The notes under the pieces are model-generated. The model was not told the DNA's origin, ran no database searches, and worked only from the letters and a program-made list of their open reading frames with translations. Both the position numbers and the translations under genes were made by a program. From NCBI RefSeq assembly GCF_004361815.1, contig NZ_SNWA01000004.1:310001-374000 (forward strand): DNA of 64,000 bases, read 5' to 3'. This DNA is from Paraburkholderia sp. BL10I2N1. Lineage in GTDB: Bacteria; Pseudomonadota; Gammaproteobacteria; Burkholderiales; Burkholderiaceae. Within the stretch, counting starts at the first letter, position 1. Every line of letters starts with the position of its first letter. Below, one piece after another: positions 1 through 64,000 of the stretch.

Positions 1-36
1 CGAGCGCCGTCTCGGCACGAAATCGAAGCATCGCAT
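1..36 (-). CDS. 5' end of a minus-strand gene, product unknown (partial)
   Basis: On the minus strand an AGGAGA ribosome-binding site (rc of 43-48) precedes an ATG at 36-34 by six bases, and the frame stays open to the window edge. A second ATG at 31-29 in another frame is also possible. Only about 12 codons are present, so nothing can be said about function. It would be transcribed divergently from the GH3 gene, with bases 37-213 as a shared promoter region. Confidence 0.35.
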   Translation of the reverse strand, partial: MRCFDFVPRRRS

Positions 37-213
37 TTCGAGTTCTCCTGGTATTTGGTCAATTTACAGGACTCCGAATTGATGGAAGCAATATAAAAAC
101 GCGGGGCCGCGATTCAGATGACGCGACGCCATTCCCTGCGCTTGTGACGAAAAACGGAATTGTCGGTGCGCCAGACGCGCTTCGTACACCAGAATCATAA
201 AAAGGAGTTCTCG

Positions 214-2619
214 ATGTTGCTTCGCCAAAGTGAAGTCCCGCTCTACCGCAACCCCAACGCTGCCGTGCACGAGCGTGTTGCCGATTTGCTGGCGCGCATG
301 ACTCTGGATGAGAAGATTGCCCAGTTGCACGCTGCGTGGCTGAGGCTGTCGCCGGACGGCAATCACGAAGCGCGGACCGTGGATTTCGCGCATGGCGAAG
401 ACGGCGTGATGGTGGAAAAGATTCTTCAGCACGGGCTGGGGCAAATCACGCGTCCGCTCGGAACGCATACCGTCGATCCGAAGGAAGGTGTGCGTGCGCT
501 CAACGCGTTGCAGCGGCAGATGGTGGAGGAGACGCGCCTCGGCATTCCGGTGATGTCCCACGAAGAATGTCTGGTCGGCCTGATGATCAAGGACGCCACG
601 CTGTTCCCGTCGCCGCTGAACTACGCAGCGACCTGGAACCCGGCGCTGGTCGAAGAGGTGGGGCAGATCATCGGCCAACAGGCGCGCTCGATCGGTTGTC
701 ATCAGGGGCTCGCGCCGGTGCTGGACGTGTCGCGCGACCCGCGTTGGGGGCGCACCGAGGAGACGCTCGGCGAAGATCCGTATCTGGTCGGCGTGCTCGC
801 GTGTCACTACGTGAAGGGGCTGCAGGGAGAACGGCGCGACCTGCTTGCGACGCTCAAGCATTTCGTCGGACATTCGGCAAGCGAGGGTGGCCGCAATCAC
901 GCGCCGGTGCATGTCGGTCCGCGCGAACTCAATGACGTGTTCATGCTGCCGTTCGAGATGGCGGTCAAGCTCGCGGACGCAGGGTCCGTGATGCCTGCGT
1001 ATCACGATATCGACGGTGTGCCGTGTCATGCGGACCGCACGTTGCTGCAGGACACCTTGCGCGACAAGTGGGGTTTCGACGGGCTGGTCGTCGCGGATTA
1101 TGCCGCTGTCGATCTGCTCTACAGCCACCATGCCGTCGCGCGCGACAGCGCGGCCGCCGCCGCGCTCGCGTTCAATGCCGGACTCGACGTCGAGTTGCCA
1201 GGGCATGAGTGCGCGTTGCATCTGAAAGAAGCCCTCGGACGCGGCGAGATCAGCGAAGCGACGATCGACACGGCAGTATCGAGAGTGCTGAACGCGAAGT
1301 TCCGACTTGGGCTGTTCGAAAATCCGTATGTCGATCCGGAACGCGTGGACGTGAAAAGCGAGTTCGCCGGCGACACGGCGTATCAGGTGGCGCTCGAATC
1401 GGCGGTGCTCCTGCGCAACGAAGGCGGCGTGTTGCCGCTGGATCCAAAAGGCCCGGCGAAGGTTGCGGTGATCGGACCGACCGCCGACGACCCATTGGCG
1501 CTGCTGGCCGGCTACAGTTTCCCGGTCCACCTGATCAATGCGGGCGAGCAGTCGAGTGCAACGATGGGCACGCCGCTGCGGGCGCTGCGTGCACTGCTCG
1601 GCGACGAGCGGGTGATTCACGCGCACGGCTGCGACATCATCGCGGAGCGCCGTGCAGGCGCACCCGTGTTCCCCGGCGACGTGTCGCTCGACACCACGGC
1701 CGTCGCGAACCGCGACGAACTGATCAGTCACGACACCGGCCGCATCGCCGCGGCGGTGGATGCCGCGCGGCAGGCGGGTGTGGCGATCGTTTTCGTCGGC
1801 GATCTGGCGGGGCTGTTCCAGTCCGGCACGGTCGGCGAAGGCTCCGACACCGACAGCCTGGATCTGCCGGGTGTGCAGCAGGCGCTGCTCGCGGCCGTGG
1901 TCGATAGCGGCACGCCGACGGTCGTCGTGATGACGGGCGGGCGACCGTATAACCTCGGTGGTCTGGAGGACCGGATCGCGGCGCAGATCATGGCGTTTGC
2001 GCCGGGCGAGCGAGGCGGTGAAGCGCTCGCCGATCTGCTGGTGGGCCGCGCGAATTTCTCCGGCCGCTTGCCGTTGTCGGTGCCGAAGAGCGCGGGCGCC
2101 GTGCCGTACACGTACAACCATCGACTGAAGAGCGCCGGTACGCCGGTCGCCTACCACTTTGGCTGCCGCTATCCGTTCGGCTTCGGCCTTGGCTACACGC
2201 AGTTCCGCTACGGCGATCTCAATGTCGCCCAGCGTGAAGTGCCGATCGGCGATGGGACCATCGAGCTGAGCTTCACGGTCGAGAACGTCGGTTCGCGCGA
2301 AGGCAGCGAGACTGTGCAGATTTACGTGCGCGACCGGCTCGCCTCGTCGTCGCGCCCGGTGCGCGAACTGAAGGCTTTCCGGCGCGTGCCGCTCGCGGCC
2401 GGTGCGTGCGCGCAGGTGCGCGTGCGCATTCCTGTCGACATGCTCAATTTCACCGATGGCCGCGGGGAGCGCATCGTCGAGCCGGGCGATTTCGACCTGA
2501 TGGTTGGCAGCTCGAGCCGCGACATTCACCTGAGCGACACGGTCACTGTCGCCGGTCACGCGGTGCGAACGCTCGAGCGCGACTGGCGCATGGTGAGCGA
2601 GGTCGATATCCTGTCGTGA
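214..2619 (+). CDS. Glycoside hydrolase family 3, probable beta-xylosidase/beta-glucosidase
   Basis: An 801-residue GH3 enzyme that removes terminal sugars from beta-linked oligosaccharides. The N-terminal barrel (about 15-390) has the RWGRTEETLGEDPYLVG block, the KHFVGH motif, and the expected nucleophile Asp295 in GLVVADY. A GH3 C-terminal domain (about 410-640) and a fibronectin-III-like tail (about 690-770) follow; this is the usual length for three-domain GH3 enzymes. No signal peptide is visible, so it probably acts in the cytoplasm on imported oligosaccharides. The start at 214 is chosen over an in-frame upstream start because AAGGAG lies at 202-207. It stands just upstream of a D-xylose oxidation pathway, so I favour beta-xylosidase; substrate specificity cannot be read directly. 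Confidence 0.85.
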   Translation: MLLRQSEVPLYRNPNAAVHERVADLLARMTLDEKIAQLHAAWLRLSPDGNHEARTVDFAHGEDGVMVEKILQHGLGQITRPLGTHTVDPKEGVRALNALQRQMVEETRLGIPVMSHEECLVGLMIKDATLFPSPLNYAATWNPALVEEVGQIIGQQARSIGCHQGLAPVLDVSRDPRWGRTEETLGEDPYLVGVLACHYVKGLQGERRDLLATLKHFVGHSASEGGRNHAPVHVGPRELNDVFMLPFEMAVKLADAGSVMPAYHDIDGVPCHADRTLLQDTLRDKWGFDGLVVADYAAVDLLYSHHAVARDSAAAAALAFNAGLDVELPGHECALHLKEALGRGEISEATIDTAVSRVLNAKFRLGLFENPYVDPERVDVKSEFAGDTAYQVALESAVLLRNEGGVLPLDPKGPAKVAVIGPTADDPLALLAGYSFPVHLINAGEQSSATMGTPLRALRALLGDERVIHAHGCDIIAERRAGAPVFPGDVSLDTTAVANRDELISHDTGRIAAAVDAARQAGVAIVFVGDLAGLFQSGTVGEGSDTDSLDLPGVQQALLAAVVDSGTPTVVVMTGGRPYNLGGLEDRIAAQIMAFAPGERGGEALADLLVGRANFSGRLPLSVPKSAGAVPYTYNHRLKSAGTPVAYHFGCRYPFGFGLGYTQFRYGDLNVAQREVPIGDGTIELSFTVENVGSREGSETVQIYVRDRLASSSRPVRELKAFRRVPLAAGACAQVRVRIPVDMLNFTDGRGERIVEPGDFDLMVGSSSRDIHLSDTVTVAGHAVRTLERDWRMVSEVDILS

Positions 2620-2637
2620 CCGGCACGCCGCGGCTGC

Positions 2638-2657
2638 ACCAGCCGCCGGCGGCTGGT
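2638..2657. other. 20-bp perfect palindrome in the GH3-SDR spacer
   Basis: Ten bases (ACCAGCCGCC) are followed at once by their reverse complement, giving a GC-rich cruciform or hairpin 18 bases after the GH3 stop codon. A short T-rich stretch (2669-2673) follows about 11 bases later. It may act as a weak terminator or an mRNA-processing stem-loop. Confidence 0.45.
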
Positions 2658-2700
2658 CGGCAGGTGTCTTTTGTCATACTCGTTACAAGTTGAATTTCAG

Positions 2701-3468
2701 ATGTCCTACGCAAACTATCCGAGCCTATCGGACAAAACGGTTGTCATCACCGGTGGCGGCAGCGGAATTGGCGCCGCCATGGTCGAAGCGTTCGCTCGCC
2801 AGGGCGCGCGGGTTTTCTTCCTCGACGTCGCCGAGGAAGATTCGCGGAAGTTGCAGGACTCGCTGCGCGACGCCACGTATCCGCCCGTGTTCCGTCGCTG
2901 CGACCTGCGCAGTGTCGACGCGATCCAGGACGTATTTGCCGGCGTCGCTGACATCGCAGGGCCGATCGAGGTGCTCGTCAACAACGCCGGCAATGACGAC
3001 CGGCACGAAGTCGACGCTATCACGTCGACCTATTGGGACGAACGCATGGCGGTGAATCTGCGCCACCAGTTCTTCTGTGCGCAGGCTGCCGCGGCCGGCA
3101 TGCGCAAGATCGGGCGCGGCGTGATCCTGAACCTCGGCTCGGTCTCGTGGCACCTGGCGTTGCCGAACCTGGCCATCTACATGAGCGCGAAGGCCGGTAT
3201 CGAAGGGCTGACACGAGGCCTTGCGCGTGATCTCGGCGATGCAGGCATTCGCGTGAACTGCATCATTCCGGGCGCCGTTCGGACCCCGCGTCAGATGCAG
3301 CTCTGGCAGTCAACGGAGAGCGAAGCCAAGCTCGTCGCGAGCCAATGCCTGCCCTTGCGTATCGAGTCCGAGCACGTTGCCCGCATGGCGTTGTTTCTGG
3401 CCTCCGATGATGCTGCCCGCTGCTCGGGACGCGACTATTTCGTCGACGCCGGGTGGTACGGAGAATGA
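2701..3468 (+). CDS. xylB: SDR-family D-xylose 1-dehydrogenase (probable)
   Basis: A 255-residue classical short-chain dehydrogenase. The NAD(P)-binding glycine motif TGGGSGIG is at 17-24, NNAG lies near 98, and the catalytic Tyr160/Lys164 are in YMSAK with a serine in NLGSVS. It probably oxidises D-xylose to D-xylonolactone in the cytoplasm, the first Weimberg step. Function is inferred mainly from neighbours: the lactonase gene overlaps its stop codon, and xylonate dehydratase, FAH-type dehydratase and KGSA dehydrogenase genes lie downstream. The ATG at 2701 has no good ribosome-binding site; an in-frame TTG at 2671 is less likely. Another pentose or hexose substrate is possible. Confidence 0.75.
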   Translation: MSYANYPSLSDKTVVITGGGSGIGAAMVEAFARQGARVFFLDVAEEDSRKLQDSLRDATYPPVFRRCDLRSVDAIQDVFAGVADIAGPIEVLVNNAGNDDRHEVDAITSTYWDERMAVNLRHQFFCAQAAAAGMRKIGRGVILNLGSVSWHLALPNLAIYMSAKAGIEGLTRGLARDLGDAGIRVNCIIPGAVRTPRQMQLWQSTESEAKLVASQCLPLRIESEHVARMALFLASDDAARCSGRDYFVDAGWYGE

Positions 3469-4349
3469 GAATCCACCTGCCTGCCTGCGTATGGCCGATC
3501 TATGCTGAACTGGGGGAAGGCCCGGTGTGGCAGGCCGCGGAAAACGCGGTGTATTTCGTCGATATCAAGGGCCGCCAGATCCATCGTCTGACGATCAGTA
3601 CGGGGCAAACCCAGACGTGGAAAGCGCCGGATCAGCCGGGCTTTATCGTGCCGTTGGCGGACCATGCGTTCGTCTGCGGACTGCCGGACGGCTTGTATCG
3701 CTTCGATGCCGATAGCGGGCAATTCAGCAAGCTGAAGGACGTCGAAACGCACCTGCCCGGCAACCGGCTCAACGACGGCTATGTCGACGCCACCGGACAC
3801 CTGTGGTTCGGTTCGATGGACGATGGCGAAGAAAAGCCGACCGGCATCCTGTATCGCGTCAACGACGACGGCGAAGTCGTGTCGCAGGACGACGACTATG
3901 TGATCACCAACGGACCCGCGTTGAGTCCGGACGGCCGCACGCTCTATCACAACGACACCATGCGGCGCGTGGTGTATGCGTTCGACGTGAGTGAAGACGG
4001 CACGTTGTCGCGCAAGCGCATCTTCGCCGCGATTTCCGGCGATGGCCACCCGGACGGCATGGCTGTCGACGCAGAAGGATTCGTGTGGATCGCGCTATTC
4101 GGCGGCTGGCGTATCGAACGCTACTCGCCCGATGGCAAACTGGTGGAGCAGGTGCCGTTTCCTTGCGCGAACGTGACGAAACTCGCTTTCGGCGGCGACG
4201 ATCTGCGGACCGTGTATGCCTCGACGGCGTGGAAAGGACTCTCGGCGGCGGAGCGTCAACGGCAGCCGCAAGCCGGCGGCCTGTTTTCGTTTCGCTCGCC
4301 GGTGCCGGGCCAGCCGCAGGCACGCATCCAATGGGGCTTCTCGCGCTGA
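3465..4349 (+). CDS. xylC: SMP-30/gluconolactonase-family xylonolactonase
   Basis: A 294-residue SMP-30/regucalcin-type beta-propeller lactonase. Family landmarks include the early metal-ligand segment LGEGPVW, NDGYVDATGHLWFGSM, the TNGPALSPDGRTLYHNDT block and GHPDGMAVDAEGFVWIALFGG. It should hydrolyse D-xylonolactone to D-xylonate using a divalent metal. Its ATG overlaps the stop of the dehydrogenase gene (ATGA), which points to translational coupling and to dehydrogenase and lactonase acting in sequence. The length is normal for the family. An L-arabinono- or gluconolactonase role cannot be excluded from sequence alone. Confidence 0.82.
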   Translation: MRIHLPACVWPIYAELGEGPVWQAAENAVYFVDIKGRQIHRLTISTGQTQTWKAPDQPGFIVPLADHAFVCGLPDGLYRFDADSGQFSKLKDVETHLPGNRLNDGYVDATGHLWFGSMDDGEEKPTGILYRVNDDGEVVSQDDDYVITNGPALSPDGRTLYHNDTMRRVVYAFDVSEDGTLSRKRIFAAISGDGHPDGMAVDAEGFVWIALFGGWRIERYSPDGKLVEQVPFPCANVTKLAFGGDDLRTVYASTAWKGLSAAERQRQPQAGGLFSFRSPVPGQPQARIQWGFSR

Positions 4350-4448
4350 ACCGCGCGGTGCAATGGGGATGAAACCTCGCCCCGCGCGCAGTGTCGCCAG
4401 GTATCATGTGCGTTCCATGACTTCCGTGCACCCGCAGTGATCCACACC

Positions 4449-5474
4449 ATGACGTCCAGGCTGCCCGTCCCGCCCCGCATGTCCGATGTTGCCGAACGCG
4501 CTGGCGTCTCGAAGATGACCGTGTCCCGCGTGCTGGCCGGACGCAGCGTATCGCAGGCGACCCGCGAACGGGTTCAGAAGGTGATCGATGAACTCGGATA
4601 CGTCGCCGATGCGGCAGCGGGCGCATTGTCGTCGGGACGCTCGGAGTTCGTCGCGGTGCTGGTGCCGTCGCTCTCGAGTTCCAACTTCTCCGACACGGTG
4701 CGCGGCCTGACCGCCGCGCTCAGTCCGCATGGTCTGCAGTTATTGCTCGGCGACACCGACTATCGTCTCGAACAGGAAGAGCTCCTCGTGCGTTCGATGC
4801 TGCGCCACCAGCCGCGTTGCGTCGCGCTGACGGGCGGGCGGCATACCGAGGCGACCCGCACGCTGTTGCAGCGCGCCGGTATTCCGGTGGTCGAAATGTG
4901 GGATCTGCCCGCCGATCCGATCGATACCGCAGTGGGCTTCTCGAACGCGACGGCGGCGCGGGCGATGGTTCGGCACCTGCATGCGTGCGGATATCGCCGC
5001 ATCGGCTTTATCGCCGGCGCGAGTGAACGCGATCGGCGCGGCCTCGACCGGATGCGCGGCTATGTCGCTGAAATGAAGGCGCTGGGACTCGGCGAGCCCC
5101 GCGTGATCCGGCTCGGCGACTCGCCGATCACGATGAGTCATGGCGCGCCGGCAATCGGCGCGTTGCTCGAAGCGTGGCCCGATACCGAAGCCGTGATGTG
5201 CGTGAGCGACATGTCGGCGTTTGGCGCGATCATGGAGTGCCACCGGCGCGGGTTGTCGGTGCCGGGCGATATCGCGATTGCCGGCTTCGGCAACTTCGAG
5301 GTGTCATGGTGCTGTCAACCGGCCATCACCACGGTGTCGGTGGATGCCTATGGCATCGGCTTGCGTGCCGGCGAGACCTTGCTCGCCGCGCTCGCCGCGC
5401 GCGAGGCCGGCGAGGCGCCGCGTGCGAAGTCCGTCAAGATCGACTTCACGGTCATCGCGCGCGAAAGCGCCTGA
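4449..5474 (+). CDS. LacI-family transcriptional regulator (GntR-like subgroup)
   Basis: A 341-residue LacI-type regulator. The helix-turn-helix is near residues 11-36 (MSDVAERAGVSKMTVSRVLAG), followed by a periplasmic-binding-like effector domain from about 68 to the end. It probably represses the pentose genes around it and responds to a pathway sugar or sugar acid. The ATG at 4449 fits the family N-terminus; a GTG at 4437 would add only four residues. It is co-directional with the genes on both sides. A 12-bp palindrome at 5589-5600 matches the core of the operator recognised by gluconate-type LacI regulators (GTTACCGGTAAC) and is the obvious target. Confidence 0.88.
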   Translation: MTSRLPVPPRMSDVAERAGVSKMTVSRVLAGRSVSQATRERVQKVIDELGYVADAAAGALSSGRSEFVAVLVPSLSSSNFSDTVRGLTAALSPHGLQLLLGDTDYRLEQEELLVRSMLRHQPRCVALTGGRHTEATRTLLQRAGIPVVEMWDLPADPIDTAVGFSNATAARAMVRHLHACGYRRIGFIAGASERDRRGLDRMRGYVAEMKALGLGEPRVIRLGDSPITMSHGAPAIGALLEAWPDTEAVMCVSDMSAFGAIMECHRRGLSVPGDIAIAGFGNFEVSWCCQPAITTVSVDAYGIGLRAGETLLAALAAREAGEAPRAKSVKIDFTVIARESA

Positions 5475-5545
5475 ACGCGCGCTCGTCGCCAGGTCGGTTC
5501 GGCTCAGCTCGGATCAGATCGGCTCAGATCAGGGATATCCCTTGG

Positions 5546-5574
5546 TTGTTCGGACGGTGTGCCGCGCGTAACAT
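5546..5574 (+). promoter_or_regulatory. Candidate sigma-70-like promoter for the xylD operon
   Basis: TTGTTC at 5546-5551 and TAACAT at 5569-5574 are separated by 17 bases. Both hexamers are weak matches, but the palindromic operator starts just downstream, where a repressor would block the start. This is low-confidence. Confidence 0.3.
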
Positions 5575-5580
5575 CCACAA

Positions 5581-5607
5581 CCAGAAATGTTACCGGTAAC
5601 TTTCTGG
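5581..5607. promoter_or_regulatory. LacI/GntR-type palindromic operator
   Basis: The core GTTACCGGTAAC at 5589-5600 is a perfect 12-bp palindrome. It is flanked by CCAGAAA and TTTCTGG, which are also complementary but offset by one base. It lies between the regulator stop and the small-protein/xylD start, where a repressor would act on the catabolic operon. No second copy was seen upstream of the GH3 or SDR genes. Confidence 0.7.
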
Positions 5608-5678
5608 CGCCGTTTGGTCCCGTTTGGTGTCGATGACCTACACGCATGTCCGATGAAAGTACGCCGATGGAGACTTGA

Positions 5679-5900
5679 ATGACCACCGTGCCGTCCGCTG
5701 CCACCGCGCCTGCCGCGCGCCTGACGGTCGATATCAACAACGGTACCTATGCGCTTGGCGCGTGTCTGCTGATCAGTTGTATGCTGATCCTGCTCGTACT
5801 GCGCAGCATGCTGGCCCGGGCAGCGTCGGTCGACGACAAGCGCCCGGCCACCAACCAGCGCGTGCGGCACAGCACGCCAGCGCTGCAACCCTTCCCATGA
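5679..5900 (+). CDS. Small single-pass membrane protein, unknown function
   Basis: A 73-residue open frame with GGAGA seven bases before its ATG. It has one clear hydrophobic segment (about residues 24-45, rich in Leu/Ile/Val) followed by a basic tail. It ends 16 bases before xylD and is the first frame after the operator, so it would be the leader cistron of the xylonate operon. I do not recognise a family. It could be a genuine micro-membrane protein or a leader whose translation feeds ribosomes to xylD. Confidence 0.5.
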   Translation: MTTVPSAATAPAARLTVDINNGTYALGACLLISCMLILLVLRSMLARAASVDDKRPATNQRVRHSTPALQPFP

Positions 5901-5916
5901 CGGAGAGATAAGCATC

Positions 5917-7701
5917 ATGTCAGCATCCACACCGCGCCGGCTGCGAAGCCAGGAATGGTTCGACGATCCCGCGCACGCGGACATGACGGCGCTTTACGTT
6001 GAGCGCTTCATGAACTACGGCCTCACGCGCGAAGAACTGCAGTCGGGCCGGCCGATCATCGGTATCGCGCAGACTGGCAGCGACCTTGCGCCGTGCAACC
6101 GGCATCACATCGAACTGGCGGCGCGCACCAAAGCCGGTATTCGCGACGCAGGCGGTATCCCGATGGAATTCCCGGTCCATCCGCTCGCCGAGCAGAGCCG
6201 CCGGCCGACCGCCGCGCTCGACCGCAATCTCGCGTATCTGGGCCTCGTCGAAATCCTGCACGGCTTTCCGCTCGATGGCGTGGTGCTGACCACCGGCTGC
6301 GACAAGACCACGCCTGCCTGCCTGATGGCGGCGGCGACCGTCGACATGCCCGCCATCGTGCTGTCCGGCGGCCCGATGCTCGACGGCTGGCACGAAGGCA
6401 AACGCATCGGCTCCGGGACCGTCATCTGGCACGCGCGCAATCTGCTCGCGGCCGGCGAAATCGACTACGAAGGCTTCATGCAACTGACGACCGCGTCGTC
6501 GCCGTCGATCGGTCACTGCAACACGATGGGCACCGCGCTCTCGATGAACAGCCTGGCTGAAGCGCTCGGCATGTCGCTGCCCGGCTGCGCGAGCATTCCC
6601 GCGGCGTACCGCGAGCGTGGCCAGATGGCGTATGCCACCGGCAAGCGGATCGTCGACCTCGTGCGCGAGGATGTGCGGCCGTCGCAGATCATGACCAAGG
6701 GTGCGTTCGAAAACGCCATCGTGGTGGCGTCGGCGCTGGGGGCGTCGACTAATTGCCCGCCGCATCTGATCGCGATTGCGCGGCACATGGGCGTCGAGCT
6801 GAGTCTCGAAGACTGGCAGCGCGTGGGCGAGCAGGTGCCGCTGATCGTGAACTGCATGCCGGCCGGCGAATACCTCGGCGAAAGCTTTCACCGTGCGGGC
6901 GGCGTGCCTGCCGTATTGCGCGAGCTTGCGCAAGCGAACCTCGTGCATCGCGAATGTCTGACCGTGTCGGGCCGGACCATCGGCGAGATCGCCGCGGACG
7001 CGCCGTCGGGGGATCGCGAGGTCATCAGGACAACGGAAGATCCGCTCAAGCACGGCGCGGGTTTCATAGTGCTGTCGGGCAACTTCTTCAACAGCGCGAT
7101 CATGAAGATGTCGGTGGTCGGCGACGCGTTCCGGCAGACCTATCTGAGCGAGCCCGGTGCGGAAAACACGTTCGAGGCGCGGGCTATCGTGTTCGATGGC
7201 CCCGAGGACTATCACGCGCGCATCGACGATCCGTCGCTCGAAATCGACCAGCACTGCATTCTGGTGATTCGCGGCGCCGGGCCCGTGGGCTATCCGGGCA
7301 GCGCCGAAGTCGTCAACATGGCGCCGCCGGCGGCGCTCGTGCGTCAGGGCATCAACTCGCTGCCGACGCTTGGCGACGGGCGGCAAAGCGGCACGTCCGC
7401 GAGCCCGTCGATTCTGAACATGTCGCCGGAAGCGGCCGTGGGCGGCGGGCTCGCGCTGTTGCGCACGAATGACCGCATTCGCGTGGATCTGAATGCGCGC
7501 AGCGTCAACGTGCTGGTCGATGACGACGAACTCGCGCGGCGCCGTGAGACGGCGACCTTCAAGATTCCGCCGGCGCAAACGCCGTGGCAGGAACTGTACC
7601 GCCAGACGGTGGGCCAGCTCTCGACCGGCGGCTGCCTCGAGCCCGCCACGCTCTACCTGAAGGTGATTGCCGAGCGCGGCAATCCGCGGCATTCGCACTG
7701 A
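5917..7701 (+). CDS. xylD: IlvD/Edd-family D-xylonate dehydratase
   Basis: A 594-residue iron-sulfur dehydratase that should convert D-xylonate to 2-keto-3-deoxy-D-xylonate. The first family signature, with cluster ligand Cys128, is at TTGCDKTTPACLMAA; the second is the GDGRQSGTSASPSIL block near residue 490. SIGHCNTMGTA, with another conserved Cys, also fits. Length matches sugar-acid dehydratases of this family rather than IlvD or Edd. The start has GGAGAG about ten bases upstream. It forms an operon with the FAH-type dehydratase and KGSA dehydrogenase. L-arabinonate dehydratase is the main alternative, but the FAH-type partner favours the xylose route. Confidence 0.85.
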   Translation: MSASTPRRLRSQEWFDDPAHADMTALYVERFMNYGLTREELQSGRPIIGIAQTGSDLAPCNRHHIELAARTKAGIRDAGGIPMEFPVHPLAEQSRRPTAALDRNLAYLGLVEILHGFPLDGVVLTTGCDKTTPACLMAAATVDMPAIVLSGGPMLDGWHEGKRIGSGTVIWHARNLLAAGEIDYEGFMQLTTASSPSIGHCNTMGTALSMNSLAEALGMSLPGCASIPAAYRERGQMAYATGKRIVDLVREDVRPSQIMTKGAFENAIVVASALGASTNCPPHLIAIARHMGVELSLEDWQRVGEQVPLIVNCMPAGEYLGESFHRAGGVPAVLRELAQANLVHRECLTVSGRTIGEIAADAPSGDREVIRTTEDPLKHGAGFIVLSGNFFNSAIMKMSVVGDAFRQTYLSEPGAENTFEARAIVFDGPEDYHARIDDPSLEIDQHCILVIRGAGPVGYPGSAEVVNMAPPAALVRQGINSLPTLGDGRQSGTSASPSILNMSPEAAVGGGLALLRTNDRIRVDLNARSVNVLVDDDELARRRETATFKIPPAQTPWQELYRQTVGQLSTGGCLEPATLYLKVIAERGNPRHSH

Positions 7702-7714
7702 AATGCAGGTGGCA

Positions 7715-7748
7715 GCGCCTGGCTCGGATCTCATATCGAGCCAGGCGC
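7715..7748. other. Strong stem-loop between xylD and xylX
   Basis: A perfect 12-bp stem (GCGCCTGGCTCG with its complement at 7737-7748) encloses a 10-base loop. No T-run follows, so it looks like an mRNA-stabilising or processing element, or a rho-dependent attenuator, rather than an intrinsic terminator. Confidence 0.6.
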
Positions 7749-7785
7749 GCCTGGTTTCCCAACTCTCCTGAAGAACTCAACTTCC

Positions 7786-8973
7786 ATGTCCGCAATTTCC
7801 CAATCCAGTTTCCTTCCGGACGACCTCGATGAGGCGCTGCTCGTCGGGCGCGTGTGGCGCAAGACCGACACGCATGAAGGCCCGTGCGTGGTCGTCGTGC
7901 GCGGCGGCGAGCTGTTCGATATCACCGCGACCGTGCCGACCACGGCGGACCTGTTCGAGCGCGAGAACGCCGCGCAGGTCGCGCGTACCGCGCCGGGCGT
8001 GTCGCTCGGCACGGCCGCGCAGTTGATCGCCGCCAATTTGCCTCACGCGGCCGCGCCGGTCGTACGGCTGCTCGCGCCATGCGACATTCAGGCGATCAAG
8101 GCGTGCGGCGTGACGTTCGCGGTGAGTCTGATCGAGCGCGTGATCGAGGAGCAGGCGGGCGGCGATCCGGCGAAGGCGAAGGAGGTCCGCGAGACCATCG
8201 CTTCGATGATCGGCACCGACCTGTCGAAGATCGAACCGGGCTCGGACGCGGCGATGAAGCTGAAGTCGGAACTCGAGCGGCGCGGTGCGTGGTCGCAATA
8301 CATGGAAGTGGGCATCGGTCCTGACGCGGAAGTGTTTTCGAAGTCGCAGCCAATGTCGGCGGTCGGCTTCGGCGCCGATGTGGGACTGCTCGCCGCATCG
8401 AACTGGAACAATCCGGAACCGGAGATCGTGCTGGCGGTGAATAGCCGTGGTGAGATCGTCGGCGCGACGCTCGGCAACGACGTCAACCTGCGCGATATCG
8501 AGGGCCGCTCGGCGCTGCTCTTGGGCAAGTGCAAGGACAACAACGGCTCGTGCGCGATCGGCCCGTTCGTGCGCCTGTTCGACGAGCGCTTCTCGCTCGA
8601 CTCGGTGCGCACGGCCAGCGTCTCGCTGCGCGTGGAAGGCGCCGACGACGACTTCCTGCTCGAAGGTGTGAGCCACATGAGCGAAATCAGCCGTGATCCG
8701 GCGGACCTCGTTGCGCAGACGTGGGGACGGCATCATCAGTATCCGGACGGCTTCATGCTGTTCCTCGGTACCATGTTCTCGCCGATCAAGGACCGTGACG
8801 CGCCCGGCGCGGGGTTCACGCACCACCTCGGCGACCTGGTGACGGTTGCGACGCCGCAACTCGGCGCGTTGACCAACACGGTTCGGCTGAGCACCGAAAT
8901 CGAGCCGTGGACGTTCGGGGTGCGCGCGCTGTATCAGAACCTGGCCGCGCGCGGCCTGCTTGCGTCGGCCTGA
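7786..8973 (+). CDS. xylX: Fumarylacetoacetate-hydrolase-family 2-keto-3-deoxy-D-xylonate dehydratase
   Basis: A 395-residue FAH-superfamily protein predicted to dehydrate 2-keto-3-deoxy-D-xylonate to alpha-ketoglutarate semialdehyde. FAH metal-site features are visible: acidic residues Glu211 and Glu213 in NPEPEIVL and Asp232 in GNDVNLRDIEG. The N-terminal third is the extra domain typical of the pentose-acid members, which are longer than true FAH enzymes. It is flanked by xylD and the semialdehyde dehydrogenase gene, separated from each by hairpin-containing spacers. The family also includes 2-keto-3-deoxy-D-arabinonate dehydratases, so D-arabinose is an alternative substrate branch. Confidence 0.82.
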   Translation: MSAISQSSFLPDDLDEALLVGRVWRKTDTHEGPCVVVVRGGELFDITATVPTTADLFERENAAQVARTAPGVSLGTAAQLIAANLPHAAAPVVRLLAPCDIQAIKACGVTFAVSLIERVIEEQAGGDPAKAKEVRETIASMIGTDLSKIEPGSDAAMKLKSELERRGAWSQYMEVGIGPDAEVFSKSQPMSAVGFGADVGLLAASNWNNPEPEIVLAVNSRGEIVGATLGNDVNLRDIEGRSALLLGKCKDNNGSCAIGPFVRLFDERFSLDSVRTASVSLRVEGADDDFLLEGVSHMSEISRDPADLVAQTWGRHHQYPDGFMLFLGTMFSPIKDRDAPGAGFTHHLGDLVTVATPQLGALTNTVRLSTEIEPWTFGVRALYQNLAARGLLASA

Positions 8974-9040
8974 TTGAACTGATCAACCCGGGTGTCGCGA
9001 ATGGCCGTCGTGCCACGCGTCACCCAGGCGTATTGCCAGT

Positions 9041-9084
9041 CGCCTCCGCCCCGGCCTGACCGTCAGGTTGTGGTGGCGGAGGCG
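9041..9084. other. Stem-loop between xylX and the dehydrogenase gene
   Basis: CGCCTCCGCC at 9041-9050 pairs with GGCGGAGGCG at 9075-9084. The intervening bases contain a further inverted repeat (CCTGAC with GTCAGG at 9055-9067). No T-run follows. It is the third such structure in the spacers of this gene group. Confidence 0.55.
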
Positions 9085-9113
9085 TTATTCCGTATCGACC
9101 GGAGAACCCGAAC

Positions 9114-10556
9114 ATGAGCCAGTTTGCAAACTACATCGACGGACAGTGGGTAGAAGGCGCAAGCGTGTCCCGCAACGTCAATCCGTCCAACCTCGACGAC
9201 GTCATCGGCGAGTTCGCGCAGGCCGACGCCGACCAGACGCAACGCGCGATCCGCGCCGCGCGCAACGCGTTCGCGCAATGGTCGTTGTCCACGCCTCAGC
9301 AGCGCTTCGACCTGCTCGATCATGCAGGCAGCGCGATCCTCGCGCGCAAGGCCGAACTGGGCAAGCTTCTCGCGCGCGAAGAAGGCAAGACGCTGCCCGA
9401 AGCGATCGGCGAGGTGGGCCGCGCGGGGCAGATCTTCAAGTTCTTTGCGGGCGAAGCGCTGCGCCTCGGCGGCGAAATCGTGCCGTCCGTGCGCCCGGGC
9501 ATGACCGTGGAAATGACGCGCGAGCCGGTTGGTGTGATCGGCCTCATCACGCCGTGGAATTTCCCCATCGCGATTCCGGCCTGGAAGATTGCGCCGGCGC
9601 TCGCCTACGGCAACACCGTGGTCATCAAGCCGGCCGACCTCGTGCCGGGCAGCACGTGGGAACTCGTCAAGATCATCGCCGAAGCCGGCGCGCCGGCGGG
9701 CGTCATCAATCTCGTGATGGGGCGTGGTTCCGTAGTGGGCGAAGCGCTGGTCTCGTCGCCGGAAGTCGATGCCGTGAGCTTCACCGGTTCCGTGGCGACC
9801 GGTCGTGCGATCGGCGCGAAATGTTTCGCGTCGGGCAAGAAGTTCCAGCTGGAGATGGGCGGCAAGAACCCGATGGTGGTGCTCGACGACGCCGACCTCG
9901 ACGTTGCGATCGAGGTGTGCATCAACGGTGCGTTCTACTCGACGGGCCAGCGTTGCACGGCGTCGAGCCGCTTGATCGTGACGGAAGGGATTTACGAGCG
10001 GTTCATCGACGGCATGAAGAAGCGCATGCAAGCGTTGAAGGTCGGCGATGCGCTCGCTGACGGGACCCAGATCGGCCCGGTCGTCGACGACAAGCAGCTC
10101 GAGCAGGACGAACGCTATCTCGCCGTCGCGCGGGAAGAGGGCGGCAGCGTGTTCGGCGGCGAGCTGGTCGAGCGCGCCACGCGCGGCTATTTCCTCGCGC
10201 CGGCGCTGGTCACCGACACGACCCCTGCCATGCGCATCAACCGCGAAGAAGTGTTCGGCCCGGTGGCGTCGGTCGTCAAGGTCAAGGACTATCACGAAGC
10301 GCTCGCGGTCGCCAACGACACCGAGTTCGGGCTCTCGGCAGGTATCTGCACGACGTCGCTCAAGTACGCGAGCCATTTCCGCCGACACGCGCAGGCCGGC
10401 ATGGTGATGGTGAACACGGCAACCGCCGGCGTCGATTATCACGTGCCGTTTGGTGGCCGCAAGGGTTCGAGCTACGGTCCGCGCGAGCAGGGCAGCTATG
10501 CGCGCGAGTTCTATACGGTGGTGAAGACCGCGTATGTGAGTCCGGGCGCGGTTTGA
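9114..10556 (+). CDS. xylA: Aldehyde dehydrogenase, alpha-ketoglutarate semialdehyde dehydrogenase
   Basis: A 480-residue NAD(P)-dependent aldehyde dehydrogenase. The general base Glu247 is in LEMGGKNP and the nucleophile Cys281 in GQRCTASS; the PWNFPIAIPAWK and FTGSVATG motifs are intact. It should oxidise alpha-ketoglutarate semialdehyde to alpha-ketoglutarate, the last Weimberg step, feeding pentose carbon directly into the TCA cycle. GGAGAA precedes the ATG. Succinate semialdehyde dehydrogenase is the nearest alternative in this superfamily; operon context favours the KGSA role. The symbol follows the Caulobacter pathway and should not be confused with xylose isomerase. Confidence 0.87.
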   Translation: MSQFANYIDGQWVEGASVSRNVNPSNLDDVIGEFAQADADQTQRAIRAARNAFAQWSLSTPQQRFDLLDHAGSAILARKAELGKLLAREEGKTLPEAIGEVGRAGQIFKFFAGEALRLGGEIVPSVRPGMTVEMTREPVGVIGLITPWNFPIAIPAWKIAPALAYGNTVVIKPADLVPGSTWELVKIIAEAGAPAGVINLVMGRGSVVGEALVSSPEVDAVSFTGSVATGRAIGAKCFASGKKFQLEMGGKNPMVVLDDADLDVAIEVCINGAFYSTGQRCTASSRLIVTEGIYERFIDGMKKRMQALKVGDALADGTQIGPVVDDKQLEQDERYLAVAREEGGSVFGGELVERATRGYFLAPALVTDTTPAMRINREEVFGPVASVVKVKDYHEALAVANDTEFGLSAGICTTSLKYASHFRRHAQAGMVMVNTATAGVDYHVPFGGRKGSSYGPREQGSYAREFYTVVKTAYVSPGAV

Positions 10557-10668
10557 TCGCGAGGCGTGGCTTTGTCCGGCCACGCGTTCGCCAGGGCAAC
10601 AAAAAACGCCCGGCCCCTGAAGGCCTGGCGAAGCCACCGGGAATCCGGGGCGGAGGGTTTGATGTAGA

Positions 10669-10709
10669 ACCGGCCCGCTATCGCGGCGAAAGCGCGATGA
10701 CGGGCCGGT
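10669..10709. terminator. Two-tier stem-loop downstream of the xyl operon
   Basis: ACCGGCCCG (10669-10677) pairs with CGGGCCGGT (10701-10709). An inner ATCGCG/CGCGAT stem is stacked inside with a GCGAAAG loop. A weaker GCGTGGC/GCCACGC hairpin lies nearer the stop at 10564-10585. No T-run follows either, so this may be a rho-independent-like end structure, a bidirectional barrier or a structured RNA. Confidence 0.45.
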
Positions 10710-10811
10710 GATCTCAAGCTGCCAGAGGCGGTGATCGTGTGCGCTGCGGCAAGCTACGACAAGCTACGGCCCAGCAAATATCAAACAACAGCGGCGGGCT
10801 GGCCTGAAGCC

Positions 10812-11081
10812 TTATTGCGCGACCGCGTGACCTTGCTGCGACGAACCGCTGGCCACTCCACCCGCTGCGCTGTTCTGCGCCGCTACGCGTGCTTCAGCGG
10901 CCTGGATGTTCGACGGGTATTCATTCGGGTTCGAACGGGCCGGGTTGTAGCCCGCCTTTTCGATCTGGACCAGTTGTTCACGGACTTGCGCGCGGGTCAG
11001 CGGCTGGTTCGACTGGGCGAACACGGCAACCGGAGCAGCGAGGGTAGCGGCGATAACGACGGCTTGAACGAGCGATTTCAT
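10812..11081 (-). CDS. DUF4148-family small secreted protein
   Basis: An 89-residue protein with a typical signal peptide (MKSLVQAVVIAATLAAPVAVFA, cleavage near residue 22). The mature part contains the DUF4148 pattern LTRAQVREQLVQIEKAGYNPA, then a low-complexity Ala/Gln/Ser tail. The ATG at 11081 has a strong GGAGG eight bases upstream. Such proteins occur as many paralogues in Burkholderia and relatives; their function is unknown. It is transcribed towards the xyl operon and probably shares the stem-loops at 10564-10709 as its end. Confidence 0.85.
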   Translation of the reverse strand: MKSLVQAVVIAATLAAPVAVFAQSNQPLTRAQVREQLVQIEKAGYNPARSNPNEYPSNIQAAEARVAAQNSAAGGVASGSSQQGHAVAQ

Positions 11082-11251
11082 GATGACTACCTCCAGGATT
11101 TGTCTTGTTTGAGCCGCAAACACTTTTGTTTGCGGCAGTGAGGACAGTCTAGGAGGGTGGCGACCTAGGGCAAATACCTAAGCCGGACGAGCCGGAACCA
11201 AACAGGTAGTACGATGCGTAGCCATATAGCCAGCCGATGCCGAAGTGAACC

Positions 11252-12766
11252 ATGAAGGCCGATCTGATTGAGCGTTACGCGGCGAATTTGCACGGCGTGC
11301 TGTCGTGCTTTGACCGAATCCTGATCACGGGCACGCTGCCTGGCGCGTGCTACGCAGCGGGCATGACGAGTTTTCTGAACGCCAACGGCATTCGCCTATT
11401 CGACTACGCCAGGTTCGCCGAACCGCTGCGCGAACGCATCCGTGTGCGCGCGCAAGAGGTCTGCGCTGCCGCCGGCATCGAGATTGAGCACGTCAACAAG
11501 AGCCACATCCGCAAGGAAGATCTGGTGGCACGCGTGCTGCAGGGGCGTGGCGATGCACCCGGGCTGGTGCACGTCATCTCGGCGATGGAGGCCTGCCCGA
11601 GCTACAAGCCGTGGCACGACAAGAGCAGCGGCAAGACCTACCTGCGCCCCGAGACGGGCAAGTGTCTGCACTACTACTTCTACTTCATCGATGACGAACT
11701 CGGGCTGTGCTACCTCAGGGTCCCGACCTGGGCACCGTTCGGCTTGCAGTTCTACTGCAATGGCCACGGCGCCGTGGCCCGTGCGCTCAAGCGCGAGGGC
11801 ATCGGGTTCGTGCAGGCCGACAACGCCTTTTTGCGCATTGCCGATATGGACCGTGCACAGGCCATCGCCGACGCGCTGAGCCCCGATATGCTGCATGAGC
11901 GACTGGACCGCTACGCGCAGTGGCTGTGCCCGGTGCTCGACGTGTTCGGCCAGACCTACCACTGGAGCCTGCGGCAGGCCGAGTATTCCACTGACCTGAT
12001 GTTCCGCAGCCAACAGACGCTGGTGCCGCTGTACGACGTGCTGTCGCGTCAGGCGGTGCTGGCCGCGCACGCCGGGAAAGTAGCCGGCTTCCTGGGCAAG
12101 AAGGTCACGCCGCAATTGGCGCAGGAGATCGGCTCGCGGCTGTCCACCCGCATCGAGGGACGCTGCATCAAGCACCATATGGGCGTTGCCAGCGTCAAGG
12201 TTTACGACAAGTTCTCCCATGTGTTGCGGATAGAAACCACCATCAACGACGTGAGCTTCTTCAAACACCACCGCAAGGTGGAACACAGGAATGGCCAAAG
12301 CACCTACGAACTCGCAGCGTTGAGGAAAACCATCTACAGCCTGTTCGACCTGCGCGAGATCATGCTGGGCTGCAACCAGCGCTACCTCGCGTTTTTGTCG
12401 AGTCTGGATGACCCCAGCGCAGGTGAGCGCGACCTTCAACGTTTGAGCCAGTCCCGCGTGGGCAGTAATGAGCGCAGGGTCAAAGGACTCAACTTCTTCA
12501 ACGGCGGCGAGCAAGCACTGCTGCGTGCCTTGCAGCGCGGCGAGTTCAACGTGCATGGCCTGCGCCGTGCCGATCTGGCCAGGCATGTGGACATGAGCGC
12601 CCCGGTGCTGTCCCGACAGCTCTCGCGACTGCGCACACTCGGCTTGATCAAGAAGGTGGCCCATACCTACCGCTACTACCTCACGCGTCTGGGCCGCGCC
12701 GCCATCGCTGCTGCCTGTTCTCTCACCCGTTTCAACATCGTTCCAATTCTGGCCGCAGCACACTGA
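11252..12766 (+). CDS. Uncharacterised 504-aa protein with C-terminal winged helix, possibly mobile-element encoded
   Basis: A 504-residue protein opening MKADLIERYAANLHGVLSCFDR. The first ~400 residues match no domain I can name. The last ~70 (GLRRADLARHVDMSAPVLSRQL onward) look like a MarR/ArsR winged helix, and similar proteins are often labelled MarR-family regulators on that basis alone. The size, catalytic-looking conserved blocks (FYFIDDELGLCYLRVPTWAPF) and isolation between unrelated genes suggest an enzyme or transposase-like protein instead. No inverted repeats or target duplication are obvious around it. An intrinsic terminator follows at once. The ribosome-binding site is weak. 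Confidence 0.6.
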   Translation: MKADLIERYAANLHGVLSCFDRILITGTLPGACYAAGMTSFLNANGIRLFDYARFAEPLRERIRVRAQEVCAAAGIEIEHVNKSHIRKEDLVARVLQGRGDAPGLVHVISAMEACPSYKPWHDKSSGKTYLRPETGKCLHYYFYFIDDELGLCYLRVPTWAPFGLQFYCNGHGAVARALKREGIGFVQADNAFLRIADMDRAQAIADALSPDMLHERLDRYAQWLCPVLDVFGQTYHWSLRQAEYSTDLMFRSQQTLVPLYDVLSRQAVLAAHAGKVAGFLGKKVTPQLAQEIGSRLSTRIEGRCIKHHMGVASVKVYDKFSHVLRIETTINDVSFFKHHRKVEHRNGQSTYELAALRKTIYSLFDLREIMLGCNQRYLAFLSSLDDPSAGERDLQRLSQSRVGSNERRVKGLNFFNGGEQALLRALQRGEFNVHGLRRADLARHVDMSAPVLSRQLSRLRTLGLIKKVAHTYRYYLTRLGRAAIAAACSLTRFNIVPILAAAH

Positions 12767-12798
12767 AGTCTTCTCACAAATCGCGAAGACTTAACTTT
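12766..12798 (+). terminator. Intrinsic terminator after the 504-aa gene
   Basis: AAGTCTTC at 12766-12773 pairs with GAAGACTT at 12785-12792, followed by AAC and a run of Ts. It overlaps the stop codon, giving a compact self-contained transcription unit. Confidence 0.65.
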
Positions 12799-12960
12799 TT
12801 AGTTACTAATTTCCAAACTCTCTGTTCCGAAAAGTAAAACAATGGGGACAGGACGACGCGATGCCGTTGTGGCGCCGCTGGCTGATCGGCTGACGGTTGT
12901 CCGCCGCACCGGGACAGATAGCCCAAGCGGGCCGACGGCGTCGCGGCGGCAACACCCGCA

Positions 12961-14289
12961 TCACGCGTGGTCGACGCGCGCGTCCCGTTCCGTGAACAGC
13001 ACGACCGCCACGAAGCTCACGACGCACGCCGGCGCCACATACCAGGCGGCCGACATCGGATTGCCGGTCCATTTGACCAGCCCTGTGACGATGAACTGCG
13101 CGGTGCCGCCGAACAGGGCAACGTTCAGCGCATGGGAGATCGCGATACCGCTCGCGCGCACGCGCGCGGGAAGCGCTTCGAGCACGAGCAGCGTGACGGT
13201 GCCGGCACCGAGCGCGATCGCGGCGCTGACGAGCCCGACGCCAGCCAGAATGGGCAGCGGGCCCGTCGCGCGGGTGATCAGCAGAAACGCGGGATACACC
13301 AGCAGCGCGGTGCATCCCGAGCTGAACAGCACCAGCGGCTTGCGGCGCGGCAAGCGATCGACGAGACGGCCGGCCAGCGGCGGAATTATCACCAGCAGCA
13401 GCGCGGACGAGGTGGACGCGAGGAACCCGGTGAGCGCGGGCATGTGCATCACGCGAGTCACGTAGCTCGGCATGTAGTAGACGACCGCGTAGACGGGGAT
13501 GGTTTGCCCCATCATCATCAGCATGGCCAGCAGAATCGTCTTGCCATGTTCGCGCCACAGCTCGGCGCGCGGCGCGCCGTTATTCATGCGGTTCGCGGCG
13601 TTCGGGATGGCCGAGGCGGAATCCGGACTGTCGAGCAGCCGGCGCCGAACATAGAGTCCGACCGGCGCGATCAGCAGACCCATCACGAACGGAATCCGCC
13701 AGCCCCACGACGCAAGCGCGTGCGGCGGCATCGTGCCGCTGAGCAGCAGGCCGAGCGATGCGCCGAGCAACGCCGCCGCGCCCTGGCTCGCGGGCTGCCA
13801 GCTGACCCGGAAGCCGCGGCTCGATGCGGACCCCGCCTCCGTGACGAAGGTCGCGGCCACGCCGATGTCGCCGCCGAGCGCGAAGCCTTGCAGCGAGCGG
13901 CCAGCGATGACGACCAGCGGCGCGGCGATGCCGATCGTGGCAAACGATGGAGACAGGCCCACCGCGGCAGTTCCCAGCGCCATCATCCAGGTGGTGCGCG
14001 TCATCGCGGCGCGGCGTCCGACGCGGTCCGCGTAGGCGCCGATCATCACCGCGCCCAGCGGGCGCATCAGGAAGCCGACGCCGAACGTGGCGACCGCCAG
14101 CAGTAACGACGTCATCGGGTTGGTCGCCGGGAAGAAATGATCGCCGATCATCACCGCGAAAAAGCCAAACACGGTGAAGTCGAACATTTCGAGCGCAGTG
14201 ACGAGCGACGTGGCGACGATGATTCTGACGATGTCGCCGCGAGTTTGCTCGCTTGCGGCTGACTGGGTGTCGAGCGCGTGCGGGGTCAT
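12961..14289 (-). CDS. MFS transporter, metabolite:H+ symporter (MHS) family
   Basis: A 442-residue inner-membrane protein with about 12 hydrophobic segments and MHS landmarks: the N-terminal block with [29 protein letters not shown] in the first loop, and GRLVDRLPRRKP in the middle loop. It would import a carboxylate, sugar acid or compatible solute with protons; the substrate cannot be read. The start at 14289 is chosen for its AAGGAA ribosome-binding site; the upstream in-frame extension is not hydrophobic and lacks one. It is a lone gene with no obvious partner. Confidence 0.85.
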   Translation of the reverse strand: MTPHALDTQSAASEQTRGDIVRIIVATSLVTALEMFDFTVFGFFAVMIGDHFFPATNPMTSLLLAVATFGVGFLMRPLGAVMIGAYADRVGRRAAMTRTTWMMALGTAAVGLSPSFATIGIAAPLVVIAGRSLQGFALGGDIGVAATFVTEAGSASSRGFRVSWQPASQGAAALLGASLGLLLSGTMPPHALASWGWRIPFVMGLLIAPVGLYVRRRLLDSPDSASAIPNAANRMNNGAPRAELWREHGKTILLAMLMMMGQTIPVYAVVYYMPSYVTRVMHMPALTGFLASTSSALLLVIIPPLAGRLVDRLPRRKPLVLFSSGCTALLVYPAFLLITRATGPLPILAGVGLVSAAIALGAGTVTLLVLEALPARVRASGIAISHALNVALFGGTAQFIVTGLVKWTGNPMSAAWYVAPACVVSFVAVVLFTERDARVDHA

Positions 14290-14551
14290 GCGGAGGCGGG
14301 TTCCTTTTGAGGGATTGTTACGGACGTTAGTCAAAGAGCGCCGACGCGGATCGGCACGGATCGACACGGCCATGACGGCCGGGCACGGCGATGTTCAGGT
14401 CGCGAATTGTCGCATGTCCTACCGGCGCAGGCGTTGCGCGGCGCCGATCGGCTGGCATTCTTCGCAGCAGGCACGTGAGCCACTGACGAGCCAGATGACT
14501 GCTAGTATTGGCCGATACCGCAAGCCGGTATCGATGCCAAGGGGGAGTCCG

Positions 14552-15265
14552 ATGCGAAACACTGGCAAAGCTTTCCATGCGGCCGTCACGTTCGCGGCTT
14601 GCGCGGCGCTCACGTTGGTTACGTTAATCGCGATGGGTTTGGCCAGTCATCCGGCGAGCGCAGCCGCCGCGTCTGAGCCGTTCGTCTGGCCCGCGTCGCT
14701 TGCGCCGATGGGTGACGGCTATCCGAAGGCGGGCGACGCATGCCGCCGGCTCGGCGAGTGGGCTGCGACCGTCAACTATCTCGACCATATGGCGGTGCTG
14801 GTCGGTTGTCCGGGTGATAGCGACAGCGCCAGCGTGCGCGCGATACTTCGCGACCCGCACGCACGCGTGGTCGGCGCGGCAGACGGCGTCACGCTGATTT
14901 CGATTCCAACGGAGGGAAAGTGCGGAACAGGCGTGAGCGGGACGATGAATAGTACGCTGCCGGCCCACAACGGCAAGCACGCGAAGTCACCCGGCACGGC
15001 TTTCAGCGCGACCGGGACGCTGCCCTGTGCGCGCCGTGTGGGACAGCCGACGCATCTGTGCCGATTCGGTGTCGTGCGTGCCACAGCGACCACACCGCGA
15101 TCGTCACCGTCTACTGGCCTCATGGCGGTGCTCGCACGATCTTCTTCGGCGCGGACGGCACCGTGACCGGCGTGGGGACAAGCGCCACGGATTGGCCGAT
15201 GCCCGGCAGGGCGACCGTCAGAAAGAGGGCTGACGTTAATGTCATTGCCGATGCCATTCTCGTTG
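14552..15265 (+). pseudogene. Secreted protein of unknown function, frameshifted and IS-truncated
   Basis: The frame starts at ATG 14552 (GGGGGAG upstream) with a signal peptide or N-terminal membrane anchor (about residues 8-35). The mature part contains Cys-rich blocks and TGTLPCARRVGQPTHLCRFGVV. Near 15080-15090 the reading moves to the -1 frame, where the conserved-looking continuation HTAIVTVYWPHGGARTIFF follows; this fits a one-base deletion. The second frame then runs straight into the left end of the IS5-family copy at 15266 without a stop. It is therefore broken twice. I recognise the C-terminal pattern as a recurring proteobacterial exported-protein type but know no function. Confidence 0.65.
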
Positions 15266-16438
15266 AACTGGTTGCGGGTTTCCGTCCATTGCGAACGGAA
15301 GAACTACGGTGACCGTTGGTGATCGTGCGAAGCCAGGCACATCGTTGTGAAAAGCGACAGGTATCTCGATATCGAAGTGTGAATTATAATCAGGAATGCG
15401 AATGCAACAGGCGTGGGCAATCATGGCGCGTAGCGCCGTCAGTGAAGTGCGGGCCCCGCGCTGATTCAGCAGTAGTGGCGCAGGTTGATCATCGTATAGG
15501 CAAGCGCCTTGAACGCGTAGTGAACGTCACTGATGCGCTCAAAGCGCAGCAGCAGACGGCGGAACTTGTCCTCCCAGGCGAAGACCCGCTCAATGGTCCT
15601 GAAGCGCTCCTCGAAGATGGCCGGATCATAGCGCTGCTTGCGGCCCCGTTTCGGCGTTTTGCGTCCGCGCGGATTCTCGGGGATGTTCGGGGTCATGCCG
15701 CGATTGAAGATCGCCTTGCGGTTGGCCCTGCAGTCGTAGACGCCATCCAGGCTGACGATTGAACCGTGCTGGTCCGCGCCAATGGCGCGGGCCATGGCGG
15801 TGAGGCTGGGCAGCGCGTCGCGCAACAGCGGTGATTCGTTGTGGTTGCCGGGAGCGCTGATGAATGGAGCAATGACGTTGCAGTTGCGATCGCACAAGGC
15901 CACCACCTTGTCGCCCTTCATATGCTTGTGCCCGCTATATCCGAGATTGTCGCCGCCTTTCTTCGCCGCCGTCGTGGTGCCGTCGCCGTGGATGACCGAA
16001 AGGTCAAGCAGCTGGTCCTGGTGAAGTTGCTGCACCGAGCCAGAAAAGATGGCATCGATGCAACCATCGGCCTGCCAGCGACGAAACGTTCGGTAGATGC
16101 GCGTATAGTGGATTTCAGGGTGACCTTCTGCATTCCTGTCGATCGGCAGCATCTTCCATTGACAACCCATGTACAGTGCCTGCAGGATGTAGTTGAAGAT
16201 CTTGTGCAAGGCCAGCGTGGGGGGAGGTCCGCGACGGCCCAGGCTCAGATGCGGCCAGACAAATTGCTCGAACTGCTCCAGGCGCAATCTTGTTGGAATC
16301 TCTTGCCAGCATCGGCTTCGGGTCATTCGCTGCGTCCAGAAATCTGAACTTTAGCCGATCTGGCTACTCCGACCTGAAATCCAGTCCTGGCGTGGCTTGC
16401 AGACAATCTCCACGGCACTCGAAAACCCGCAACCAGTT
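15266..16438 (-). mobile_element. IS5-family insertion sequence, left copy
   Basis: An 1173-bp element with terminal inverted repeats AACTGGTTGCGGGTTTYCG at both ends. It is nearly identical to the inverted right copy. It interrupts the frameshifted exported-protein gene on its left and a quinone oxidoreductase gene on its right. No flanking direct repeat is evident. Confidence 0.85.
15466..16326 (-). CDS. IS5-family transposase (left copy)
   Basis: A 286-residue DDE transposase. The N-terminal region (LEQFEQFVWPHLSLGRRGPP, then LQALYMGCQWKMLP) is typical of IS5-family insertion elements. Acidic catalytic candidates are the Asp in HGDGTTTAA, the Asp in SLDGVYDC and the Glu in RTIERVFAWEDKFRRL. 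The protein differs from the right-hand copy at two visible positions (Arg for Gly in IDxNAEG and Lys for Asn in HKHMxGD). It is full length and may still be active. Confidence 0.88.
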   Translation of the reverse strand: MTRSRCWQEIPTRLRLEQFEQFVWPHLSLGRRGPPPTLALHKIFNYILQALYMGCQWKMLPIDRNAEGHPEIHYTRIYRTFRRWQADGCIDAIFSGSVQQLHQDQLLDLSVIHGDGTTTAAKKGGDNLGYSGHKHMKGDKVVALCDRNCNVIAPFISAPGNHNESPLLRDALPSLTAMARAIGADQHGSIVSLDGVYDCRANRKAIFNRGMTPNIPENPRGRKTPKRGRKQRYDPAIFEERFRTIERVFAWEDKFRRLLLRFERISDVHYAFKALAYTMINLRHYC

Positions 16439-16683
16439 GGATGTTGACAAAACGGCTGACGCACATGGGCTCGACATTGCGCTCGCGTACGTCTGCGGAC
16501 AAGGCGACCATCATCAACGAACTGGAGCGGCAAGTCTGGCCGCTCATCGAGAGCGGCAGAATCAAGCCGGTCGTCTATAAGACCTTTGCGCTTACCGATG
16601 CTCGCGGCGCGCATGAGCTGATCGATTCCGGCACGCACTTTGGAAAGATAGTCCTCACGACAGGTGCCGATCCCATTGGCTGA
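16439..16683 (+). pseudogene. C-terminal fragment of quinone oxidoreductase
   Basis: Immediately after the IS end the sequence encodes MLTKRLTHMGSTLRSRT, then a VWPLIESGRIKPVVYKTF block and a HFGKIVLTTG ending. This is the C-terminus of the PIG3/QorA-type NAD(P)H:quinone oxidoreductases (medium-chain dehydrogenase superfamily). The N-terminal ~250 residues, with the nucleotide-binding fold, are absent from the window, so the gene was cut by the IS and its other part lost or moved. Confidence 0.7.
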
Positions 16684-16978
16684 AGCCTCAATGACCGGCG
16701 AAGCGGAAGTGCCACGCCCTTTGCCGGTCTAGCGATGGACGCTATCAAGGAGTTAGCTCTAAAGGCCGCGACTGTTCCGCGCTGTTCGACCATCTGCCGA
16801 AGTCGCTTCGAAAGCGGACGGAGAAGAATCGTGCCTGCATGACTGAGACGGGTCGACTTCTGCCTGCCAGATCGGGCGTCATTTTGCCTCATCGGTACGT
16901 ACCCTCGAGAGGCCGGGCCCGGCCAACTGGCGACGATCGCCTCTCGCTAACGTGCTTTATTTTCCGTTTTCTGAAGCA

Positions 16979-17197
16979 CCCCCAATAACGGCCAATCAGC
17001 CGTTCTCGGGCTGGAATGATGTCTTCCCTGACCCCGGCATGACGGTGGCCGCCATCGACCGGCTGGTCCATCACTCGACGATCTTCGAATTGAACGTTGA
17101 AAGCTATCGGCGCCGCAACGCCAGCGACAAACAGAAGGAGCGACGCCGTCAATTACCCGCCGACAACGCAAACGGAGCGACACCCATGCCTAACTAA
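16979..17197 (+). pseudogene. Remnant of IS21-family IstB ATPase (C-terminus)
   Basis: The reading ITANQPFSGWNDVFPD, then MTVAAIDRLVHH and VESYRRR, is the C-terminal part of IS21-type IstB helper ATPases. The Walker motifs and everything N-terminal are missing. It is a decayed IS21-family fragment. Confidence 0.7.
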
Positions 17198-17261
17198 CAG
17201 CGACAAACATTTCGACCGACCGGCCAAGATGTTTGTCGGCAAACCGGACTTTCTGCTTGAC

Positions 17262-17530
17262 GCTGTCCACTGGAGGAATTCATCGGCTATCTCGAGAACA
17301 ACCAGCGCTCTATCGTGAACTACGGGGACCGCTACCGTCATGGCGAGCCGATCACGTCGAGCTTCGTCGAATCGGCGGTCAACCAGGTGGTCAGCAAGCG
17401 CTTTGTGAAACGGCAGCAGATGGCGTGGCGACCAACTCATGTCAAGGCCTTCTGCAGGTGAGGACGGCCATCCTGAATGAGCAGTTGCGATCTTGCTTCG
17501 AGCGATGGTACCCGGCGCTCGCGGACAACC
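17262..17530 (+). pseudogene. Remnant of ISKra4-family transposase (C-terminus, frameshifted)
   Basis: One frame gives FIGYLENNQRSIVNYGDRYR, then SAVNQVVSKRFVKRQQM; after about 17445 another frame gives LLQVRTAILNEQLRSCFERW. Joined, they match the conserved C-terminal end of ISKra4-family transposases. The fragment is frameshifted and lacks its N-terminal two thirds. It ends where the integrase remnant on the opposite strand begins. Confidence 0.7.
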
Positions 17531-17662
17531 CAGTCGGTAGTCAAATTTCCATACCTTCGAACCCGAGACCGACACCCGCAGATACATGGAGTCGCGGTCA
17601 CGGATCTTATAGGGCTTGTCTTGCGGTTTGGCGTTCAGCAGTAGCGGGTAGGTCAGCTTCAT
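17530..17662 (-). pseudogene. N-terminal fragment of a P4-type (DUF4102) tyrosine integrase
   Basis: From ATG 17662 (AGGAGGA upstream) the minus strand encodes MKLTYPLLLNAKPQDKPYK, then GSKVWKFDYRL, the N-terminal arm-binding domain of phage P4-like island integrases. It stops at the junction with the ISKra4 remnant, so the catalytic domain is gone. Two direct GCGGGT repeats about 12 bases apart lie just upstream, as often seen before such integrase genes. A former genomic-island end probably lay here, beside the desaturase gene. Confidence 0.65.
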
Positions 17663-18695
17663 GGAGTCCTCCTCGACGGACAACTACCATGAATTTCACC
17701 CGCAATTTACCCGCAAAACTGGTGGAAGCAGGCGGATTCCTGTGGATGAAGCCGGACAGATTGCCATGCACTGGATGCGCAACCGGTGCGAACGCATAAA
17801 GCCTTAACCATTCGCTATATCCTTTAACCAGGAAGCCTCCCGAGCGTTCCATGTATTGCGCGCGGGACGTTTCATAGACTCTCCGGAGCGCAAACCACGG
17901 CACATGCGGCAAGTCATGATGAACCAGATGATAGTTGTTGTTCAGAAACACCAGCCGCCAGAACCGCGCCGCTTCATTAATGACAGTACGATGCTCACAG
18001 CTATGCGCGGCGCGATGTTCCTGAAACGAGCGAATCGATCCGAGCGACAGCGATCCATAGCCCACGGCGACAATAAACACCCACGCCGGAATCGAGCACA
18101 CGTACTGCAACCACGCGGTCAGCGCGGCGAGCGCGGCGAAGTGCGCGAGCCAAATCGGCACGTCGCGCCAATCGCCGCGTCTGATTTTACGTAACGCATC
18201 GACACCAGTTGCAGCGATGGCGAATGCCGGTCCCAACAGCAAGCGGCCGGCAAACGTATTGCGCCACGTGAGCAGCCCGCGCATCGCCCAACCGGCGCGT
18301 TCCCATACACGGCTGTCGACGAGGTAGCTTTCCGGATCGCGCCCGGGTTGCGTCAAATGCGCATCGTCGTGATGTTGAAGATGTGAATCGCGATAGATGC
18401 GGTACGGAAACCACACCGCGAGCGGTGCAAAACCAAGCAGTGCGTTGAAGAGCGGCGAGCGCGTGGGGTGACCATGCAGCAACTCATGTTGCAGCGACAT
18501 GTACCACGCGCCAAGCAAGGTGAGCAGCGCCGCGGTCAGGGGCAAACCGAGCACTCGCGCGTGAATTGCGACGCCGAACCATCCACCGTAGATCGTGACG
18601 GTCAGTACCCACGTCGGCCACTGTGTGCGCCATGTCCAACTCGTTGCCAGCCTGGCGATTGCTTTGCGCTGCGTGTCGTCGAGGTAAATCGTCAT
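17607..18695 (-). CDS. Membrane fatty acid desaturase
   Basis: A 362-residue integral membrane di-iron enzyme with all three histidine boxes: HELLHGH near 69-75, HLQHH near 104-108 and YHLVHHDLPH in the C-terminal part. Several hydrophobic segments separate them. It probably inserts a double bond or hydroxyl into a lipid or acyl substrate using O2. The last ~50 residues read through sequence leading into the integrase fragment and overlap its start, so the original C-terminus was probably near HGNLSGFIHRN and the tail is a chimera. No redox partner is adjacent. It is the only apparently intact non-transposase gene between the two IS copies. Confidence 0.75.
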   Translation of the reverse strand: MTIYLDDTQRKAIARLATSWTWRTQWPTWVLTVTIYGGWFGVAIHARVLGLPLTAALLTLLGAWYMSLQHELLHGHPTRSPLFNALLGFAPLAVWFPYRIYRDSHLQHHDDAHLTQPGRDPESYLVDSRVWERAGWAMRGLLTWRNTFAGRLLLGPAFAIAATGVDALRKIRRGDWRDVPIWLAHFAALAALTAWLQYVCSIPAWVFIVAVGYGSLSLGSIRSFQEHRAAHSCEHRTVINEAARFWRLVFLNNNYHLVHHDLPHVPWFALRRVYETSRAQYMERSGGFLVKGYSEWLRLYAFAPVAHPVHGNLSGFIHRNPPASTSFAGKLRVKFMVVVRRGGLHEADLPATAERQTARQAL

Positions 18696-18911
18696 GAGCT
18701 GAATCGGTCGGATGGATGTTTAGACCGATCCTACGGACCAATGCAGGGCGCCAGAACCATTTTGTTCAGCAATGCATCTGCGAAATCGTGCAAAAGACGC
18801 ATGCGAAGACACGCATGCTCGTTGGCCACCGCTTACCAAGCTGCTACGAAGCGTCGGCGACGTGGGGCTTTGTTCGGAAGGGTGCGAGTTTCCATACTAC
18901 GGACGCAACTA

Positions 18912-19119
18912 TCCATTTTTGAAGGAAACCGGCCTGCCAAACGAGTTCCACCGGTTAAGGATGTTCGCGATGATCACGCCCTCGCGTTCCTGCGACTCGA
19001 TCTTCTGCGTGCGCAAGGTCGAGCCGATGCATCGCTTGATCCGGGAGATCTGCGCTTCGACCAACGAGCGCTGCCCATAACCATACTTCTTGTGGAACGC
19101 ATAAATGCCTTTTTCCTGC
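18912..19119 (-). pseudogene. C-terminal fragment of a second IS5-type transposase
   Basis: The minus strand gives YGYGQRSLVEAQISRIKR, then EGVIIANILNRWNSFGRP, the C-terminal catalytic-Glu region of IS903/IS5-group transposases. The right-hand IS copy inserted directly upstream of this remnant, cutting off its N-terminal part. The fragment is unrelated in detail to the 286-aa transposases. Confidence 0.65.
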
Positions 19120-20292
19120 AACTGGTTGCGGGTTTTCGAGTGCCGTGGAGATTGTCTGCAAGCCACGCCAGGACTGGATTTCAGGTCGGAGTAGCCAGAT
19201 CGGCTAAAGTTCAGATTTCTGGACGCAGCGAATGACCCGAAGCCGATGCTGGCAAGAGATTCCAACAAGATTGCGCCTGGAGCAGTTCGAGCAATTTGTC
19301 TGGCCGCATCTGAGCCTGGGCCGTCGCGGACCTCCCCCCACGCTGGCCTTGCACAAGATCTTCAACTACATCCTGCAGGCACTGTACATGGGTTGTCAAT
19401 GGAAGATGCTGCCGATCGACGGGAATGCAGAAGGTCACCCTGAAATCCACTATACGCGCATCTACCGAACGTTTCGTCGCTGGCAGGCCGATGGTTGCAT
19501 CGATGCCATCTTTTCTGGCTCGGTGCAGCAACTTCACCAGGACCAACTGCTTGACCTTTCGGTCATCCACGGCGACGGCACCACGACGGCGGCGAAGAAA
19601 GGCGGCGACAATCTCGGATATAGCGGGCACAAGCATATGAATGGCGACAAGGTGGTGGCCTTGTGCGATCGCAACTGCAACGTCATTGCTCCATTCATCA
19701 GCGCTCCCGGCAACCACAACGAATCACCGCTGTTGCGCGACGCGCTGCCCAGCCTCACCGCCATGGCCCGCGCCATTGGCGCGGACCAGCACGGTTCAAT
19801 CGTCAGCCTGGATGGCGTCTACGACTGCAGGGCCAACCGCAAGGCGATCTTCAATCGCGGCATGACCCCGAACATCCCCGAGAATCCGCGCGGACGCAAA
19901 ACGCCGAAACGGGGCCGCAAGCAGCGCTATGATCCGGCCATCTTCGAGGAGCGCTTCAGGACCATTGAGCGGGTCTTCGCCTGGGAGGACAAGTTCCGCC
20001 GTCTGCTGCTGCGCTTTGAGCGCATCAGTGACGTTCACTACGCGTTCAAGGCGCTTGCCTATACGATGATCAACCTGCGCCACTACTGCTGAATCAGCGC
20101 GGGGCCCGCACTTCACTGACGGCGCTACGCGCCATGATTGCCCACGCCTGTTGCATTCGCATTCCTGATTATAATTCACACTTCGATATCGAGATACCTG
20201 TCGCTTTTCACAACGATGTGCCTGGCTTCGCACGATCACCAACGGTCACCGTAGTTCTTCCGTTCGCAATGGGCGGAAACCCGCAACCAGTT
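19120..20292 (+). mobile_element. IS5-family insertion sequence, right copy
   Basis: Inverted duplicate of the 15266-16438 element, 1173 bp, with the same terminal repeats. A few substitutions were seen (for example T versus C about 20 bases from the outer end, and two transposase residues). It sits inside an older IS5-type transposase gene on its left. Confidence 0.85.
19232..20092 (+). CDS. IS5-family transposase (right copy)
   Basis: A 286-residue transposase identical to the left copy apart from two visible residues, with the same DDE candidates. Full length, reading towards the regulator gene at 20546. Its presence in two near-identical copies implies recent transposition or gene conversion. 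Confidence 0.88.
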   Translation: MTRSRCWQEIPTRLRLEQFEQFVWPHLSLGRRGPPPTLALHKIFNYILQALYMGCQWKMLPIDGNAEGHPEIHYTRIYRTFRRWQADGCIDAIFSGSVQQLHQDQLLDLSVIHGDGTTTAAKKGGDNLGYSGHKHMNGDKVVALCDRNCNVIAPFISAPGNHNESPLLRDALPSLTAMARAIGADQHGSIVSLDGVYDCRANRKAIFNRGMTPNIPENPRGRKTPKRGRKQRYDPAIFEERFRTIERVFAWEDKFRRLLLRFERISDVHYAFKALAYTMINLRHYC

Positions 20293-20545
20293 CTGTCAAA
20301 ATTATGCGAGTAGGGTTTTGCCGGGGCGAGCTGATCTGTGGAACTGTTTGGGGTTCGTCGGGCCCCATCCTGATGTCGACGATGCTCCGGCGTTCTTGAA
20401 AACGCAAGCACAGGTGAGTCCGACACCCGGCCACCCATCTCACGACAATGACTGACATGTCGCCGGCTCTGATGTGATGGACGACTCCCGCCCTTCGGGG
20501 CACCTTTTTACGTGACCTCCAAGGAGGTGAAATTTCGGGGGAAGC
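20293..20545. other. Short gap with an unrecognised truncated frame
   Basis: On the minus strand a frame beginning MSVIVVRWVAGCRTHLCLRF at 20459 runs into the IS copy at 20292; it may be the start of a gene cut by the IS, but I do not recognise it. Bases 20518-20533 form a short inverted repeat (ACCTCC/GGAGGT) beyond the stop of the GntR-family gene. Confidence 0.3.
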
Positions 20546-21286
20546 TCAACCCAGTCGTACGCGGCCAGCTTTACCGTCCGCATCGTTGAGCGCAACTTTC
20601 TTGATGTCACTTCCGACCCAACGCTCTTCAGAAGACTTCAGATGCGATCGCATCGCCGCTTCTGCAGCAATGGGGTCTCCCGCTTGCAGCGCATGCAGGA
20701 CTTTTTCGTGCTCTTCAACGGCAGCCATCCATGTGGCTGTATTTTCGGCGAGTTCGCTAATCCTCGCCCCGATCGGATCGCGCCGCGCGTCAAACAGATC
20801 GGCCACATACCGGCTCAACACCGTATTGCCGGCCGCTTCCGCAATGATCAGGTGGAACTGCCGGTCCGGTTCCAGAGGAGATTTGTTGGCAGAGGCGAGG
20901 CGATGCATCGCATCCACGCTGCGCCGCAACCGGTCCAGAGAGGCGGCCGTAAGCCGCGTGCTGGCGAGCACGACGAGGCTGCCTTCGATCACGGCCCGCG
21001 CCTGCATGATTTCCGTCGGACTTTCGCCTAATACAGCCAGTGAGCCTTCACTTTCGTTTGCAGTTTCGAGCACATAGACGCCCGAACCCATGCGGGTCTC
21101 GACGTTGCCGCCGATTTCCAGTGCGATCAACGCCTCGCGCAGTGACGGGCGCGAAACACCCAGTTGCTGCGACAACTCGCGCTCCGGCGGCAGTCTAGAC
21201 CCCGGAGGGAAATCGCCTCCGTGGATGAGGCCGCGAATCTGGTCGGCGACCAATTGGTAAAGCCGCTTTGGCTCGGTTTGTTTCAT
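20546..21286 (-). CDS. FadR-subfamily GntR transcriptional regulator
   Basis: A 246-residue regulator. The N-terminal winged helix (about 5-75, with PPGSRLPPERELSQQLGVSR) is followed by an all-helical FCD effector domain (about 95-230). FCD metal/ligand positions are plausible in DRQFHLIIAEAAGN and in the EHEKVLHALQAGD block. It is divergent from the ABC-transporter operon and probably represses it until a sugar acid binds. Two TTGG-N5-CCAR sites in the divergent region are its likely operators. The start at 21286 is chosen because the upstream in-frame extension is not family-like; its ribosome-binding site is weak. Confidence 0.85.
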   Translation of the reverse strand: MKQTEPKRLYQLVADQIRGLIHGGDFPPGSRLPPERELSQQLGVSRPSLREALIALEIGGNVETRMGSGVYVLETANESEGSLAVLGESPTEIMQARAVIEGSLVVLASTRLTAASLDRLRRSVDAMHRLASANKSPLEPDRQFHLIIAEAAGNTVLSRYVADLFDARRDPIGARISELAENTATWMAAVEEHEKVLHALQAGDPIAAEAAMRSHLKSSEERWVGSDIKKVALNDADGKAGRVRLG

Positions 21287-21428
21287 CTTGCTGGCAGAAG
21301 GAAAAGTGGCCCGGTCGCCTGTCGCCCGACGATCAAGTCTATCACGCAAGCTCCAGCAAGTTTTCCGCGTATTCGATAGGAAGGATGCGGGTTTGTGCCG
21401 GGTAAGGCCAATCTAGACATTACGAAAA

Positions 21429-21441
21429 TTGGCTTGACCAA
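21429..21441. promoter_or_regulatory. FadR/GntR-type operator 1
   Basis: TTGGCTTGACCAA fits the TTGG-N5-CCAA pattern of FadR-subfamily operators. It overlaps the -35 box of the candidate promoter. Confidence 0.6.
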
Positions 21442-21462
21442 ATGTGGTTTTTATTCTCTAAT
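21434..21462 (+). promoter_or_regulatory. Sigma-70 promoter of the ABC-transporter/sugar-acid operon
   Basis: TTGACC at 21434-21439 and TCTAAT at 21457-21462 are separated by 17 bases; each hexamer matches the consensus at five of six positions. The predicted start is about 21469, some 50 bases before the first gene. Confidence 0.6.
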
Positions 21463-21472
21463 CTGCCTCATA

Positions 21473-21485
21473 TTGGCCTGACCAG
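21473..21485. promoter_or_regulatory. FadR/GntR-type operator 2
   Basis: TTGGCCTGACCAG repeats the operator-1 pattern exactly 44 bases downstream (about four helical turns). It lies just after the predicted start site, suiting repression with looping or cooperative binding. Confidence 0.6.
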
Positions 21486-21517
21486 CACCAGCGCCGCATT
21501 CAAGGAAGGAGACACGC

Positions 21518-23066
<1,549 letters not shown>

Positions 23067-23074
<8 letters not shown>

Positions 23075-24095
23075 AATAACATCCGAACAGACCACTACTG
23101 TCGACACCAGCGCGAAGCTCCGGCGTCGCGACCTGATTCAGAAATTTGCCGCGCTCGGCAGTCTGATCATGCTGGTGGTCGTCTTTTCATTGACCAGTTC
23201 CGCTTTCTTCTCGGTCGACAATGGCATGACAGTGGCCTTGCAGGTGACGTCGATTGCCTATCTCGGCGTCGCGGCAACCTGCGTGATCATTACTGGCGGA
23301 ATCGACCTGTCCGTGGGTTCCGTACTCGCGCTGTCTGGTGTGGTCGCCGCGTTGCTCGTCAAGGCTGGCGTGCCGATTCCTCTCGGCATGCTCGGCGGCG
23401 TCGTGGTGGGCGGCCTATGTGGATTCGTTAATGGCCTGTGCGTCACGCGTATGGGTCTGCCGCCTTTTATCGCCACGCTCGGCATGATGCTGGTCGCGCG
23501 TGGTCTCGCGCTTCAGATCACTGGCGCGCGCCCGGTTTCGGGACTTGGCGACGCGTTCGGCGAACTCGGAAATGGCGCGTTGTTCCGCATCTCGCACATC
23601 GGGGCTGACGGGTTCCCCGATACGGTATTTCCGGGGATTCCATATCCCGTGATCATCATGGTCGTGCTGGCGGTGGCCGTGTCGATCATGCTGACGCGTA
23701 CCTCGCTTGGCCGCCACATCTACGCAGTCGGATCGAACGCCGAAGCCGCGCGGCTCTCCGGCGTCAACGTCCGCCGCGTCACTTTGATTACCTATGTGCT
23801 GTCCGGCGTGCTCGCCGGTCTGACGGGCTGCGTGCTGATGTCGCGCCTCGTCACGGCGCAACCGAACGAAGGCGTCATGTACGAACTCGATGCGATCGCC
23901 AGTGCCGTGATTGGCGGCACCTCGCTGATGGGCGGTGTCGGCACGATCTCCGGTACGGCTATCGGTGCATTCGTCATTGGCGTACTGCGCAACGGCCTGA
24001 ATATGAACGGCGTATCTAGTTTTATCCAGCAGATCATCATCGGACTGGTCATTCTCGGCACGGTCTGGATCGACCAGATCAGAAACCGTCGATAA
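23067..24095 (+). CDS. Sugar ABC transporter permease (RbsC type)
   Basis: A 342-residue inner-membrane permease with 8-10 hydrophobic segments. The family block GGIDLSVGSVLALSGV and the cytoplasmic coupling segment YAVGSNAEAARLSGVNV are present. It overlaps the ATPase gene by eight bases, implying translational coupling. It forms the channel of the importer encoded by its neighbours. Confidence 0.9.
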
Positions 24096-24163
24096 AGCAC
24101 ATCGAATGATGCTATTCGAGAAGTCCAACAAAGCAGTGCAATCACCAACCCAAGGAGTGAGAC

Positions 24164-25108
24164 ATGAGAAAGACGTATCTGGCATTGGCCGCCGCACTTT
24201 TGACCGCTGTGACGGTGCATGCGAATGCGGCGAGCGGAGAGATCGCCGTGATTGTCAAGACGGCCAACTCGAATTTTTGGCAGAACGTGCAAAAGGGTGC
24301 AACGGAGGGCATGAAAGGGCTGAACGGCTACACGATGACGTTTCAGGGACCGGCGACCGAGTCCGCCGTGGCCGACGAGGTCAATATGGTCGAGAACGCG
24401 GTGAACCGGCATGTCGCGGCGATCGTGCTCGCGCCGTCCGATCCCGACGCACTGGTCCCGGCTATGAAGAAGGCCTGGGAGGCAAAAATTCCGGTTGTCC
24501 TGATCGATTCGCTCGTGTCCGATTCCGGCAAGCAGTATTACCAGTCGTTTCTCTCGACCGATAACGCCAAGGCCGGTGAGTTGTGCGCGAAAGCGATGAT
24601 CGACCGTGTCGGACAGACGGGGAAAGTCGCTGTGATGTCGTACGTCGCCGGCGCGGGTTCCGAGATTGGCCGCGTGGGTGGGTTCAGGAAGTATCTCGCG
24701 CAGCACTCGAAGCTGCAGATTGTCGGACCGTTCTACTCGCAGTCGCAGATGGCGACCGCGCTCAATCAGACGACCGACGTGCTGTCGGCCAATCCGGATC
24801 TGAAGGGCATCTTCGGTGCGAATGAACCGACTGCTGTGGGGATGGGGCGCGCGTTGGCGCAGTCCGGGAAAGCGGGCAAGGTCGTCGCGATCGGCTTTGA
24901 CGGCAACCAGGACCTCCAGGGCTTCGTCAAGGACGGAACCATCCAGGCCATCGCTGTTCAGGGCTCGTATCAGATGGGCTACAAGGGCGTCAAAACGGCG
25001 GTGGATGTCATCGACCACAAACCGGTCGCAAAGCAACTGGATACCGGTGTCGTGATGGTCGAGAAGGACAACATCGATCAGCCCGTCGCGAAGAACGTGT
25101 TGTATTGA
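24164..25108 (+). CDS. Periplasmic sugar-binding protein (RbsB type)
   Basis: A 314-residue periplasmic-binding protein. A signal peptide (residues 1-22, cleavage after ANA) precedes two lobes of the ribose/galactose-binding fold, with ANSNFWQNVQKGA and the hinge region GIFGANEPTAVGMG. AAGGAG precedes the ATG. It captures the sugar for the importer. A stem-loop directly after the stop probably protects this part of the message, in line with the usual excess of binding protein over permease. Confidence 0.9.
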   Translation: MRKTYLALAAALLTAVTVHANAASGEIAVIVKTANSNFWQNVQKGATEGMKGLNGYTMTFQGPATESAVADEVNMVENAVNRHVAAIVLAPSDPDALVPAMKKAWEAKIPVVLIDSLVSDSGKQYYQSFLSTDNAKAGELCAKAMIDRVGQTGKVAVMSYVAGAGSEIGRVGGFRKYLAQHSKLQIVGPFYSQSQMATALNQTTDVLSANPDLKGIFGANEPTAVGMGRALAQSGKAGKVVAIGFDGNQDLQGFVKDGTIQAIAVQGSYQMGYKGVKTAVDVIDHKPVAKQLDTGVVMVEKDNIDQPVAKNVLY

Positions 25109-25147
25109 AGGGCGGCGCGGACGACGCAGAGGGCGTAGTCCGCCCTT
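25108..25147. other. Stem-loop after the binding-protein gene
   Basis: AAGGGCGG (25108-25115) pairs with CCGCCCTT (25140-25147), with further GGAC/GTCC pairing inside. It starts at the stop codon and is not followed by a T-run. It is probably an mRNA-stabilising or partial-termination structure between transport and catabolic genes. Confidence 0.55.
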
Positions 25148-25221
25148 AAGGGCCGTGCCGTTCGGGACGCGCTGTAAGGCGTTGAACATCGAGCAACGAG
25201 TCGGTGGAGGCGGAATTTCTG

Positions 25222-26238
25222 ATGAAAGCAGGTGATCTTCGTGATCTGTCGCGCGGCGACGTGCAACTGAGCGCACTCGGCATGGGTTGTTCGCAACTTG
25301 GCGGCCTGTATCGCACGATGCCGCCGCAACAGGCGCGCGCACTGATGGACGAAGCATGGTCGCTTGGTCTGCGCTACTTCGACACTGCGCCGTTCTACGG
25401 GTACACGCTTTCGGAGCGCCGCGTGGGCGACGCGTTGTCAGCGCGGCCACGCAACGAGTTCGTGCTGAGTACGAAAGTGGGCAGGCTTCTTCGGCCGGAC
25501 CCGACTGTTCAATGCGGCGACGACGGGTGGGCCGAGCCGCTTCCTTTCCGGCCGCATTACGACTACAGCTTCGATGGCGTCATGCGGTCTTTCGAAGACA
25601 GCCAGCAGCGTCTCGGCTTTCCGCAGATCGATCTGCTGTATGTGCATGACGTCGGTCGGATGACGCATGGGGATGCAAACGTCGAATTCTGGAAACAGCT
25701 GACCGAGGGAGGGGGCTTTCTCGCACTCGACACGCTGCGTAGTGCAGGGCTGGTCAAAGCCATCGGCCTTGGCGTGAATGAATGGCAGGTGGTGCATGAC
25801 GCCATGCAGGAGATACAGCTCGATGTGACGTTACTCGCGGGCCGTTATACGCTCCTCGAGCAGGATTGTCTCTCTCCGTTTCTCGACGATTGCGTGCGGC
25901 ACGGAAATTCGATCGTGGTCGGCGGCGTGTTCAATTCCGGCGTGCTGGCAGGTAATGGCAAGTTCAATTACGGGGACGCCCCCGCCGGTGTCGTGTCGCG
26001 CGTCCATCGGCTGGCTGATGTTTGCCGCGAATTCGAGGTTCCGTTACCCGCTGCGGCACTGCAGTTTCCGCTTGCGCATCCCGCGGTTGTGTCGTGCGTG
26101 GTGGGCGCGCGCAGTGTCGAACAACTCCGGCAGAACGTCGCGTGGTTTGAGCAGGCGCTGCCGGCCGGATTGTGGCAAGAACTGAAGTCGAATGGTCTGA
26201 TTGCAGACACCGCACCTGTGGCCGAGGGGGTCCAGTGA
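25222..26238 (+). CDS. Aldo/keto reductase, L-fucose/L-galactose 1-dehydrogenase type
   Basis: A 338-residue aldo/keto reductase of the D-threo-aldose (L-fucose/L-galactose) 1-dehydrogenase group. Catalytic Asp54 and Tyr59 lie in YFDTAPFYGYTLSERRVG, and the C-terminal NAD(P)-site block VSCVVGARSVEQLRQN is present. It would oxidise the imported aldose at C1 to a lactone. The ATG at 25222 is preferred to a GTG at 25204, though GGAGG lies slightly far upstream. Its stop overlaps the start of the broken lactonase gene (GTGA). Pyridoxal dehydrogenase is a related alternative, less fitting in this operon. Confidence 0.8.
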   Translation: MKAGDLRDLSRGDVQLSALGMGCSQLGGLYRTMPPQQARALMDEAWSLGLRYFDTAPFYGYTLSERRVGDALSARPRNEFVLSTKVGRLLRPDPTVQCGDDGWAEPLPFRPHYDYSFDGVMRSFEDSQQRLGFPQIDLLYVHDVGRMTHGDANVEFWKQLTEGGGFLALDTLRSAGLVKAIGLGVNEWQVVHDAMQEIQLDVTLLAGRYTLLEQDCLSPFLDDCVRHGNSIVVGGVFNSGVLAGNGKFNYGDAPAGVVSRVHRLADVCREFEVPLPAAALQFPLAHPAVVSCVVGARSVEQLRQNVAWFEQALPAGLWQELKSNGLIADTAPVAEGVQ

Positions 26239-26631
26239 GCCTGCGTATCGACGCACATCACCATTTCTGGCAATCATGCGGCCAAGCCACTGATCGCTAT
26301 CGGCCAACTGGAGCCGTGGCGAACCGACATGGCAGATCTGGCCAGACTCGAAAATGTACATTGCAAGCTGTCCGGCTTATGGACGGAAGCGCCGCCAGAT
26401 ATTGGCGTTGCTGCTTTCGAGCCCTATGTGGAGACGCTATTTTCGCTGTTCGGCCCGCGCCGTCTTCTGTGGGGAAGTGACTGGCCTGTCCAGCGGCTCG
26501 CGACACATTTGGGCGACTACGCTGGTTGGCTTGCCGCCTGTGAAGACTACTGTGACCGGTATGCGGGCGATGAGGACAAAGACGCTGTATTCGGCGGCAA
26601 TGCTTATCGCTTCTACCGGCTCGAAGAATAG
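26235..26631 (+). pseudogene. Amidohydrolase-family sugar lactonase with internal deletion
   Basis: The first 13 codons (GTG start, IDAHHHFWQ metal motif) are intact. At about 26272 the sequence jumps to HAAKPLIAIGQLEPW in another frame, then HCKLSGLWTEAP, LLWGSDWPVQR and AYRFYRL, the C-terminal third of COG3618-type lactonases (fuconolactonase/galactonolactonase). About 170 central residues are missing and the frame is broken, so the product cannot fold as a lactonase. A 100-residue internal start at 26329 could give only a fragment. The intact gene would have overlapped the dehydrogenase stop by four bases. The lost step is lactone hydrolysis, which could be spontaneous or supplied elsewhere. 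Confidence 0.82.
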
Positions 26632-26641
26632 GGAGAGTGTG

Positions 26642-26971
26642 ATGCAACAAATGGGAATGGTCATCGGTATCGATCCGCAGCACATCGACGAATACAAACG
26701 CCTGCATGCGCAGGTGTGGCCGACGGTGCTCGATCGCCTGAAACGCTCGAATGTCACCCGCTACTCGATTTTCCTGCGGGAGCCCGAGAACCTGTTGTTC
26801 GGTTACTGGGAATACGTTGGGACAGACTATGAAAGCGATATGGCCGAGATCGCGGGCGACCCGGAAACACAACGTTGGTGGAGCTTGTGCAGTCCGTGCC
26901 AGAAGCCGTTGCCGAGCCGTGCGTCGTCGGAACACTGGGCACGGATGGAACAGGTCTTTTACCTCGAATAG
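26642..26971 (+). CDS. L-rhamnose/L-fucose mutarotase-family protein
   Basis: A 109-residue protein of the RhaM/DUF718 dimeric alpha-beta barrel family. It opens MQQMGMVIGIDPQHIDEYKR and contains WPTVLDRLKRSNVTRYSIFL and the WEYVGTDYESDMA block, with a late Trp pair in QRWWSL. It interconverts alpha and beta anomers of a 6-deoxy or L-sugar and so supplies the anomer used by the dehydrogenase. AGGGAGA precedes the ATG. Its presence between the lactonase remnant and the dehydrogenases argues for an L-configured sugar as the operon substrate. Confidence 0.82.
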   Translation: MQQMGMVIGIDPQHIDEYKRLHAQVWPTVLDRLKRSNVTRYSIFLREPENLLFGYWEYVGTDYESDMAEIAGDPETQRWWSLCSPCQKPLPSRASSEHWARMEQVFYLE

Positions 26972-27083
26972 TGTTGTCCCGACATCGCACTCGTTGACCT
27001 CGCCGCCAAGAGACGAATTAATCGAACTCGCATCGAAACCGCACCATGGCTTCGCGGGTTCCGCACCTGAAAAAGGAAACCTC

Positions 27084-28094
27084 ATGCTCACTGTTATTTG
27101 TGAAACTCCTGGCGTACTACGCGCTGAGACGCGCGCAAGGCCATTGCGCGACCGCGGCGAAGTGTTGCTACGAGTGCGACGCGTCGGCGTATGCGGCACT
27201 GACCTGCACATTTTTACCGGCAATCAACCATTTCTCGCCTACCCTCGCGTGATGGGACACGAACTGTCGGGGACGGTCGAAGAAGCCGATGCGGATTCCG
27301 GCCTGACCGTCGGCGACCCGGTCTACGTGATGCCCTATCTGTCATGCGGTCAGTGCATTGCCTGCAGGAACGGAAAAACGAATTGCTGCGTGAATATTCA
27401 GGTATTGGGCGTGCATCGGGATGGCGCATTGACGGAGTATCTAAGTTTGCCCCGTCAGTTCGTTCACAAGGCTGAAGGAATCACACTCGATCAGGCGGCA
27501 ATGATCGAGTTTCTCGCCATTGGCGCGCACGCGGTTCGGCGCGCAGACGTTCAGACTGGACAGCGCGTGCTGGTAGTCGGTGCGGGTCCGATCGGTATGG
27601 CCGCAATGATCTTCTCACGCCTGCGCGGGGCCACGGTGACGGCACTCGATACACGGCTCGATCGTCTGAATTTCTGCGCCGGGCAAATCGAAGTGGCGGC
27701 TACCGTGCAGATCGGTGATGCCGACGTCGACGAGCTGACGAGACTCACCGACGGTGAATTCTTCGATGTGGTCTTCGATGCGACGGGCAATCCCTCTGCC
27801 ATGGAGCGTGGCTTCGAGTTTATTGCGCACGGCGGAAAATACGTGCTGATCTCCGTGGTGCGAGACAAGATCACTTTCTCTGATCCGGAGTTCCACAAGC
27901 GCGAAGCCACCCTGATTGGAAGCCGCAATGCGACTGCGGAGGATTTCGAAACGGTGCTCAGGGCCATGCGCGCCGGCCAGGTGCCCGATGCGGCACTCAA
28001 CACGCACCGGATGAAACTTGCCGATGTCCCTGCGGAATTTTCGAAACTGCTCGAGCCGTCCGCGGGCGTAGTGAAAGCCATCGTCGAATGCTGA
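27084..28094 (+). CDS. Zinc-dependent medium-chain dehydrogenase, probable L-galactonate 5-dehydrogenase
   Basis: A 336-residue zinc alcohol dehydrogenase. The catalytic-zinc Cys37 is in VGVCGTD, GHE is in VMGHELSG, the four-Cys structural zinc lobe is in CGQCIACRNGKTNCC, and the Rossmann motif is VVGAGPIGMAA. Because UxaB and UxaA follow, it probably oxidises L-galactonate at C5 to D-tagaturonate, as LgoD-type enzymes do. AAAGGAAA precedes the ATG. A threonine- or sorbitol-dehydrogenase-like role is the generic alternative. Confidence 0.78.
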   Translation: MLTVICETPGVLRAETRARPLRDRGEVLLRVRRVGVCGTDLHIFTGNQPFLAYPRVMGHELSGTVEEADADSGLTVGDPVYVMPYLSCGQCIACRNGKTNCCVNIQVLGVHRDGALTEYLSLPRQFVHKAEGITLDQAAMIEFLAIGAHAVRRADVQTGQRVLVVGAGPIGMAAMIFSRLRGATVTALDTRLDRLNFCAGQIEVAATVQIGDADVDELTRLTDGEFFDVVFDATGNPSAMERGFEFIAHGGKYVLISVVRDKITFSDPEFHKREATLIGSRNATAEDFETVLRAMRAGQVPDAALNTHRMKLADVPAEFSKLLEPSAGVVKAIVEC

Positions 28095-28119
28095 CTCTGA
28101 CGCATATCGGATATTTGCC

Positions 28120-29253
28120 ATGAGCCAGCCAATTCTCCAGTTCGGCACTAGCCGCTTTCTTCAGGCGCATGTCGACCTGTTTGTTTCGGAAGCCATGACA
28201 CGGGGCGCCGCGCTCGGTGGCATCACGGTCGTGCAGACCACCAGCAGCGAGTCCAGTCAGAAGCGAATTGCGGCGCTGGCAGAGGGCGGGCCATATCCGG
28301 TACGGATTCGAGGTATGCGCCGCGGAGTGCCGGTGGACGAGATGCTGAGCGGCAACGCGGTGCGCGCAGCATGGCACGCCGAGACTCATTGGGCACAGGT
28401 GCGGGACGCCGTAGCAGAACACGTCGAAGTGATTGTTTCCAATACGGGGGACAGGGGATTCTGTCTTGATGACCGGGATACCGCGGCGCTCGTGACTCAC
28501 CCGGAGTGCGTGCCACATAGCTTTCCGGCCAAGCTGCTGACGTTGCTGCATGCCCGTTGGGAACGAAACCCTGATGCGCCGCTCTCCCTTTTTCCATGCG
28601 AACTCGTTGTCAAGAACGGCGATACGCTGCGCGAACTTGTTGTGACTCTCGCGGCAAAGTGGCGGTTGCCGGAGCCGTTCACTACCTACCTTCGAACGCA
28701 TTGCATATGGGCCAATTCGCTCGTCGACCGCATTGTTTCGCAGGCGATTGAACCGGTAGGCGCAGTTGCCGAACCGTATGCGCTTTGGGCGATCGAGCAG
28801 CAATCGGGACTGGTTCTACCCTGCACACACGAGAACATCGTTTTGACTGACGACCTGCAGCGCTTCGAGCGTCTGAAGCTGTTCCTGCTCAATCTCGGTC
28901 ATAGCTATCTGGCGGAGCGCTGGCTGGAGGACCGCAGGCCGGTTGACGAGACCGTATGTCAGGCAATGAACGACCCGATCCTGCGCGCCGGCCTGGAAAC
29001 TGTCTGGGCAGAAGACGTGCTCTCGACATTTGCGGCGCTGGGCCACCGCGAGCAGGCTCTGACCTATCTCGTCGAGCTACGTGATCGCCTGCTCAATCCG
29101 TTCCTTGAGCACCGGATAGCGGACATCGCGCAGAATCACACAGAAAAATTGCAGCGGCGTTTTCTGCCACTGGTGCAACTTGCCGACAAACTCGGCGTGA
29201 AGCCTGGGCCGCTGCGAATACGCGCGATGCTGGAGCGCGTCGCATCGGTTTAG
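28120..29253 (+). CDS. uxaB: Mannitol-dehydrogenase-family tagaturonate reductase (altronate oxidoreductase)
   Basis: A 377-residue polyol dehydrogenase of the UxaB/MtlD long-chain family. N-terminal ILQFGTSRFLQAHVDLFV replaces the usual Rossmann glycine pattern, and the catalytic-core blocks CELVVKNGDTLRE and THCIWANSLVDRIV are present. It would reduce D-tagaturonate to D-altronate with NADH. It is somewhat shorter than the well-studied enteric UxaB (about 480 residues), as in several proteobacterial relatives. It lies 25 bases after the zinc dehydrogenase gene and 19 before uxaA, in one operon. Confidence 0.8.
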   Translation: MSQPILQFGTSRFLQAHVDLFVSEAMTRGAALGGITVVQTTSSESSQKRIAALAEGGPYPVRIRGMRRGVPVDEMLSGNAVRAAWHAETHWAQVRDAVAEHVEVIVSNTGDRGFCLDDRDTAALVTHPECVPHSFPAKLLTLLHARWERNPDAPLSLFPCELVVKNGDTLRELVVTLAAKWRLPEPFTTYLRTHCIWANSLVDRIVSQAIEPVGAVAEPYALWAIEQQSGLVLPCTHENIVLTDDLQRFERLKLFLLNLGHSYLAERWLEDRRPVDETVCQAMNDPILRAGLETVWAEDVLSTFAALGHREQALTYLVELRDRLLNPFLEHRIADIAQNHTEKLQRRFLPLVQLADKLGVKPGPLRIRAMLERVASV

Positions 29254-29272
29254 GAACTGCCTCGGGAAAGTC

Positions 29273-30802
29273 ATGAACATGGAATCGGACTCTTTTATTC
29301 TCCTGCGCGAACAGGACAATGTCGCGGTCGCACGTCACGCTGTGCCGGCCGGGGTCGAGGTGAATCTCGGAGCGGCGACGTTGCGCACGCGTGCGTCGAT
29401 CCCGTCTGGCCACAAAGTGGCTGTACGCCTCATTGAAAAGGGCGTTGCCGTTCTGAAGTACGGGCAGGTCATCGGTGTCGCGATGCGCGATATTGAGGCA
29501 GGGGAGCATGTTCATACCCATAACGTCGGGATGAGCGCGGTCGGTCACGAACCCACCAGCGGTAGCGCTTTCGAAGCGACTGAAGTGAACGGCTCGCCGG
29601 CAACGTTTCGGGGATATGTGCGAGCCAATGGAGACGTTGGTACACGAAACTTTATCGGCGTGATCGCGAGCGTAAATTGCTCGGCAACCGTATGCCGGCA
29701 TATCGGCGAGGCCTTTAAGGACAATGCGCTCAAGGCGTTTCCATCAGTCGACGGAGTCGTGGCTATCACACATGGCAGCGGCTGCGGCATGGCCGGGTCA
29801 GGCGAGGGTATCGAATTGCTGCGCCGTACCTTGCGCGGGTACGCGAACAATCCCAACTTCGCAGGCGTGTTGCTGGTCGGCCTCGGCTGCGAAGTGAATC
29901 AGATCGCGCCGTTGGTCGATACCTTGGCGGGCAGAGAAGACGGGTTGATCGCCACGCTGACGATTCAGGAAGAGGGCGGAACGCGTGAAACCATTCAAAG
30001 GGGCATCGAGATCGTCGGCAACATGCTGACGCTCGCCGATCGCGCGATCCGCAGTACCGTGTCGGCCGCGCACCTGAAAGTCGGGCTGCAGTGCGGCGGT
30101 TCGGACGGGTACTCGGGGATCAGCGCCAATCCCGCACTGGGTTGCGCCGTTGATCTTCTGGTGCGCAATGGAGGAACGGCCATACTGTCCGAAACGCCGG
30201 AGATATATGGTGCGGAGCACCTGCTGACGTCGCGTGCGGCCTCGCCACGGGTGGCGGACAAGCTATTGGGAAAGCTGCGCTGGTGGGAAGCGTATACGCG
30301 CACCCATCACGGTGACATGAACAACAATCCCTCGCCGGGCAATAAGGCCGGAGGGATTACGACCATTCTGGAAAAATCACTGGGTGCGGTCGCCAAGGGC
30401 GGCAGTACGGGTTTGATGGAGGTGTATGAATACGCCGAAGCCGTCACGCAGCACGGACTGGTTTTCATGGACACCCCTGGCTATGACCCGGTATCGGCGA
30501 CGGGGCAGGTCGCTGGCGGGGCGAACCTGATCTGTTTCACCACGGGCCGTGGGTCAGTGTACGGGTGCAAACCGACGCCCTCGCTGAAGCTCGCCACGAA
30601 CACCCGGATGTTCGAGCAGATGAGTATGGATATGGATTTCAACTGTGGAGCGATCGTTGATGGAACGTTTGGCATTGCTCAGGCTGGAGCCCAGATATTC
30701 CAGTTGATGCTGGACACGGCGTCAGGAAGAAAAACCTGTAGCGAGCAGCATGGCATGGGAGACAGCGAGTTTGTTCCGTGGCAACTCGGCGCTGTCATGT
30801 GA
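29273..30802 (+). CDS. uxaA: Altronate dehydratase
   Basis: A 509-residue UxaA-family dehydratase. An N-terminal SAF domain (about 10-85, ending MRDIEAGEHVHTHNV) is joined to a large C-terminal catalytic region with GYVRANGDVGTRNF, HGSGCGMAG, QCGGSDGYSG and GNKAGGITTILEKS. It removes water from D-altronate to give 2-keto-3-deoxygluconate for the Entner-Doudoroff route. It is the last enzyme gene of the operon. Length is normal for the family. Galactarate dehydratase is related, but uxaB next door settles the assignment. Confidence 0.88.
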   Translation: MNMESDSFILLREQDNVAVARHAVPAGVEVNLGAATLRTRASIPSGHKVAVRLIEKGVAVLKYGQVIGVAMRDIEAGEHVHTHNVGMSAVGHEPTSGSAFEATEVNGSPATFRGYVRANGDVGTRNFIGVIASVNCSATVCRHIGEAFKDNALKAFPSVDGVVAITHGSGCGMAGSGEGIELLRRTLRGYANNPNFAGVLLVGLGCEVNQIAPLVDTLAGREDGLIATLTIQEEGGTRETIQRGIEIVGNMLTLADRAIRSTVSAAHLKVGLQCGGSDGYSGISANPALGCAVDLLVRNGGTAILSETPEIYGAEHLLTSRAASPRVADKLLGKLRWWEAYTRTHHGDMNNNPSPGNKAGGITTILEKSLGAVAKGGSTGLMEVYEYAEAVTQHGLVFMDTPGYDPVSATGQVAGGANLICFTTGRGSVYGCKPTPSLKLATNTRMFEQMSMDMDFNCGAIVDGTFGIAQAGAQIFQLMLDTASGRKTCSEQHGMGDSEFVPWQLGAVM

Positions 30803-30879
30803 AAGCAGGCGAGTCCCCCGAGATGCGAAGGCCATTTTACGGTTCGAGAATCGATACCGTTTTTAGACGGAGGTGCCAC

Positions 30880-31107
30880 ATGCCCATGACCCAATCGTCC
30901 GACAGCCCGGACGTCACAGAGGCTGACTACACCTTGCTGGTGGATGCGTTGTCGTCGCTTTTGAGAGAACGGTCTTCTGCGCTGCAAATTGCTACTGAAG
31001 TCGCGAAAAAAAGAGGGCTTGCGGCGCCGAACGTGTGGGACTTCGGACTCCCCGACATCCTGCGGCTGCGTCGCGTGTGGGAAGTGGCCAGTCGGACTTC
31101 CACCTGA
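30880..31107 (+). CDS. Small conserved-looking protein, unknown function
   Basis: A 75-residue frame with a strong GGAGG six bases before its ATG. The acidic N-terminus is followed by amphipathic helical sequence (VDALSSLLRERSSALQIATEVA) and a tail with LPDILRLRRVWEVAS. No signal peptide or membrane segment. It follows uxaA by 77 bases on the same strand but need not belong to that operon. The good ribosome-binding site and coding-like composition make it likely to be real. Confidence 0.6.
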   Translation: MPMTQSSDSPDVTEADYTLLVDALSSLLRERSSALQIATEVAKKRGLAAPNVWDFGLPDILRLRRVWEVASRTST

Positions 31108-31693
31108 TTTCACGATTTGGCTCCCGGCGTCAGGATAGCTATCGTGCCTTGCAGCGGAGGAACAGCGACGATGTGCACTGTATCCAATTCGGGGATTGCA
31201 GTCCAGATACGGCGTCGTCGCGCAGTGACCTATCTGTCACCCGATCTCAGTGCGTTGATCTGTTTACGCGATCAATGCGTTTTCGGGGTCAACGTCTTTC
31301 TCGTGCGAAAACTGGCGGTTAGGTCCTAAAAATCGATGTTGGTCGAAGACTTACAGAATCGGGCGTTACGCGAAACCCGCAGAGCCTCGGAGCGTTGCCG
31401 CAGGCGGCTGTGCGGGGGCACCGCTACATACCCCCACGACAAGGACGATAACCCCCGATTACGCGTTCGCAGTCGCGCAGCAGTCGGCCGCATCGCGGCA
31501 TGTCCAACTCTTCTTCGCACCAGCGGTGCCGTGCCGTGTATTCGACTATCGCGTCTCGTCGAGTGATCGTTCGGGTCAACCCTTGATCCCGACTCCGGTA
31601 GGCCCTCGCGCGCTATCACCGAGTGTTGTCCTCGATGGGCGCTTTCACCCGCATCATGCAAAATAGCGACATCGAAAATGCGGAGAATGTCCT
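31108..31693. other. 586-bp spacer, at most one doubtful small frame
   Basis: No recognisable gene. A 52-codon frame at 31171-31329 has GGAGGAAC upstream of its ATG, but its translation (MCTVSNSGIAVQIRRR...) suggests nothing known. The rest holds no repeats or RNA motifs that I can identify. The LysR promoter must lie at its right end. Confidence 0.4.
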
Positions 31694-32623
31694 GTGGGTG
31701 TCAACTTCGACCTGAACGATCTGCAGGCGTTTCGAGCCGTCGTGGAGTTGGGAAGCTTCCGCAAAGCAGCGGAGTCGGTCAATATTTCCCAGCCAGCGCT
31801 GAGCCGGCGCATCGAGAAGCTCGAAGCGGCGCTCGGCGTGCGGCTCTTCGAGCGGACCACCCGCAGCGTGACGCTCACCACCATAGGTCGCGTGTTCGCC
31901 CCAAGCGCGGAACAACTTCTCGACGATCTCGATGTCGCATTGCTCGGTATTCGCGACGTCTCCAGCAGCCGCCTCGGTCATGTGACCATCGCATGCGTGC
32001 CGTCGGTCGCCTACTATTTCCTGCCGAGCGTCGTTGCCGCCTATCACAGCCGCTATCCGCGTATCCGGGTCAAGCTGCTGGACTCGAGCGCCAACGAAGT
32101 GCTCGGCTCGGTCATCAGCGGTGAAGCCGATTTCGGCGTCAGCTTCATGGGCAGCCAGGAAACCGAGGTCGAGTTCAAGGTTCTGCTGCAGGAACGGTTC
32201 GTCGCCGCGTGCCGTCGCGATCATCCCCTTGCCCGGAAAAAGCAGGTGACCTGGAACGAGCTTTATGAACACGAATATGTATCCGTGGACAAGACTTCCG
32301 GCAACCGCCTGCTGCTCGATCAGGCGTTGACCAACGTGGCGCCGGCAGTGCCGAGCGTCTGCGAGACTCGCCATGTCACCACCATGCTCGGCCTGATCGA
32401 AGCGGGACTCGGTGTGGCAGCGGTGCCTTCAATGGCAATGCCCATACGCGATCATCCGGTTTTGACCGGCGTGCCGCTCGTCGATCCGGTCGTGACGAGG
32501 CGAGTCGGTATTGTCAGACGCCGGGGGCGTCCGCTCGCGCCGGCCGCGCAGCAGTTCTATCAGACGATTCTCGACACGAAGCGCAGCGGCATGGCCCGCG
32601 CGGTGAAGAAGACCTCGAAATGA
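31694..32623 (+). CDS. LysR-family transcriptional regulator
   Basis: A 309-residue LysR regulator. The N-terminal helix-turn-helix (about 7-66, with GSFRKAAESVNISQPALSRR and LFERTTRSVTLT) precedes a two-lobed substrate-binding domain. GTG start with GGAGA ten bases upstream. Its stop overlaps the start of the symporter gene (ATGA), so regulator and transporter are co-translated; this is unusual for LysR regulators, which are often divergent from their targets. It probably senses the dicarboxylate or amino acid that the symporter carries. Confidence 0.88.
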   Translation: MGVNFDLNDLQAFRAVVELGSFRKAAESVNISQPALSRRIEKLEAALGVRLFERTTRSVTLTTIGRVFAPSAEQLLDDLDVALLGIRDVSSSRLGHVTIACVPSVAYYFLPSVVAAYHSRYPRIRVKLLDSSANEVLGSVISGEADFGVSFMGSQETEVEFKVLLQERFVAACRRDHPLARKKQVTWNELYEHEYVSVDKTSGNRLLLDQALTNVAPAVPSVCETRHVTTMLGLIEAGLGVAAVPSMAMPIRDHPVLTGVPLVDPVVTRRVGIVRRRGRPLAPAAQQFYQTILDTKRSGMARAVKKTSK

Positions 32624-33879
32624 CACTGCCAAGGCCATTCCGGCTGCTTTACGTCCAGGTCCTGCTTGGAATGGGGATCGGCATGACCGTCGGCCACTTC
32701 TGGCCACAGGTCGGTGCGTCGCTGAAACCGCTCAGCGATGCGTTCGTCGCGCTGGTTCGCATGATGATCGCGCCAATCGTCTTCTGCACGATCGTCATGG
32801 GTATCACGTCGCTTGCGAGCGGCTCGAAAATCGGCCGGACCATCGTGAAGGCGCTCGCGTTGTTCTACGTTCTCACTATCGTTGCGCTAGTTCTGGGCCT
32901 CGCGACCGCGTTCGCGCTGCATCCGGGTGCGGGACTGCACATCGACGCGCATCATCTGGACACGGCCATTCTGGCGCAGTATTCGACGCGCACGCAGTCG
33001 CACGGGCTCGTCGAGTTCGCACTGCATCTGATTCCGGAGACGCTCGTCGGCGCCTTCGAGAAAGGCGAGGTTCTGCCGGTCCTGCTGCTTGCCATTCTGT
33101 TCGGCTTCGCATTGAACGCCGGCGGAAGCGCCGGCCGGCGAGGGCAGGAATTCATCGATAGCGTCGCACACGTGCTGTTCCGCATCCTCGCGCTGATCAT
33201 GCGGCTTGCCCCCGTCGGGGCATTCGGCGCGATGGCGTTCACGGTGGGCCGTTTCGGCATCCATTCGATTGGCTCGCTCGGCATGCTGATGTTGTCGTTC
33301 TATGCGGCGTGCCTGCTGTTCGTCGTCTGCGTGCTCGGTCCCCTCACAAGCCTGCATCGCTTCTCCCTCTGGCGTTTGCTGCGCTACATTCGCGAGGAAC
33401 TCGTCATCGTGCTCGCGACGTCGTCGACCGAACCGGTGCTGCCGCGCCTCATCGTCAAGCTCGAAGCGCTTGGCTGCGACAAGGGCATCGTGGGTCTCGT
33501 GCTGCCCGCCGGCTATTCCTTCAATCTCGACGGCACGGCGATCTACCTGACGCTCACCTCGATGTTCATCGCGCAAGCGTGCGATGTACACCTCTCGGGC
33601 GGCCAGATTGCGACGATGCTCCTGGTCATGCTGATCACGTCGAAGGGCGCGGCGGGCGTATCGGGCAGCGGACTGGTTGCGCTCGTCGCGACGCTCGCTG
33701 TCATTCCCGATCTGCCGGTTGCAGGCGTCGCGTTACTGGTGGGCATCGATCGCTTTATGTCCGAGGCGCGTGCCCTGACGAGCGTGATCAGCAACGCCTG
33801 CGCGGTGATCTTCGTCTCGATGTGGGAGCGCCGCCTGCGACCGAACGCGTCTGAAGGATGCATTGAGCCTGGCGCATGA
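32620..33879 (+). CDS. Dicarboxylate/amino acid:cation symporter (DAACS family)
   Basis: A 419-residue inner-membrane symporter of the GltP/DctA family. The signature segments are intact: AGYSFNLDGTAIYLTLTSMF with the NLDGT substrate/sodium site, and TSKGAAGVSGSG in the second re-entrant region. It would import C4-dicarboxylates or acidic amino acids using H+ or Na+. Overlaps the LysR gene by four bases. Substrate cannot be settled from sequence alone. Confidence 0.88.
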   Translation: MTLPRPFRLLYVQVLLGMGIGMTVGHFWPQVGASLKPLSDAFVALVRMMIAPIVFCTIVMGITSLASGSKIGRTIVKALALFYVLTIVALVLGLATAFALHPGAGLHIDAHHLDTAILAQYSTRTQSHGLVEFALHLIPETLVGAFEKGEVLPVLLLAILFGFALNAGGSAGRRGQEFIDSVAHVLFRILALIMRLAPVGAFGAMAFTVGRFGIHSIGSLGMLMLSFYAACLLFVVCVLGPLTSLHRFSLWRLLRYIREELVIVLATSSTEPVLPRLIVKLEALGCDKGIVGLVLPAGYSFNLDGTAIYLTLTSMFIAQACDVHLSGGQIATMLLVMLITSKGAAGVSGSGLVALVATLAVIPDLPVAGVALLVGIDRFMSEARALTSVISNACAVIFVSMWERRLRPNASEGCIEPGA

Positions 33880-33898
33880 GCCCGAAGAAGCCTTCGAT

Positions 33899-33921
33899 CA
33901 GCCCGCCGACCTGCCGGGCTG
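33899..33921. terminator. Candidate bidirectional terminator
   Basis: CAGCCCG (33899-33905) pairs with CGGGCTG (33915-33921) between two convergent genes. There is no strong T-run, so it is tentative. Confidence 0.4.
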
Positions 33922-33937
33922 AGTCGTTGCCGTCGTC

Positions 33938-34720
33938 TCAATGCGTGGCGACGGAATCGAGCCCGGTCGATGTCACCTCCGGCTGCACGGCGGGCGACGC
34001 GAGATAGTCGAGCAGCGCTTTCGCCTCCTTCGGATGCTGCGCGCCGACCGGTATGCCGGCCGCAAAGCGGGTGACGGACTGCATCGACTCCGGAATCTTG
34101 CCGACGTAAGCCGCGCCCTTCACCGGGAGCAACTCGCTCACCTGCTGAAATCCCACTTCGTAGTCGCCGGTTGCAACCACCGACGCTACCGGGATCTTCG
34201 GGATCATCTTCGCCTTGGTCTTCACCTGTTCCTCGATGCCGAGACGCTTGAACAACTCGCGCTCGATATAGACGCCGCTCGCGCTATCCGAGTAAGCGAT
34301 CGACCGGGCATGCAGCAAGGTTTGCTTGAGCGCCGCCTCAGACCCGATGTCGGGCTTCGGCGCGCCATCGCGCACGACCATGCCGATGCGTGAATCCGCG
34401 AGCTCGACGCGCGAATCGGGGATCACCTTGCCTTGTTTGATGAGGTCATCGAGCGCATAGCCGACCATGATCACCACATCGGCAGGCTCGCCGCGCTGGA
34501 GCCGGTTCGGAATGGCCTCCGGCGACTTGCCCATCGAGGGGCCGAGCGCGGTATCAAGCGTATTACCTGTTGACGCCGCAAACTTCGGGCCGAGCAGTTT
34601 GTAGGCGGCGGTGAAGCCGCCAGAGCTCATCACGTGCAGATCGGCGGCCTGCACGTTCGCCGCCGCCACGGCGCAGCCGAGCAGCGCAGCGCCGCAGAAT
34701 TTCAGAAGGAAGGAGTTCAT
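33938..34720 (-). CDS. Periplasmic substrate-binding protein, ModA-like
   Basis: A 260-residue exported binding protein. Signal peptide 1-25 (cleavage after VQA); the mature part opens ADLHVMSSGGFTAAYKLLGP and has the oxyanion/organic-acid binder pattern RLQRGEPADVVIMV. No ABC permease or ATPase is adjacent, so it is probably an orphan binder or a sensor for the neighbouring carboxylate transporters, not a molybdate system. It is 45 bases downstream of the MHS symporter gene on the same strand and likely in one operon with it. Confidence 0.75.
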   Translation of the reverse strand: MNSFLLKFCGAALLGCAVAAANVQAADLHVMSSGGFTAAYKLLGPKFAASTGNTLDTALGPSMGKSPEAIPNRLQRGEPADVVIMVGYALDDLIKQGKVIPDSRVELADSRIGMVVRDGAPKPDIGSEAALKQTLLHARSIAYSDSASGVYIERELFKRLGIEEQVKTKAKMIPKIPVASVVATGDYEVGFQQVSELLPVKGAAYVGKIPESMQSVTRFAAGIPVGAQHPKEAKALLDYLASPAVQPEVTSTGLDSVATH

Positions 34721-34765
34721 GTTCGAAAGAATGTCTGTCTGAAGTGCGAGAAGGGCGGCAATACT

Positions 34766-36064
34766 TCAGGATGCCGCACGCAGCGGAACGGAACGACGCC
34801 GATAAAGTGCGAGCGTGGCACCGAGCCCGCATACCGCGGCGAAGCTCATCCAATAGCCTGGCGCGGCCTTGTCGCCCGTCATGTGAATGAGCGCGGTCGA
34901 GATAACGGGCGTGAAACCACCGAAGACCGCCGTCGCGAGGCTGTAGGCCAAAGAGAATCCAGCGACACGCACTTCGACCGGCATCACTTCGGTGAGCGCG
35001 ACGACCATCGCGCCGTTATACATGCCGTACATGAACGAGAGCCAGAGCAGCACAAGCAGCATGTTGACGAAGCTCGGCGCATGAGCCAGCAGTGATAGCG
35101 CGGGGTAGGCGGTCGCAATCGCCAGGATCGTCATTCCGAGAAGGAGCGGACGGCGTCCGATCCGGTCCGACAGCGCGCCGCCGATCGGCAGCCAGATGAA
35201 GTTCGAGATGCCCACGCACAGCGTGACCAGCAGACTATCGGCGGTGCTCAGATGCAGGACCGTCTTGCCAAAGGTCGGCGCATACACCGTGATCAGATAG
35301 AAGCTCGTGGTGGTCATGGCGACCAGCAGCACGCCCGCGCTTACGACGGTCCAGTTCTGCACGAGCGTCGTAAACACTTCCTTCATGCTCGGGCGATGCT
35401 GGCGCTGTTTGAATTCCTGCGTTTCCTCGAGATTGCGCCGCAATATGAAGATAAAAGGCACGATCATGCAGCCGACGAAGAACGGCACGCGCCATCCCCA
35501 CGCGGCGATCGCCGCCGTGTCCAGCCACTGATTGAGCGCGAAGCCGAGCGCGGCAGCGATGACGATCGCCACTTGCTGGCTCCCCGACTGCCAGCTCGTG
35601 AAGAAACCCTTGTGACCCGGCGTCGCCATCTCTGCGAGATAAACCGATACCCCGCCCAGTTCCGCACCCGCGGAGAAGCCCTGCAGCAGACGGCCAATGA
35701 GAACCAGGGCGGGGGCGAATAGTCCGATCGTCGCATAGCCGGGCACGAACGCGATCAGGATGGTGCCGCTCGCCATGATCGACAGCGTGACAATCAGGCC
35801 CTTGCGGCGACCGACATCGTCGATATATGCGCCGAGGATGATCGCGCCGAGCGGCCGCATCAGGAAGCCCGCGCCGAACACTGCGAACGTCATCATTAGC
35901 GAAGCGAACTCGCTCCCCGCCGGGAAAAAGACCGCGGCAATCTGCGTGGCATAGAAGCCGAACAGGAAGAAGTCAAACTGCTCCAGGAAATTGCCTGCCG
36001 TCACGCGTAGCACGGCGGAAGCCTTCGATTGCCCGGGGGCCAGCGGGGATGAGGAGGGATGCAT
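34766..36064 (-). CDS. MFS transporter, MHS family, probable citrate/tricarboxylate:H+ symporter
   Basis: A 432-residue 12-helix MHS symporter. Family blocks [39 protein letters not shown] and [15 protein letters not shown] are present; the first resembles citrate and tricarballylate transporters of this family. The start at 36064 has GGAGAC ten bases upstream; the longer in-frame extension is not family-like. It lies between a ModA-like binder and a citrate-synthase-like gene, which strengthens a tricarboxylate role. Confidence 0.8.
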
Positions 36065-36349
36065 CGAGGTGTCTCCAGAATTTTGAACTTGCGGTGTTCG
36101 GGCGATTTGTTGTTTGTCGAATATTCGCCCGAACCGCACGAAACGATAAGTGCTATTTTCGGAACGATTGATGTTCGTTGGTTATCAATGTCGGCGAATC
36201 GCTCAAGCTACGAAGCGACACTGGGATGCGGGCGTTCGGGTGTCCATGTTGCGCCCCCGGTTCAGATGATCGTCGATTTCCGCCGCGCATCCGAGCATGC
36301 GGGGATAAAGGAAGATCGTGAATGCGGCGGTTTCCAGATCGGTCTCAGT

Positions 36350-37777
36350 CTATTCACCACGTTGCAGCGGCTGCCACAACATCTTCAGCAGCAGCGCCGC
36401 GATCACGGCATCGACGTTGACGCAGTACACATTGCGGGAGACGCCGGCATCAAACAAGACCTGCACCAGTTCGCGATAGAACGCATGGAACACGTTATAT
36501 TCCCCGCGCTTTTCGCACAGTTGTGCGATGAACACCTCGCGTGGATCGTAGTTGACCGGCCTGTCCTTGAAGACGGGATGGTTCACGCCCGGCAGCTTCG
36601 CGATATCGAGGCTGCCGGCATGCTTCTGCCGCGCCTTGTGCTGCGCATAGCGCTCGACGGCGCGCTCGGCCAGCGAGCGCAGGTCTGCACCGTGCGCGGG
36701 GTCGGACGGGTCCGCAAGCCCGCTGTCCCTGAACGCTTCGATCAGGAACGCGATGCCTTCATAGCCGTTGCCGCCGTGCGTGTAGCCTGTATGGGTGAGA
36801 AAACCGACCAGCGCCTTGTTGAGTTGCACGCGCTCGGGGCTTTCCGGACCGTCAGCGGATACCGCGCCCTTTGCTCCCTGCGCCGAGATGGCTCCTGGGC
36901 CGTTGGTGAGCAGAAGACCGACGAGCGTCTTGCAGGCGAACAGATCGTTGAGGCCCGGCGCGAGGTTGAGCAACGCGGCAAAACAGATTTCCGTCAGGCT
37001 GCGTTCGTTCAGCAGCGCTTGCGTGGTAAAGCCGCAAAACCCGTCGGGACTGTGTCGCGAGGCGTCCGCCGATGCACCGATCAGCGTCCCGAACAACATG
37101 GTCCACCAGGGCAGGCTCTCGGCCGTGACGCGCGAAACGCGCTTGCGCATCAGCGGTCCCCACGCCAGCGTCATCGAGATCGCGGCCAGAACAGCGTCTG
37201 CCGTCGGGTGAGCGGGCTGGGAAGTGAGCCAGCGCACGAGGACCGATCTGACTCGACGCTCGGCGAGTCCCGCGAGCATCGCTTCGGCGCGCAAATCGCG
37301 GGTGTCGGTAAAGAGCGGCTCGCAGCCGCTGATGTCGATCCGTGCGATGTCGAAGTTCTCGTCGAGCGCACTCGTAAGGCCGGCTGCCGAGAAGCGTTCG
37401 ATCATCCATTTCGCGGCATCCCGCGCCGCGCGCTGCCGATTCGGCCCGATGATCGAGGCCGCGGCGGCCAGGATGGCGTTGGGTGCATTGCCGGCCTCGC
37501 GTGCGGCTTGTGCTGCCGCGAGTTCCGGCGTCCCGTACAGATTGACGGACGCAGCGATCGCGACATTGATGAGCTTCTCGTCGTTTTCTCCGCCGAACTC
37601 GTGAAGCAGGGCAAGGCTGACGTTGGCTTCGAGCGAATGCGTCGCCGCTTCGAGCATCGAGGCGCCATACGGGGTATTCGTACCTTTCGTGCAATTTCTG
37701 GCGGTCATCGCCCGCAGAGCCCCGTCCAGCAAGGATTTCCCGTGCTGCACCATTTCCTCAGAACACGAATTCACCAA
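36350..37777 (-). CDS. Citrate-synthase/citryl-CoA-lyase-like protein, 5' end altered
   Basis: A 475-residue frame. The C-terminal half carries citrate-synthase-superfamily character (GFCGFTTQALLNERSL, then HTGYTHGGNGYEGIAFL and NYDPREVFIAQLCEKRGEYN), close to the citryl-CoA-lyase end of ATP-citrate-lyase-type proteins. The N-terminal ~200 residues are helical. Residues about 25-36 are encoded by one arm of a perfect 35-bp inverted repeat and the start codon lies in its loop, so the 5' end may have been rebuilt by an insertion and the original protein may have been longer. The neighbouring MHS symporter suggests a role in a citrate-like substrate. No strong ribosome-binding site is seen. Confidence 0.6.
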   Translation of the reverse strand: MVNSCSEEMVQHGKSLLDGALRAMTARNCTKGTNTPYGASMLEAATHSLEANVSLALLHEFGGENDEKLINVAIAASVNLYGTPELAAAQAAREAGNAPNAILAAAASIIGPNRQRAARDAAKWMIERFSAAGLTSALDENFDIARIDISGCEPLFTDTRDLRAEAMLAGLAERRVRSVLVRWLTSQPAHPTADAVLAAISMTLAWGPLMRKRVSRVTAESLPWWTMLFGTLIGASADASRHSPDGFCGFTTQALLNERSLTEICFAALLNLAPGLNDLFACKTLVGLLLTNGPGAISAQGAKGAVSADGPESPERVQLNKALVGFLTHTGYTHGGNGYEGIAFLIEAFRDSGLADPSDPAHGADLRSLAERAVERYAQHKARQKHAGSLDIAKLPGVNHPVFKDRPVNYDPREVFIAQLCEKRGEYNVFHAFYRELVQVLFDAGVSRNVYCVNVDAVIAALLLKMLWQPLQRGE

Positions 37778-37843
37778 GCCATTGATAAATAAACGTTTTT
37801 AGACACCAACCGCCAGAAATTGCACGAAAGGTACGAATACCCC
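37671..37843. repeat. 173-bp element with 35-bp perfect terminal inverted repeats
   Basis: 37671-37705 and 37809-37843 are exact reverse complements. Each outer end begins GGGGTATTCG, and 103 bases lie between. Ends beginning GGGG and repeats of 35-38 bp recall Tn3-derived miniature elements, but the flanks (CATAC and TGAGG) show no 5-bp duplication. The element covers the start of the citrate-synthase-like frame. It is either a MITE-type insertion, an invertible segment, or a scar. Confidence 0.65.
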
Positions 37844-38037
37844 TGAGGATGGCGGCAAGCCGGAGAGCGCCGCTGGTGAAGGCAATGCGTCTTGTGCTGA
37901 TCAGTCACACGGTTGATTGTCCGGATGCTGCGGGGATGGCGGAAGGTTCTGTGGGGAGCGGTGGTTGCGTTGCCGCCGCTTCGTATCGTCAACTTGACAT
38001 AACATAATTTATCAATTTTTGCGATGTAGGTCCAAAG

Positions 38038-38072
38038 TAGAAATGTCGCGTTTCCGCTAAATAGAAATGTCG
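38038..38072 (+). repeat. Direct repeat pair TAGAAATGTCG
   Basis: Two exact 11-bp copies at 38038-38048 and 38062-38072, 24 bases apart, just upstream of array A and sharing its AGAAAT core. They may be extra, more diverged sites of the same array or the end of an IS21-like element. Confidence 0.6.
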
Positions 38073-38082
38073 GAGTGCATTT

Positions 38083-38205
38083 ACAGAAATCGTTCGGGAA
38101 ACTCGACAGAAATCGTTCGGAAATGGCGTATGCGTCTTTCCGGAGCGATTTACGTCGAAAAAAGAATGCATCGATAACCACGCGCCATTTCCGAGGGGAT
38201 TCTGT
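38083..38205. repeat. Array A: four 19-bp sites, two direct then two inverted
   Basis: Sites begin at 38083 and 38106 (plus strand, e.g. ACAGAAATCGTTCGGAAAT) and at 38137 and 38187 (minus strand, e.g. ACGTAAATCGCTCCGGAAA). Start offsets are 0, 23, 54 and 104. The same layout recurs 384 bases downstream. The preceding GAGTGCATTY is also shared. Likely protein-binding sites. Confidence 0.7.
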
Positions 38206-38466
38206 TAATGGCATCGGAAGTCCGTGAACGTAAGCTTCTAACCATTTTTCCTGAAACATGGCCGATTTCCCGGTTTTGGTGCAAATTTACCTTGAGTACG
38301 TAAATTAGGTACGAGAAGCGCTTCACATATTTAAGTAGGTTTTTTACGTCGCTTGCAAAATGCGACTCAAGCGGCCGGAAATCGCTCCGGCGAGCTACGA
38401 TTGACAGCCCGTGCATCGTCCTTGGCCTGAGTTGTCGCCAGGAAGCAAAATCATCAGAGTGCATTC

Positions 38467-38589
38467 ACAGAAACCGTTATGAAAACTCGACAGAAATCAT
38501 TGAGAAATGCCGTTGTCGGCTTTTCTAAGGGATTTACGTCATAGAAAGAACGCACAGACGAGGTTGTGTCATTTCTAAGCGATTTACGT
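38467..38589. repeat. Array B: diverged copy of array A with identical geometry
   Basis: Sites begin at 38467, 38490 (plus), 38521 and 38571 (minus), again offset 0, 23, 54 and 104. Sequences differ (for example ACAGAAATCATTGAGAAAT and ACGTAAATCGCTTAGAAAT) but fit the same loose consensus ACRKAAATC-N6-GAAW-like. Spacing is conserved better than sequence. Confidence 0.7.
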
Positions 38590-38878
38590 TAAGTCTCTTG
38601 CCCGGCCGCGATCATGGCGACTTCTCGGTTGACGGAGGCGAGAAAACTTGCCGCGGAGCCGGTGAGTGGGAACCGTTGGCGGCTGTTTAGGTGATTACAA
38701 CGGCTTGCTGTCGATCGGCTTATGCGTGCGGGGCGAGCGACCGCCCGACGACGAGGCATACGTTGATGCTCGCCAGCGACGGACCATCAAAATCGGCGGG
38801 AACGAACAGACTGTCGGGTACGGCTGCGTGCAGGCAGGGCTTCGGAGCTAAAATGTGAATGCGGGCAGGTTTTATTCG

Positions 38879-38930
38879 ATATTCACAAATTCGCCCCCCT
38901 TGAATTGCATATTCACAAGTTTGCTCCCCG
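38879..38930. repeat. Tandem ATATTCACAA repeats with an inverted TGTGAAT partner
   Basis: ATATTCACAAATTCGCCCCC at 38879 and a close copy at 38909 are 30 bases apart; TGTGAAT at 38854-38860 lies inverted upstream. The layout suggests another terminal-repeat or binding-site cluster unrelated to arrays A and B. Confidence 0.5.
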
Positions 38931-39084
38931 GCCGTTCTGGCCCGTTCGACATTCGGGGATTTGTTCCGAAGCACTGCACTCAGTGCTTCGATACGATTGC
39001 TCCGGCTATACGAGCATCAATGCAGAATGTAGCCCCGTCCGACGTAACGTCTGCCGTAGTTGGTCCCCGCTACCCAACACCGCC

Positions 39085-40269
39085 TTAACTGGAAAGAAGG
39101 CGATCCATCTCGCGGATCAGTTGTCCTACGTCGCCCGGTTTAGGCATCCGGAGATGCGCGATATCGTCCCGCACGGGCTTGGCGAGCCTGCAAACCTGCT
39201 CGGCGCAGATTTCGTCCGTCGTGGTTGCCACGAGCTTGCCCAGCTTGCACATGCCGACGATGTTGTTGTACTCGAGCTCGTCCGGATCCATCAGCATGAC
39301 ACGCGTCTGGTCGATGGGGCGCGCAATCTTGCCGTTGTTCAAGGCAGCTTCCCGCTGCAGCTGGCTGCTGAACCGTCGAATGACTGACAGCCGTCGCTCC
39401 TCAAGCCAAGGAGTCAATGTCTTTACGCACGCTCGCCAGTATCGACGTCTGATCCGGTTAAGCGCGTCATCGCGGGCCTCGGGGCGGCCATGCTCTGCCA
39501 TGTAGGCGTCGTTGAGCACGTGGGTTGCCTCTGGTGCTGCATTTGAGCAGGTTCGCATGAGCCAGGACCGGTTGCGCCATCGCGACGGCGTGTCGTTCAT
39601 CAACTGCTGTAGATGAGCGATGATATTGACGATCTGCGGCTCGCTCATCTGCATTATCCGTTCTGCGAGCTCCACATCGAAGCCAGCGAATTCAGCGACG
39701 ATAGCCCGCGACAATCTGGTCGTTCCCGGTCCGGGACGCGACAGCATGCGCAGGGAGACATACGCGTCCATCTCATCGGCTGAGAGACCTCCGTCGAACG
39801 TGATTACCTGAACTCCCCCTTCCCGTTCGTCTCGCGGCAGTGATTCCTCATGCACGCCGAGCACAATGTGAACGTTACCGTCCCCTGTGCCAATGGACCG
39901 AAGAAAAGTGCTCCCGTACCGTTCAATGTTCTCGACTCCGGAAGGTCCGTCAGGCATGAGAATAACGGCGCTGCGACGGTCCGCCTGCAGCAGGATCAGT
40001 TCGGCCGCCGTCACATGCTTGCGGCCGAAATGAACCCCGACGTCCGCCGCGATGTCAGTGCCGCCACTGATTTTGAGCGTAACGATCCGTTCGATATGTC
40101 CATGCCTGAGTCCACGCTGGACCCCCTCCCATGTGCCGGGCAAGGTGTCGATGGGAAGGTTTATCCACAGTAGTCGAGAGCTCGCGGCCGTCTCTTCGAT
40201 GCGCGTGACGAAGTCGCATGGTCCTGGCAGATTCCAGTACAGTTCGGGAACGATAGTTGGCTTGTCCAT
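39085..40269 (-). CDS. Fourth gene of the PIWI-helicase operon, unknown function
   Basis: A 394-residue soluble protein. The first ~150 residues look like an alpha/beta fold (RLLWINLPIDTL, then AVILMPDGPSGV and VHIVLGVHEESLP strands) reminiscent of a P-loop NTPase, but no GxxxxGK[ST] is present; the C-terminal half is helical, basic and Arg-rich. Its ATG lies one base after the stop of the 3160-aa gene, so translation must be coupled. Either a degenerate ATPase partner of the giant protein or a nucleic-acid-binding subunit is plausible. I do not recognise the family. The upstream in-frame extension into the giant gene is not used as the start. Confidence 0.7.
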   Translation of the reverse strand: MDKPTIVPELYWNLPGPCDFVTRIEETAASSRLLWINLPIDTLPGTWEGVQRGLRHGHIERIVTLKISGGTDIAADVGVHFGRKHVTAAELILLQADRRSAVILMPDGPSGVENIERYGSTFLRSIGTGDGNVHIVLGVHEESLPRDEREGGVQVITFDGGLSADEMDAYVSLRMLSRPGPGTTRLSRAIVAEFAGFDVELAERIMQMSEPQIVNIIAHLQQLMNDTPSRWRNRSWLMRTCSNAAPEATHVLNDAYMAEHGRPEARDDALNRIRRRYWRACVKTLTPWLEERRLSVIRRFSSQLQREAALNNGKIARPIDQTRVMLMDPDELEYNNIVGMCKLGKLVATTTDEICAEQVCRLAKPVRDDIAHLRMPKPGDVGQLIREMDRLLSS

Positions 40270-40270
40270 C

Positions 40271-43200
40271 TTATCTGGCAGTGAGAAGCTCGAAGTAGAT
40301 TTCCGGCACAGTCCAGGTGCCACCAGCGCCTTCCTGAAGAATGCCCATCCAGTGGAGGAATTCCATCTCAGCCCGGGCCACGCCGAGCATGTCACGCACA
40401 TCGTCCACTTCTGCCGACAAGCGAGGTGCTCCCTTGATTGTTTCGAGGAAGGAGTTCACAGCTTCGCGTCGCTCTGGCGCGAAAGTCGCCGGGAGATTGA
40501 CGCGGCGGTAGAACTCATCCAGATTTTCTCCAAAGGCCCGCTTCGCGAGATCAGGCGCCCGGAGCGCGTCGTCAACAGTCATGGTCGCGCTGCACACACG
40601 CTGCACTTCCTTATCGAATCCGCACGATGCCCTGATAAGGGCCGATAGCGCATCGGAGTTTTCCGACACCTCGGAGTTTTCCTGCAGACGGAAGTAAACG
40701 GCATCCTCGGTCCACTGGGGCAGCGGGACGACCCGCCAGCCAGCCGCGTCAATTTTCTTCGCCTCGATAGCCTGCGCAAGCTCGAGTGCGCGCTCCGGCA
40801 TCGCGAGCAACGCGAAACGCACGTCGAGGTTCTGCTTCGCGGCCTTCTGGGCAGCCTGCACGAAGCCGGGAATGTGGGCAGTGTTCCAGGCTGCCGGACG
40901 TACTGCCACAATGCGTCTGACCGGGTGCGCTCCTCTGTTTCGACGCAAATTGACCAGATAGTCATTGGCGGAAATCGGGCCAATACCCGGCATCATCGTG
41001 TAGACGCCATCCTGGCCGATCTTCCATTCGTCTCTGCCGGCCGGTTTGTTCAGTTCCACGATCCCGCTCAGTTCATTTCCTGTAAGCACCAGCAGTTCGC
41101 CGTCCGACGAGTCCATGTAACGACGCACCCAGGCGACCGGGAAAGGAAACGGGATACTGCTCGTGCCGTGATCCATGGTGACACGTCTCTCGCCGCGGTT
41201 ACGCGTTTCCTCCGGCGGCTCCTTGGCGAGCTCGTCGAGCTTGTGGGCTACCCGATCGGCATCGCCCATCATCATGGCAATGTTAGGGTTCCGTAGCACA
41301 TAGCGCGTGTTGACCCGCTCCAGCACGTTGAGTTTGATCATTTCCTCAAGCAGGGCCTCGTAGACGCCCGGCCCGGCGTTCGCGAAATGGGTCGGTACAA
41401 GGGTTTCGCAAAGATCGCTGATTTCCGAGATCGTGAGGCCTGCGTATGGGCCCGACGCGCTTTGGGAATAGTAGACATCCGCAAGCAGGAGCGCGATCGC
41501 CTTGTAGCGTTTGTCGAGATTCAGGTTCAGTTCGAACTTGTGGCGCAGTTCACTCAGCAACGAACTGTCATTCTCGACCGCATCCAGATCGTCTGCGCTG
41601 ATATATAGCGGCGGCTTCGCATCCTGACGGCGGTTCATCAGCCGGTCGACAAGGCTCTTGCAGTAAAGCTGGATGAACGCCGGATAAAAGTTGCAAACAG
41701 ACAGGATGCGCAGTGGAAGATCCTCCTCGCTATGCGAAAAAAGGAAACCCATGGCTGCCAGCGGCTTGGTGATGAGACGGATACCACGCTGGATGTCGGA
41801 CGCAGAACTGAACGGTTCCAGTGCGATCGTTTCCGCCTTGCCGAGCACCGAGTTTTCCTCGGAGGTCATCCGCGTCATGTTGTGAAGGCCCGCGATCACG
41901 TAGCGGATGTGGCATGCGTGATGAAGGTTTTCGACCATCTGCTGGAGACTTCGGACAAATCCGACTTCTCCCTTCGCGAGCCGTAACTCCCGCCCCATCA
42001 GTGAGTCGGCTTCATCGATCAGCAGATAGATGGATTTCAGGTCAGTCCTTCCCTGGACCTCTTTCTCGATCCAGTCCCTGATATGCTGCCACTGCGTCGG
42101 TTGCCCCGACATCGGGCCGATGATTTTCCGGGAAAGTAGATTCCGGTACACGAAACTCCATGCAGCATGCACATGACTCGTCGACGAGTCGATCGTATCC
42201 ATCGAGATATACACCGCGGACATGCCGGGCGTACTTTGCGTCTCAAGTTCGACTTGTGCAAGGAGCGAGGACTTCCCGAGGCGACGCCCGCCGTAGAGAA
42301 CGCCCAGACTCTTCACATCGCGAAGCTTGGCGAGCTCGACCTGACGCCCAAAGAACATCTCCGTTGGCACCGGGCGGCCACCGTAGTCGTCGTACGGATT
42401 GGTATTGAAGCTCAGCATGCCGACCCGCATGAGCGCCTGCAGGCGCTCGCCAGGATGCAGCGCGACATATGCCACCAGTTCGTCATCGATCAGCAGCGCC
42501 GGCGCAGCGCCGCATACACGAGCCCGGCGCGTCATGTTCAGACGCGCACGGGCGAGCACGACGGTCGGGGTTCCGCCAATCTCATGCATGAGCTGACGCA
42601 GACCATTTTCGGTCGAGTGACCGAACATCATGAATCCTTGAATGTGCACAGCCCGTGACCCAAGCACGGGCGGTATAAACATCTCGTCGTCAGCCGTCGT
42701 GGGGAACGTGAACGAACGGTCTGGCAGCACGAAGCGCAAGCGGTTTGTGCGGCCGTGCTCCGGAATCGTCGACGGTGTATGGTTGATCCCCAACAGGTGA
42801 AAAACGGTTTCCAGTTGCCTGCTATCGCCGGAGAGCTTCTGGCGTGGGCCTACGAACAGATCGAGCCACGCTCTGACGAGCTTAACCGCCTCATCCCGCT
42901 CGTCGCTGGAAAGCGCCTTCAACCATTCCGGATCGTCTTCGGTAACTGGTTGCTCAAGCGCCGTACACAGTGCGTCCAGCGGCGATTTATTGCTATGGAC
43001 CGACTGATGGACCCGGCTCATGAACTGGTCGTAGTCCAACGCTACATCCGCACGGCCTCCAAGACGAACCGGAAGCTTGTGCGTTGCCTTCAGAAGCGCA
43101 AGTGCATCGTGAGCCGTGCGCAGGCTGGCGGCGTTGTCCGACTGCAGCATGGCGCGAATGCGCTGGATATCCTGGGAAGATGCAAGTCCCCGGTTTGCCT

Positions 43201-46200
43201 CAGCATATCCGTTGAGATCCTCTTCCAGCCGTCTGGCGACTTCGTTCAGTCGCGCTGCCAGCGGCATCAGGACACGATGACGCAACACTGCTGCCGCCTG
43301 AGGAAAGTCCGCATACATAACGCCGTCTGCGGAGGGGTGACCAATGCCCTTCTCCGGGCGTAGGGAGTCCTGCATTGCCTCGATCACACGCTGCATGCTG
43401 TTGGCCTCGTTCTGTGTCAGGGCAGATAGCGTCATCGCATGAGTGACCCGCTGTCGGGCCCTTTGCAGTTCTGCGCTGAAGGCGGTCTTGCGCTGGTTGT
43501 AAAGCCGAAGCACGGGCGCGTCGCCAGCGGTGAGCATGGAGCGCGGGAGGCACGAGTCAATGTGGAAGGCGGGGATGAAGCGCTGCGCCGCAAGGTGTTG
43601 GCGAAGCGCTTCTTTCAACGCCTCATCTATACTGTCGTCGTCTGCCCCGATAGATAGTCCTTCCCCCGCCCATCGCCCGGTTTCTTCAAGGATTGCGGCG
43701 GGTACGCAAAGTGCCGGCGTGTGTTCGTCAACCGGGGCGAGCACGGGCATGAGATCGCGACCGAGCGGCGCCTGAATGAGCAGCTTCTGCTTTTCCTGCG
43801 GGATACACGCGGGGGCCTGATTGTTGTCATAAAGCCGCAATGCGCACTTGATCGCCGAGATAGCTGCATCACGATAGAACGCTTCCAGGTTGCCTCGCGT
43901 TGCAATCGCGGTGATCTCCACCAGCGAGTCCTCAAGATGCCGGTGCAGAGTCGCGAGAAAACTCAGCGTACTTTTAACGAGCTCGACGTTCGGGTTTTCC
44001 TGGCGCCGTGCGTGGTCGAGATAACTCTCAATGAATTTTCTTGTGACTTCGATGTTCTCGATCGCCCGAGACCTGAAAAGGCCATCGGGACGGGTACGTT
44101 CGCCGAGTTTGCGAAAAATTTCATCGACCATCGCCGCAGGCTTATCCATCTTGCGGCGCGCTTCTTCGTAGTGTGCACTCACCTTGTCCGGCGCGCCTTT
44201 GGTAATGCTCTCAAGGCATGAGCCAATCGGACTCCTCGGACTGAACATCTCCTCATGCATCGCCTTGAACCCGCGATGGTTCCAGCTTGAGTAAATCTCG
44301 GGTGCTGTTTTCCAGGTCGTGGCCCGGTGCTGAAAGCGCTGCAGTTCATGCTTCAATGCTTCTTTGTCGCCAATCTGCGAAACGAGGAACATGTCCCGGG
44401 TCAACTGCAGCCCGCGCTGGCGAATCGTGTCAATGTGTTCAATAAGCGCCCTGAGCCGCGGATGACCAGTCAGCGGAGCGCTGATCGCATGGCCGATGTT
44501 CCACTGGATGTCTGAACTGTCAAAAAGCATGCTCGAGAGACCGGCCGCAAGCACGCCAAGCGCGACCGATGCGGAATCGGTGAGGCTGCTGCCTGTCAGC
44601 GACTGCGTGATGAGCATCTCCTTGAGGGCCGGGTCCAGCCGTGTTTCGAACTCGAACTGGCAGTCCATCCTGTACAGAGACTCGACCAGCGCATGCAATA
44701 CGACGTAGTGGGTATTGGTCTCAGTGGGTACCATCTCTCCAAGAACCGGCTTCATTGCCTCCACGTGCACGGTGGCAAGACCATAGAGCCGTCGCCCGAC
44801 AAGACGGTGCAAGACGGCTGAGTGCTTCTCGACGAACTGATGCGCAGTTTCCAGCTCTTCATCGAGGTCGTCCGAAGCCTGATCGGTCGCGGGCACGACG
44901 GTGTCTGGCGCCGTCGAATTGACGCCGAGTTCATGGGCTGCATCGCTGTCTGAGAAGGACTGGCCTGTGTGCTCAGACAAAGACTCACCTGCGGCCGCGC
45001 CATTCTCACTTACAGATGAAAGGCCAACGGCAGTGTCTTCGACAGGAACGTCATTGTCACTCTGCTCTGGCACGGAAATCTCGTGCCGGACTTCCGACTC
45101 TACCAGCATGGTCTCAGCCAGATCGGCGTCACCGTCTCCAGGAAAAACTGGCTCCCTCATATCGACTGCCGGTGCAGGTTCGTAGGTCTCGGGCGACGTC
45201 GGGACCGCGGGCTGAGTCATGATTTGTTCTATCACCGCGGCCGCCTCGCTTACGTCCCCGCCGACGTCGCTCAACGAGTCAATGCCCGTATCTGTTGCCA
45301 TCGTAAAGCAAGGGCTCTGAAGCACAAGCCCCTTCAGCTCCTCGGCGCTCCTCAGCATCGAGTCGACCGTCTCTGACAAAATCCGGTTGCGCTTCTGCCG
45401 CTCCGCGAGTACGGGCGTGGACGGCATGCTCTCGATCTTCTTCATCTGTGAGTCGAGAGCCTCGATGTCGCCGACAAGCACATCGATGCGCGCGATGCTT
45501 TCTTCGGCGACGTCCATGTCCTCCAGGTCCTCGACGCAGCTCACGGCTCCCAACCCGAGCTGCAGTTCGAGCGGCTTTATCTTCGACAGGAGATGCTGGC
45601 TACGCTCAAGCAGCGCCAAATGACGTTGGCGTGCCTGCTGGGCAGCATTTTTTCGTTCGAGCGCCCGGCGGTGCATCAACTCAAGTGTGACGAGAAACTC
45701 ATTGATTTCGGCAACAGATTCCGAAAATTCGGTGGTGCCGGGTTCAAGCTTCTGGACCTGCGTTGCAATTCTTGACCTGATACTCAGGAAAACGGCATCG
45801 TCAGATGAATCGCCGTCTTTGATGGAGGTCTCGGCAGCCTCTGTATTGGCGTGCGCCATCTGTATCTCCCGTAGCTGCGGTGTTGCAGAATCTGCGTGTT
45901 CAAATGAGTCGGTCTGCCCGGCATCTGCCAGTGACTCGCGCGGGACGGCATCTGCCGGCGTGCTTGCGGCTAGCGAATCCTCGTTGGTGTTCACAGACAC
46001 CCTGCCCTCGGTGGCGGCGAGGCTGTCAACTACTGCCTGCATCTCAGGTTTGGGGCGACGCCTGAGGATGGTCTGAAACTTGTTGAGATGGTCGCACTGC
46101 GCAATGGCATCGTTGACCGCGGACGCGACGTCGAGGTAATACTTCAGCGCCTCCTCGGTCAATGGTCCGGGAATATCAGTGATATTTCCGATTACGGCAT

Positions 46201-49200
46201 CGCGCCAGTCACCGATGGGGTATTGGGCCACCAGGAAAATCAGCCAGCCCATCAGCTCATCATGACGTGTCTGCTGTGCCCATCCGGCTAACTGCTCGAG
46301 CACTGCCGGCTTGAGCGAGTGGCCCAAAAACTGTTCTTCGGTCGGTCGACCCGGGTTATATGCAGTATTGATGAGTTCGTGCAGACGCCTGAACGACAGC
46401 CCTCCAATGAGATCTGAGGCTGGCGCAAGTGCCATGGCTGACTGCGGCACCTGGAGCAGCGCCCCCATCCAGTCGAGCAGTTCACTTTCACGAGGCATGG
46501 GCGCACGCTCCCTGACCACGCCCATGTCGCGTAAAGCCTTCCAGTAAGAAGCGGCCTTTCTGCGAACCGTCGTGTTGAACTCGCCGAATATGCCTTTGGT
46601 TTTTATCCAGTATGGCAACTCGACACGAACGCGCACCCCGGCATCCTGGTACATCATGCGTTGTCCGAGCCGGCGGACTCTCAGATCGCGTGAACCGTGC
46701 AACGTCGGCATCGGCGTCAGCTTGACGCGTGTCAGGAGATCGGTCTCATCGCTCGCGGTCGCTGCCCGGTTGACCTCGGGCAGTTCGACCTCATCCTGCG
46801 CTGTCAGACTGTCAGTTTTCGCTGAATTTTCAATGAGGCGCGAGACGTACGTCCGTGCACCCGGCGACTCATTCTTCTCTTCCGCTGCATCGCCGCCATC
46901 AGGCGGTGTTGCCTCATTCGACGGCGGTGGATCGTCATCCTCATCCTCAGGAAAGCGGATCACATAGTCTTCGATCTTGCGGCGGAAGAACAGCGGCGCA
47001 GGTAGCGTTGTCCAGTCATCATAGTGGGCGTAGCCGATGCGAAGTCCCATCACCAGCATGGCGACATTCCGGGCCATCACGCCTTGGGGCGCACGCAGTA
47101 CGGTAATTTCCATACTTGCGGGCAACGACGCATCCCATGCTGCAGGATCCATCATTTTCTGCGCGTATTCCTTCGCTCCCTTCCCGATCTGTTGCATGCG
47201 CGGAGTCGCGCGGTAGCAGGAAAGGCCGCGTTTTACCTGCACGGTCTTGGCATAGCCCATCGTCGCCATGAAATGACCATAGCCGCGTTCGATGGCCGGA
47301 CCGTCTTCTGACAATTCAACGAGCGATTTGCCGGTGCTGTAATAGGCATCGATGAACGTTTCGCCCGAATGGGTGCGCTCGTCACTGCTTAGCCACCCTT
47401 CGTAGGTGACCTTCACCTCCGAGCGCAACGACAGTGTGTCCGCACCACGACGCAGCCGCACGAAGCTCATGTCCTTGAAATGTGCGAGATCAGCGCTTCC
47501 TAGCTTTACCGTACCGCCCGTTGTCAGATCGGTGTCGCGGATTCCGCGCCACAGACCTGCCACGCTCTGCCAGTCGATCAGCACCACAGCACACGGATCG
47601 GTCTCGTGGATGGAAAGCAGCGTTTCCCTGATCGCATCCTCGAAGATGCTTTTCAGCCACCGGTCATCTCCTGCGTGCATCTGCCGCTGACTGCCTAGCC
47701 ACTGCAGGCCCGCCGACAGCGGTTTCCATTCGGATCGTTGCGTACCCTTGCCTCCCTTGTAGATAAACTGCACCTCAGTGACACCGGTCTCGATCACGAG
47801 GCGCGTGTTTAGCAGGAAGGTGAAGCCGGTCTCTCCGCTGCCGAATCTGGCGCGGGAGCGTATGGCCTGCAGACCGTAGATACACCGAGGCATATGCTCC
47901 GGCGACAATAGTTGGGCCGCGAATTCGCGGGTGCCGAAAATGATCCCCGAGTGCGCGAGGAAGACGTCCAGGAGCGCGCTTTGGGTACGGTGCAGGAATG
48001 CCTGTTCGGCGGCCGGATCATCAGGCGCCTCGATAGGCAAAAGGTGGTGAACGTTCGCACCGATCGACGACATCGCGTGGATGCCAGCGTAATAATTGAC
48101 ACCGTCCTCGTTGCGCTGCCTGTACTTGTCTGGCGCGCAGATCAGCGCGATTACGGGTCGCGTGCCGCTGACCTGCCTGATCGTCGTCGTCGCCAACTGC
48201 CAGCGTTTGACGCGCTCGTCGAAACGCCCACGCGCATTCAGGTTTACGCCGTCCAGATCAGCGCGCAAACCGTGGGTACCAGCGGGCAGCGCCTCAAGCT
48301 TTATTTCTACGGCGTCACCAAAAAGCGTTTGAACTGAGTTGGCAATGATTTCCTGCTCGCGTGCGAGGTCGCACAATACCCACAATATCGGCTTGTTATC
48401 ACCGTGAGAGAGCTTCAGCGCCCGTATGTTCTGTTCACGGTAGTCTGCGATCGAAGTGATGCGCTCGGTAGTACCTTCATCGCCCGACTCATCGTCGTCT
48501 ACATCGACTTCTTCCGCATCAGAGCCGGACACGAGCGAATCACCGGCGGCACCGAATTCGAGGTCTGTCAGACGCAACATTTCCTGCAAGGGGCGCTTTT
48601 TCCGATTGATTGCGATTTCGCGCAAGCCGATCGGACGCGAGGCGAGTGCGTAGCCGACGATTTCGCTAACAGTCTCCAGTAGTCGCGCTTCGTCGCCCTC
48701 GAAGACCGTCCGGGGAGAAACAAACTTGAAGAGCGTCGGCAATTCGGGGAGCCCTGCCCACCAGCCGGTGCGCTCGTCGAACTCCCTTCGACGCACTGCC
48801 TCCTCAAGCGTATCGGGAAGCGCGGAACGTGACTCGATCTGCGCCGCCGCGTAACCTTCGCCGAACTCCCAGCCCGTTTTTGCACGCTCCACCGGTATCA
48901 TGACGGCGGGTCGTCCGGGGGCCAGCACGTATCCCGTGACACGCCTTGGCATCTTGCCATGGGCAAACGGCACCTTTTTCGCCCACACTCTTTTCATTGC
49001 CGAGACGCCCAGGAAAAGGTCGCGGCTGTATGGCATGGTGCTGACCGTCAGTCGTGCTACCATCGAGAAGACATCGTCACCCCGGGTTGCGCGTTGCGGC
49101 ATTGACATCAGTTCGATCGCGTTGGATCGGCTCTCCGGACTGGCCACCAGTTCACATGCACCTAGCCCTTCGAAGAGTTCTTCGCCCATCAGGCTGCCAC

Positions 49201-49753
49201 CGATGATGCGCACGATGAGCGGAAAATCGGGCTGCCCGTCACTTTCGCGGATCAGGGGGGCCTCGATTTCGGTGGGCACAATCAGTTCCGACCGGATGGT
49301 GGCTTTCATACGGGACGCAAGGCCGCCCATCTTGTGCCGCTCCGCCCAGGGCTCGACCTCGTTCATGAGCCACCGGCTGAGATAGCGTGCGATGCGCTCG
49401 CGCGTGGCGCTGTAGTTTCCGTCCTCACTGAGGTCTGGAAGCATCACGATCGCGCTGCCACGTCTGCCGTTTGCGTCGGGGAGCAGACCGAGGTCACGGT
49501 CAAGACGCACTATCTTGTCTAGCCCCGCCGTGAGAGCCGTGCGAAGCGACGTCACTGGCAGGTTCTTTTTCTCCTGCTTTGCGGACGCCAAGATCGCCGA
49601 AAAGCTGTTAAAGAGCTCACCGGAGAAGGAGAACTCGACCAGCGAAACTGCCTGCTTTAACCATTCGGGCGAAATCTTGCGACCGATAAGCATCGGCGCA
49701 CGCACGGTATGACCGCCTACGCGGGTCCATGTGATTGTTTTCTCTTCAGACAT
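40271..49753 (-). CDS. Giant pPIWI-RE-like protein fused to coiled coil and P-loop ATPase
   Basis: A single uninterrupted frame of 3160 residues. Residues 1 to ~930 resemble pPIWI-RE prokaryotic PIWI proteins: an N-terminal X-type region, a MID-like segment after an acidic linker (~410-440), and an RNase-H-like PIWI region with CAVVLIDWQSVAGLW near 715-730 and the late GLSCYRATPRMQQIGK block near 848. Then come an unassigned basic region (~980-1320), a coiled coil (~1325-1490), an acidic disordered stretch, a long helical region, and a P-loop ATPase with Walker A GVLYGGRRLGKSSLL near 2485 and Walker B IYLLIDEAD near 2577, followed by a probable winged helix and a C-terminal domain of ~300 residues. 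It overlaps the helicase gene by eight bases. Typical pPIWI-RE proteins are roughly 900-1000 residues, so the fusion is exceptional. PIWI assignment is recognition, not a search result. Confidence 0.75.
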   Translation of the reverse strand: MSEEKTITWTRVGGHTVRAPMLIGRKISPEWLKQAVSLVEFSFSGELFNSFSAILASAKQEKKNLPVTSLRTALTAGLDKIVRLDRDLGLLPDANGRRGSAIVMLPDLSEDGNYSATRERIARYLSRWLMNEVEPWAERHKMGGLASRMKATIRSELIVPTEIEAPLIRESDGQPDFPLIVRIIGGSLMGEELFEGLGACELVASPESRSNAIELMSMPQRATRGDDVFSMVARLTVSTMPYSRDLFLGVSAMKRVWAKKVPFAHGKMPRRVTGYVLAPGRPAVMIPVERAKTGWEFGEGYAAAQIESRSALPDTLEEAVRRREFDERTGWWAGLPELPTLFKFVSPRTVFEGDEARLLETVSEIVGYALASRPIGLREIAINRKKRPLQEMLRLTDLEFGAAGDSLVSGSDAEEVDVDDDESGDEGTTERITSIADYREQNIRALKLSHGDNKPILWVLCDLAREQEIIANSVQTLFGDAVEIKLEALPAGTHGLRADLDGVNLNARGRFDERVKRWQLATTTIRQVSGTRPVIALICAPDKYRQRNEDGVNYYAGIHAMSSIGANVHHLLPIEAPDDPAAEQAFLHRTQSALLDVFLAHSGIIFGTREFAAQLLSPEHMPRCIYGLQAIRSRARFGSGETGFTFLLNTRLVIETGVTEVQFIYKGGKGTQRSEWKPLSAGLQWLGSQRQMHAGDDRWLKSIFEDAIRETLLSIHETDPCAVVLIDWQSVAGLWRGIRDTDLTTGGTVKLGSADLAHFKDMSFVRLRRGADTLSLRSEVKVTYEGWLSSDERTHSGETFIDAYYSTGKSLVELSEDGPAIERGYGHFMATMGYAKTVQVKRGLSCYRATPRMQQIGKGAKEYAQKMMDPAAWDASLPASMEITVLRAPQGVMARNVAMLVMGLRIGYAHYDDWTTLPAPLFFRRKIEDYVIRFPEDEDDDPPPSNEATPPDGGDAAEEKNESPGARTYVSRLIENSAKTDSLTAQDEVELPEVNRAATASDETDLLTRVKLTPMPTLHGSRDLRVRRLGQRMMYQDAGVRVRVELPYWIKTKGIFGEFNTTVRRKAASYWKALRDMGVVRERAPMPRESELLDWMGALLQVPQSAMALAPASDLIGGLSFRRLHELINTAYNPGRPTEEQFLGHSLKPAVLEQLAGWAQQTRHDELMGWLIFLVAQYPIGDWRDAVIGNITDIPGPLTEEALKYYLDVASAVNDAIAQCDHLNKFQTILRRRPKPEMQAVVDSLAATEGRVSVNTNEDSLAASTPADAVPRESLADAGQTDSFEHADSATPQLREIQMAHANTEAAETSIKDGDSSDDAVFLSIRSRIATQVQKLEPGTTEFSESVAEINEFLVTLELMHRRALERKNAAQQARQRHLALLERSQHLLSKIKPLELQLGLGAVSCVEDLEDMDVAEESIARIDVLVGDIEALDSQMKKIESMPSTPVLAERQKRNRILSETVDSMLRSAEELKGLVLQSPCFTMATDTGIDSLSDVGGDVSEAAAVIEQIMTQPAVPTSPETYEPAPAVDMREPVFPGDGDADLAETMLVESEVRHEISVPEQSDNDVPVEDTAVGLSSVSENGAAAGESLSEHTGQSFSDSDAAHELGVNSTAPDTVVPATDQASDDLDEELETAHQFVEKHSAVLHRLVGRRLYGLATVHVEAMKPVLGEMVPTETNTHYVVLHALVESLYRMDCQFEFETRLDPALKEMLITQSLTGSSLTDSASVALGVLAAGLSSMLFDSSDIQWNIGHAISAPLTGHPRLRALIEHIDTIRQRGLQLTRDMFLVSQIGDKEALKHELQRFQHRATTWKTAPEIYSSWNHRGFKAMHEEMFSPRSPIGSCLESITKGAPDKVSAHYEEARRKMDKPAAMVDEIFRKLGERTRPDGLFRSRAIENIEVTRKFIESYLDHARRQENPNVELVKSTLSFLATLHRHLEDSLVEITAIATRGNLEAFYRDAAISAIKCALRLYDNNQAPACIPQEKQKLLIQAPLGRDLMPVLAPVDEHTPALCVPAAILEETGRWAGEGLSIGADDDSIDEALKEALRQHLAAQRFIPAFHIDSCLPRSMLTAGDAPVLRLYNQRKTAFSAELQRARQRVTHAMTLSALTQNEANSMQRVIEAMQDSLRPEKGIGHPSADGVMYADFPQAAAVLRHRVLMPLAARLNEVARRLEEDLNGYAEANRGLASSQDIQRIRAMLQSDNAASLRTAHDALALLKATHKLPVRLGGRADVALDYDQFMSRVHQSVHSNKSPLDALCTALEQPVTEDDPEWLKALSSDERDEAVKLVRAWLDLFVGPRQKLSGDSRQLETVFHLLGINHTPSTIPEHGRTNRLRFVLPDRSFTFPTTADDEMFIPPVLGSRAVHIQGFMMFGHSTENGLRQLMHEIGGTPTVVLARARLNMTRRARVCGAAPALLIDDELVAYVALHPGERLQALMRVGMLSFNTNPYDDYGGRPVPTEMFFGRQVELAKLRDVKSLGVLYGGRRLGKSSLLAQVELETQSTPGMSAVYISMDTIDSSTSHVHAAWSFVYRNLLSRKIIGPMSGQPTQWQHIRDWIEKEVQGRTDLKSIYLLIDEADSLMGRELRLAKGEVGFVRSLQQMVENLHHACHIRYVIAGLHNMTRMTSEENSVLGKAETIALEPFSSASDIQRGIRLITKPLAAMGFLFSHSEEDLPLRILSVCNFYPAFIQLYCKSLVDRLMNRRQDAKPPLYISADDLDAVENDSSLLSELRHKFELNLNLDKRYKAIALLLADVYYSQSASGPYAGLTISEISDLCETLVPTHFANAGPGVYEALLEEMIKLNVLERVNTRYVLRNPNIAMMMGDADRVAHKLDELAKEPPEETRNRGERRVTMDHGTSSIPFPFPVAWVRRYMDSSDGELLVLTGNELSGIVELNKPAGRDEWKIGQDGVYTMMPGIGPISANDYLVNLRRNRGAHPVRRIVAVRPAAWNTAHIPGFVQAAQKAAKQNLDVRFALLAMPERALELAQAIEAKKIDAAGWRVVPLPQWTEDAVYFRLQENSEVSENSDALSALIRASCGFDKEVQRVCSATMTVDDALRAPDLAKRAFGENLDEFYRRVNLPATFAPERREAVNSFLETIKGAPRLSAEVDDVRDMLGVARAEMEFLHWMGILQEGAGGTWTVPEIYFELLTAR

Positions 49754-52700
49754 GCTGTCGGTCGTTCAGTAGGTTTTCAATTGCGCCCATGGGCACGGAG
49801 AAAGACTGGTAAAGATTCTGGTAGCTCTCGCGCACGGCTGGATCGTGGTGCGCGAGACACTTTGCGAGGATCGTCTGCATCATCACAAGCATCGAGGTTC
49901 GGTCGTTGTCGGGCATTCCCCTGGCAGAATTGGGCGCCCAGGCAGCATCCACGAAGTACACGAAGGCCGGGCAATCACCGCGCATCGCCCTCCCGATTGT
50001 CTGCAGGATCATGATCATCTGGTCCGCCACAAATGGCTCCGCATACTCCCCTAATCTTTGCGCAACAAGTTGCATGCGCAGCAGATATTCAATGGTTGAG
50101 GACGTCCTGCGCCTCGCCTCGCGTAGCGCTCCCAGCGCCTCCTGCGTGGTGGCAAACTTGCGACGGTCGAACGTTTCCGAAGCCCTTCCGACGAGCCCCT
50201 GGATCAACTGCAGGCTGTCGCCGCGGGGGTGTGGCCGGGTAAGGAAAAAGAGTGACCCGATCATCGCCTTGTCGATCCGCGGGCCAAAGCGGTACACGAT
50301 GTTCACGCCTCGGCCGATCGCGCTCATCGGGAAGATCAGCAGATCCCAGTTTTCGTCTTCGCCCAGACTTTCGACCTCTGAAGCGGTGACGGCCGCATCG
50401 TGAAGCGACCCGTGAATCTTCGGTTGCACGAGGTAGCGTACACGGCCGCGCCAGGATGGATGATTGGCGTAAATGTGGTCAAAGAGCTGCTCGCACTGTT
50501 CGTACGAGTTGACGACAAAGGCCGCCTTGCGCCCCGCTCCGTCCACGACATCGTTGTTCAGAATCGCCTGCTCGACGTCGGAAAGTACGCCATGACGCAG
50601 CAGCTGATCGACGATCGTTCTGAGGATGCGCTCCCTCTGCAGCAGTTTCGCGCCGCTGAAGCGCAACGGCATCTGCGTCTGCGGATCGAGCTTCGGGAGG
50701 AAGCAGTACCTCGATTTCTCCCACCCGCTACCGGCGTTTGGACGGCGCAGAACGTAATGAGGTCCGACGCCAATGTGAAAGCTCGGGCTTTGCTCAAGCA
50801 GGGAGGTCGCACTCGTCATGAGTACGGCCATGCCCTCGCCCCGCTCCTTTCCGATCTCGATCATGCGCTGAGGGAGCAGGCGTGGGGTTCCGGCAAATCC
50901 CACGTGAGAAACGTCCACATTACCTTCCTCGCTGACGGTGTAGCGTATTCCGCTAAGGCGACCGATCAGTGATTCGGGCAGAACGCCGAGCTGGTCTCGC
51001 GAACAACGCGTCTCGAAGACGTTGTCGCTTACCAGCCCCATCGTGTTCATCAGGCGCAGGTGGGGAGCAAGACCAAAGTGCTGAAGGACGAGCAGCGTAA
51101 CCGAGACGAGAAGCGTCGTATAACAGTAGAAGGTTTCATCATCGTGGCTGGTCGGCAGGCCGGGTACCGTGCGCAGCACTTTCGCAATGGCGTGGACGGC
51201 AGCCTCGTTGCCGTCGCGCTCCCACACTTCGATAGCATGAAGCAACCGGTCGTACAGGTCCCGGACCGCTTCGGTGCTCTGACTGGTAGCCTTTGCGGCT
51301 TCATCAAGCGTGCGGGCTAGGTCACTCATACCCTCATCTTCATCACCGTGAAGCGGTGTATGGCGAAATGCCACAACCTTGACGGCCGCATCGAATACAC
51401 CTTCAAACGCCCGCCGTGCCTCCACGAACAAATCCCTTCTCGCGTCATCCCACTCGTCGTCAACCGCAAACATGTCCGAGATGATCGACAGCGACGTCAG
51501 CAGTACATTCGCATGGGCCTTGCGAAAAGCAGGAGGGAGATGCAGCAGATGGGACACAAGTCTTTCCGTGGCACGTCCGAAGCGACCGGTCATCTCCAGC
51601 AGGGAAGGCACAGTAACGCCGGCCACGAACGCATTGTTTCCACGCGCAGCGGGATCGTGCAGGTCGCGGATCAACGTACTCCAGAGCGAATCGTAGTCGC
51701 CTGACAGTTTAAGCATAGGTGTGCCGCGCCCGTCCAGATTGGTCTGGGCGCCGTCGCACTCGTCGACGACGAGTACATCAAAGGTCCGCGCCAGATACTC
51801 GAAGTGTCTGACTTCCGCATCGGTATAAAGTGGCGACACGCGGCGGTCCGTCGAGAGGATGTGACCGGCCCAGATCGTTGCGCTGCCGAGCATCCGCTCA
51901 CCGTGCTGCAAGCCACACACGGATGAGAGCGCGCATCGGTGCCGACGCGCACGCTTTCCTGTCTCCGGACGTTGCATCACCTGGAGGCACGGCGGGTTTG
52001 TGTGTGGAAATTCGACGTCTTCGTCGCTGGCAAAGCCCGCAAGGGCGCAGTTTGTCGCGAAGAACGGCGCGATCTCGCGCGTGACTCCATAACCGTGGTT
52101 CTGGTTCGCCAGTGCGGTTGCAAAGTTGAGCACGTGTTTGGTACGTGCTGTCTCGCTTTGCCCCGAAAGAAGTCCAGCTGGTACTTCGTAGCGGGCCAGC
52201 GTCTCGATGAAGCCGCTCGCCACTTCGATAGAAGGGAAGAGGAAGCAGACCGAATAGCCCTGTGCTGACAGGTATCCTGCCAGCAAATGCAGGAGCGTGG
52301 TCTTTCCAGCGCCGGGAAGACCAATCAGATGCTTCAGTCCCGTTAGGTCAATAGCCTCGGCGAACACCAGTCCGTCGCTGCCTCGCTCCATGAGCACTGC
52401 CGTTGGGTTTCCCTGGGCATCGTGCAGCCGGTTAAACCAGCGGCTTTCCGAAGGCTGCTGACGCCCGGCCGTGACGTCGATGTCATCGAAACGTCGCGCA
52501 ATCGCGATGAGGTCTTCCCAGCGTACCAGGCCCGGAGCCGTGCCGACGCGCTCCAGGTCGTACATTGGAGGTGCGGGAGGTGTAAATCCAAGCGGAGCGA
52601 TGAGACCAGAATAGCCCTGATCGGCGTCGACCTCTGCGCGCCTGTCGGCAGCATGAACGGGAGGAAGTGCCCGAAGACGCAACGGCCTGATGGAGGTCAG

Positions 52701-53090
52701 GCACGCCAGTGCGATCGTAATGTCTTCGGGAACGAGATGCGTCCAGGTTCGACTGATATTGAGGTTCTCATCGATCCGATATCGCTGCGGCAGTTCGTCT
52801 CGGACAGTTTCGTCGCCCCGGGACTTGCGCAGTTCGACCTGGCGGTAATGCTGCCGGTAGGCGTCTGACATCAGCTGTAGTTCGCTCAGCGTGCCCGGCG
52901 CGATTCCAGCGAGCCGGATATTTCGCAGAGCGAGCGCAACGTCCTCATTGAGCGTGTTTGTTACGCTCTCAAACCCCGCGGCGAGAGCTGGCATTGTTGC
53001 CAGACTGCTTTGCTTCAGAAGTTCGGAGGCGATGATGCACAGATAGTTAAGGCGGCTGACTCCGCTGAACGGCTGCAGGGGCTCACGCAT
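49746..53090 (-). CDS. DinG/XPD-type superfamily 2 helicase of the pPIWI-RE operon
   Basis: A 1114-residue helicase. Walker A GLPGAGKTTLL lies near 257, a cysteine cluster (CLQVMQR, then HRCALSSVC near 385-400) fits an iron-sulfur domain of the DinG/XPD type, motif II is VVDECD near 441, and motif VI is QTIGRAMRGD near 1030. The N-terminal ~230 residues are extra and may be the Z domain of pPIWI-RE helicases. It would unwind DNA or R-loops for the PIWI and nuclease partners. The ATG at 53090, inside the nuclease stop region, has AAGGA seven bases upstream; a longer start at 53129 lacks one. Eight-base overlaps tie it to both neighbours. Confidence 0.82.
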   Translation of the reverse strand: MREPLQPFSGVSRLNYLCIIASELLKQSSLATMPALAAGFESVTNTLNEDVALALRNIRLAGIAPGTLSELQLMSDAYRQHYRQVELRKSRGDETVRDELPQRYRIDENLNISRTWTHLVPEDITIALACLTSIRPLRLRALPPVHAADRRAEVDADQGYSGLIAPLGFTPPAPPMYDLERVGTAPGLVRWEDLIAIARRFDDIDVTAGRQQPSESRWFNRLHDAQGNPTAVLMERGSDGLVFAEAIDLTGLKHLIGLPGAGKTTLLHLLAGYLSAQGYSVCFLFPSIEVASGFIETLARYEVPAGLLSGQSETARTKHVLNFATALANQNHGYGVTREIAPFFATNCALAGFASDEDVEFPHTNPPCLQVMQRPETGKRARRHRCALSSVCGLQHGERMLGSATIWAGHILSTDRRVSPLYTDAEVRHFEYLARTFDVLVVDECDGAQTNLDGRGTPMLKLSGDYDSLWSTLIRDLHDPAARGNNAFVAGVTVPSLLEMTGRFGRATERLVSHLLHLPPAFRKAHANVLLTSLSIISDMFAVDDEWDDARRDLFVEARRAFEGVFDAAVKVVAFRHTPLHGDEDEGMSDLARTLDEAAKATSQSTEAVRDLYDRLLHAIEVWERDGNEAAVHAIAKVLRTVPGLPTSHDDETFYCYTTLLVSVTLLVLQHFGLAPHLRLMNTMGLVSDNVFETRCSRDQLGVLPESLIGRLSGIRYTVSEEGNVDVSHVGFAGTPRLLPQRMIEIGKERGEGMAVLMTSATSLLEQSPSFHIGVGPHYVLRRPNAGSGWEKSRYCFLPKLDPQTQMPLRFSGAKLLQRERILRTIVDQLLRHGVLSDVEQAILNNDVVDGAGRKAAFVVNSYEQCEQLFDHIYANHPSWRGRVRYLVQPKIHGSLHDAAVTASEVESLGEDENWDLLIFPMSAIGRGVNIVYRFGPRIDKAMIGSLFFLTRPHPRGDSLQLIQGLVGRASETFDRRKFATTQEALGALREARRRTSSTIEYLLRMQLVAQRLGEYAEPFVADQMIMILQTIGRAMRGDCPAFVYFVDAAWAPNSARGMPDNDRTSMLVMMQTILAKCLAHHDPAVRESYQNLYQSFSVPMGAIENLLNDRQHV

Positions 53091-54279
53091 AACCCGATTC
53101 CTTTGAGCCGAGCCTGGCAAGCGCCTCACTGACGGTCAGGCAGGTGACGTCATCCCGGCCCATGGTCCGAGTGAGCCGGTACAGATACGAGGGCACTGAT
53201 GCGACGTGCCAGTCCGGTATCACAAGCAGGCGCTGCGCGTAGTAAGCGAGGCCGCCGATGCTGCGCTTGAACTTCTGGCCGAGAGTCTCCGGGCTGACGT
53301 AGGTTTTGAGGTCGATGCCTGTATCGCCCACTGCGATGTCGACTCGATCGCGAAACGGATAAAGTTCGGCTGGTGTGCCGCTCGCACGGAGCGCGTCATA
53401 AAGGCGAAGTTCGTCGATTCCCGGTTCGACCCAGTATTGCCGGATACCGCGTGCGACACGCATCACGGAACTGGCGGCGACGGATCGCGATGACCGCGCG
53501 GGATAGGTGGCAACGCACGCGGCTGTACGGCAGACGAGCCCTGCTCGCCCCTTCTTCATTGCGTTTCCGCAGTGATCACAAATGGGAACCGTCCCGTCGA
53601 CACACCACCCTGTTGGCACAGCCTCGTAAAATTCCCGCTGGATAATCAGCCACACACGGGCCGGCACCTCCTCCGTCAATCCGAGCTTGAAGTCGTCAAG
53701 ATTGCACACAGGATTGCGAACGACGAAGTCACGCACCTTCGTGTAGTAGGCGTTGGCCTGCCCTTCGGGATGACGGCTGAGGACATCCATGAACCTGGCG
53801 AATAGCTGTTCTTCGATCGCAGCCGTCATGCCGGTGAACCCTGCGGCCAGTTCCTCGGCCTCTGCTGTCGGAATGCCGTCGTCCGCGTGAATCAGCACCG
53901 TGTGATTGAGTCCGGCGTGCACGACCTCGGGAAGCGTCAACCATTCGCCCAATGGACGGGTGCACAGCGCCAGAAGATCATGGATTTCTGCGCCATGGTC
54001 GGGAAGACCCTGGATAAGGCAGGCTCTCGAGATGGCACCCATTGCCCGGCGGTCATCGGGCCCCAGGCCGACCGGCGATCCATGCGTGCGGCTGGTCCCG
54101 GAGACCATTTTCCCTTCGAAAAGGGACATTCTCGCCAAGCGGATGACTAGCGCGGCCAGGCTGGCGATCAACCGGTCGTTGTTCGTCGATTCATGAAAGC
54201 CTGACTCATCGCCGTGTTCTGTTGCACCAGCATGCATTGCCTGCCGCATTTCTGCGGCACTCTCGGAGACATCGCGCAT
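53083..54279 (-). CDS. Zinc-ribbon/PD-(D/E)xK nuclease of the pPIWI-RE operon
   Basis: A 398-residue protein, first gene of the four-gene operon. The N-terminal ~200 residues are helical and match my memory of the pPIWI-RE Y region. A zinc ribbon CDHCGNAMKKGRAGLVCRTAAC follows at about 234-254, then a restriction-endonuclease-like core with YPFRDRVDIAVGDTGIDLKTY at about 305-327, where the spaced Asp and the DLK act as the PD-(D/E)xK set, and a helix with QKFKRSIGGLAYYAQ. It probably cleaves DNA exposed by the helicase. The ATG at 54279 has a weak AGAGAA upstream. Confidence 0.75.
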   Translation of the reverse strand: MRDVSESAAEMRQAMHAGATEHGDESGFHESTNNDRLIASLAALVIRLARMSLFEGKMVSGTSRTHGSPVGLGPDDRRAMGAISRACLIQGLPDHGAEIHDLLALCTRPLGEWLTLPEVVHAGLNHTVLIHADDGIPTAEAEELAAGFTGMTAAIEEQLFARFMDVLSRHPEGQANAYYTKVRDFVVRNPVCNLDDFKLGLTEEVPARVWLIIQREFYEAVPTGWCVDGTVPICDHCGNAMKKGRAGLVCRTAACVATYPARSSRSVAASSVMRVARGIRQYWVEPGIDELRLYDALRASGTPAELYPFRDRVDIAVGDTGIDLKTYVSPETLGQKFKRSIGGLAYYAQRLLVIPDWHVASVPSYLYRLTRTMGRDDVTCLTVSEALARLGSKESGYA

Positions 54280-54953
54280 GGTTCTCTAGCTTCGCTCGCC
54301 CTCTCGCTGTACCTGTTCGGTCACGGCATGGACGCGCGGCACATTTATCGTTGTTGTCGGGCAGCGTACACTTTCTGTCCGGTCAATATACCGACTCCAA
54401 CGCGCCAGTCAAGGCCACGAACACACACACCCGTAAGTGTTTGCATGGGCGCTGTCCATCGCAATCTGTCCCGCCGACTTACCTGTTGTTTTCGACCGGA
54501 TGCAAAGAAACTTGAACAGGCGACGCCCTTCGGTCACGCAATCGTTTGCGCATTTTTTCGAGTGCGTCTCTGGCCATGCGTATCGCATAAACACCCTTCA
54601 GATTCGTCCGTGATTGCGGATTCGGAGCACTTGCATGGTATCCCCGTGATTTCAATACAGATTACGACGATAGCGCGATCTAGGTGCCACAAGGGCTAGC
54701 GCTCAGCCCCCAATACTATATTCAATAAAATCAAATATTTGCTGTCTGGTCTTTTTGTGTTACCTGAGAAACGGTCTGGCAAGGCTTATCCGGCCGTCAG
54801 GTGCTTTGACGGGCGACATGGGGCGTGTTTGGCAGCGATAATTTAATTTATCTTTGATAGCCTTTCATAGGCGAGTAGAAAAACCGTTTTATATCGTTAT
54901 ATCTGTATGAAATAATATGGCGGAGATATCCTTTTCCCCGCCAGGAGTCCTGC
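54280..54953. promoter_or_regulatory. 674-bp divergent regulatory region between the nuclease and KfrA-like genes
   Basis: No gene seen. The right half is AT-rich (54715-54910, with ATATTCAATAAAATCAAATATTTG and several ATAT words), unlike the GC-rich genes, and should contain the promoters of both divergent operons. No operator could be assigned with confidence. Confidence 0.4.
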
Positions 54954-55919
54954 ATGCCCCGCCCGGCCGCCGTTACCCCCGAACAGATCCGTTCCGCCGT
55001 GCTGTCGATGCTCGCCGAGGCCGGCGATGCAGCACCGCCCACTGGCGAACGCTTCCGCAAGGTCGTGTCGGTACGGAAACTCCGCGCGCGGCTCGGTGCG
55101 GGCGATCCGGCTACCCTTGCGCGGGCACTCAACGCCGTCGAGGCCGAGGTCGTGCGCGCGGGACTCGCCGACATCGCGATGCCCGGCATTCCCGTCGAAA
55201 TCGCCGAGCAGATGCGCGCGCTGTGGCAAGCGGCCGTGGCCGTGCAACTTGAGGACGTGGTGCGCCTGAAGGTAGATGCACAACAGGCGATTGCGGCGGC
55301 CGATGCGGCGCGCACCGATGCCGAACTGCGCGTCGAACTGCTGCGCCAGGAATTGAGCGAGCTGCGAGCGGGGGTCTCCTCACGCGACATCGAACTGTCC
55401 GATCTGCGGGCCCAGAACGCGATGCTGCGCGAGCGGTGCGCGGCGCTCGATGCGGCAGCCCAGGAACGCCAGGCGCAACTCCACGCCGCGACAGCGGAGC
55501 GGGCGGCGGTTGAGCGCACGCACGCGGGCGCACTGGCGGACGTGCAACATCGGTACGAGGCGCTGTCGAAACAGTTGCTGCAGGAAACTGCCCACCAGCG
55601 CGAGGCCCTGAAAAAAGAGCATGCGCACTCCACGGCGCAACTCAAGTTCGCCGAGCGCCGTGTTGCCACGCTTGACGGCGAACGCGAACGGCTCGAAGGC
55701 GAACTCGCGAGCGAGCGCGAAGCCCGCCAGCAGGCGGTCGGCGAAGCGCTGGCGCTCAAGGCGATCAACGCGAGCCAGTATGCGCAGCTCGACGAACTGC
55801 TGCGCCTCGTGTCGGCACAGGAGGCCCGTCGCGCACCGGTGGCGTCCAGCCGTCTCGCGACCGCGAGGCGCACCACCGGCACTTCGAAGAGCGGCACGAC
55901 TAAGCCCAGGAAGACATGA
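54954..55919 (+). CDS. KfrA-like DNA-binding coiled-coil protein
   Basis: A 321-residue protein. An N-terminal helix-turn-helix region (about 1-110, with PAAVTPEQIRSAVLSMLAEA and KLRARLGAGDPATLARALNA) resembles plasmid KfrA. A long Glu/Arg/Ala coiled coil (about 115-280) and a basic Ser/Thr/Lys tail follow. Such proteins bind repeats, dimerise through the coil and help plasmid segregation or act as accessory factors for recombinases (TnpT of Tn4651-type transposons is one example). AGGAG precedes the ATG. The stop overlaps the recombinase start, so the two work together. It is likely autoregulated at the AT-rich region upstream. Confidence 0.8.
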   Translation: MPRPAAVTPEQIRSAVLSMLAEAGDAAPPTGERFRKVVSVRKLRARLGAGDPATLARALNAVEAEVVRAGLADIAMPGIPVEIAEQMRALWQAAVAVQLEDVVRLKVDAQQAIAAADAARTDAELRVELLRQELSELRAGVSSRDIELSDLRAQNAMLRERCAALDAAAQERQAQLHAATAERAAVERTHAGALADVQHRYEALSKQLLQETAHQREALKKEHAHSTAQLKFAERRVATLDGERERLEGELASEREARQQAVGEALALKAINASQYAQLDELLRLVSAQEARRAPVASSRLATARRTTGTSKSGTTKPRKT

Positions 55920-57409
55920 GCGAAACAACGAGCCCCGCCGACTGGATCGATGGCGGCATGACGCCACCGCGGCGGCTGCCGGCGGACACCAACGCGGCGC
56001 TCGCGTATCTGGCCGACACGCTCGGCCACGTCGTCTACACGCGCTGGACCCTGGCGGCGATCAAGGGCCGGTACGCCTCGCTCGCCGACGCGAAGGTGGC
56101 CCATCCCGCGGTCATGCGGCAGTTGCTTGATCACGCGGTCGTGATCGAGTACTGGGATCGCGGCCGTGTGCGCACCGCGGCCATCGACGATGCGCCGACA
56201 CCGGAGGCGGTGCTGCAACGCGTTCTGCATACGCAGCGGCGGCGCTTCAAGGTCTCGCCCGAAGCCGGGTTGCCGGCGGCGACCGGTGAGCCGATACGGG
56301 ATACGACAGCGCTGGTCACGGTGCCGCAACCATTGATCGCGTGGCTTGCCCGGGCTGGACGCTTCGCGAATGTGGCGAGCGCAACCAACACGCTCGGCGT
56401 GGGCGACGACGCGCAGGCTGTCGCGCTCTTCCTGCGCGATCGCGCGAGCCGCTCGCCGCATACGCTGCGTGCATACCGGACCGAACTGCGGCGGCTGGTC
56501 ACGTGGTGCGAAGCGCAGCAACTCGGTCCGCTGTCGGATCTCACGCGCCACGACCTGCTCGCGTACCGGCAGGCATTGCGCAAGCCCTCTCATGACGTCG
56601 TCGACGACAACAACCGGACGGTGGCGGAAGCGACCCAGGCACGGGCACTCGCGGTCGTCGCGAGCCTGTTCCGCTACTGGACCGAGACCGGCTATCTGAC
56701 CGCCAATCCGGCTGCAGGGCTCGTCCGTGGCGGACGCTCGCGCACGAGCTTCGCACCGCAACGGATGCTGCCGAGCGCGTTGCTTGCCGCATGTGACACG
56801 TGGGTCGCTGAAAGTTTCAACGACGACGACGCGCTGGTCGTCGCGCGGCGCCGCGCAATCTGGGCGCTATACCGGTACACCGGCGTGCGCCTGGTTGAAC
56901 TCGTGTGGTCCGACGACGCGCAGTTGCCGAAACTCGAGGTCGACCGCATCAACGGCATCGAGTGCTGGACGCTGCACGTGCTCGGCAAGGGTCGCAAGAC
57001 GCGAGCGGTTCCGTTGCCGGGACTCTGCGTTCCGATCCTGAGAACGTACCGGCAACTGCGCGGCCTGCCGCCGCAGCCCAGTCTCTATGAGCATGCGGCA
57101 CTGATTCACGGACTTAAGGGCGGCTCGCTGCACAGCTCCGGCCTCTACGATGAGGTGAAGGCAATCTTCATCGCGACGGCCGACCGCATCGAGAAAACCG
57201 ATCATGCGGGCGCTGCGCGCCTGCGATCGGCATCACCGCACTGGCTGCGCCACGGCTATGCCAGGCAACTCGTGGTGGACCATCAGGTGCCATTGCCGGC
57301 CGCACAGGCTCTGCTCGGGCACGCGTCAGTGCAAACGACCGCGATCTACGCAAAAACCGACTTGTCGCAGTTGCGCGCCTTTGTGGACCAGACGTTCAGC
57401 GACAGTTGA
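55916..57409 (+). CDS. Tyrosine recombinase (large XerC/D-like site-specific integrase)
   Basis: A 497-residue phage-integrase-family recombinase with the full catalytic set: Arg325 in YRYTGVRLVEL, Lys in GKGRKTRAVPL, His442/Arg445 in HWLRHGY, His469 in LLGHASVQTT and nucleophile Tyr478 in IYAKTDL. The ~150-residue N-terminal extension before the SAM-like core domain is unusual and may contact the KfrA-like partner, whose gene it overlaps by four bases. It could resolve cointegrates or dimers, or mobilise the adjacent island. It is divergent from the PIWI operon. Confidence 0.87.
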   Translation: MSETTSPADWIDGGMTPPRRLPADTNAALAYLADTLGHVVYTRWTLAAIKGRYASLADAKVAHPAVMRQLLDHAVVIEYWDRGRVRTAAIDDAPTPEAVLQRVLHTQRRRFKVSPEAGLPAATGEPIRDTTALVTVPQPLIAWLARAGRFANVASATNTLGVGDDAQAVALFLRDRASRSPHTLRAYRTELRRLVTWCEAQQLGPLSDLTRHDLLAYRQALRKPSHDVVDDNNRTVAEATQARALAVVASLFRYWTETGYLTANPAAGLVRGGRSRTSFAPQRMLPSALLAACDTWVAESFNDDDALVVARRRAIWALYRYTGVRLVELVWSDDAQLPKLEVDRINGIECWTLHVLGKGRKTRAVPLPGLCVPILRTYRQLRGLPPQPSLYEHAALIHGLKGGSLHSSGLYDEVKAIFIATADRIEKTDHAGAARLRSASPHWLRHGYARQLVVDHQVPLPAAQALLGHASVQTTAIYAKTDLSQLRAFVDQTFSDS

Positions 57410-58151
57410 TCGAGGCCGTGTTGAGCGCGCCGCGCGGGTTGTGCTGCTTGCCTATCGGTTTGCGGTTCCGAATGCTGAGCGTGCTGGCGTTGCCTGATCG
57501 AGCACATACGCTATCCAGTTCGGGAGCAGACAACTGAGTCCGGGCCACGAAGCGTCATTCGCTCGCACCATCGCTTAGACATCCTGGCGTCGGTTCCACT
57601 CAGGAATCGGCCATTCAATTTGAAGCGGAGAGATGGGTGCTTGACCTCGCCTCTCGTTTGTAGTCCGGACGCAGTTAGCGGACCGAGTTCTCCGGTCGTG
57701 TGGCCCGATAGCAACTTGATCGAAATGAGCCTTATCGTGGGGCGACCACCTTCACCGTTGCGGCGAACCGGTTCTGATTTTAGTGGCCGGATCGGTCTCG
57801 AGCGACATTGAAACAACCAACGGGTCGGCATTAGGCGAGTTACGTTTGCAGTGATCTCGCTCATCGTCGCAACTTGAGCGGTCGCTTACGAACCAGTCCG
57901 ACCAGCGGTATCGGACCGTCTGCCGTTCCGATCAATGTCGGAACACCACTGCACGGATACCGTTGCAAGCGTCCCGGACGCGCGTCCTGCTGAGGCGGAC
58001 TAAACTACCGGCTTGCGCGCGATCACCTGATCTGAAGACCACATGCATCTCATGCATCCGCATCATTTCGTGCGCCTTGTCGGAAGTGGCGATTCTCGGC
58101 CGGGCACCGGTGACCAACGAGGCAAGGATTTCTCAAAACCCAACGCCGCTG
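57410..58151. other. 742-bp spacer without recognisable genes
   Basis: No frame on either strand resembles a known protein, and stops are frequent. Composition is intermediate. It may contain the recombinase target site or the right edge of the island, but no inverted core or repeat matching the 38-kb arrays was found. Confidence 0.4.
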
Positions 58152-59723
58152 CTATTGCTTTTGCTCTGCCTGAACCCAAACACGGAAGGCCGCGACTGCG
58201 CTTTGCAGCCGGTACGCCTGCTCCTCAAGCGACGCGGCTGCGGCTGCTGCCTGCTCGACGAGCGCCGCGTTCTGCTGCGTTACCCGATCCATTTGCACGA
58301 TCGCGCAATTGACCTGATCGATGCCGGATGACTGTTGATCCGAAGCAGCGCTGATTTCGCTCATGATGTCGGTCACGTGCTTCACGGCCAGCACAACCTC
58401 GTTCATTGTGCCGCCAGCGCGGATGACAAGTTCGCTGCCGCGTTGCACCTTGGCCGCCGTGTCGCCGATCAGTTCCCTGATCTCCCGGGCGGCCGTCGCC
58501 GAGCGTTGCGCCAGACTCCGTACCTCGCCGGCCACCACCCCGAAACCACGCCCCTCTTCTCCCGCCCGCGCAGCTTCCACTGCGGCATTGAGCGCGAGAA
58601 TGTTGGTCTGAAACGCGATGCCTTCGATCACGGCGATGATATCGACGATCTCGCGCGAGCTTGCCGAAATTCCGTCCATCATTTCGACCACTTCACCCGC
58701 GACCTGACCGCCCGATTGCGCGATACCGGACGCCCGGGCCGCGAGCGCGCTCGCCTCTCGCGCGTTTTCGGCATTCTGTCTGACCGTCGCCGTCAACTGC
58801 TCCATGCTCGCAGCCGTTTCTTCCAGCGAAGCGGCCTGCCGTTCGGTGCGCGCGGACAGATCATTGTTACCCGCCGCGATTTCGCGAATGCCATGACCGA
58901 TTGCGTCCGCACTACTGCGTACCTGCCCTACCGTATTGACCAATCCGCCCTGCATGCGGCCCAGCGCGGTGGCGAGCTGTCCCATCTCGTTGCGACTGCC
59001 CGCTTCGATGCGACCGGTCAGGTCGCCTGCAGCGATTCTGGCGAAGTGCTGAATGGTCGTGTCGACAGGCCGCACGATCGCAGCGGCCAGCGCGATACGC
59101 GCGAAGAGGCCCAGCAGGACAACGCCAATACCGGTAGTGGCAGATATCCAAAGGCCCACCTCGAATCGCTTCGCGGACACTTCATAGCGCTGGCGCTGGC
59201 GCTCGCTGTGATACCACTCGAGCGCGGCACTGGCAGTGCGGTAGTCCGCGTACGCTGAGTTTGCCGCTTGCGCCTGAATGGTGTGAAAGGTCAGAACGTC
59301 GTTCTGTTCCAGCGCCGCTATCTGCGGGGCCATTACCCTAGTCAGGAACGCATCCCGTTTTAGTCGCAGCGTGTCAGCGAGTGCCCGCTCGGTACCATCC
59401 ACCGGATGCCCCGACAGGCCAGAGCCGAGGAGCGCATCGCTCTCGCCCAGCAGTTTTCGTGCATGCGATAGGACCTGCTCCGCATTCCCCCCGACTCGCC
59501 CGGCCGTCTCTACTTCGTTCAATGCGAGGCGTGCCTGCAAGATGCGCTCAGCGCTCGCTTTCAGGTCCACCAGCGCGACCGTGTCATTGCTGTACATCTG
59601 TTCGAGTTCGACGTCGCGGCGATGGACGCCCATGGCAGCGGTCAGGATTGATGCGAGAAGCGCGATAGTGTAGACCGCTATAGTGACGCTCAGCCCGGTG
59701 CGGATAGTGAGGTTCTTGAACAT
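58152..59723 (-). CDS. Methyl-accepting chemotaxis protein
   Basis: A 523-residue transmembrane chemoreceptor. First membrane segment about 10-32, a periplasmic four-helix-type ligand domain, second membrane segment about 190-212, HAMP ([20 protein letters not shown]), then the signalling hairpin with the highly conserved tip [30 protein letters not shown] sequence near 375-400. The ligand cannot be read. No CheR-tethering NWETF-like tail; the C-terminus is [11 protein letters not shown]. It lies alone, convergent with the recombinase operon. Confidence 0.92.
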
Positions 59724-59891
59724 GGCGTCGAACTGTGCGCGCCTGGAGTTGTAGGGGCGCGCACACCTTTTTTAGTGAGTTGTTGTAGTTCACACTGGGC
59801 GCCGCGCCGGTTCCCAGCGTGGCCTCAGGGTGGCTTTGCCTTCGACATGTAGCAGAACAGTTGGCCGCAAGTCTATCCGGTCCGCGTTATC

Positions 59892-60029
59892 TCAACGTTC
59901 AACAAGATCTCTGACAGTAGTGAACGTCGTTGGCAAAGAGATGTTGCTGCTCCGCTCAAACGTATCGATGGATAACCAGAGGACCGCAGTGATCACGCCG
60001 AGCGCACCAAGGGTAATAATAGATTTCAT
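59892..60029 (-). CDS. Candidate 45-aa single-pass membrane peptide
   Basis: On the minus strand ATG 60029 opens a 45-codon frame MKSIITLGALGVITAVLWLS followed by a soluble tail ending in RDLVER. One N-terminal hydrophobic helix after a Lys fits a membrane-anchored or secreted micro-protein. The ribosome-binding site is weak. No family recognised. It is the only coding-like signal in the 59724-60210 spacer between the chemoreceptor and porin genes. Confidence 0.4.
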   Translation of the reverse strand: MKSIITLGALGVITAVLWLSIDTFERSSNISLPTTFTTVRDLVER

Positions 60030-60210
60030 CTCGCTGCCTGCTTATACAAGGAATCGCACCGTACTTAATGATTGAGGAGCAGGACCACGGCATCTGTCCG
60101 GGCAGTCCGCGGCCTCTGTCCGCGGTCAGATCCGTGGAAGATCCCGCATGGTTGGTCAGGGACCAAGGACTCGCGCGCAACGGCTGCGCGCGAGCCGGTC
60201 TTCCTGTCGA

Positions 60211-61356
60211 TCAGAAAGCGTGACGCAGGCCCAGCATGACCGCCACTGTCCCCATCCCCGGCGCCACCGGCTGCCCGTATGCGATCGTCTGGGTCATATC
60301 TCCATGGTTGTTCACCCAACCCACCTGGGCATAGACCAGTGAAGTTTTGGAAAGGCTGTATTCGGCGCCTCCGGCGACCTCGAGCGATTTGTTGGCCGAT
60401 TTGTTCCGGTCCTTCAAATAGTAAACGCCGCTGGTGACCTTCAATGCCGACGAGACCTGATAGCCGAGGCCGGCCGAATACAGGTCGAGGCTCGTACCAC
60501 CGAAAGGATTCGAAGCGCTCTTCGCAGCCGGGTTCGCGCCATTGCTGTACGACGCGGACATCGAAATGCCGTTCAGCGTCGTATATTTCGCGCCGAGGTA
60601 CCAGTAGCGATTGTTGTTCAGCCCGGTGGCGACCGTCGTCGGCCCTGGGTTGGTGTCATGCCCGCTGTAGTACACGGCCGACAGATTGAGACCATAGTTC
60701 GAATACTTCAGCACTGCGGATTCGCGCGTGCCGCCCTGAAAGCTGCCGGGCACGCCGCCGGGCGCATATTCAAGCAAAGCGCTCGCACCATGGAACTTCG
60801 GGGATTCGTACACGATTGCATTGCTGTCGTACAGCGCCCCGATCGGCCCGTTGGTGCTGGTGCCCGGCCAGCCTGCCGCCGTGTTCATGCCGATCCACGC
60901 GGTCAGAATACTGCCGAAATAGCCCCCCGAGCGAACATCGGTTTCAGCCATCGCGTACGCCATCGGTACGACCTGGCGGCCGGCGGTGACTGAGCCGAAA
61001 AATCCTGACATGCCGACAGTTGCGTACTGGTTGAACATCGCGGTCGCACCCGCCGTATCCGCAAGGCCAGACTTGCCGGTGCCACTGTCAAAAGACCCTT
61101 GCAGCCTGAAGTTTAAGTGATAACCGCCGCCGATATCCTCGGTACCCTTCATGCCCCACAGGCTCGAGTAGAGACCGGCATCCTTGTAGCGATAAACCGA
61201 CCCGAGGTTTTTTGCTGTCGGGCTGAAAGATGCCGCCGACGTGCTTTGATACAACAGCCCTGAATCGACGACGCCGTACAGCGTCACCGACGATTGTGCA
61301 TGAGCCGCCCCCCCGATTGCAGCCAGCGCGGCTGCTGCTACCCATTTCAATTTCAT
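60211..61356 (-). CDS. Gram-negative outer-membrane porin (Burkholderia OpcP/OmpC type)
   Basis: A 381-residue trimeric porin. Signal peptide 1-20 (cleavage after AHA), mature start QSSVTLYGVVDSGLLY, the conserved SLWGMKGTEDIGGGYHLNF strand-turn, and the terminal LGLRHAF with C-terminal Phe for BamA recognition. It is one of many paralogues usual in this group and admits small hydrophilic solutes. Its promoter region (61357-61646) is AT-rich with an ATGATTATTAAATAAGTA stretch, suggesting strong expression. Confidence 0.92.
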   Translation of the reverse strand: MKLKWVAAAALAAIGGAAHAQSSVTLYGVVDSGLLYQSTSAASFSPTAKNLGSVYRYKDAGLYSSLWGMKGTEDIGGGYHLNFRLQGSFDSGTGKSGLADTAGATAMFNQYATVGMSGFFGSVTAGRQVVPMAYAMAETDVRSGGYFGSILTAWIGMNTAAGWPGTSTNGPIGALYDSNAIVYESPKFHGASALLEYAPGGVPGSFQGGTRESAVLKYSNYGLNLSAVYYSGHDTNPGPTTVATGLNNNRYWYLGAKYTTLNGISMSASYSNGANPAAKSASNPFGGTSLDLYSAGLGYQVSSALKVTSGVYYLKDRNKSANKSLEVAGGAEYSLSKTSLVYAQVGWVNNHGDMTQTIAYGQPVAPGMGTVAVMLGLRHAF

Positions 61357-61646
61357 TGCGTCTCCTGTTTCACTGCTTTCAAAAAAACGGAACAGGGTGT
61401 ATTCGCACCCAACAAAAAAGGTCGACCACCGCTCCGTCAGAGCAGCATATGATTATTAAATAAGTACTACGAAATACGAGTGTAATCACTACGCCCGTAC
61501 CTCATTAAACTCAATGAATTTCTCCTCGAGCCCATGTTGCCGCCGACAATGCGACGGCATGATGAGCGCCAGAGCCTAACTACGAGGTGTTACGGCTACC
61601 AACGTAGGCACAAATCCGAATCCCGAAGTCACCCCTGAACGAAAAA

Positions 61647-62477
61647 TCAGGAACCGGCTCGCGGATTTCGGTCATCGAGAATGTCGCGCATGCGGTTCTC
61701 GATTTGTTCCCTGGTCTCCGGATGCGGCAGAATGTAGAAGCGTCCAGCCTTGACCGCCTCAAGTGTCATCTGCGCAATATCGGCAGCGGAAAATCTGGCG
61801 TCGCGGATTCTTTCATCGTGGCCCGTGCTGAGAAAGCGAGCACCCAGCGGATTCGTCGCTGCCAGTTCAGCGGGACGATTACGCGCCGCTTCGGCGATGC
61901 CGGTATTGACGAAGCCGGGGCAGAGCACGGATACGCCGATCTGCGCGCCGGCAGCTTCCAGTTCCAGTTGCAGGCACTCCGACATCGCGACCACGGCGTG
62001 TTTGCTTGCGCAATAGATGCCGCCTCCCGGCACCGGCACCAGACCGGCCCGCGATGCGGTATTGACGATATGACATGGACTCTTCTGTTCCAGCATGTGC
62101 GGAACAAAACTGCGGATGCCGTGCGCCACGCCCATCACGTTGATGCCGAACACCCACTCCCAATCCTGCAGCGTGGTGGCCCAAAGCGGGCCGGCAAGCA
62201 CAACGCCGGCATTGTTGAACAGCAGATGGGCAGCGCCGAAACGCTCAAAAGTCTTGATCGCCACCTGCTCAACCTGTTCCGCCTTGGCGACGTCGCATTT
62301 CAGGGCGAGAGTCTGGGTCGACTGTGGCAGCAGACCGACGGTATCCTGCAAACCCTTTTCATCGACATCGGTCAGCACCAGATGCATGCCTTCGCGGGCG
62401 CAACAAATCGCCAATTCGCGACCGAAACCGCTGGCCGCACCAGTAATGACAGAAATTTTGTCTTTGAGCTGCTTCAC
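61647..62477 (-). CDS. SDR-family NAD(P)-dependent oxidoreductase
   Basis: A 276-residue classical short-chain dehydrogenase. TGAASGFG glycine motif at about 13-20, NNAG near 89, and catalytic Tyr/Lys in YCASKHAV. It lies downstream of a thiolase-like gene and an acyl-CoA synthetase on the same strand, so it probably acts on a fatty-acyl, steroid or aromatic-acid intermediate. Substrate unknown. Confidence 0.85.
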   Translation of the reverse strand: MKQLKDKISVITGAASGFGRELAICCAREGMHLVLTDVDEKGLQDTVGLLPQSTQTLALKCDVAKAEQVEQVAIKTFERFGAAHLLFNNAGVVLAGPLWATTLQDWEWVFGINVMGVAHGIRSFVPHMLEQKSPCHIVNTASRAGLVPVPGGGIYCASKHAVVAMSECLQLELEAAGAQIGVSVLCPGFVNTGIAEAARNRPAELAATNPLGARFLSTGHDERIRDARFSAADIAQMTLEAVKAGRFYILPHPETREQIENRMRDILDDRNPRAGS

Positions 62478-62549
62478 TGAACGTCTCCGTTTTATTCCGG
62501 TTTATCCGGGTACCTAACCGCCATCCAGCGTGATGCGTGCTGGCCTGAG

Positions 62550-63722
62550 CTACTCAGTTCCGAGCACCATCACCATATAAGCCGACATCACCATGCCGCC
62601 CGCCTGGACCAGGCAGGACTTTGCGTCCGGAACCTGGCGTGCGCCACATTCGCCGCGCAACTGTCGTACGGCTTCGATCATCAATTGCATGCCGAACATG
62701 CCCGAATGATTGAACGAGAGACCGCCACCCGAGGTATTCAGTGGGAAATCGCCGCCCGGCGCGATGCGGCCGTCACGAACGAACTCGCCAGCTTCACCGG
62801 GTTCGCAAAAGCCAAGACTCTCCAGCCCGAACAGCACGTTGATCGTGAATGCATCATAGATCTGCACCAGGTCGAGGTCTTTGTGATCGAGTTGCGCCAT
62901 TGCCAACGCATCTTTGGCGAGGGTTGAAAGGACCTTGTTATCGATCCAGTCGTCCGATCCGAACGGCGTCAAATGGTGGAGATATTTCTCGGAGAAGCCG
63001 CGAACCATCACGGGCTGCTGCTTCAGGTCGCGCGCCCGGTCGGCTCGCGTGAGGATCATCGCACCGGCACTGTCAGTCACCTGGCAGATGTCGAACTTGC
63101 GCAGCGGATCGGCCAGCATGGGCGCGGCCAGATACTGTTCCATCGTGAGGTCGTCACGTGCGAACGCGTTCGGGTTCAGTTGCGCCCATTTCCTTGATGC
63201 TAGCGCGATCTCGCCAAGGTCTTCCGCTCTGGTGCCGTAGCGATGCATGTGCAGTTGTGCCTGCATCGCATAGAAGCCGATCGGGCTCAGCATGCCGTAA
63301 GGCTGCACGAACTGTGCGACCGGATTGCGCGGCTCCTGGTTCATGCCGCCCGCTTTGCGGCTGCGATCGAGCCGCTGCGTGCTGCCGTAGGTGATCAGCG
63401 CGGTGTCGCACAGGCCTGCTTCGATCGCGGCTATCGCGTGGACCAGATGGGTGATGTTCGATTGCCCGCCTACGACGGTGTTGTCGACGAAGCGCGGCTG
63501 GATACCCAGATACTCCGATACTAGAAGAGCAGCAGCGCGGTCGTCCCAATGCGCAAAGACAGCATCGATATCGCCCGGCACCAGGCCTGCGTCGAGCATC
63601 GCCGATCTGGCAGCCTGGCATTGCAGCGATAGGGCGGTCTCCCCCTCTGCCGCCTTGCCGAGACCGGCCTCGCCGATGCCGACGATGGCGTAGCGATTTG
63701 CAAGTTGGTGTTTGTTGATCAT
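62550..63722 (-). CDS. Thiolase-superfamily (SCP-x-like) protein without the usual nucleophile
   Basis: A 390-residue thiolase-fold protein of the SCP2/lipid-transfer-associated group. It opens YAIVGIGEAGLGKA and has the fold blocks DTALITYG and QIYDAFTINVLFGLE. Where degradative thiolases have Cys in a CSSG context this protein has VVGGQSNI, and the late His-motif is NHSGMFG, so ordinary Claisen chemistry is unlikely unless another residue substitutes. Such proteins often work with a small DUF35/OB partner; none is in view. It lies six bases after an acyl-CoA synthetase gene, in a probable lipid or aromatic catabolic operon. Confidence 0.8.
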   Translation of the reverse strand: MINKHQLANRYAIVGIGEAGLGKAAEGETALSLQCQAARSAMLDAGLVPGDIDAVFAHWDDRAAALLVSEYLGIQPRFVDNTVVGGQSNITHLVHAIAAIEAGLCDTALITYGSTQRLDRSRKAGGMNQEPRNPVAQFVQPYGMLSPIGFYAMQAQLHMHRYGTRAEDLGEIALASRKWAQLNPNAFARDDLTMEQYLAAPMLADPLRKFDICQVTDSAGAMILTRADRARDLKQQPVMVRGFSEKYLHHLTPFGSDDWIDNKVLSTLAKDALAMAQLDHKDLDLVQIYDAFTINVLFGLESLGFCEPGEAGEFVRDGRIAPGGDFPLNTSGGGLSFNHSGMFGMQLMIEAVRQLRGECGARQVPDAKSCLVQAGGMVMSAYMVMVLGTE

Positions 63723-63728
63723 GCTGGG

Positions 63729-64000
63729 TCAGTCCTGCTTGAGCGCGTCGGCCAGAAACTTCGCGCGCACGTCTTTCTTCAGGACCTTGCCGATGGGGCT
63801 GCGCGGCAGGGTTTCCCAGATCTCCACATGCTTTGGCATCTTGAAACTGGCGAGGCGGTCCTTGCACAATGCGAAGACTTCCTCGGGTGTGATGGTCGTG
63901 CCGCGCTTGAGCTCGACGATGGCAGTAACCCGCTCGCCCCAGTCCGCGTCGGGCGTGCCTACGACGGCGCAATCCTGGACAGAAGGGTGGGAGAAGATCA
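63729..64000 (-). CDS. Acyl-CoA synthetase (AMP-binding), C-terminal end (partial)
   Basis: The last ~90 residues of an ANL-superfamily ligase, cut by the window edge. HPSVQDCAVVGTPDADWGER is the C-terminal subdomain opening, and LPRSPIGKVLKKDVR contains the catalytic A10 Lys. It activates a carboxylic acid to its CoA thioester. Its stop is six bases before the thiolase-like start, so both are in one operon read leftwards. Confidence 0.88.
   Translation of the reverse strand, partial: IFSHPSVQDCAVVGTPDADWGERVTAIVELKRGTTITPEEVFALCKDRLASFKMPKHVEIWETLPRSPIGKVLKKDVRAKFLADALKQD

What the first reader, a model, noticed from the sequence alone, without database searches (positions are those of the whole stretch)
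39085..54279. Expanded pPIWI-RE conflict system: nuclease, DinG helicase, giant PIWI-ATPase and an unknown fourth gene
Four minus-strand genes overlap by eight bases or sit one base apart, so they form one translationally coupled unit. The first three match the published pPIWI-RE three-gene island (PIWI, DinG-type helicase, restriction-type nuclease), a predicted but little-studied defence or plasmid-control system. Here it is enlarged by a 3160-aa PIWI fusion and a fourth cistron. I consider this the best candidate for a new system in the window.
Basis: partly seen in the sequence, partly recalled or inferred. Interest (0 to 1): 0.95.

Follow-up and report, generated by a model that had tools for sequence, protein, structure and literature searches.

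The report
PIWI–NLR fusion with RNase partner
Four coupled bacterial genes encode a predicted DNA nuclease, a DinG-type helicase, a giant protein that joins an Argonaute-like PIWI module to an ATPase predicted to resemble plant and animal immune switches, and a protein with the sequence motif of RNA-cutting HEPN enzymes; the set likely senses invading DNA and would then shut the cell down, which would tie guide-based recognition directly to a suicide switch.

Summary
Four minus-strand genes (39085-54279) are coupled (two 8-base overlaps, then one base between); genes 1-3 match the pPIWI-RE island (REase, DinG helicase, PIWI-RE). New here: (1) residues ~2450-2850 of the 3160-aa PIWI protein are a predicted STAND/NLR-like ATPase with conserved Walker A and B. 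(2) The unknown fourth gene is a P-loop-less AAA/STAND-like fold plus a C-terminal helical domain with an invariant R-x4-H (89 of 89 aligned), related at profile level to Swt1-type HEPN RNases. (3) The order REase-DinG-[PIWI::ATPase]-gene 4 recurs in 14 of 14 other PIWI-fused loci with upstream sequence; five plain triads lack both additions. (4) The ATPase-gene 4 pair also lives without PIWI, REase or DinG nearby (6 loci), so it is a separable module; PIWI-fused ATPases are not one clade. (5) In cyanobacteria the same ATPase is fused to sigma-70 instead. Best reading: a nucleic-acid-triggered NLR-like switch that would fire a HEPN RNase. The architecture is solid; defence function, RNase activity and trigger are untested. 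I found no description of the four-gene form in the open-access searches or PADLOC. New variant of a known kind.

The parts
53083..54279 (-). Gene 1: REase (398 aa): pPIWI_RE_Y 77-192, four-cysteine zinc ribbon C234 C237 C250 C255, PD-(D/E)xK-type nuclease core E290...D311...D323-x-K325
   Evidence: Pfam PF18154, PF18156, PADLOC PprRE 1.6e-44; the named residues identical in 15 of 15 aligned loci (window plus 14)
49746..53090 (-). Gene 2: DinG-type helicase (about 1114 aa from the ATG at 53090; ORF open to GTG 53129): Walker A GLPGxGKxT, DExD box, cysteines C361 C381 C399 C405 (numbered from the GTG)
   Evidence: PADLOC PprDinG 9.9e-158; these residues identical in 15 of 15
40271..49753 (-). 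Gene 3: giant PIWI::ATPase fusion, 3160 aa
   Evidence: of the 120 proteins listed out of 206 found (window protein included) 116 carry the PIWI-RE part and 110 are 3000-3420 aa
46958..49588 (-). PIWI-RE module of gene 3 (X 56-315, MID 475-607, RNaseH/PIWI 626-932)
   Evidence: Pfam above cut-offs; none of the 115 giants with residues 644-652 filled (of 120) has an Asp there, so probably not a nuclease (inference)
41216..42400 (-). Predicted STAND/NLR-like ATPase of gene 3 (residues about 2452-2846), Walker A GGRRLGKSS (2488-2496), Walker B LLIDEAD (2577-2583)
39085..40269 (-). Gene 4: 394-aa protein, AAA/STAND-like fold without P-loop (about 1-260) plus HEPN-like helical domain (263-394)
39154..39171 (-). 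HEPN motif R367-D-D-I-A-H372 of gene 4
   Evidence: R and H in 89 of 89, D (88) or N (1) after R; R-x4-H in 23 of 23 loci with a gene-4 profile hit
53083..53090 (-). 8-base overlap REase stop / DinG ATG
49746..49753 (-). 8-base overlap DinG stop / giant ATG
40270..40270 (-). single base between giant stop and gene-4 ATG

Best explanation
This is a conserved four-gene operon in which an Argonaute-like PIWI-RE module is fused to a predicted STAND (NLR-like) ATPase and followed by a gene whose product carries an invariant HEPN RNase motif; it likely works as a nucleic-acid-triggered switch, in which the PIWI part would recognise invading DNA or RNA-DNA hybrids and the ATPase would then activate the HEPN protein as an RNA-cutting effector. 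Shown by sequence: gene order and coupling, the PIWI-RE, REase and DinG domains, the conserved residues, and that the ATPase-gene 4 pair is a separable module. Predicted by models or profiles: the STAND fold, the AAA-like fold and the HEPN domain of gene 4. Inferred: the PIWI part binds a guide but does not cut (first catalytic Asp absent); DinG and the REase unwind and cut the DNA that is recognised; ATP-driven assembly of the giant passes the signal to gene 4 through their similar AAA/STAND folds; gene 4 cuts cellular or invader RNA and stops growth.
Confidence: 0.5

Rival explanations
1. DNA restriction first: as in the 2013 model, PIWI-RE finds R-loops and DinG plus REase destroy the invading DNA; the STAND ATPase and gene 4 only regulate or license that cut.
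For: REase zinc ribbon and nuclease residues and DinG motifs are invariant in 15 of 15; plain triads exist without the additions in the five plasmid loci looked at; model of Burroughs 2013 (PMC3702460, section 6 read).
Against: The ATPase-gene 4 pair exists without PIWI in six loci, with no REase or DinG hit in the stretches held, so it has a role of its own; R-x4-H is kept in all of them.
Confidence: 0.22
2. Guide maker: the HEPN protein cuts RNA into guides for the PIWI part rather than acting as a toxin.
For: HEPN RNases appear to leave 2'-3' cyclic ends (passage, PMC3710099); the one tested PIWI-RE can use 5'-OH RNA guides (section read, PMC10991935); in Azospirillum, Bradyrhizobium and Microvirga PIWI loci gene 4 is fused to a P-loop kinase-type domain AAA_33, which could finish RNA 5' ends (inference).
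Against: Gene 4, and a form with a weak AAA_33 match (E 0.00054, below cut-off), occurs with PIWI-less ATPases (Agrobacterium L032), where there is no guide to make.
Confidence: 0.15
3. Gene 4 is an RNA-binding or regulatory subunit without RNase activity, and the giant is a plasmid- or replication-control machine.
For: Some HEPN domains are non-catalytic (passage); a PIWI-RE knock-out in P. stutzeri was more sensitive to ciprofloxacin, read by its authors as a replication role (passages including abstract).
Against: The catalytic R and H are invariant in 89 of 89; distribution is patchy (0 of 143 other genus genomes; 0 of 368 other class genomes), as for conflict systems.
Confidence: 0.1

Closest known systems
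pPIWI-RE three-gene island (Burroughs, Iyer, Aravind 2013; PMC3702460)
   Same: REase (Y, zinc ribbon, nuclease), DinG helicase and PIWI-RE in the same strict order with overlapping or close ends
   Different: There the PIWI gene closes a triad; here it carries some 2200 more residues with a predicted STAND ATPase, and a fourth gene follows
STAND/NLR NTPases (RPP1, CED-4) and archaeal ATPases 2qen/2fna
   Same: ATPase core with the followers of that fold in the model, invariant Walker motifs
   Different: Sensor part is a PIWI-RE module (or sigma-70 in cyanobacterial kin), fused at the N-terminus; the supposed effector is a separate gene
Swt1-type HEPN proteins, including the AAA+-HEPN fusion Ava_2192 (PMC3710099, passages)
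   Same: R-x4-H HEPN joined to an AAA-type fold
   Different: AAA-like fold of gene 4 lacks a P-loop and precedes the HEPN domain; encoded behind a giant ATPase
PsPIWI-RE of Pseudomonas stutzeri (PMC10991935)
   Same: PIWI-RE family member next to a DinG gene
   Different: It is an active RNA-guided DNA nuclease with two essential Asp; the giant seems to lack the first
DinG-like protein of Caldilinea with a C-terminal Argonaute-like RNase H domain (PMC11981726, passage)
   Same: Couples a DinG helicase with a PIWI/Argonaute-type fold
   Different: One fused protein; no REase, STAND ATPase or HEPN gene is mentioned in the passage

Membership tests
pPIWI-RE three-gene island | PIWI protein with X, MID and RNaseH_pPIWI_RE domains | tested here: met
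   Pfam hits above cut-offs at 56-315, 475-607, 626-932
pPIWI-RE three-gene island | Order REase - DinG - PIWI with overlapping or close ends | tested here: met
   window; order in 14 of 14 other PIWI-fused loci with upstream sequence
pPIWI-RE three-gene island | Island of three genes with a PIWI protein that is not part of a giant fusion | tested here: not met
   PIWI fused to the ATPase part and gene 4 next in 15 of 15 other PIWI-fused loci (PIWI split off in one, L004); five plain triads lack ATPase and gene 4
pPIWI-RE three-gene island | Absolutely conserved R and E residues | tested here: inconclusive
   R766 and R768 in 115 of 115 filled rows, but the published positions could not be mapped without the reference sequences
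STAND NTPase | Walker A and Walker B | tested here: met
   RRLGK 120 of 120; D-E 119 of 120
STAND NTPase | NTPase core with the followers seen in NLR/CED-4 | tested here: inconclusive
STAND NTPase | Ligand-induced oligomer | not testable with these tools
   -
HEPN superfamily | R-x4-6-H with a polar residue after R | tested here: met
   89 of 89
HEPN superfamily | Four-helix bundle with the motif at the end of helix 3 | tested here: inconclusive
   AF2 helices 263-309, 334-342, 351-371, 378-393 with the motif at 367-372 fit, but the fold search did not cover this domain
HEPN superfamily | Profile similarity to a recognised HEPN family | tested here: met
   hhalign with Swt1 67-83%, E 5e-5 to 9e-6 for the distant gene-4 set; weak (2%) for the PIWI-linked set alone
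HEPN superfamily | RNase activity | not testable with these tools
   -
Anti-phage defence system | Protects against phage or plasmid | not testable with these tools
   -

The most novel reading that the evidence does not exclude
A guide-programmed NLR: a bacterial immune machine in which a catalytically dead Argonaute-type PIWI module is the ligand sensor of an NLR-like STAND switch that fires a HEPN RNase, and one branch of a plug-in family whose ATPase chassis takes different nucleic-acid readers (PIWI-RE in proteobacteria, sigma-70 in cyanobacteria, none recognised elsewhere) and different effectors (AAA-HEPN, AAA-HEPN-kinase, DrmE-like, PLD-SNF2 helicase).
Probability: 0.4. Interest if true: 0.93.

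Novelty: new variant of a known kind. Interest (0 to 1): 0.82.

Why it matters
Argonaute-type recognition and NLR-type switching are two great logics of intracellular immunity and are normally separate. A single protein that holds both would show how a guide-target match can be turned directly into an all-or-nothing cell decision. The swap of the N-terminal reader on one ATPase chassis makes that idea testable by domain deletion in harmless soil bacteria, gives this branch of the pPIWI-RE islands a likely effector, and points to a large STAND-like family (1490 proteins found in a capped search) that carries no name in the libraries used here.

Tried and rejected
Chance neighbour or frameshift artefact for the giant: rejected; 116 of the 120 listed homologues (206 found) carry PIWI-RE and the ATPase in one protein. 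Gene 4 as a window-only oddity: rejected, 104 homologues. Gene 4 as an active ATPase: unlikely, no GxxxxGK[ST] in 89 of 89. Pfam, NCBIfam and PADLOC on gene 4: nothing at E 0.001. PDB sequence search on gene 4: two chance-level rows; on the giant the STAND-type sensor PH0952 at 0.0027 over 35 residues and two chance rows. Foldseek/VIA for gene 4 filled with the AAA half, so nothing is said on the HEPN half; no HEPN chain is listed there. No match to gene 4 in plasmids by tblastn, to the ATPase in phages or to the PIWI part in E. coli genomes by megablast. Integrase/KfrA pair as a conserved companion: 1 of the 33 ATPase loci has a related integrase, none a related KfrA. EVE/DCD and Koonin papers: the passages found name no PIWI-RE system. 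First HEPN profile run had minus-strand rows of the reference families read on the wrong strand (80%); repeated correctly (67%) and without L025 (83%).

Full report
WHAT IS THERE. The pPIWI-RE profiles hit the first 932 residues of the giant, and Y/REase profiles hit gene 1; PADLOC's PprRE, PprDinG and PprPIWI models hit genes 1-3. In 15 aligned loci (window plus 14) the REase zinc-ribbon cysteines and nuclease residues and the DinG GLPGxGKxT, DExD and four cysteine positions are identical. The likely start of gene 4 is the ATG at 40269, near which most aligned homologues begin, not the ORF start at 40401.

THE PIWI PART. Of 120 aligned giants, 115 have residues 644-652, the segment I take for the first RNase H strand; none has an Asp there. 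D727 is D in 99, E in 11, Q in 3, N in 2 and a gap in 5. I infer that this PIWI binds but does not cut. The strand assignment is mine, by alignment with five plain triads, which lack the Asp in that stretch as well; the tested nuclease PsPIWI-RE (D525 and D610 essential) was not available to align.

NEIGHBOURHOOD SURVEY. The genome scan gave 15 loci; with the viral-contig hit and 17 plasmid stretches there are 33 loci with the ATPase. The plasmid hits that I fetched are a part of those listed: 7 of 24 records and 10 of 27, near-duplicates mostly left out. 15 loci are PIWI-fused (in Azospirillum the PIWI ORF is split from the rest); 15 of 15 have a gene-4 relative next. 14 of them have REase and DinG in order and direction; in the fifteenth (L003) the contig ends upstream. 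Two more (L016, L017) are cut within the giant and have gene 4. Six have ATPase and gene 4 but no PIWI: Thiodictyon, Salinibacter, Bradyrhizobium hereditatis, Agrobacterium, Streptomyces fungicidicus, Methylocystis; no PIWI-less locus has a REase or DinG hit in the stretch held. All 23 gene-4 relatives keep R-x4-H. Ten ATPase loci have no gene-4 profile hit; one (L025, Bacillota) has a 439-aa next gene with RNQAAH, two (Burkholderia arboris, Cupriavidus oxalaticus X32) have a DrmE_C protein next, and Brasilonema has a PLD-SNF2 helicase next. Of 15 plasmid records with the PIWI part, 8 are not fused to the ATPase by my reading of the hits; I looked at 5 of the 8, and all 5 have REase and DinG but neither ATPase nor gene 4 within 9 kb.

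EVOLUTION. On a tree of 31 ATPase domains (L016 and L017 left out, PIWI state unknown; L010 left out, split) PIWI fusion needs three changes and 0 of 200 bootstrap trees make it one group; holding the 16 fused rows together is rejected (p-AU 1e-13). Either PIWI was gained more than once or lost more than once. A search from the PIWI-less Salinibacter ATPase gave 1490 relatives (7988 candidates scored); of the 120 listed, 56 match a sigma-70 N-terminus and none the PIWI profile; the Brasilonema plasmid copy has four sigma-70 regions by Pfam, the only one of ten PIWI-less N-termini scanned that does. So one ATPase chassis carries different nucleic-acid readers. PIWI-RE is rare: own genome only, among 144 genomes of the genus and among 369 of the class.

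HOW IT LIKELY WORKS. Inferred chain: PIWI-RE, perhaps with DinG, meets a guide-target hybrid or R-loop of incoming DNA; REase cuts that DNA; the STAND part exchanges nucleotide and assembles; gene 4, whose P-loop-less AAA-like fold resembles the ATPase's own, is recruited and its HEPN domain cuts RNA, stopping the cell. The link from ATPase to gene 4 is supported by their pairing without PIWI; the trigger is the published model for plain triads (PMC3702460, section 6 read); effector activity is predicted from invariant residues. A guide-maker role for gene 4 is less likely because the pair occurs where there is no PIWI.

NOVELTY. Searches for pPIWI-RE, PIWI-RE with DinG, REase, Argonaute, HEPN, STAND and the Pfam names brought up the 2013 three-gene description and the P. 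stutzeri study; no listed title or abstract start names the fusion or the fourth gene, and most listed papers were not opened. The library holds open-licence papers only and no preprints. I read section 6 of PMC3702460, one section and passages of PMC10991935, and passages of PMC3710099, PMC11981726, PMC7641849 and PMC5303251. PADLOC 2023 has models for the three known genes and none that hits gene 4.

Noticed in passing
P0238-P0346; L006:10156-17361: In cyanobacteria the same STAND-like ATPase is fused to a sigma-70 factor (56 of 120 listed relatives match a sigma-70 N-terminus); on the Brasilonema plasmid it is followed by a PLD-SNF2 helicase.
   Followed up: partly
L119:12995-17860 (Planktothrix plasmid): A sigma-70 factor related to that fusion, annotated at 519 aa, is preceded by a DNA methyltransferase gene and two hypothetical genes and followed at once by an SNF2-related gene.
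   Followed up: no
L039:15409-18177, L040:15433-18234: ATPase followed by a protein with the DISARM DrmE C-terminal domain instead of gene 4.
   Followed up: no
L004:17502-19175, L009:17248-18897, L033:16018-17634, L032:15925-17514: Alphaproteobacterial gene-4 relatives carry an extra C-terminal P-loop domain (AAA_33; below cut-off in L032).
   Followed up: partly
L024:7109-19070 (Bradyrhizobium hereditatis): WYL regulator, PIWI-less ATPase and gene 4, then an RNase_H_2/PD-DExK nuclease and an SF1-type helicase in the same direction.
   Followed up: no
window 54954-57409, + strand: A KfrA_N DNA-binding protein and a tyrosine recombinase start next to the operon's 5' end, divergently; only L012 of 33 loci has a related integrase.
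   Followed up: partly
L003 (IMG/VR contig): A contig filed as viral carries the giant and gene 4; its ATPase lies next to that of L022 on very short branches. It may be bacterial DNA or a provirus edge.
   Followed up: no
L117:8869-10473 (Hymenobacter plasmid): PIWI-RE gene is only 534 aa, separated by two small genes from the DinG gene, and followed by another helicase.
   Followed up: no
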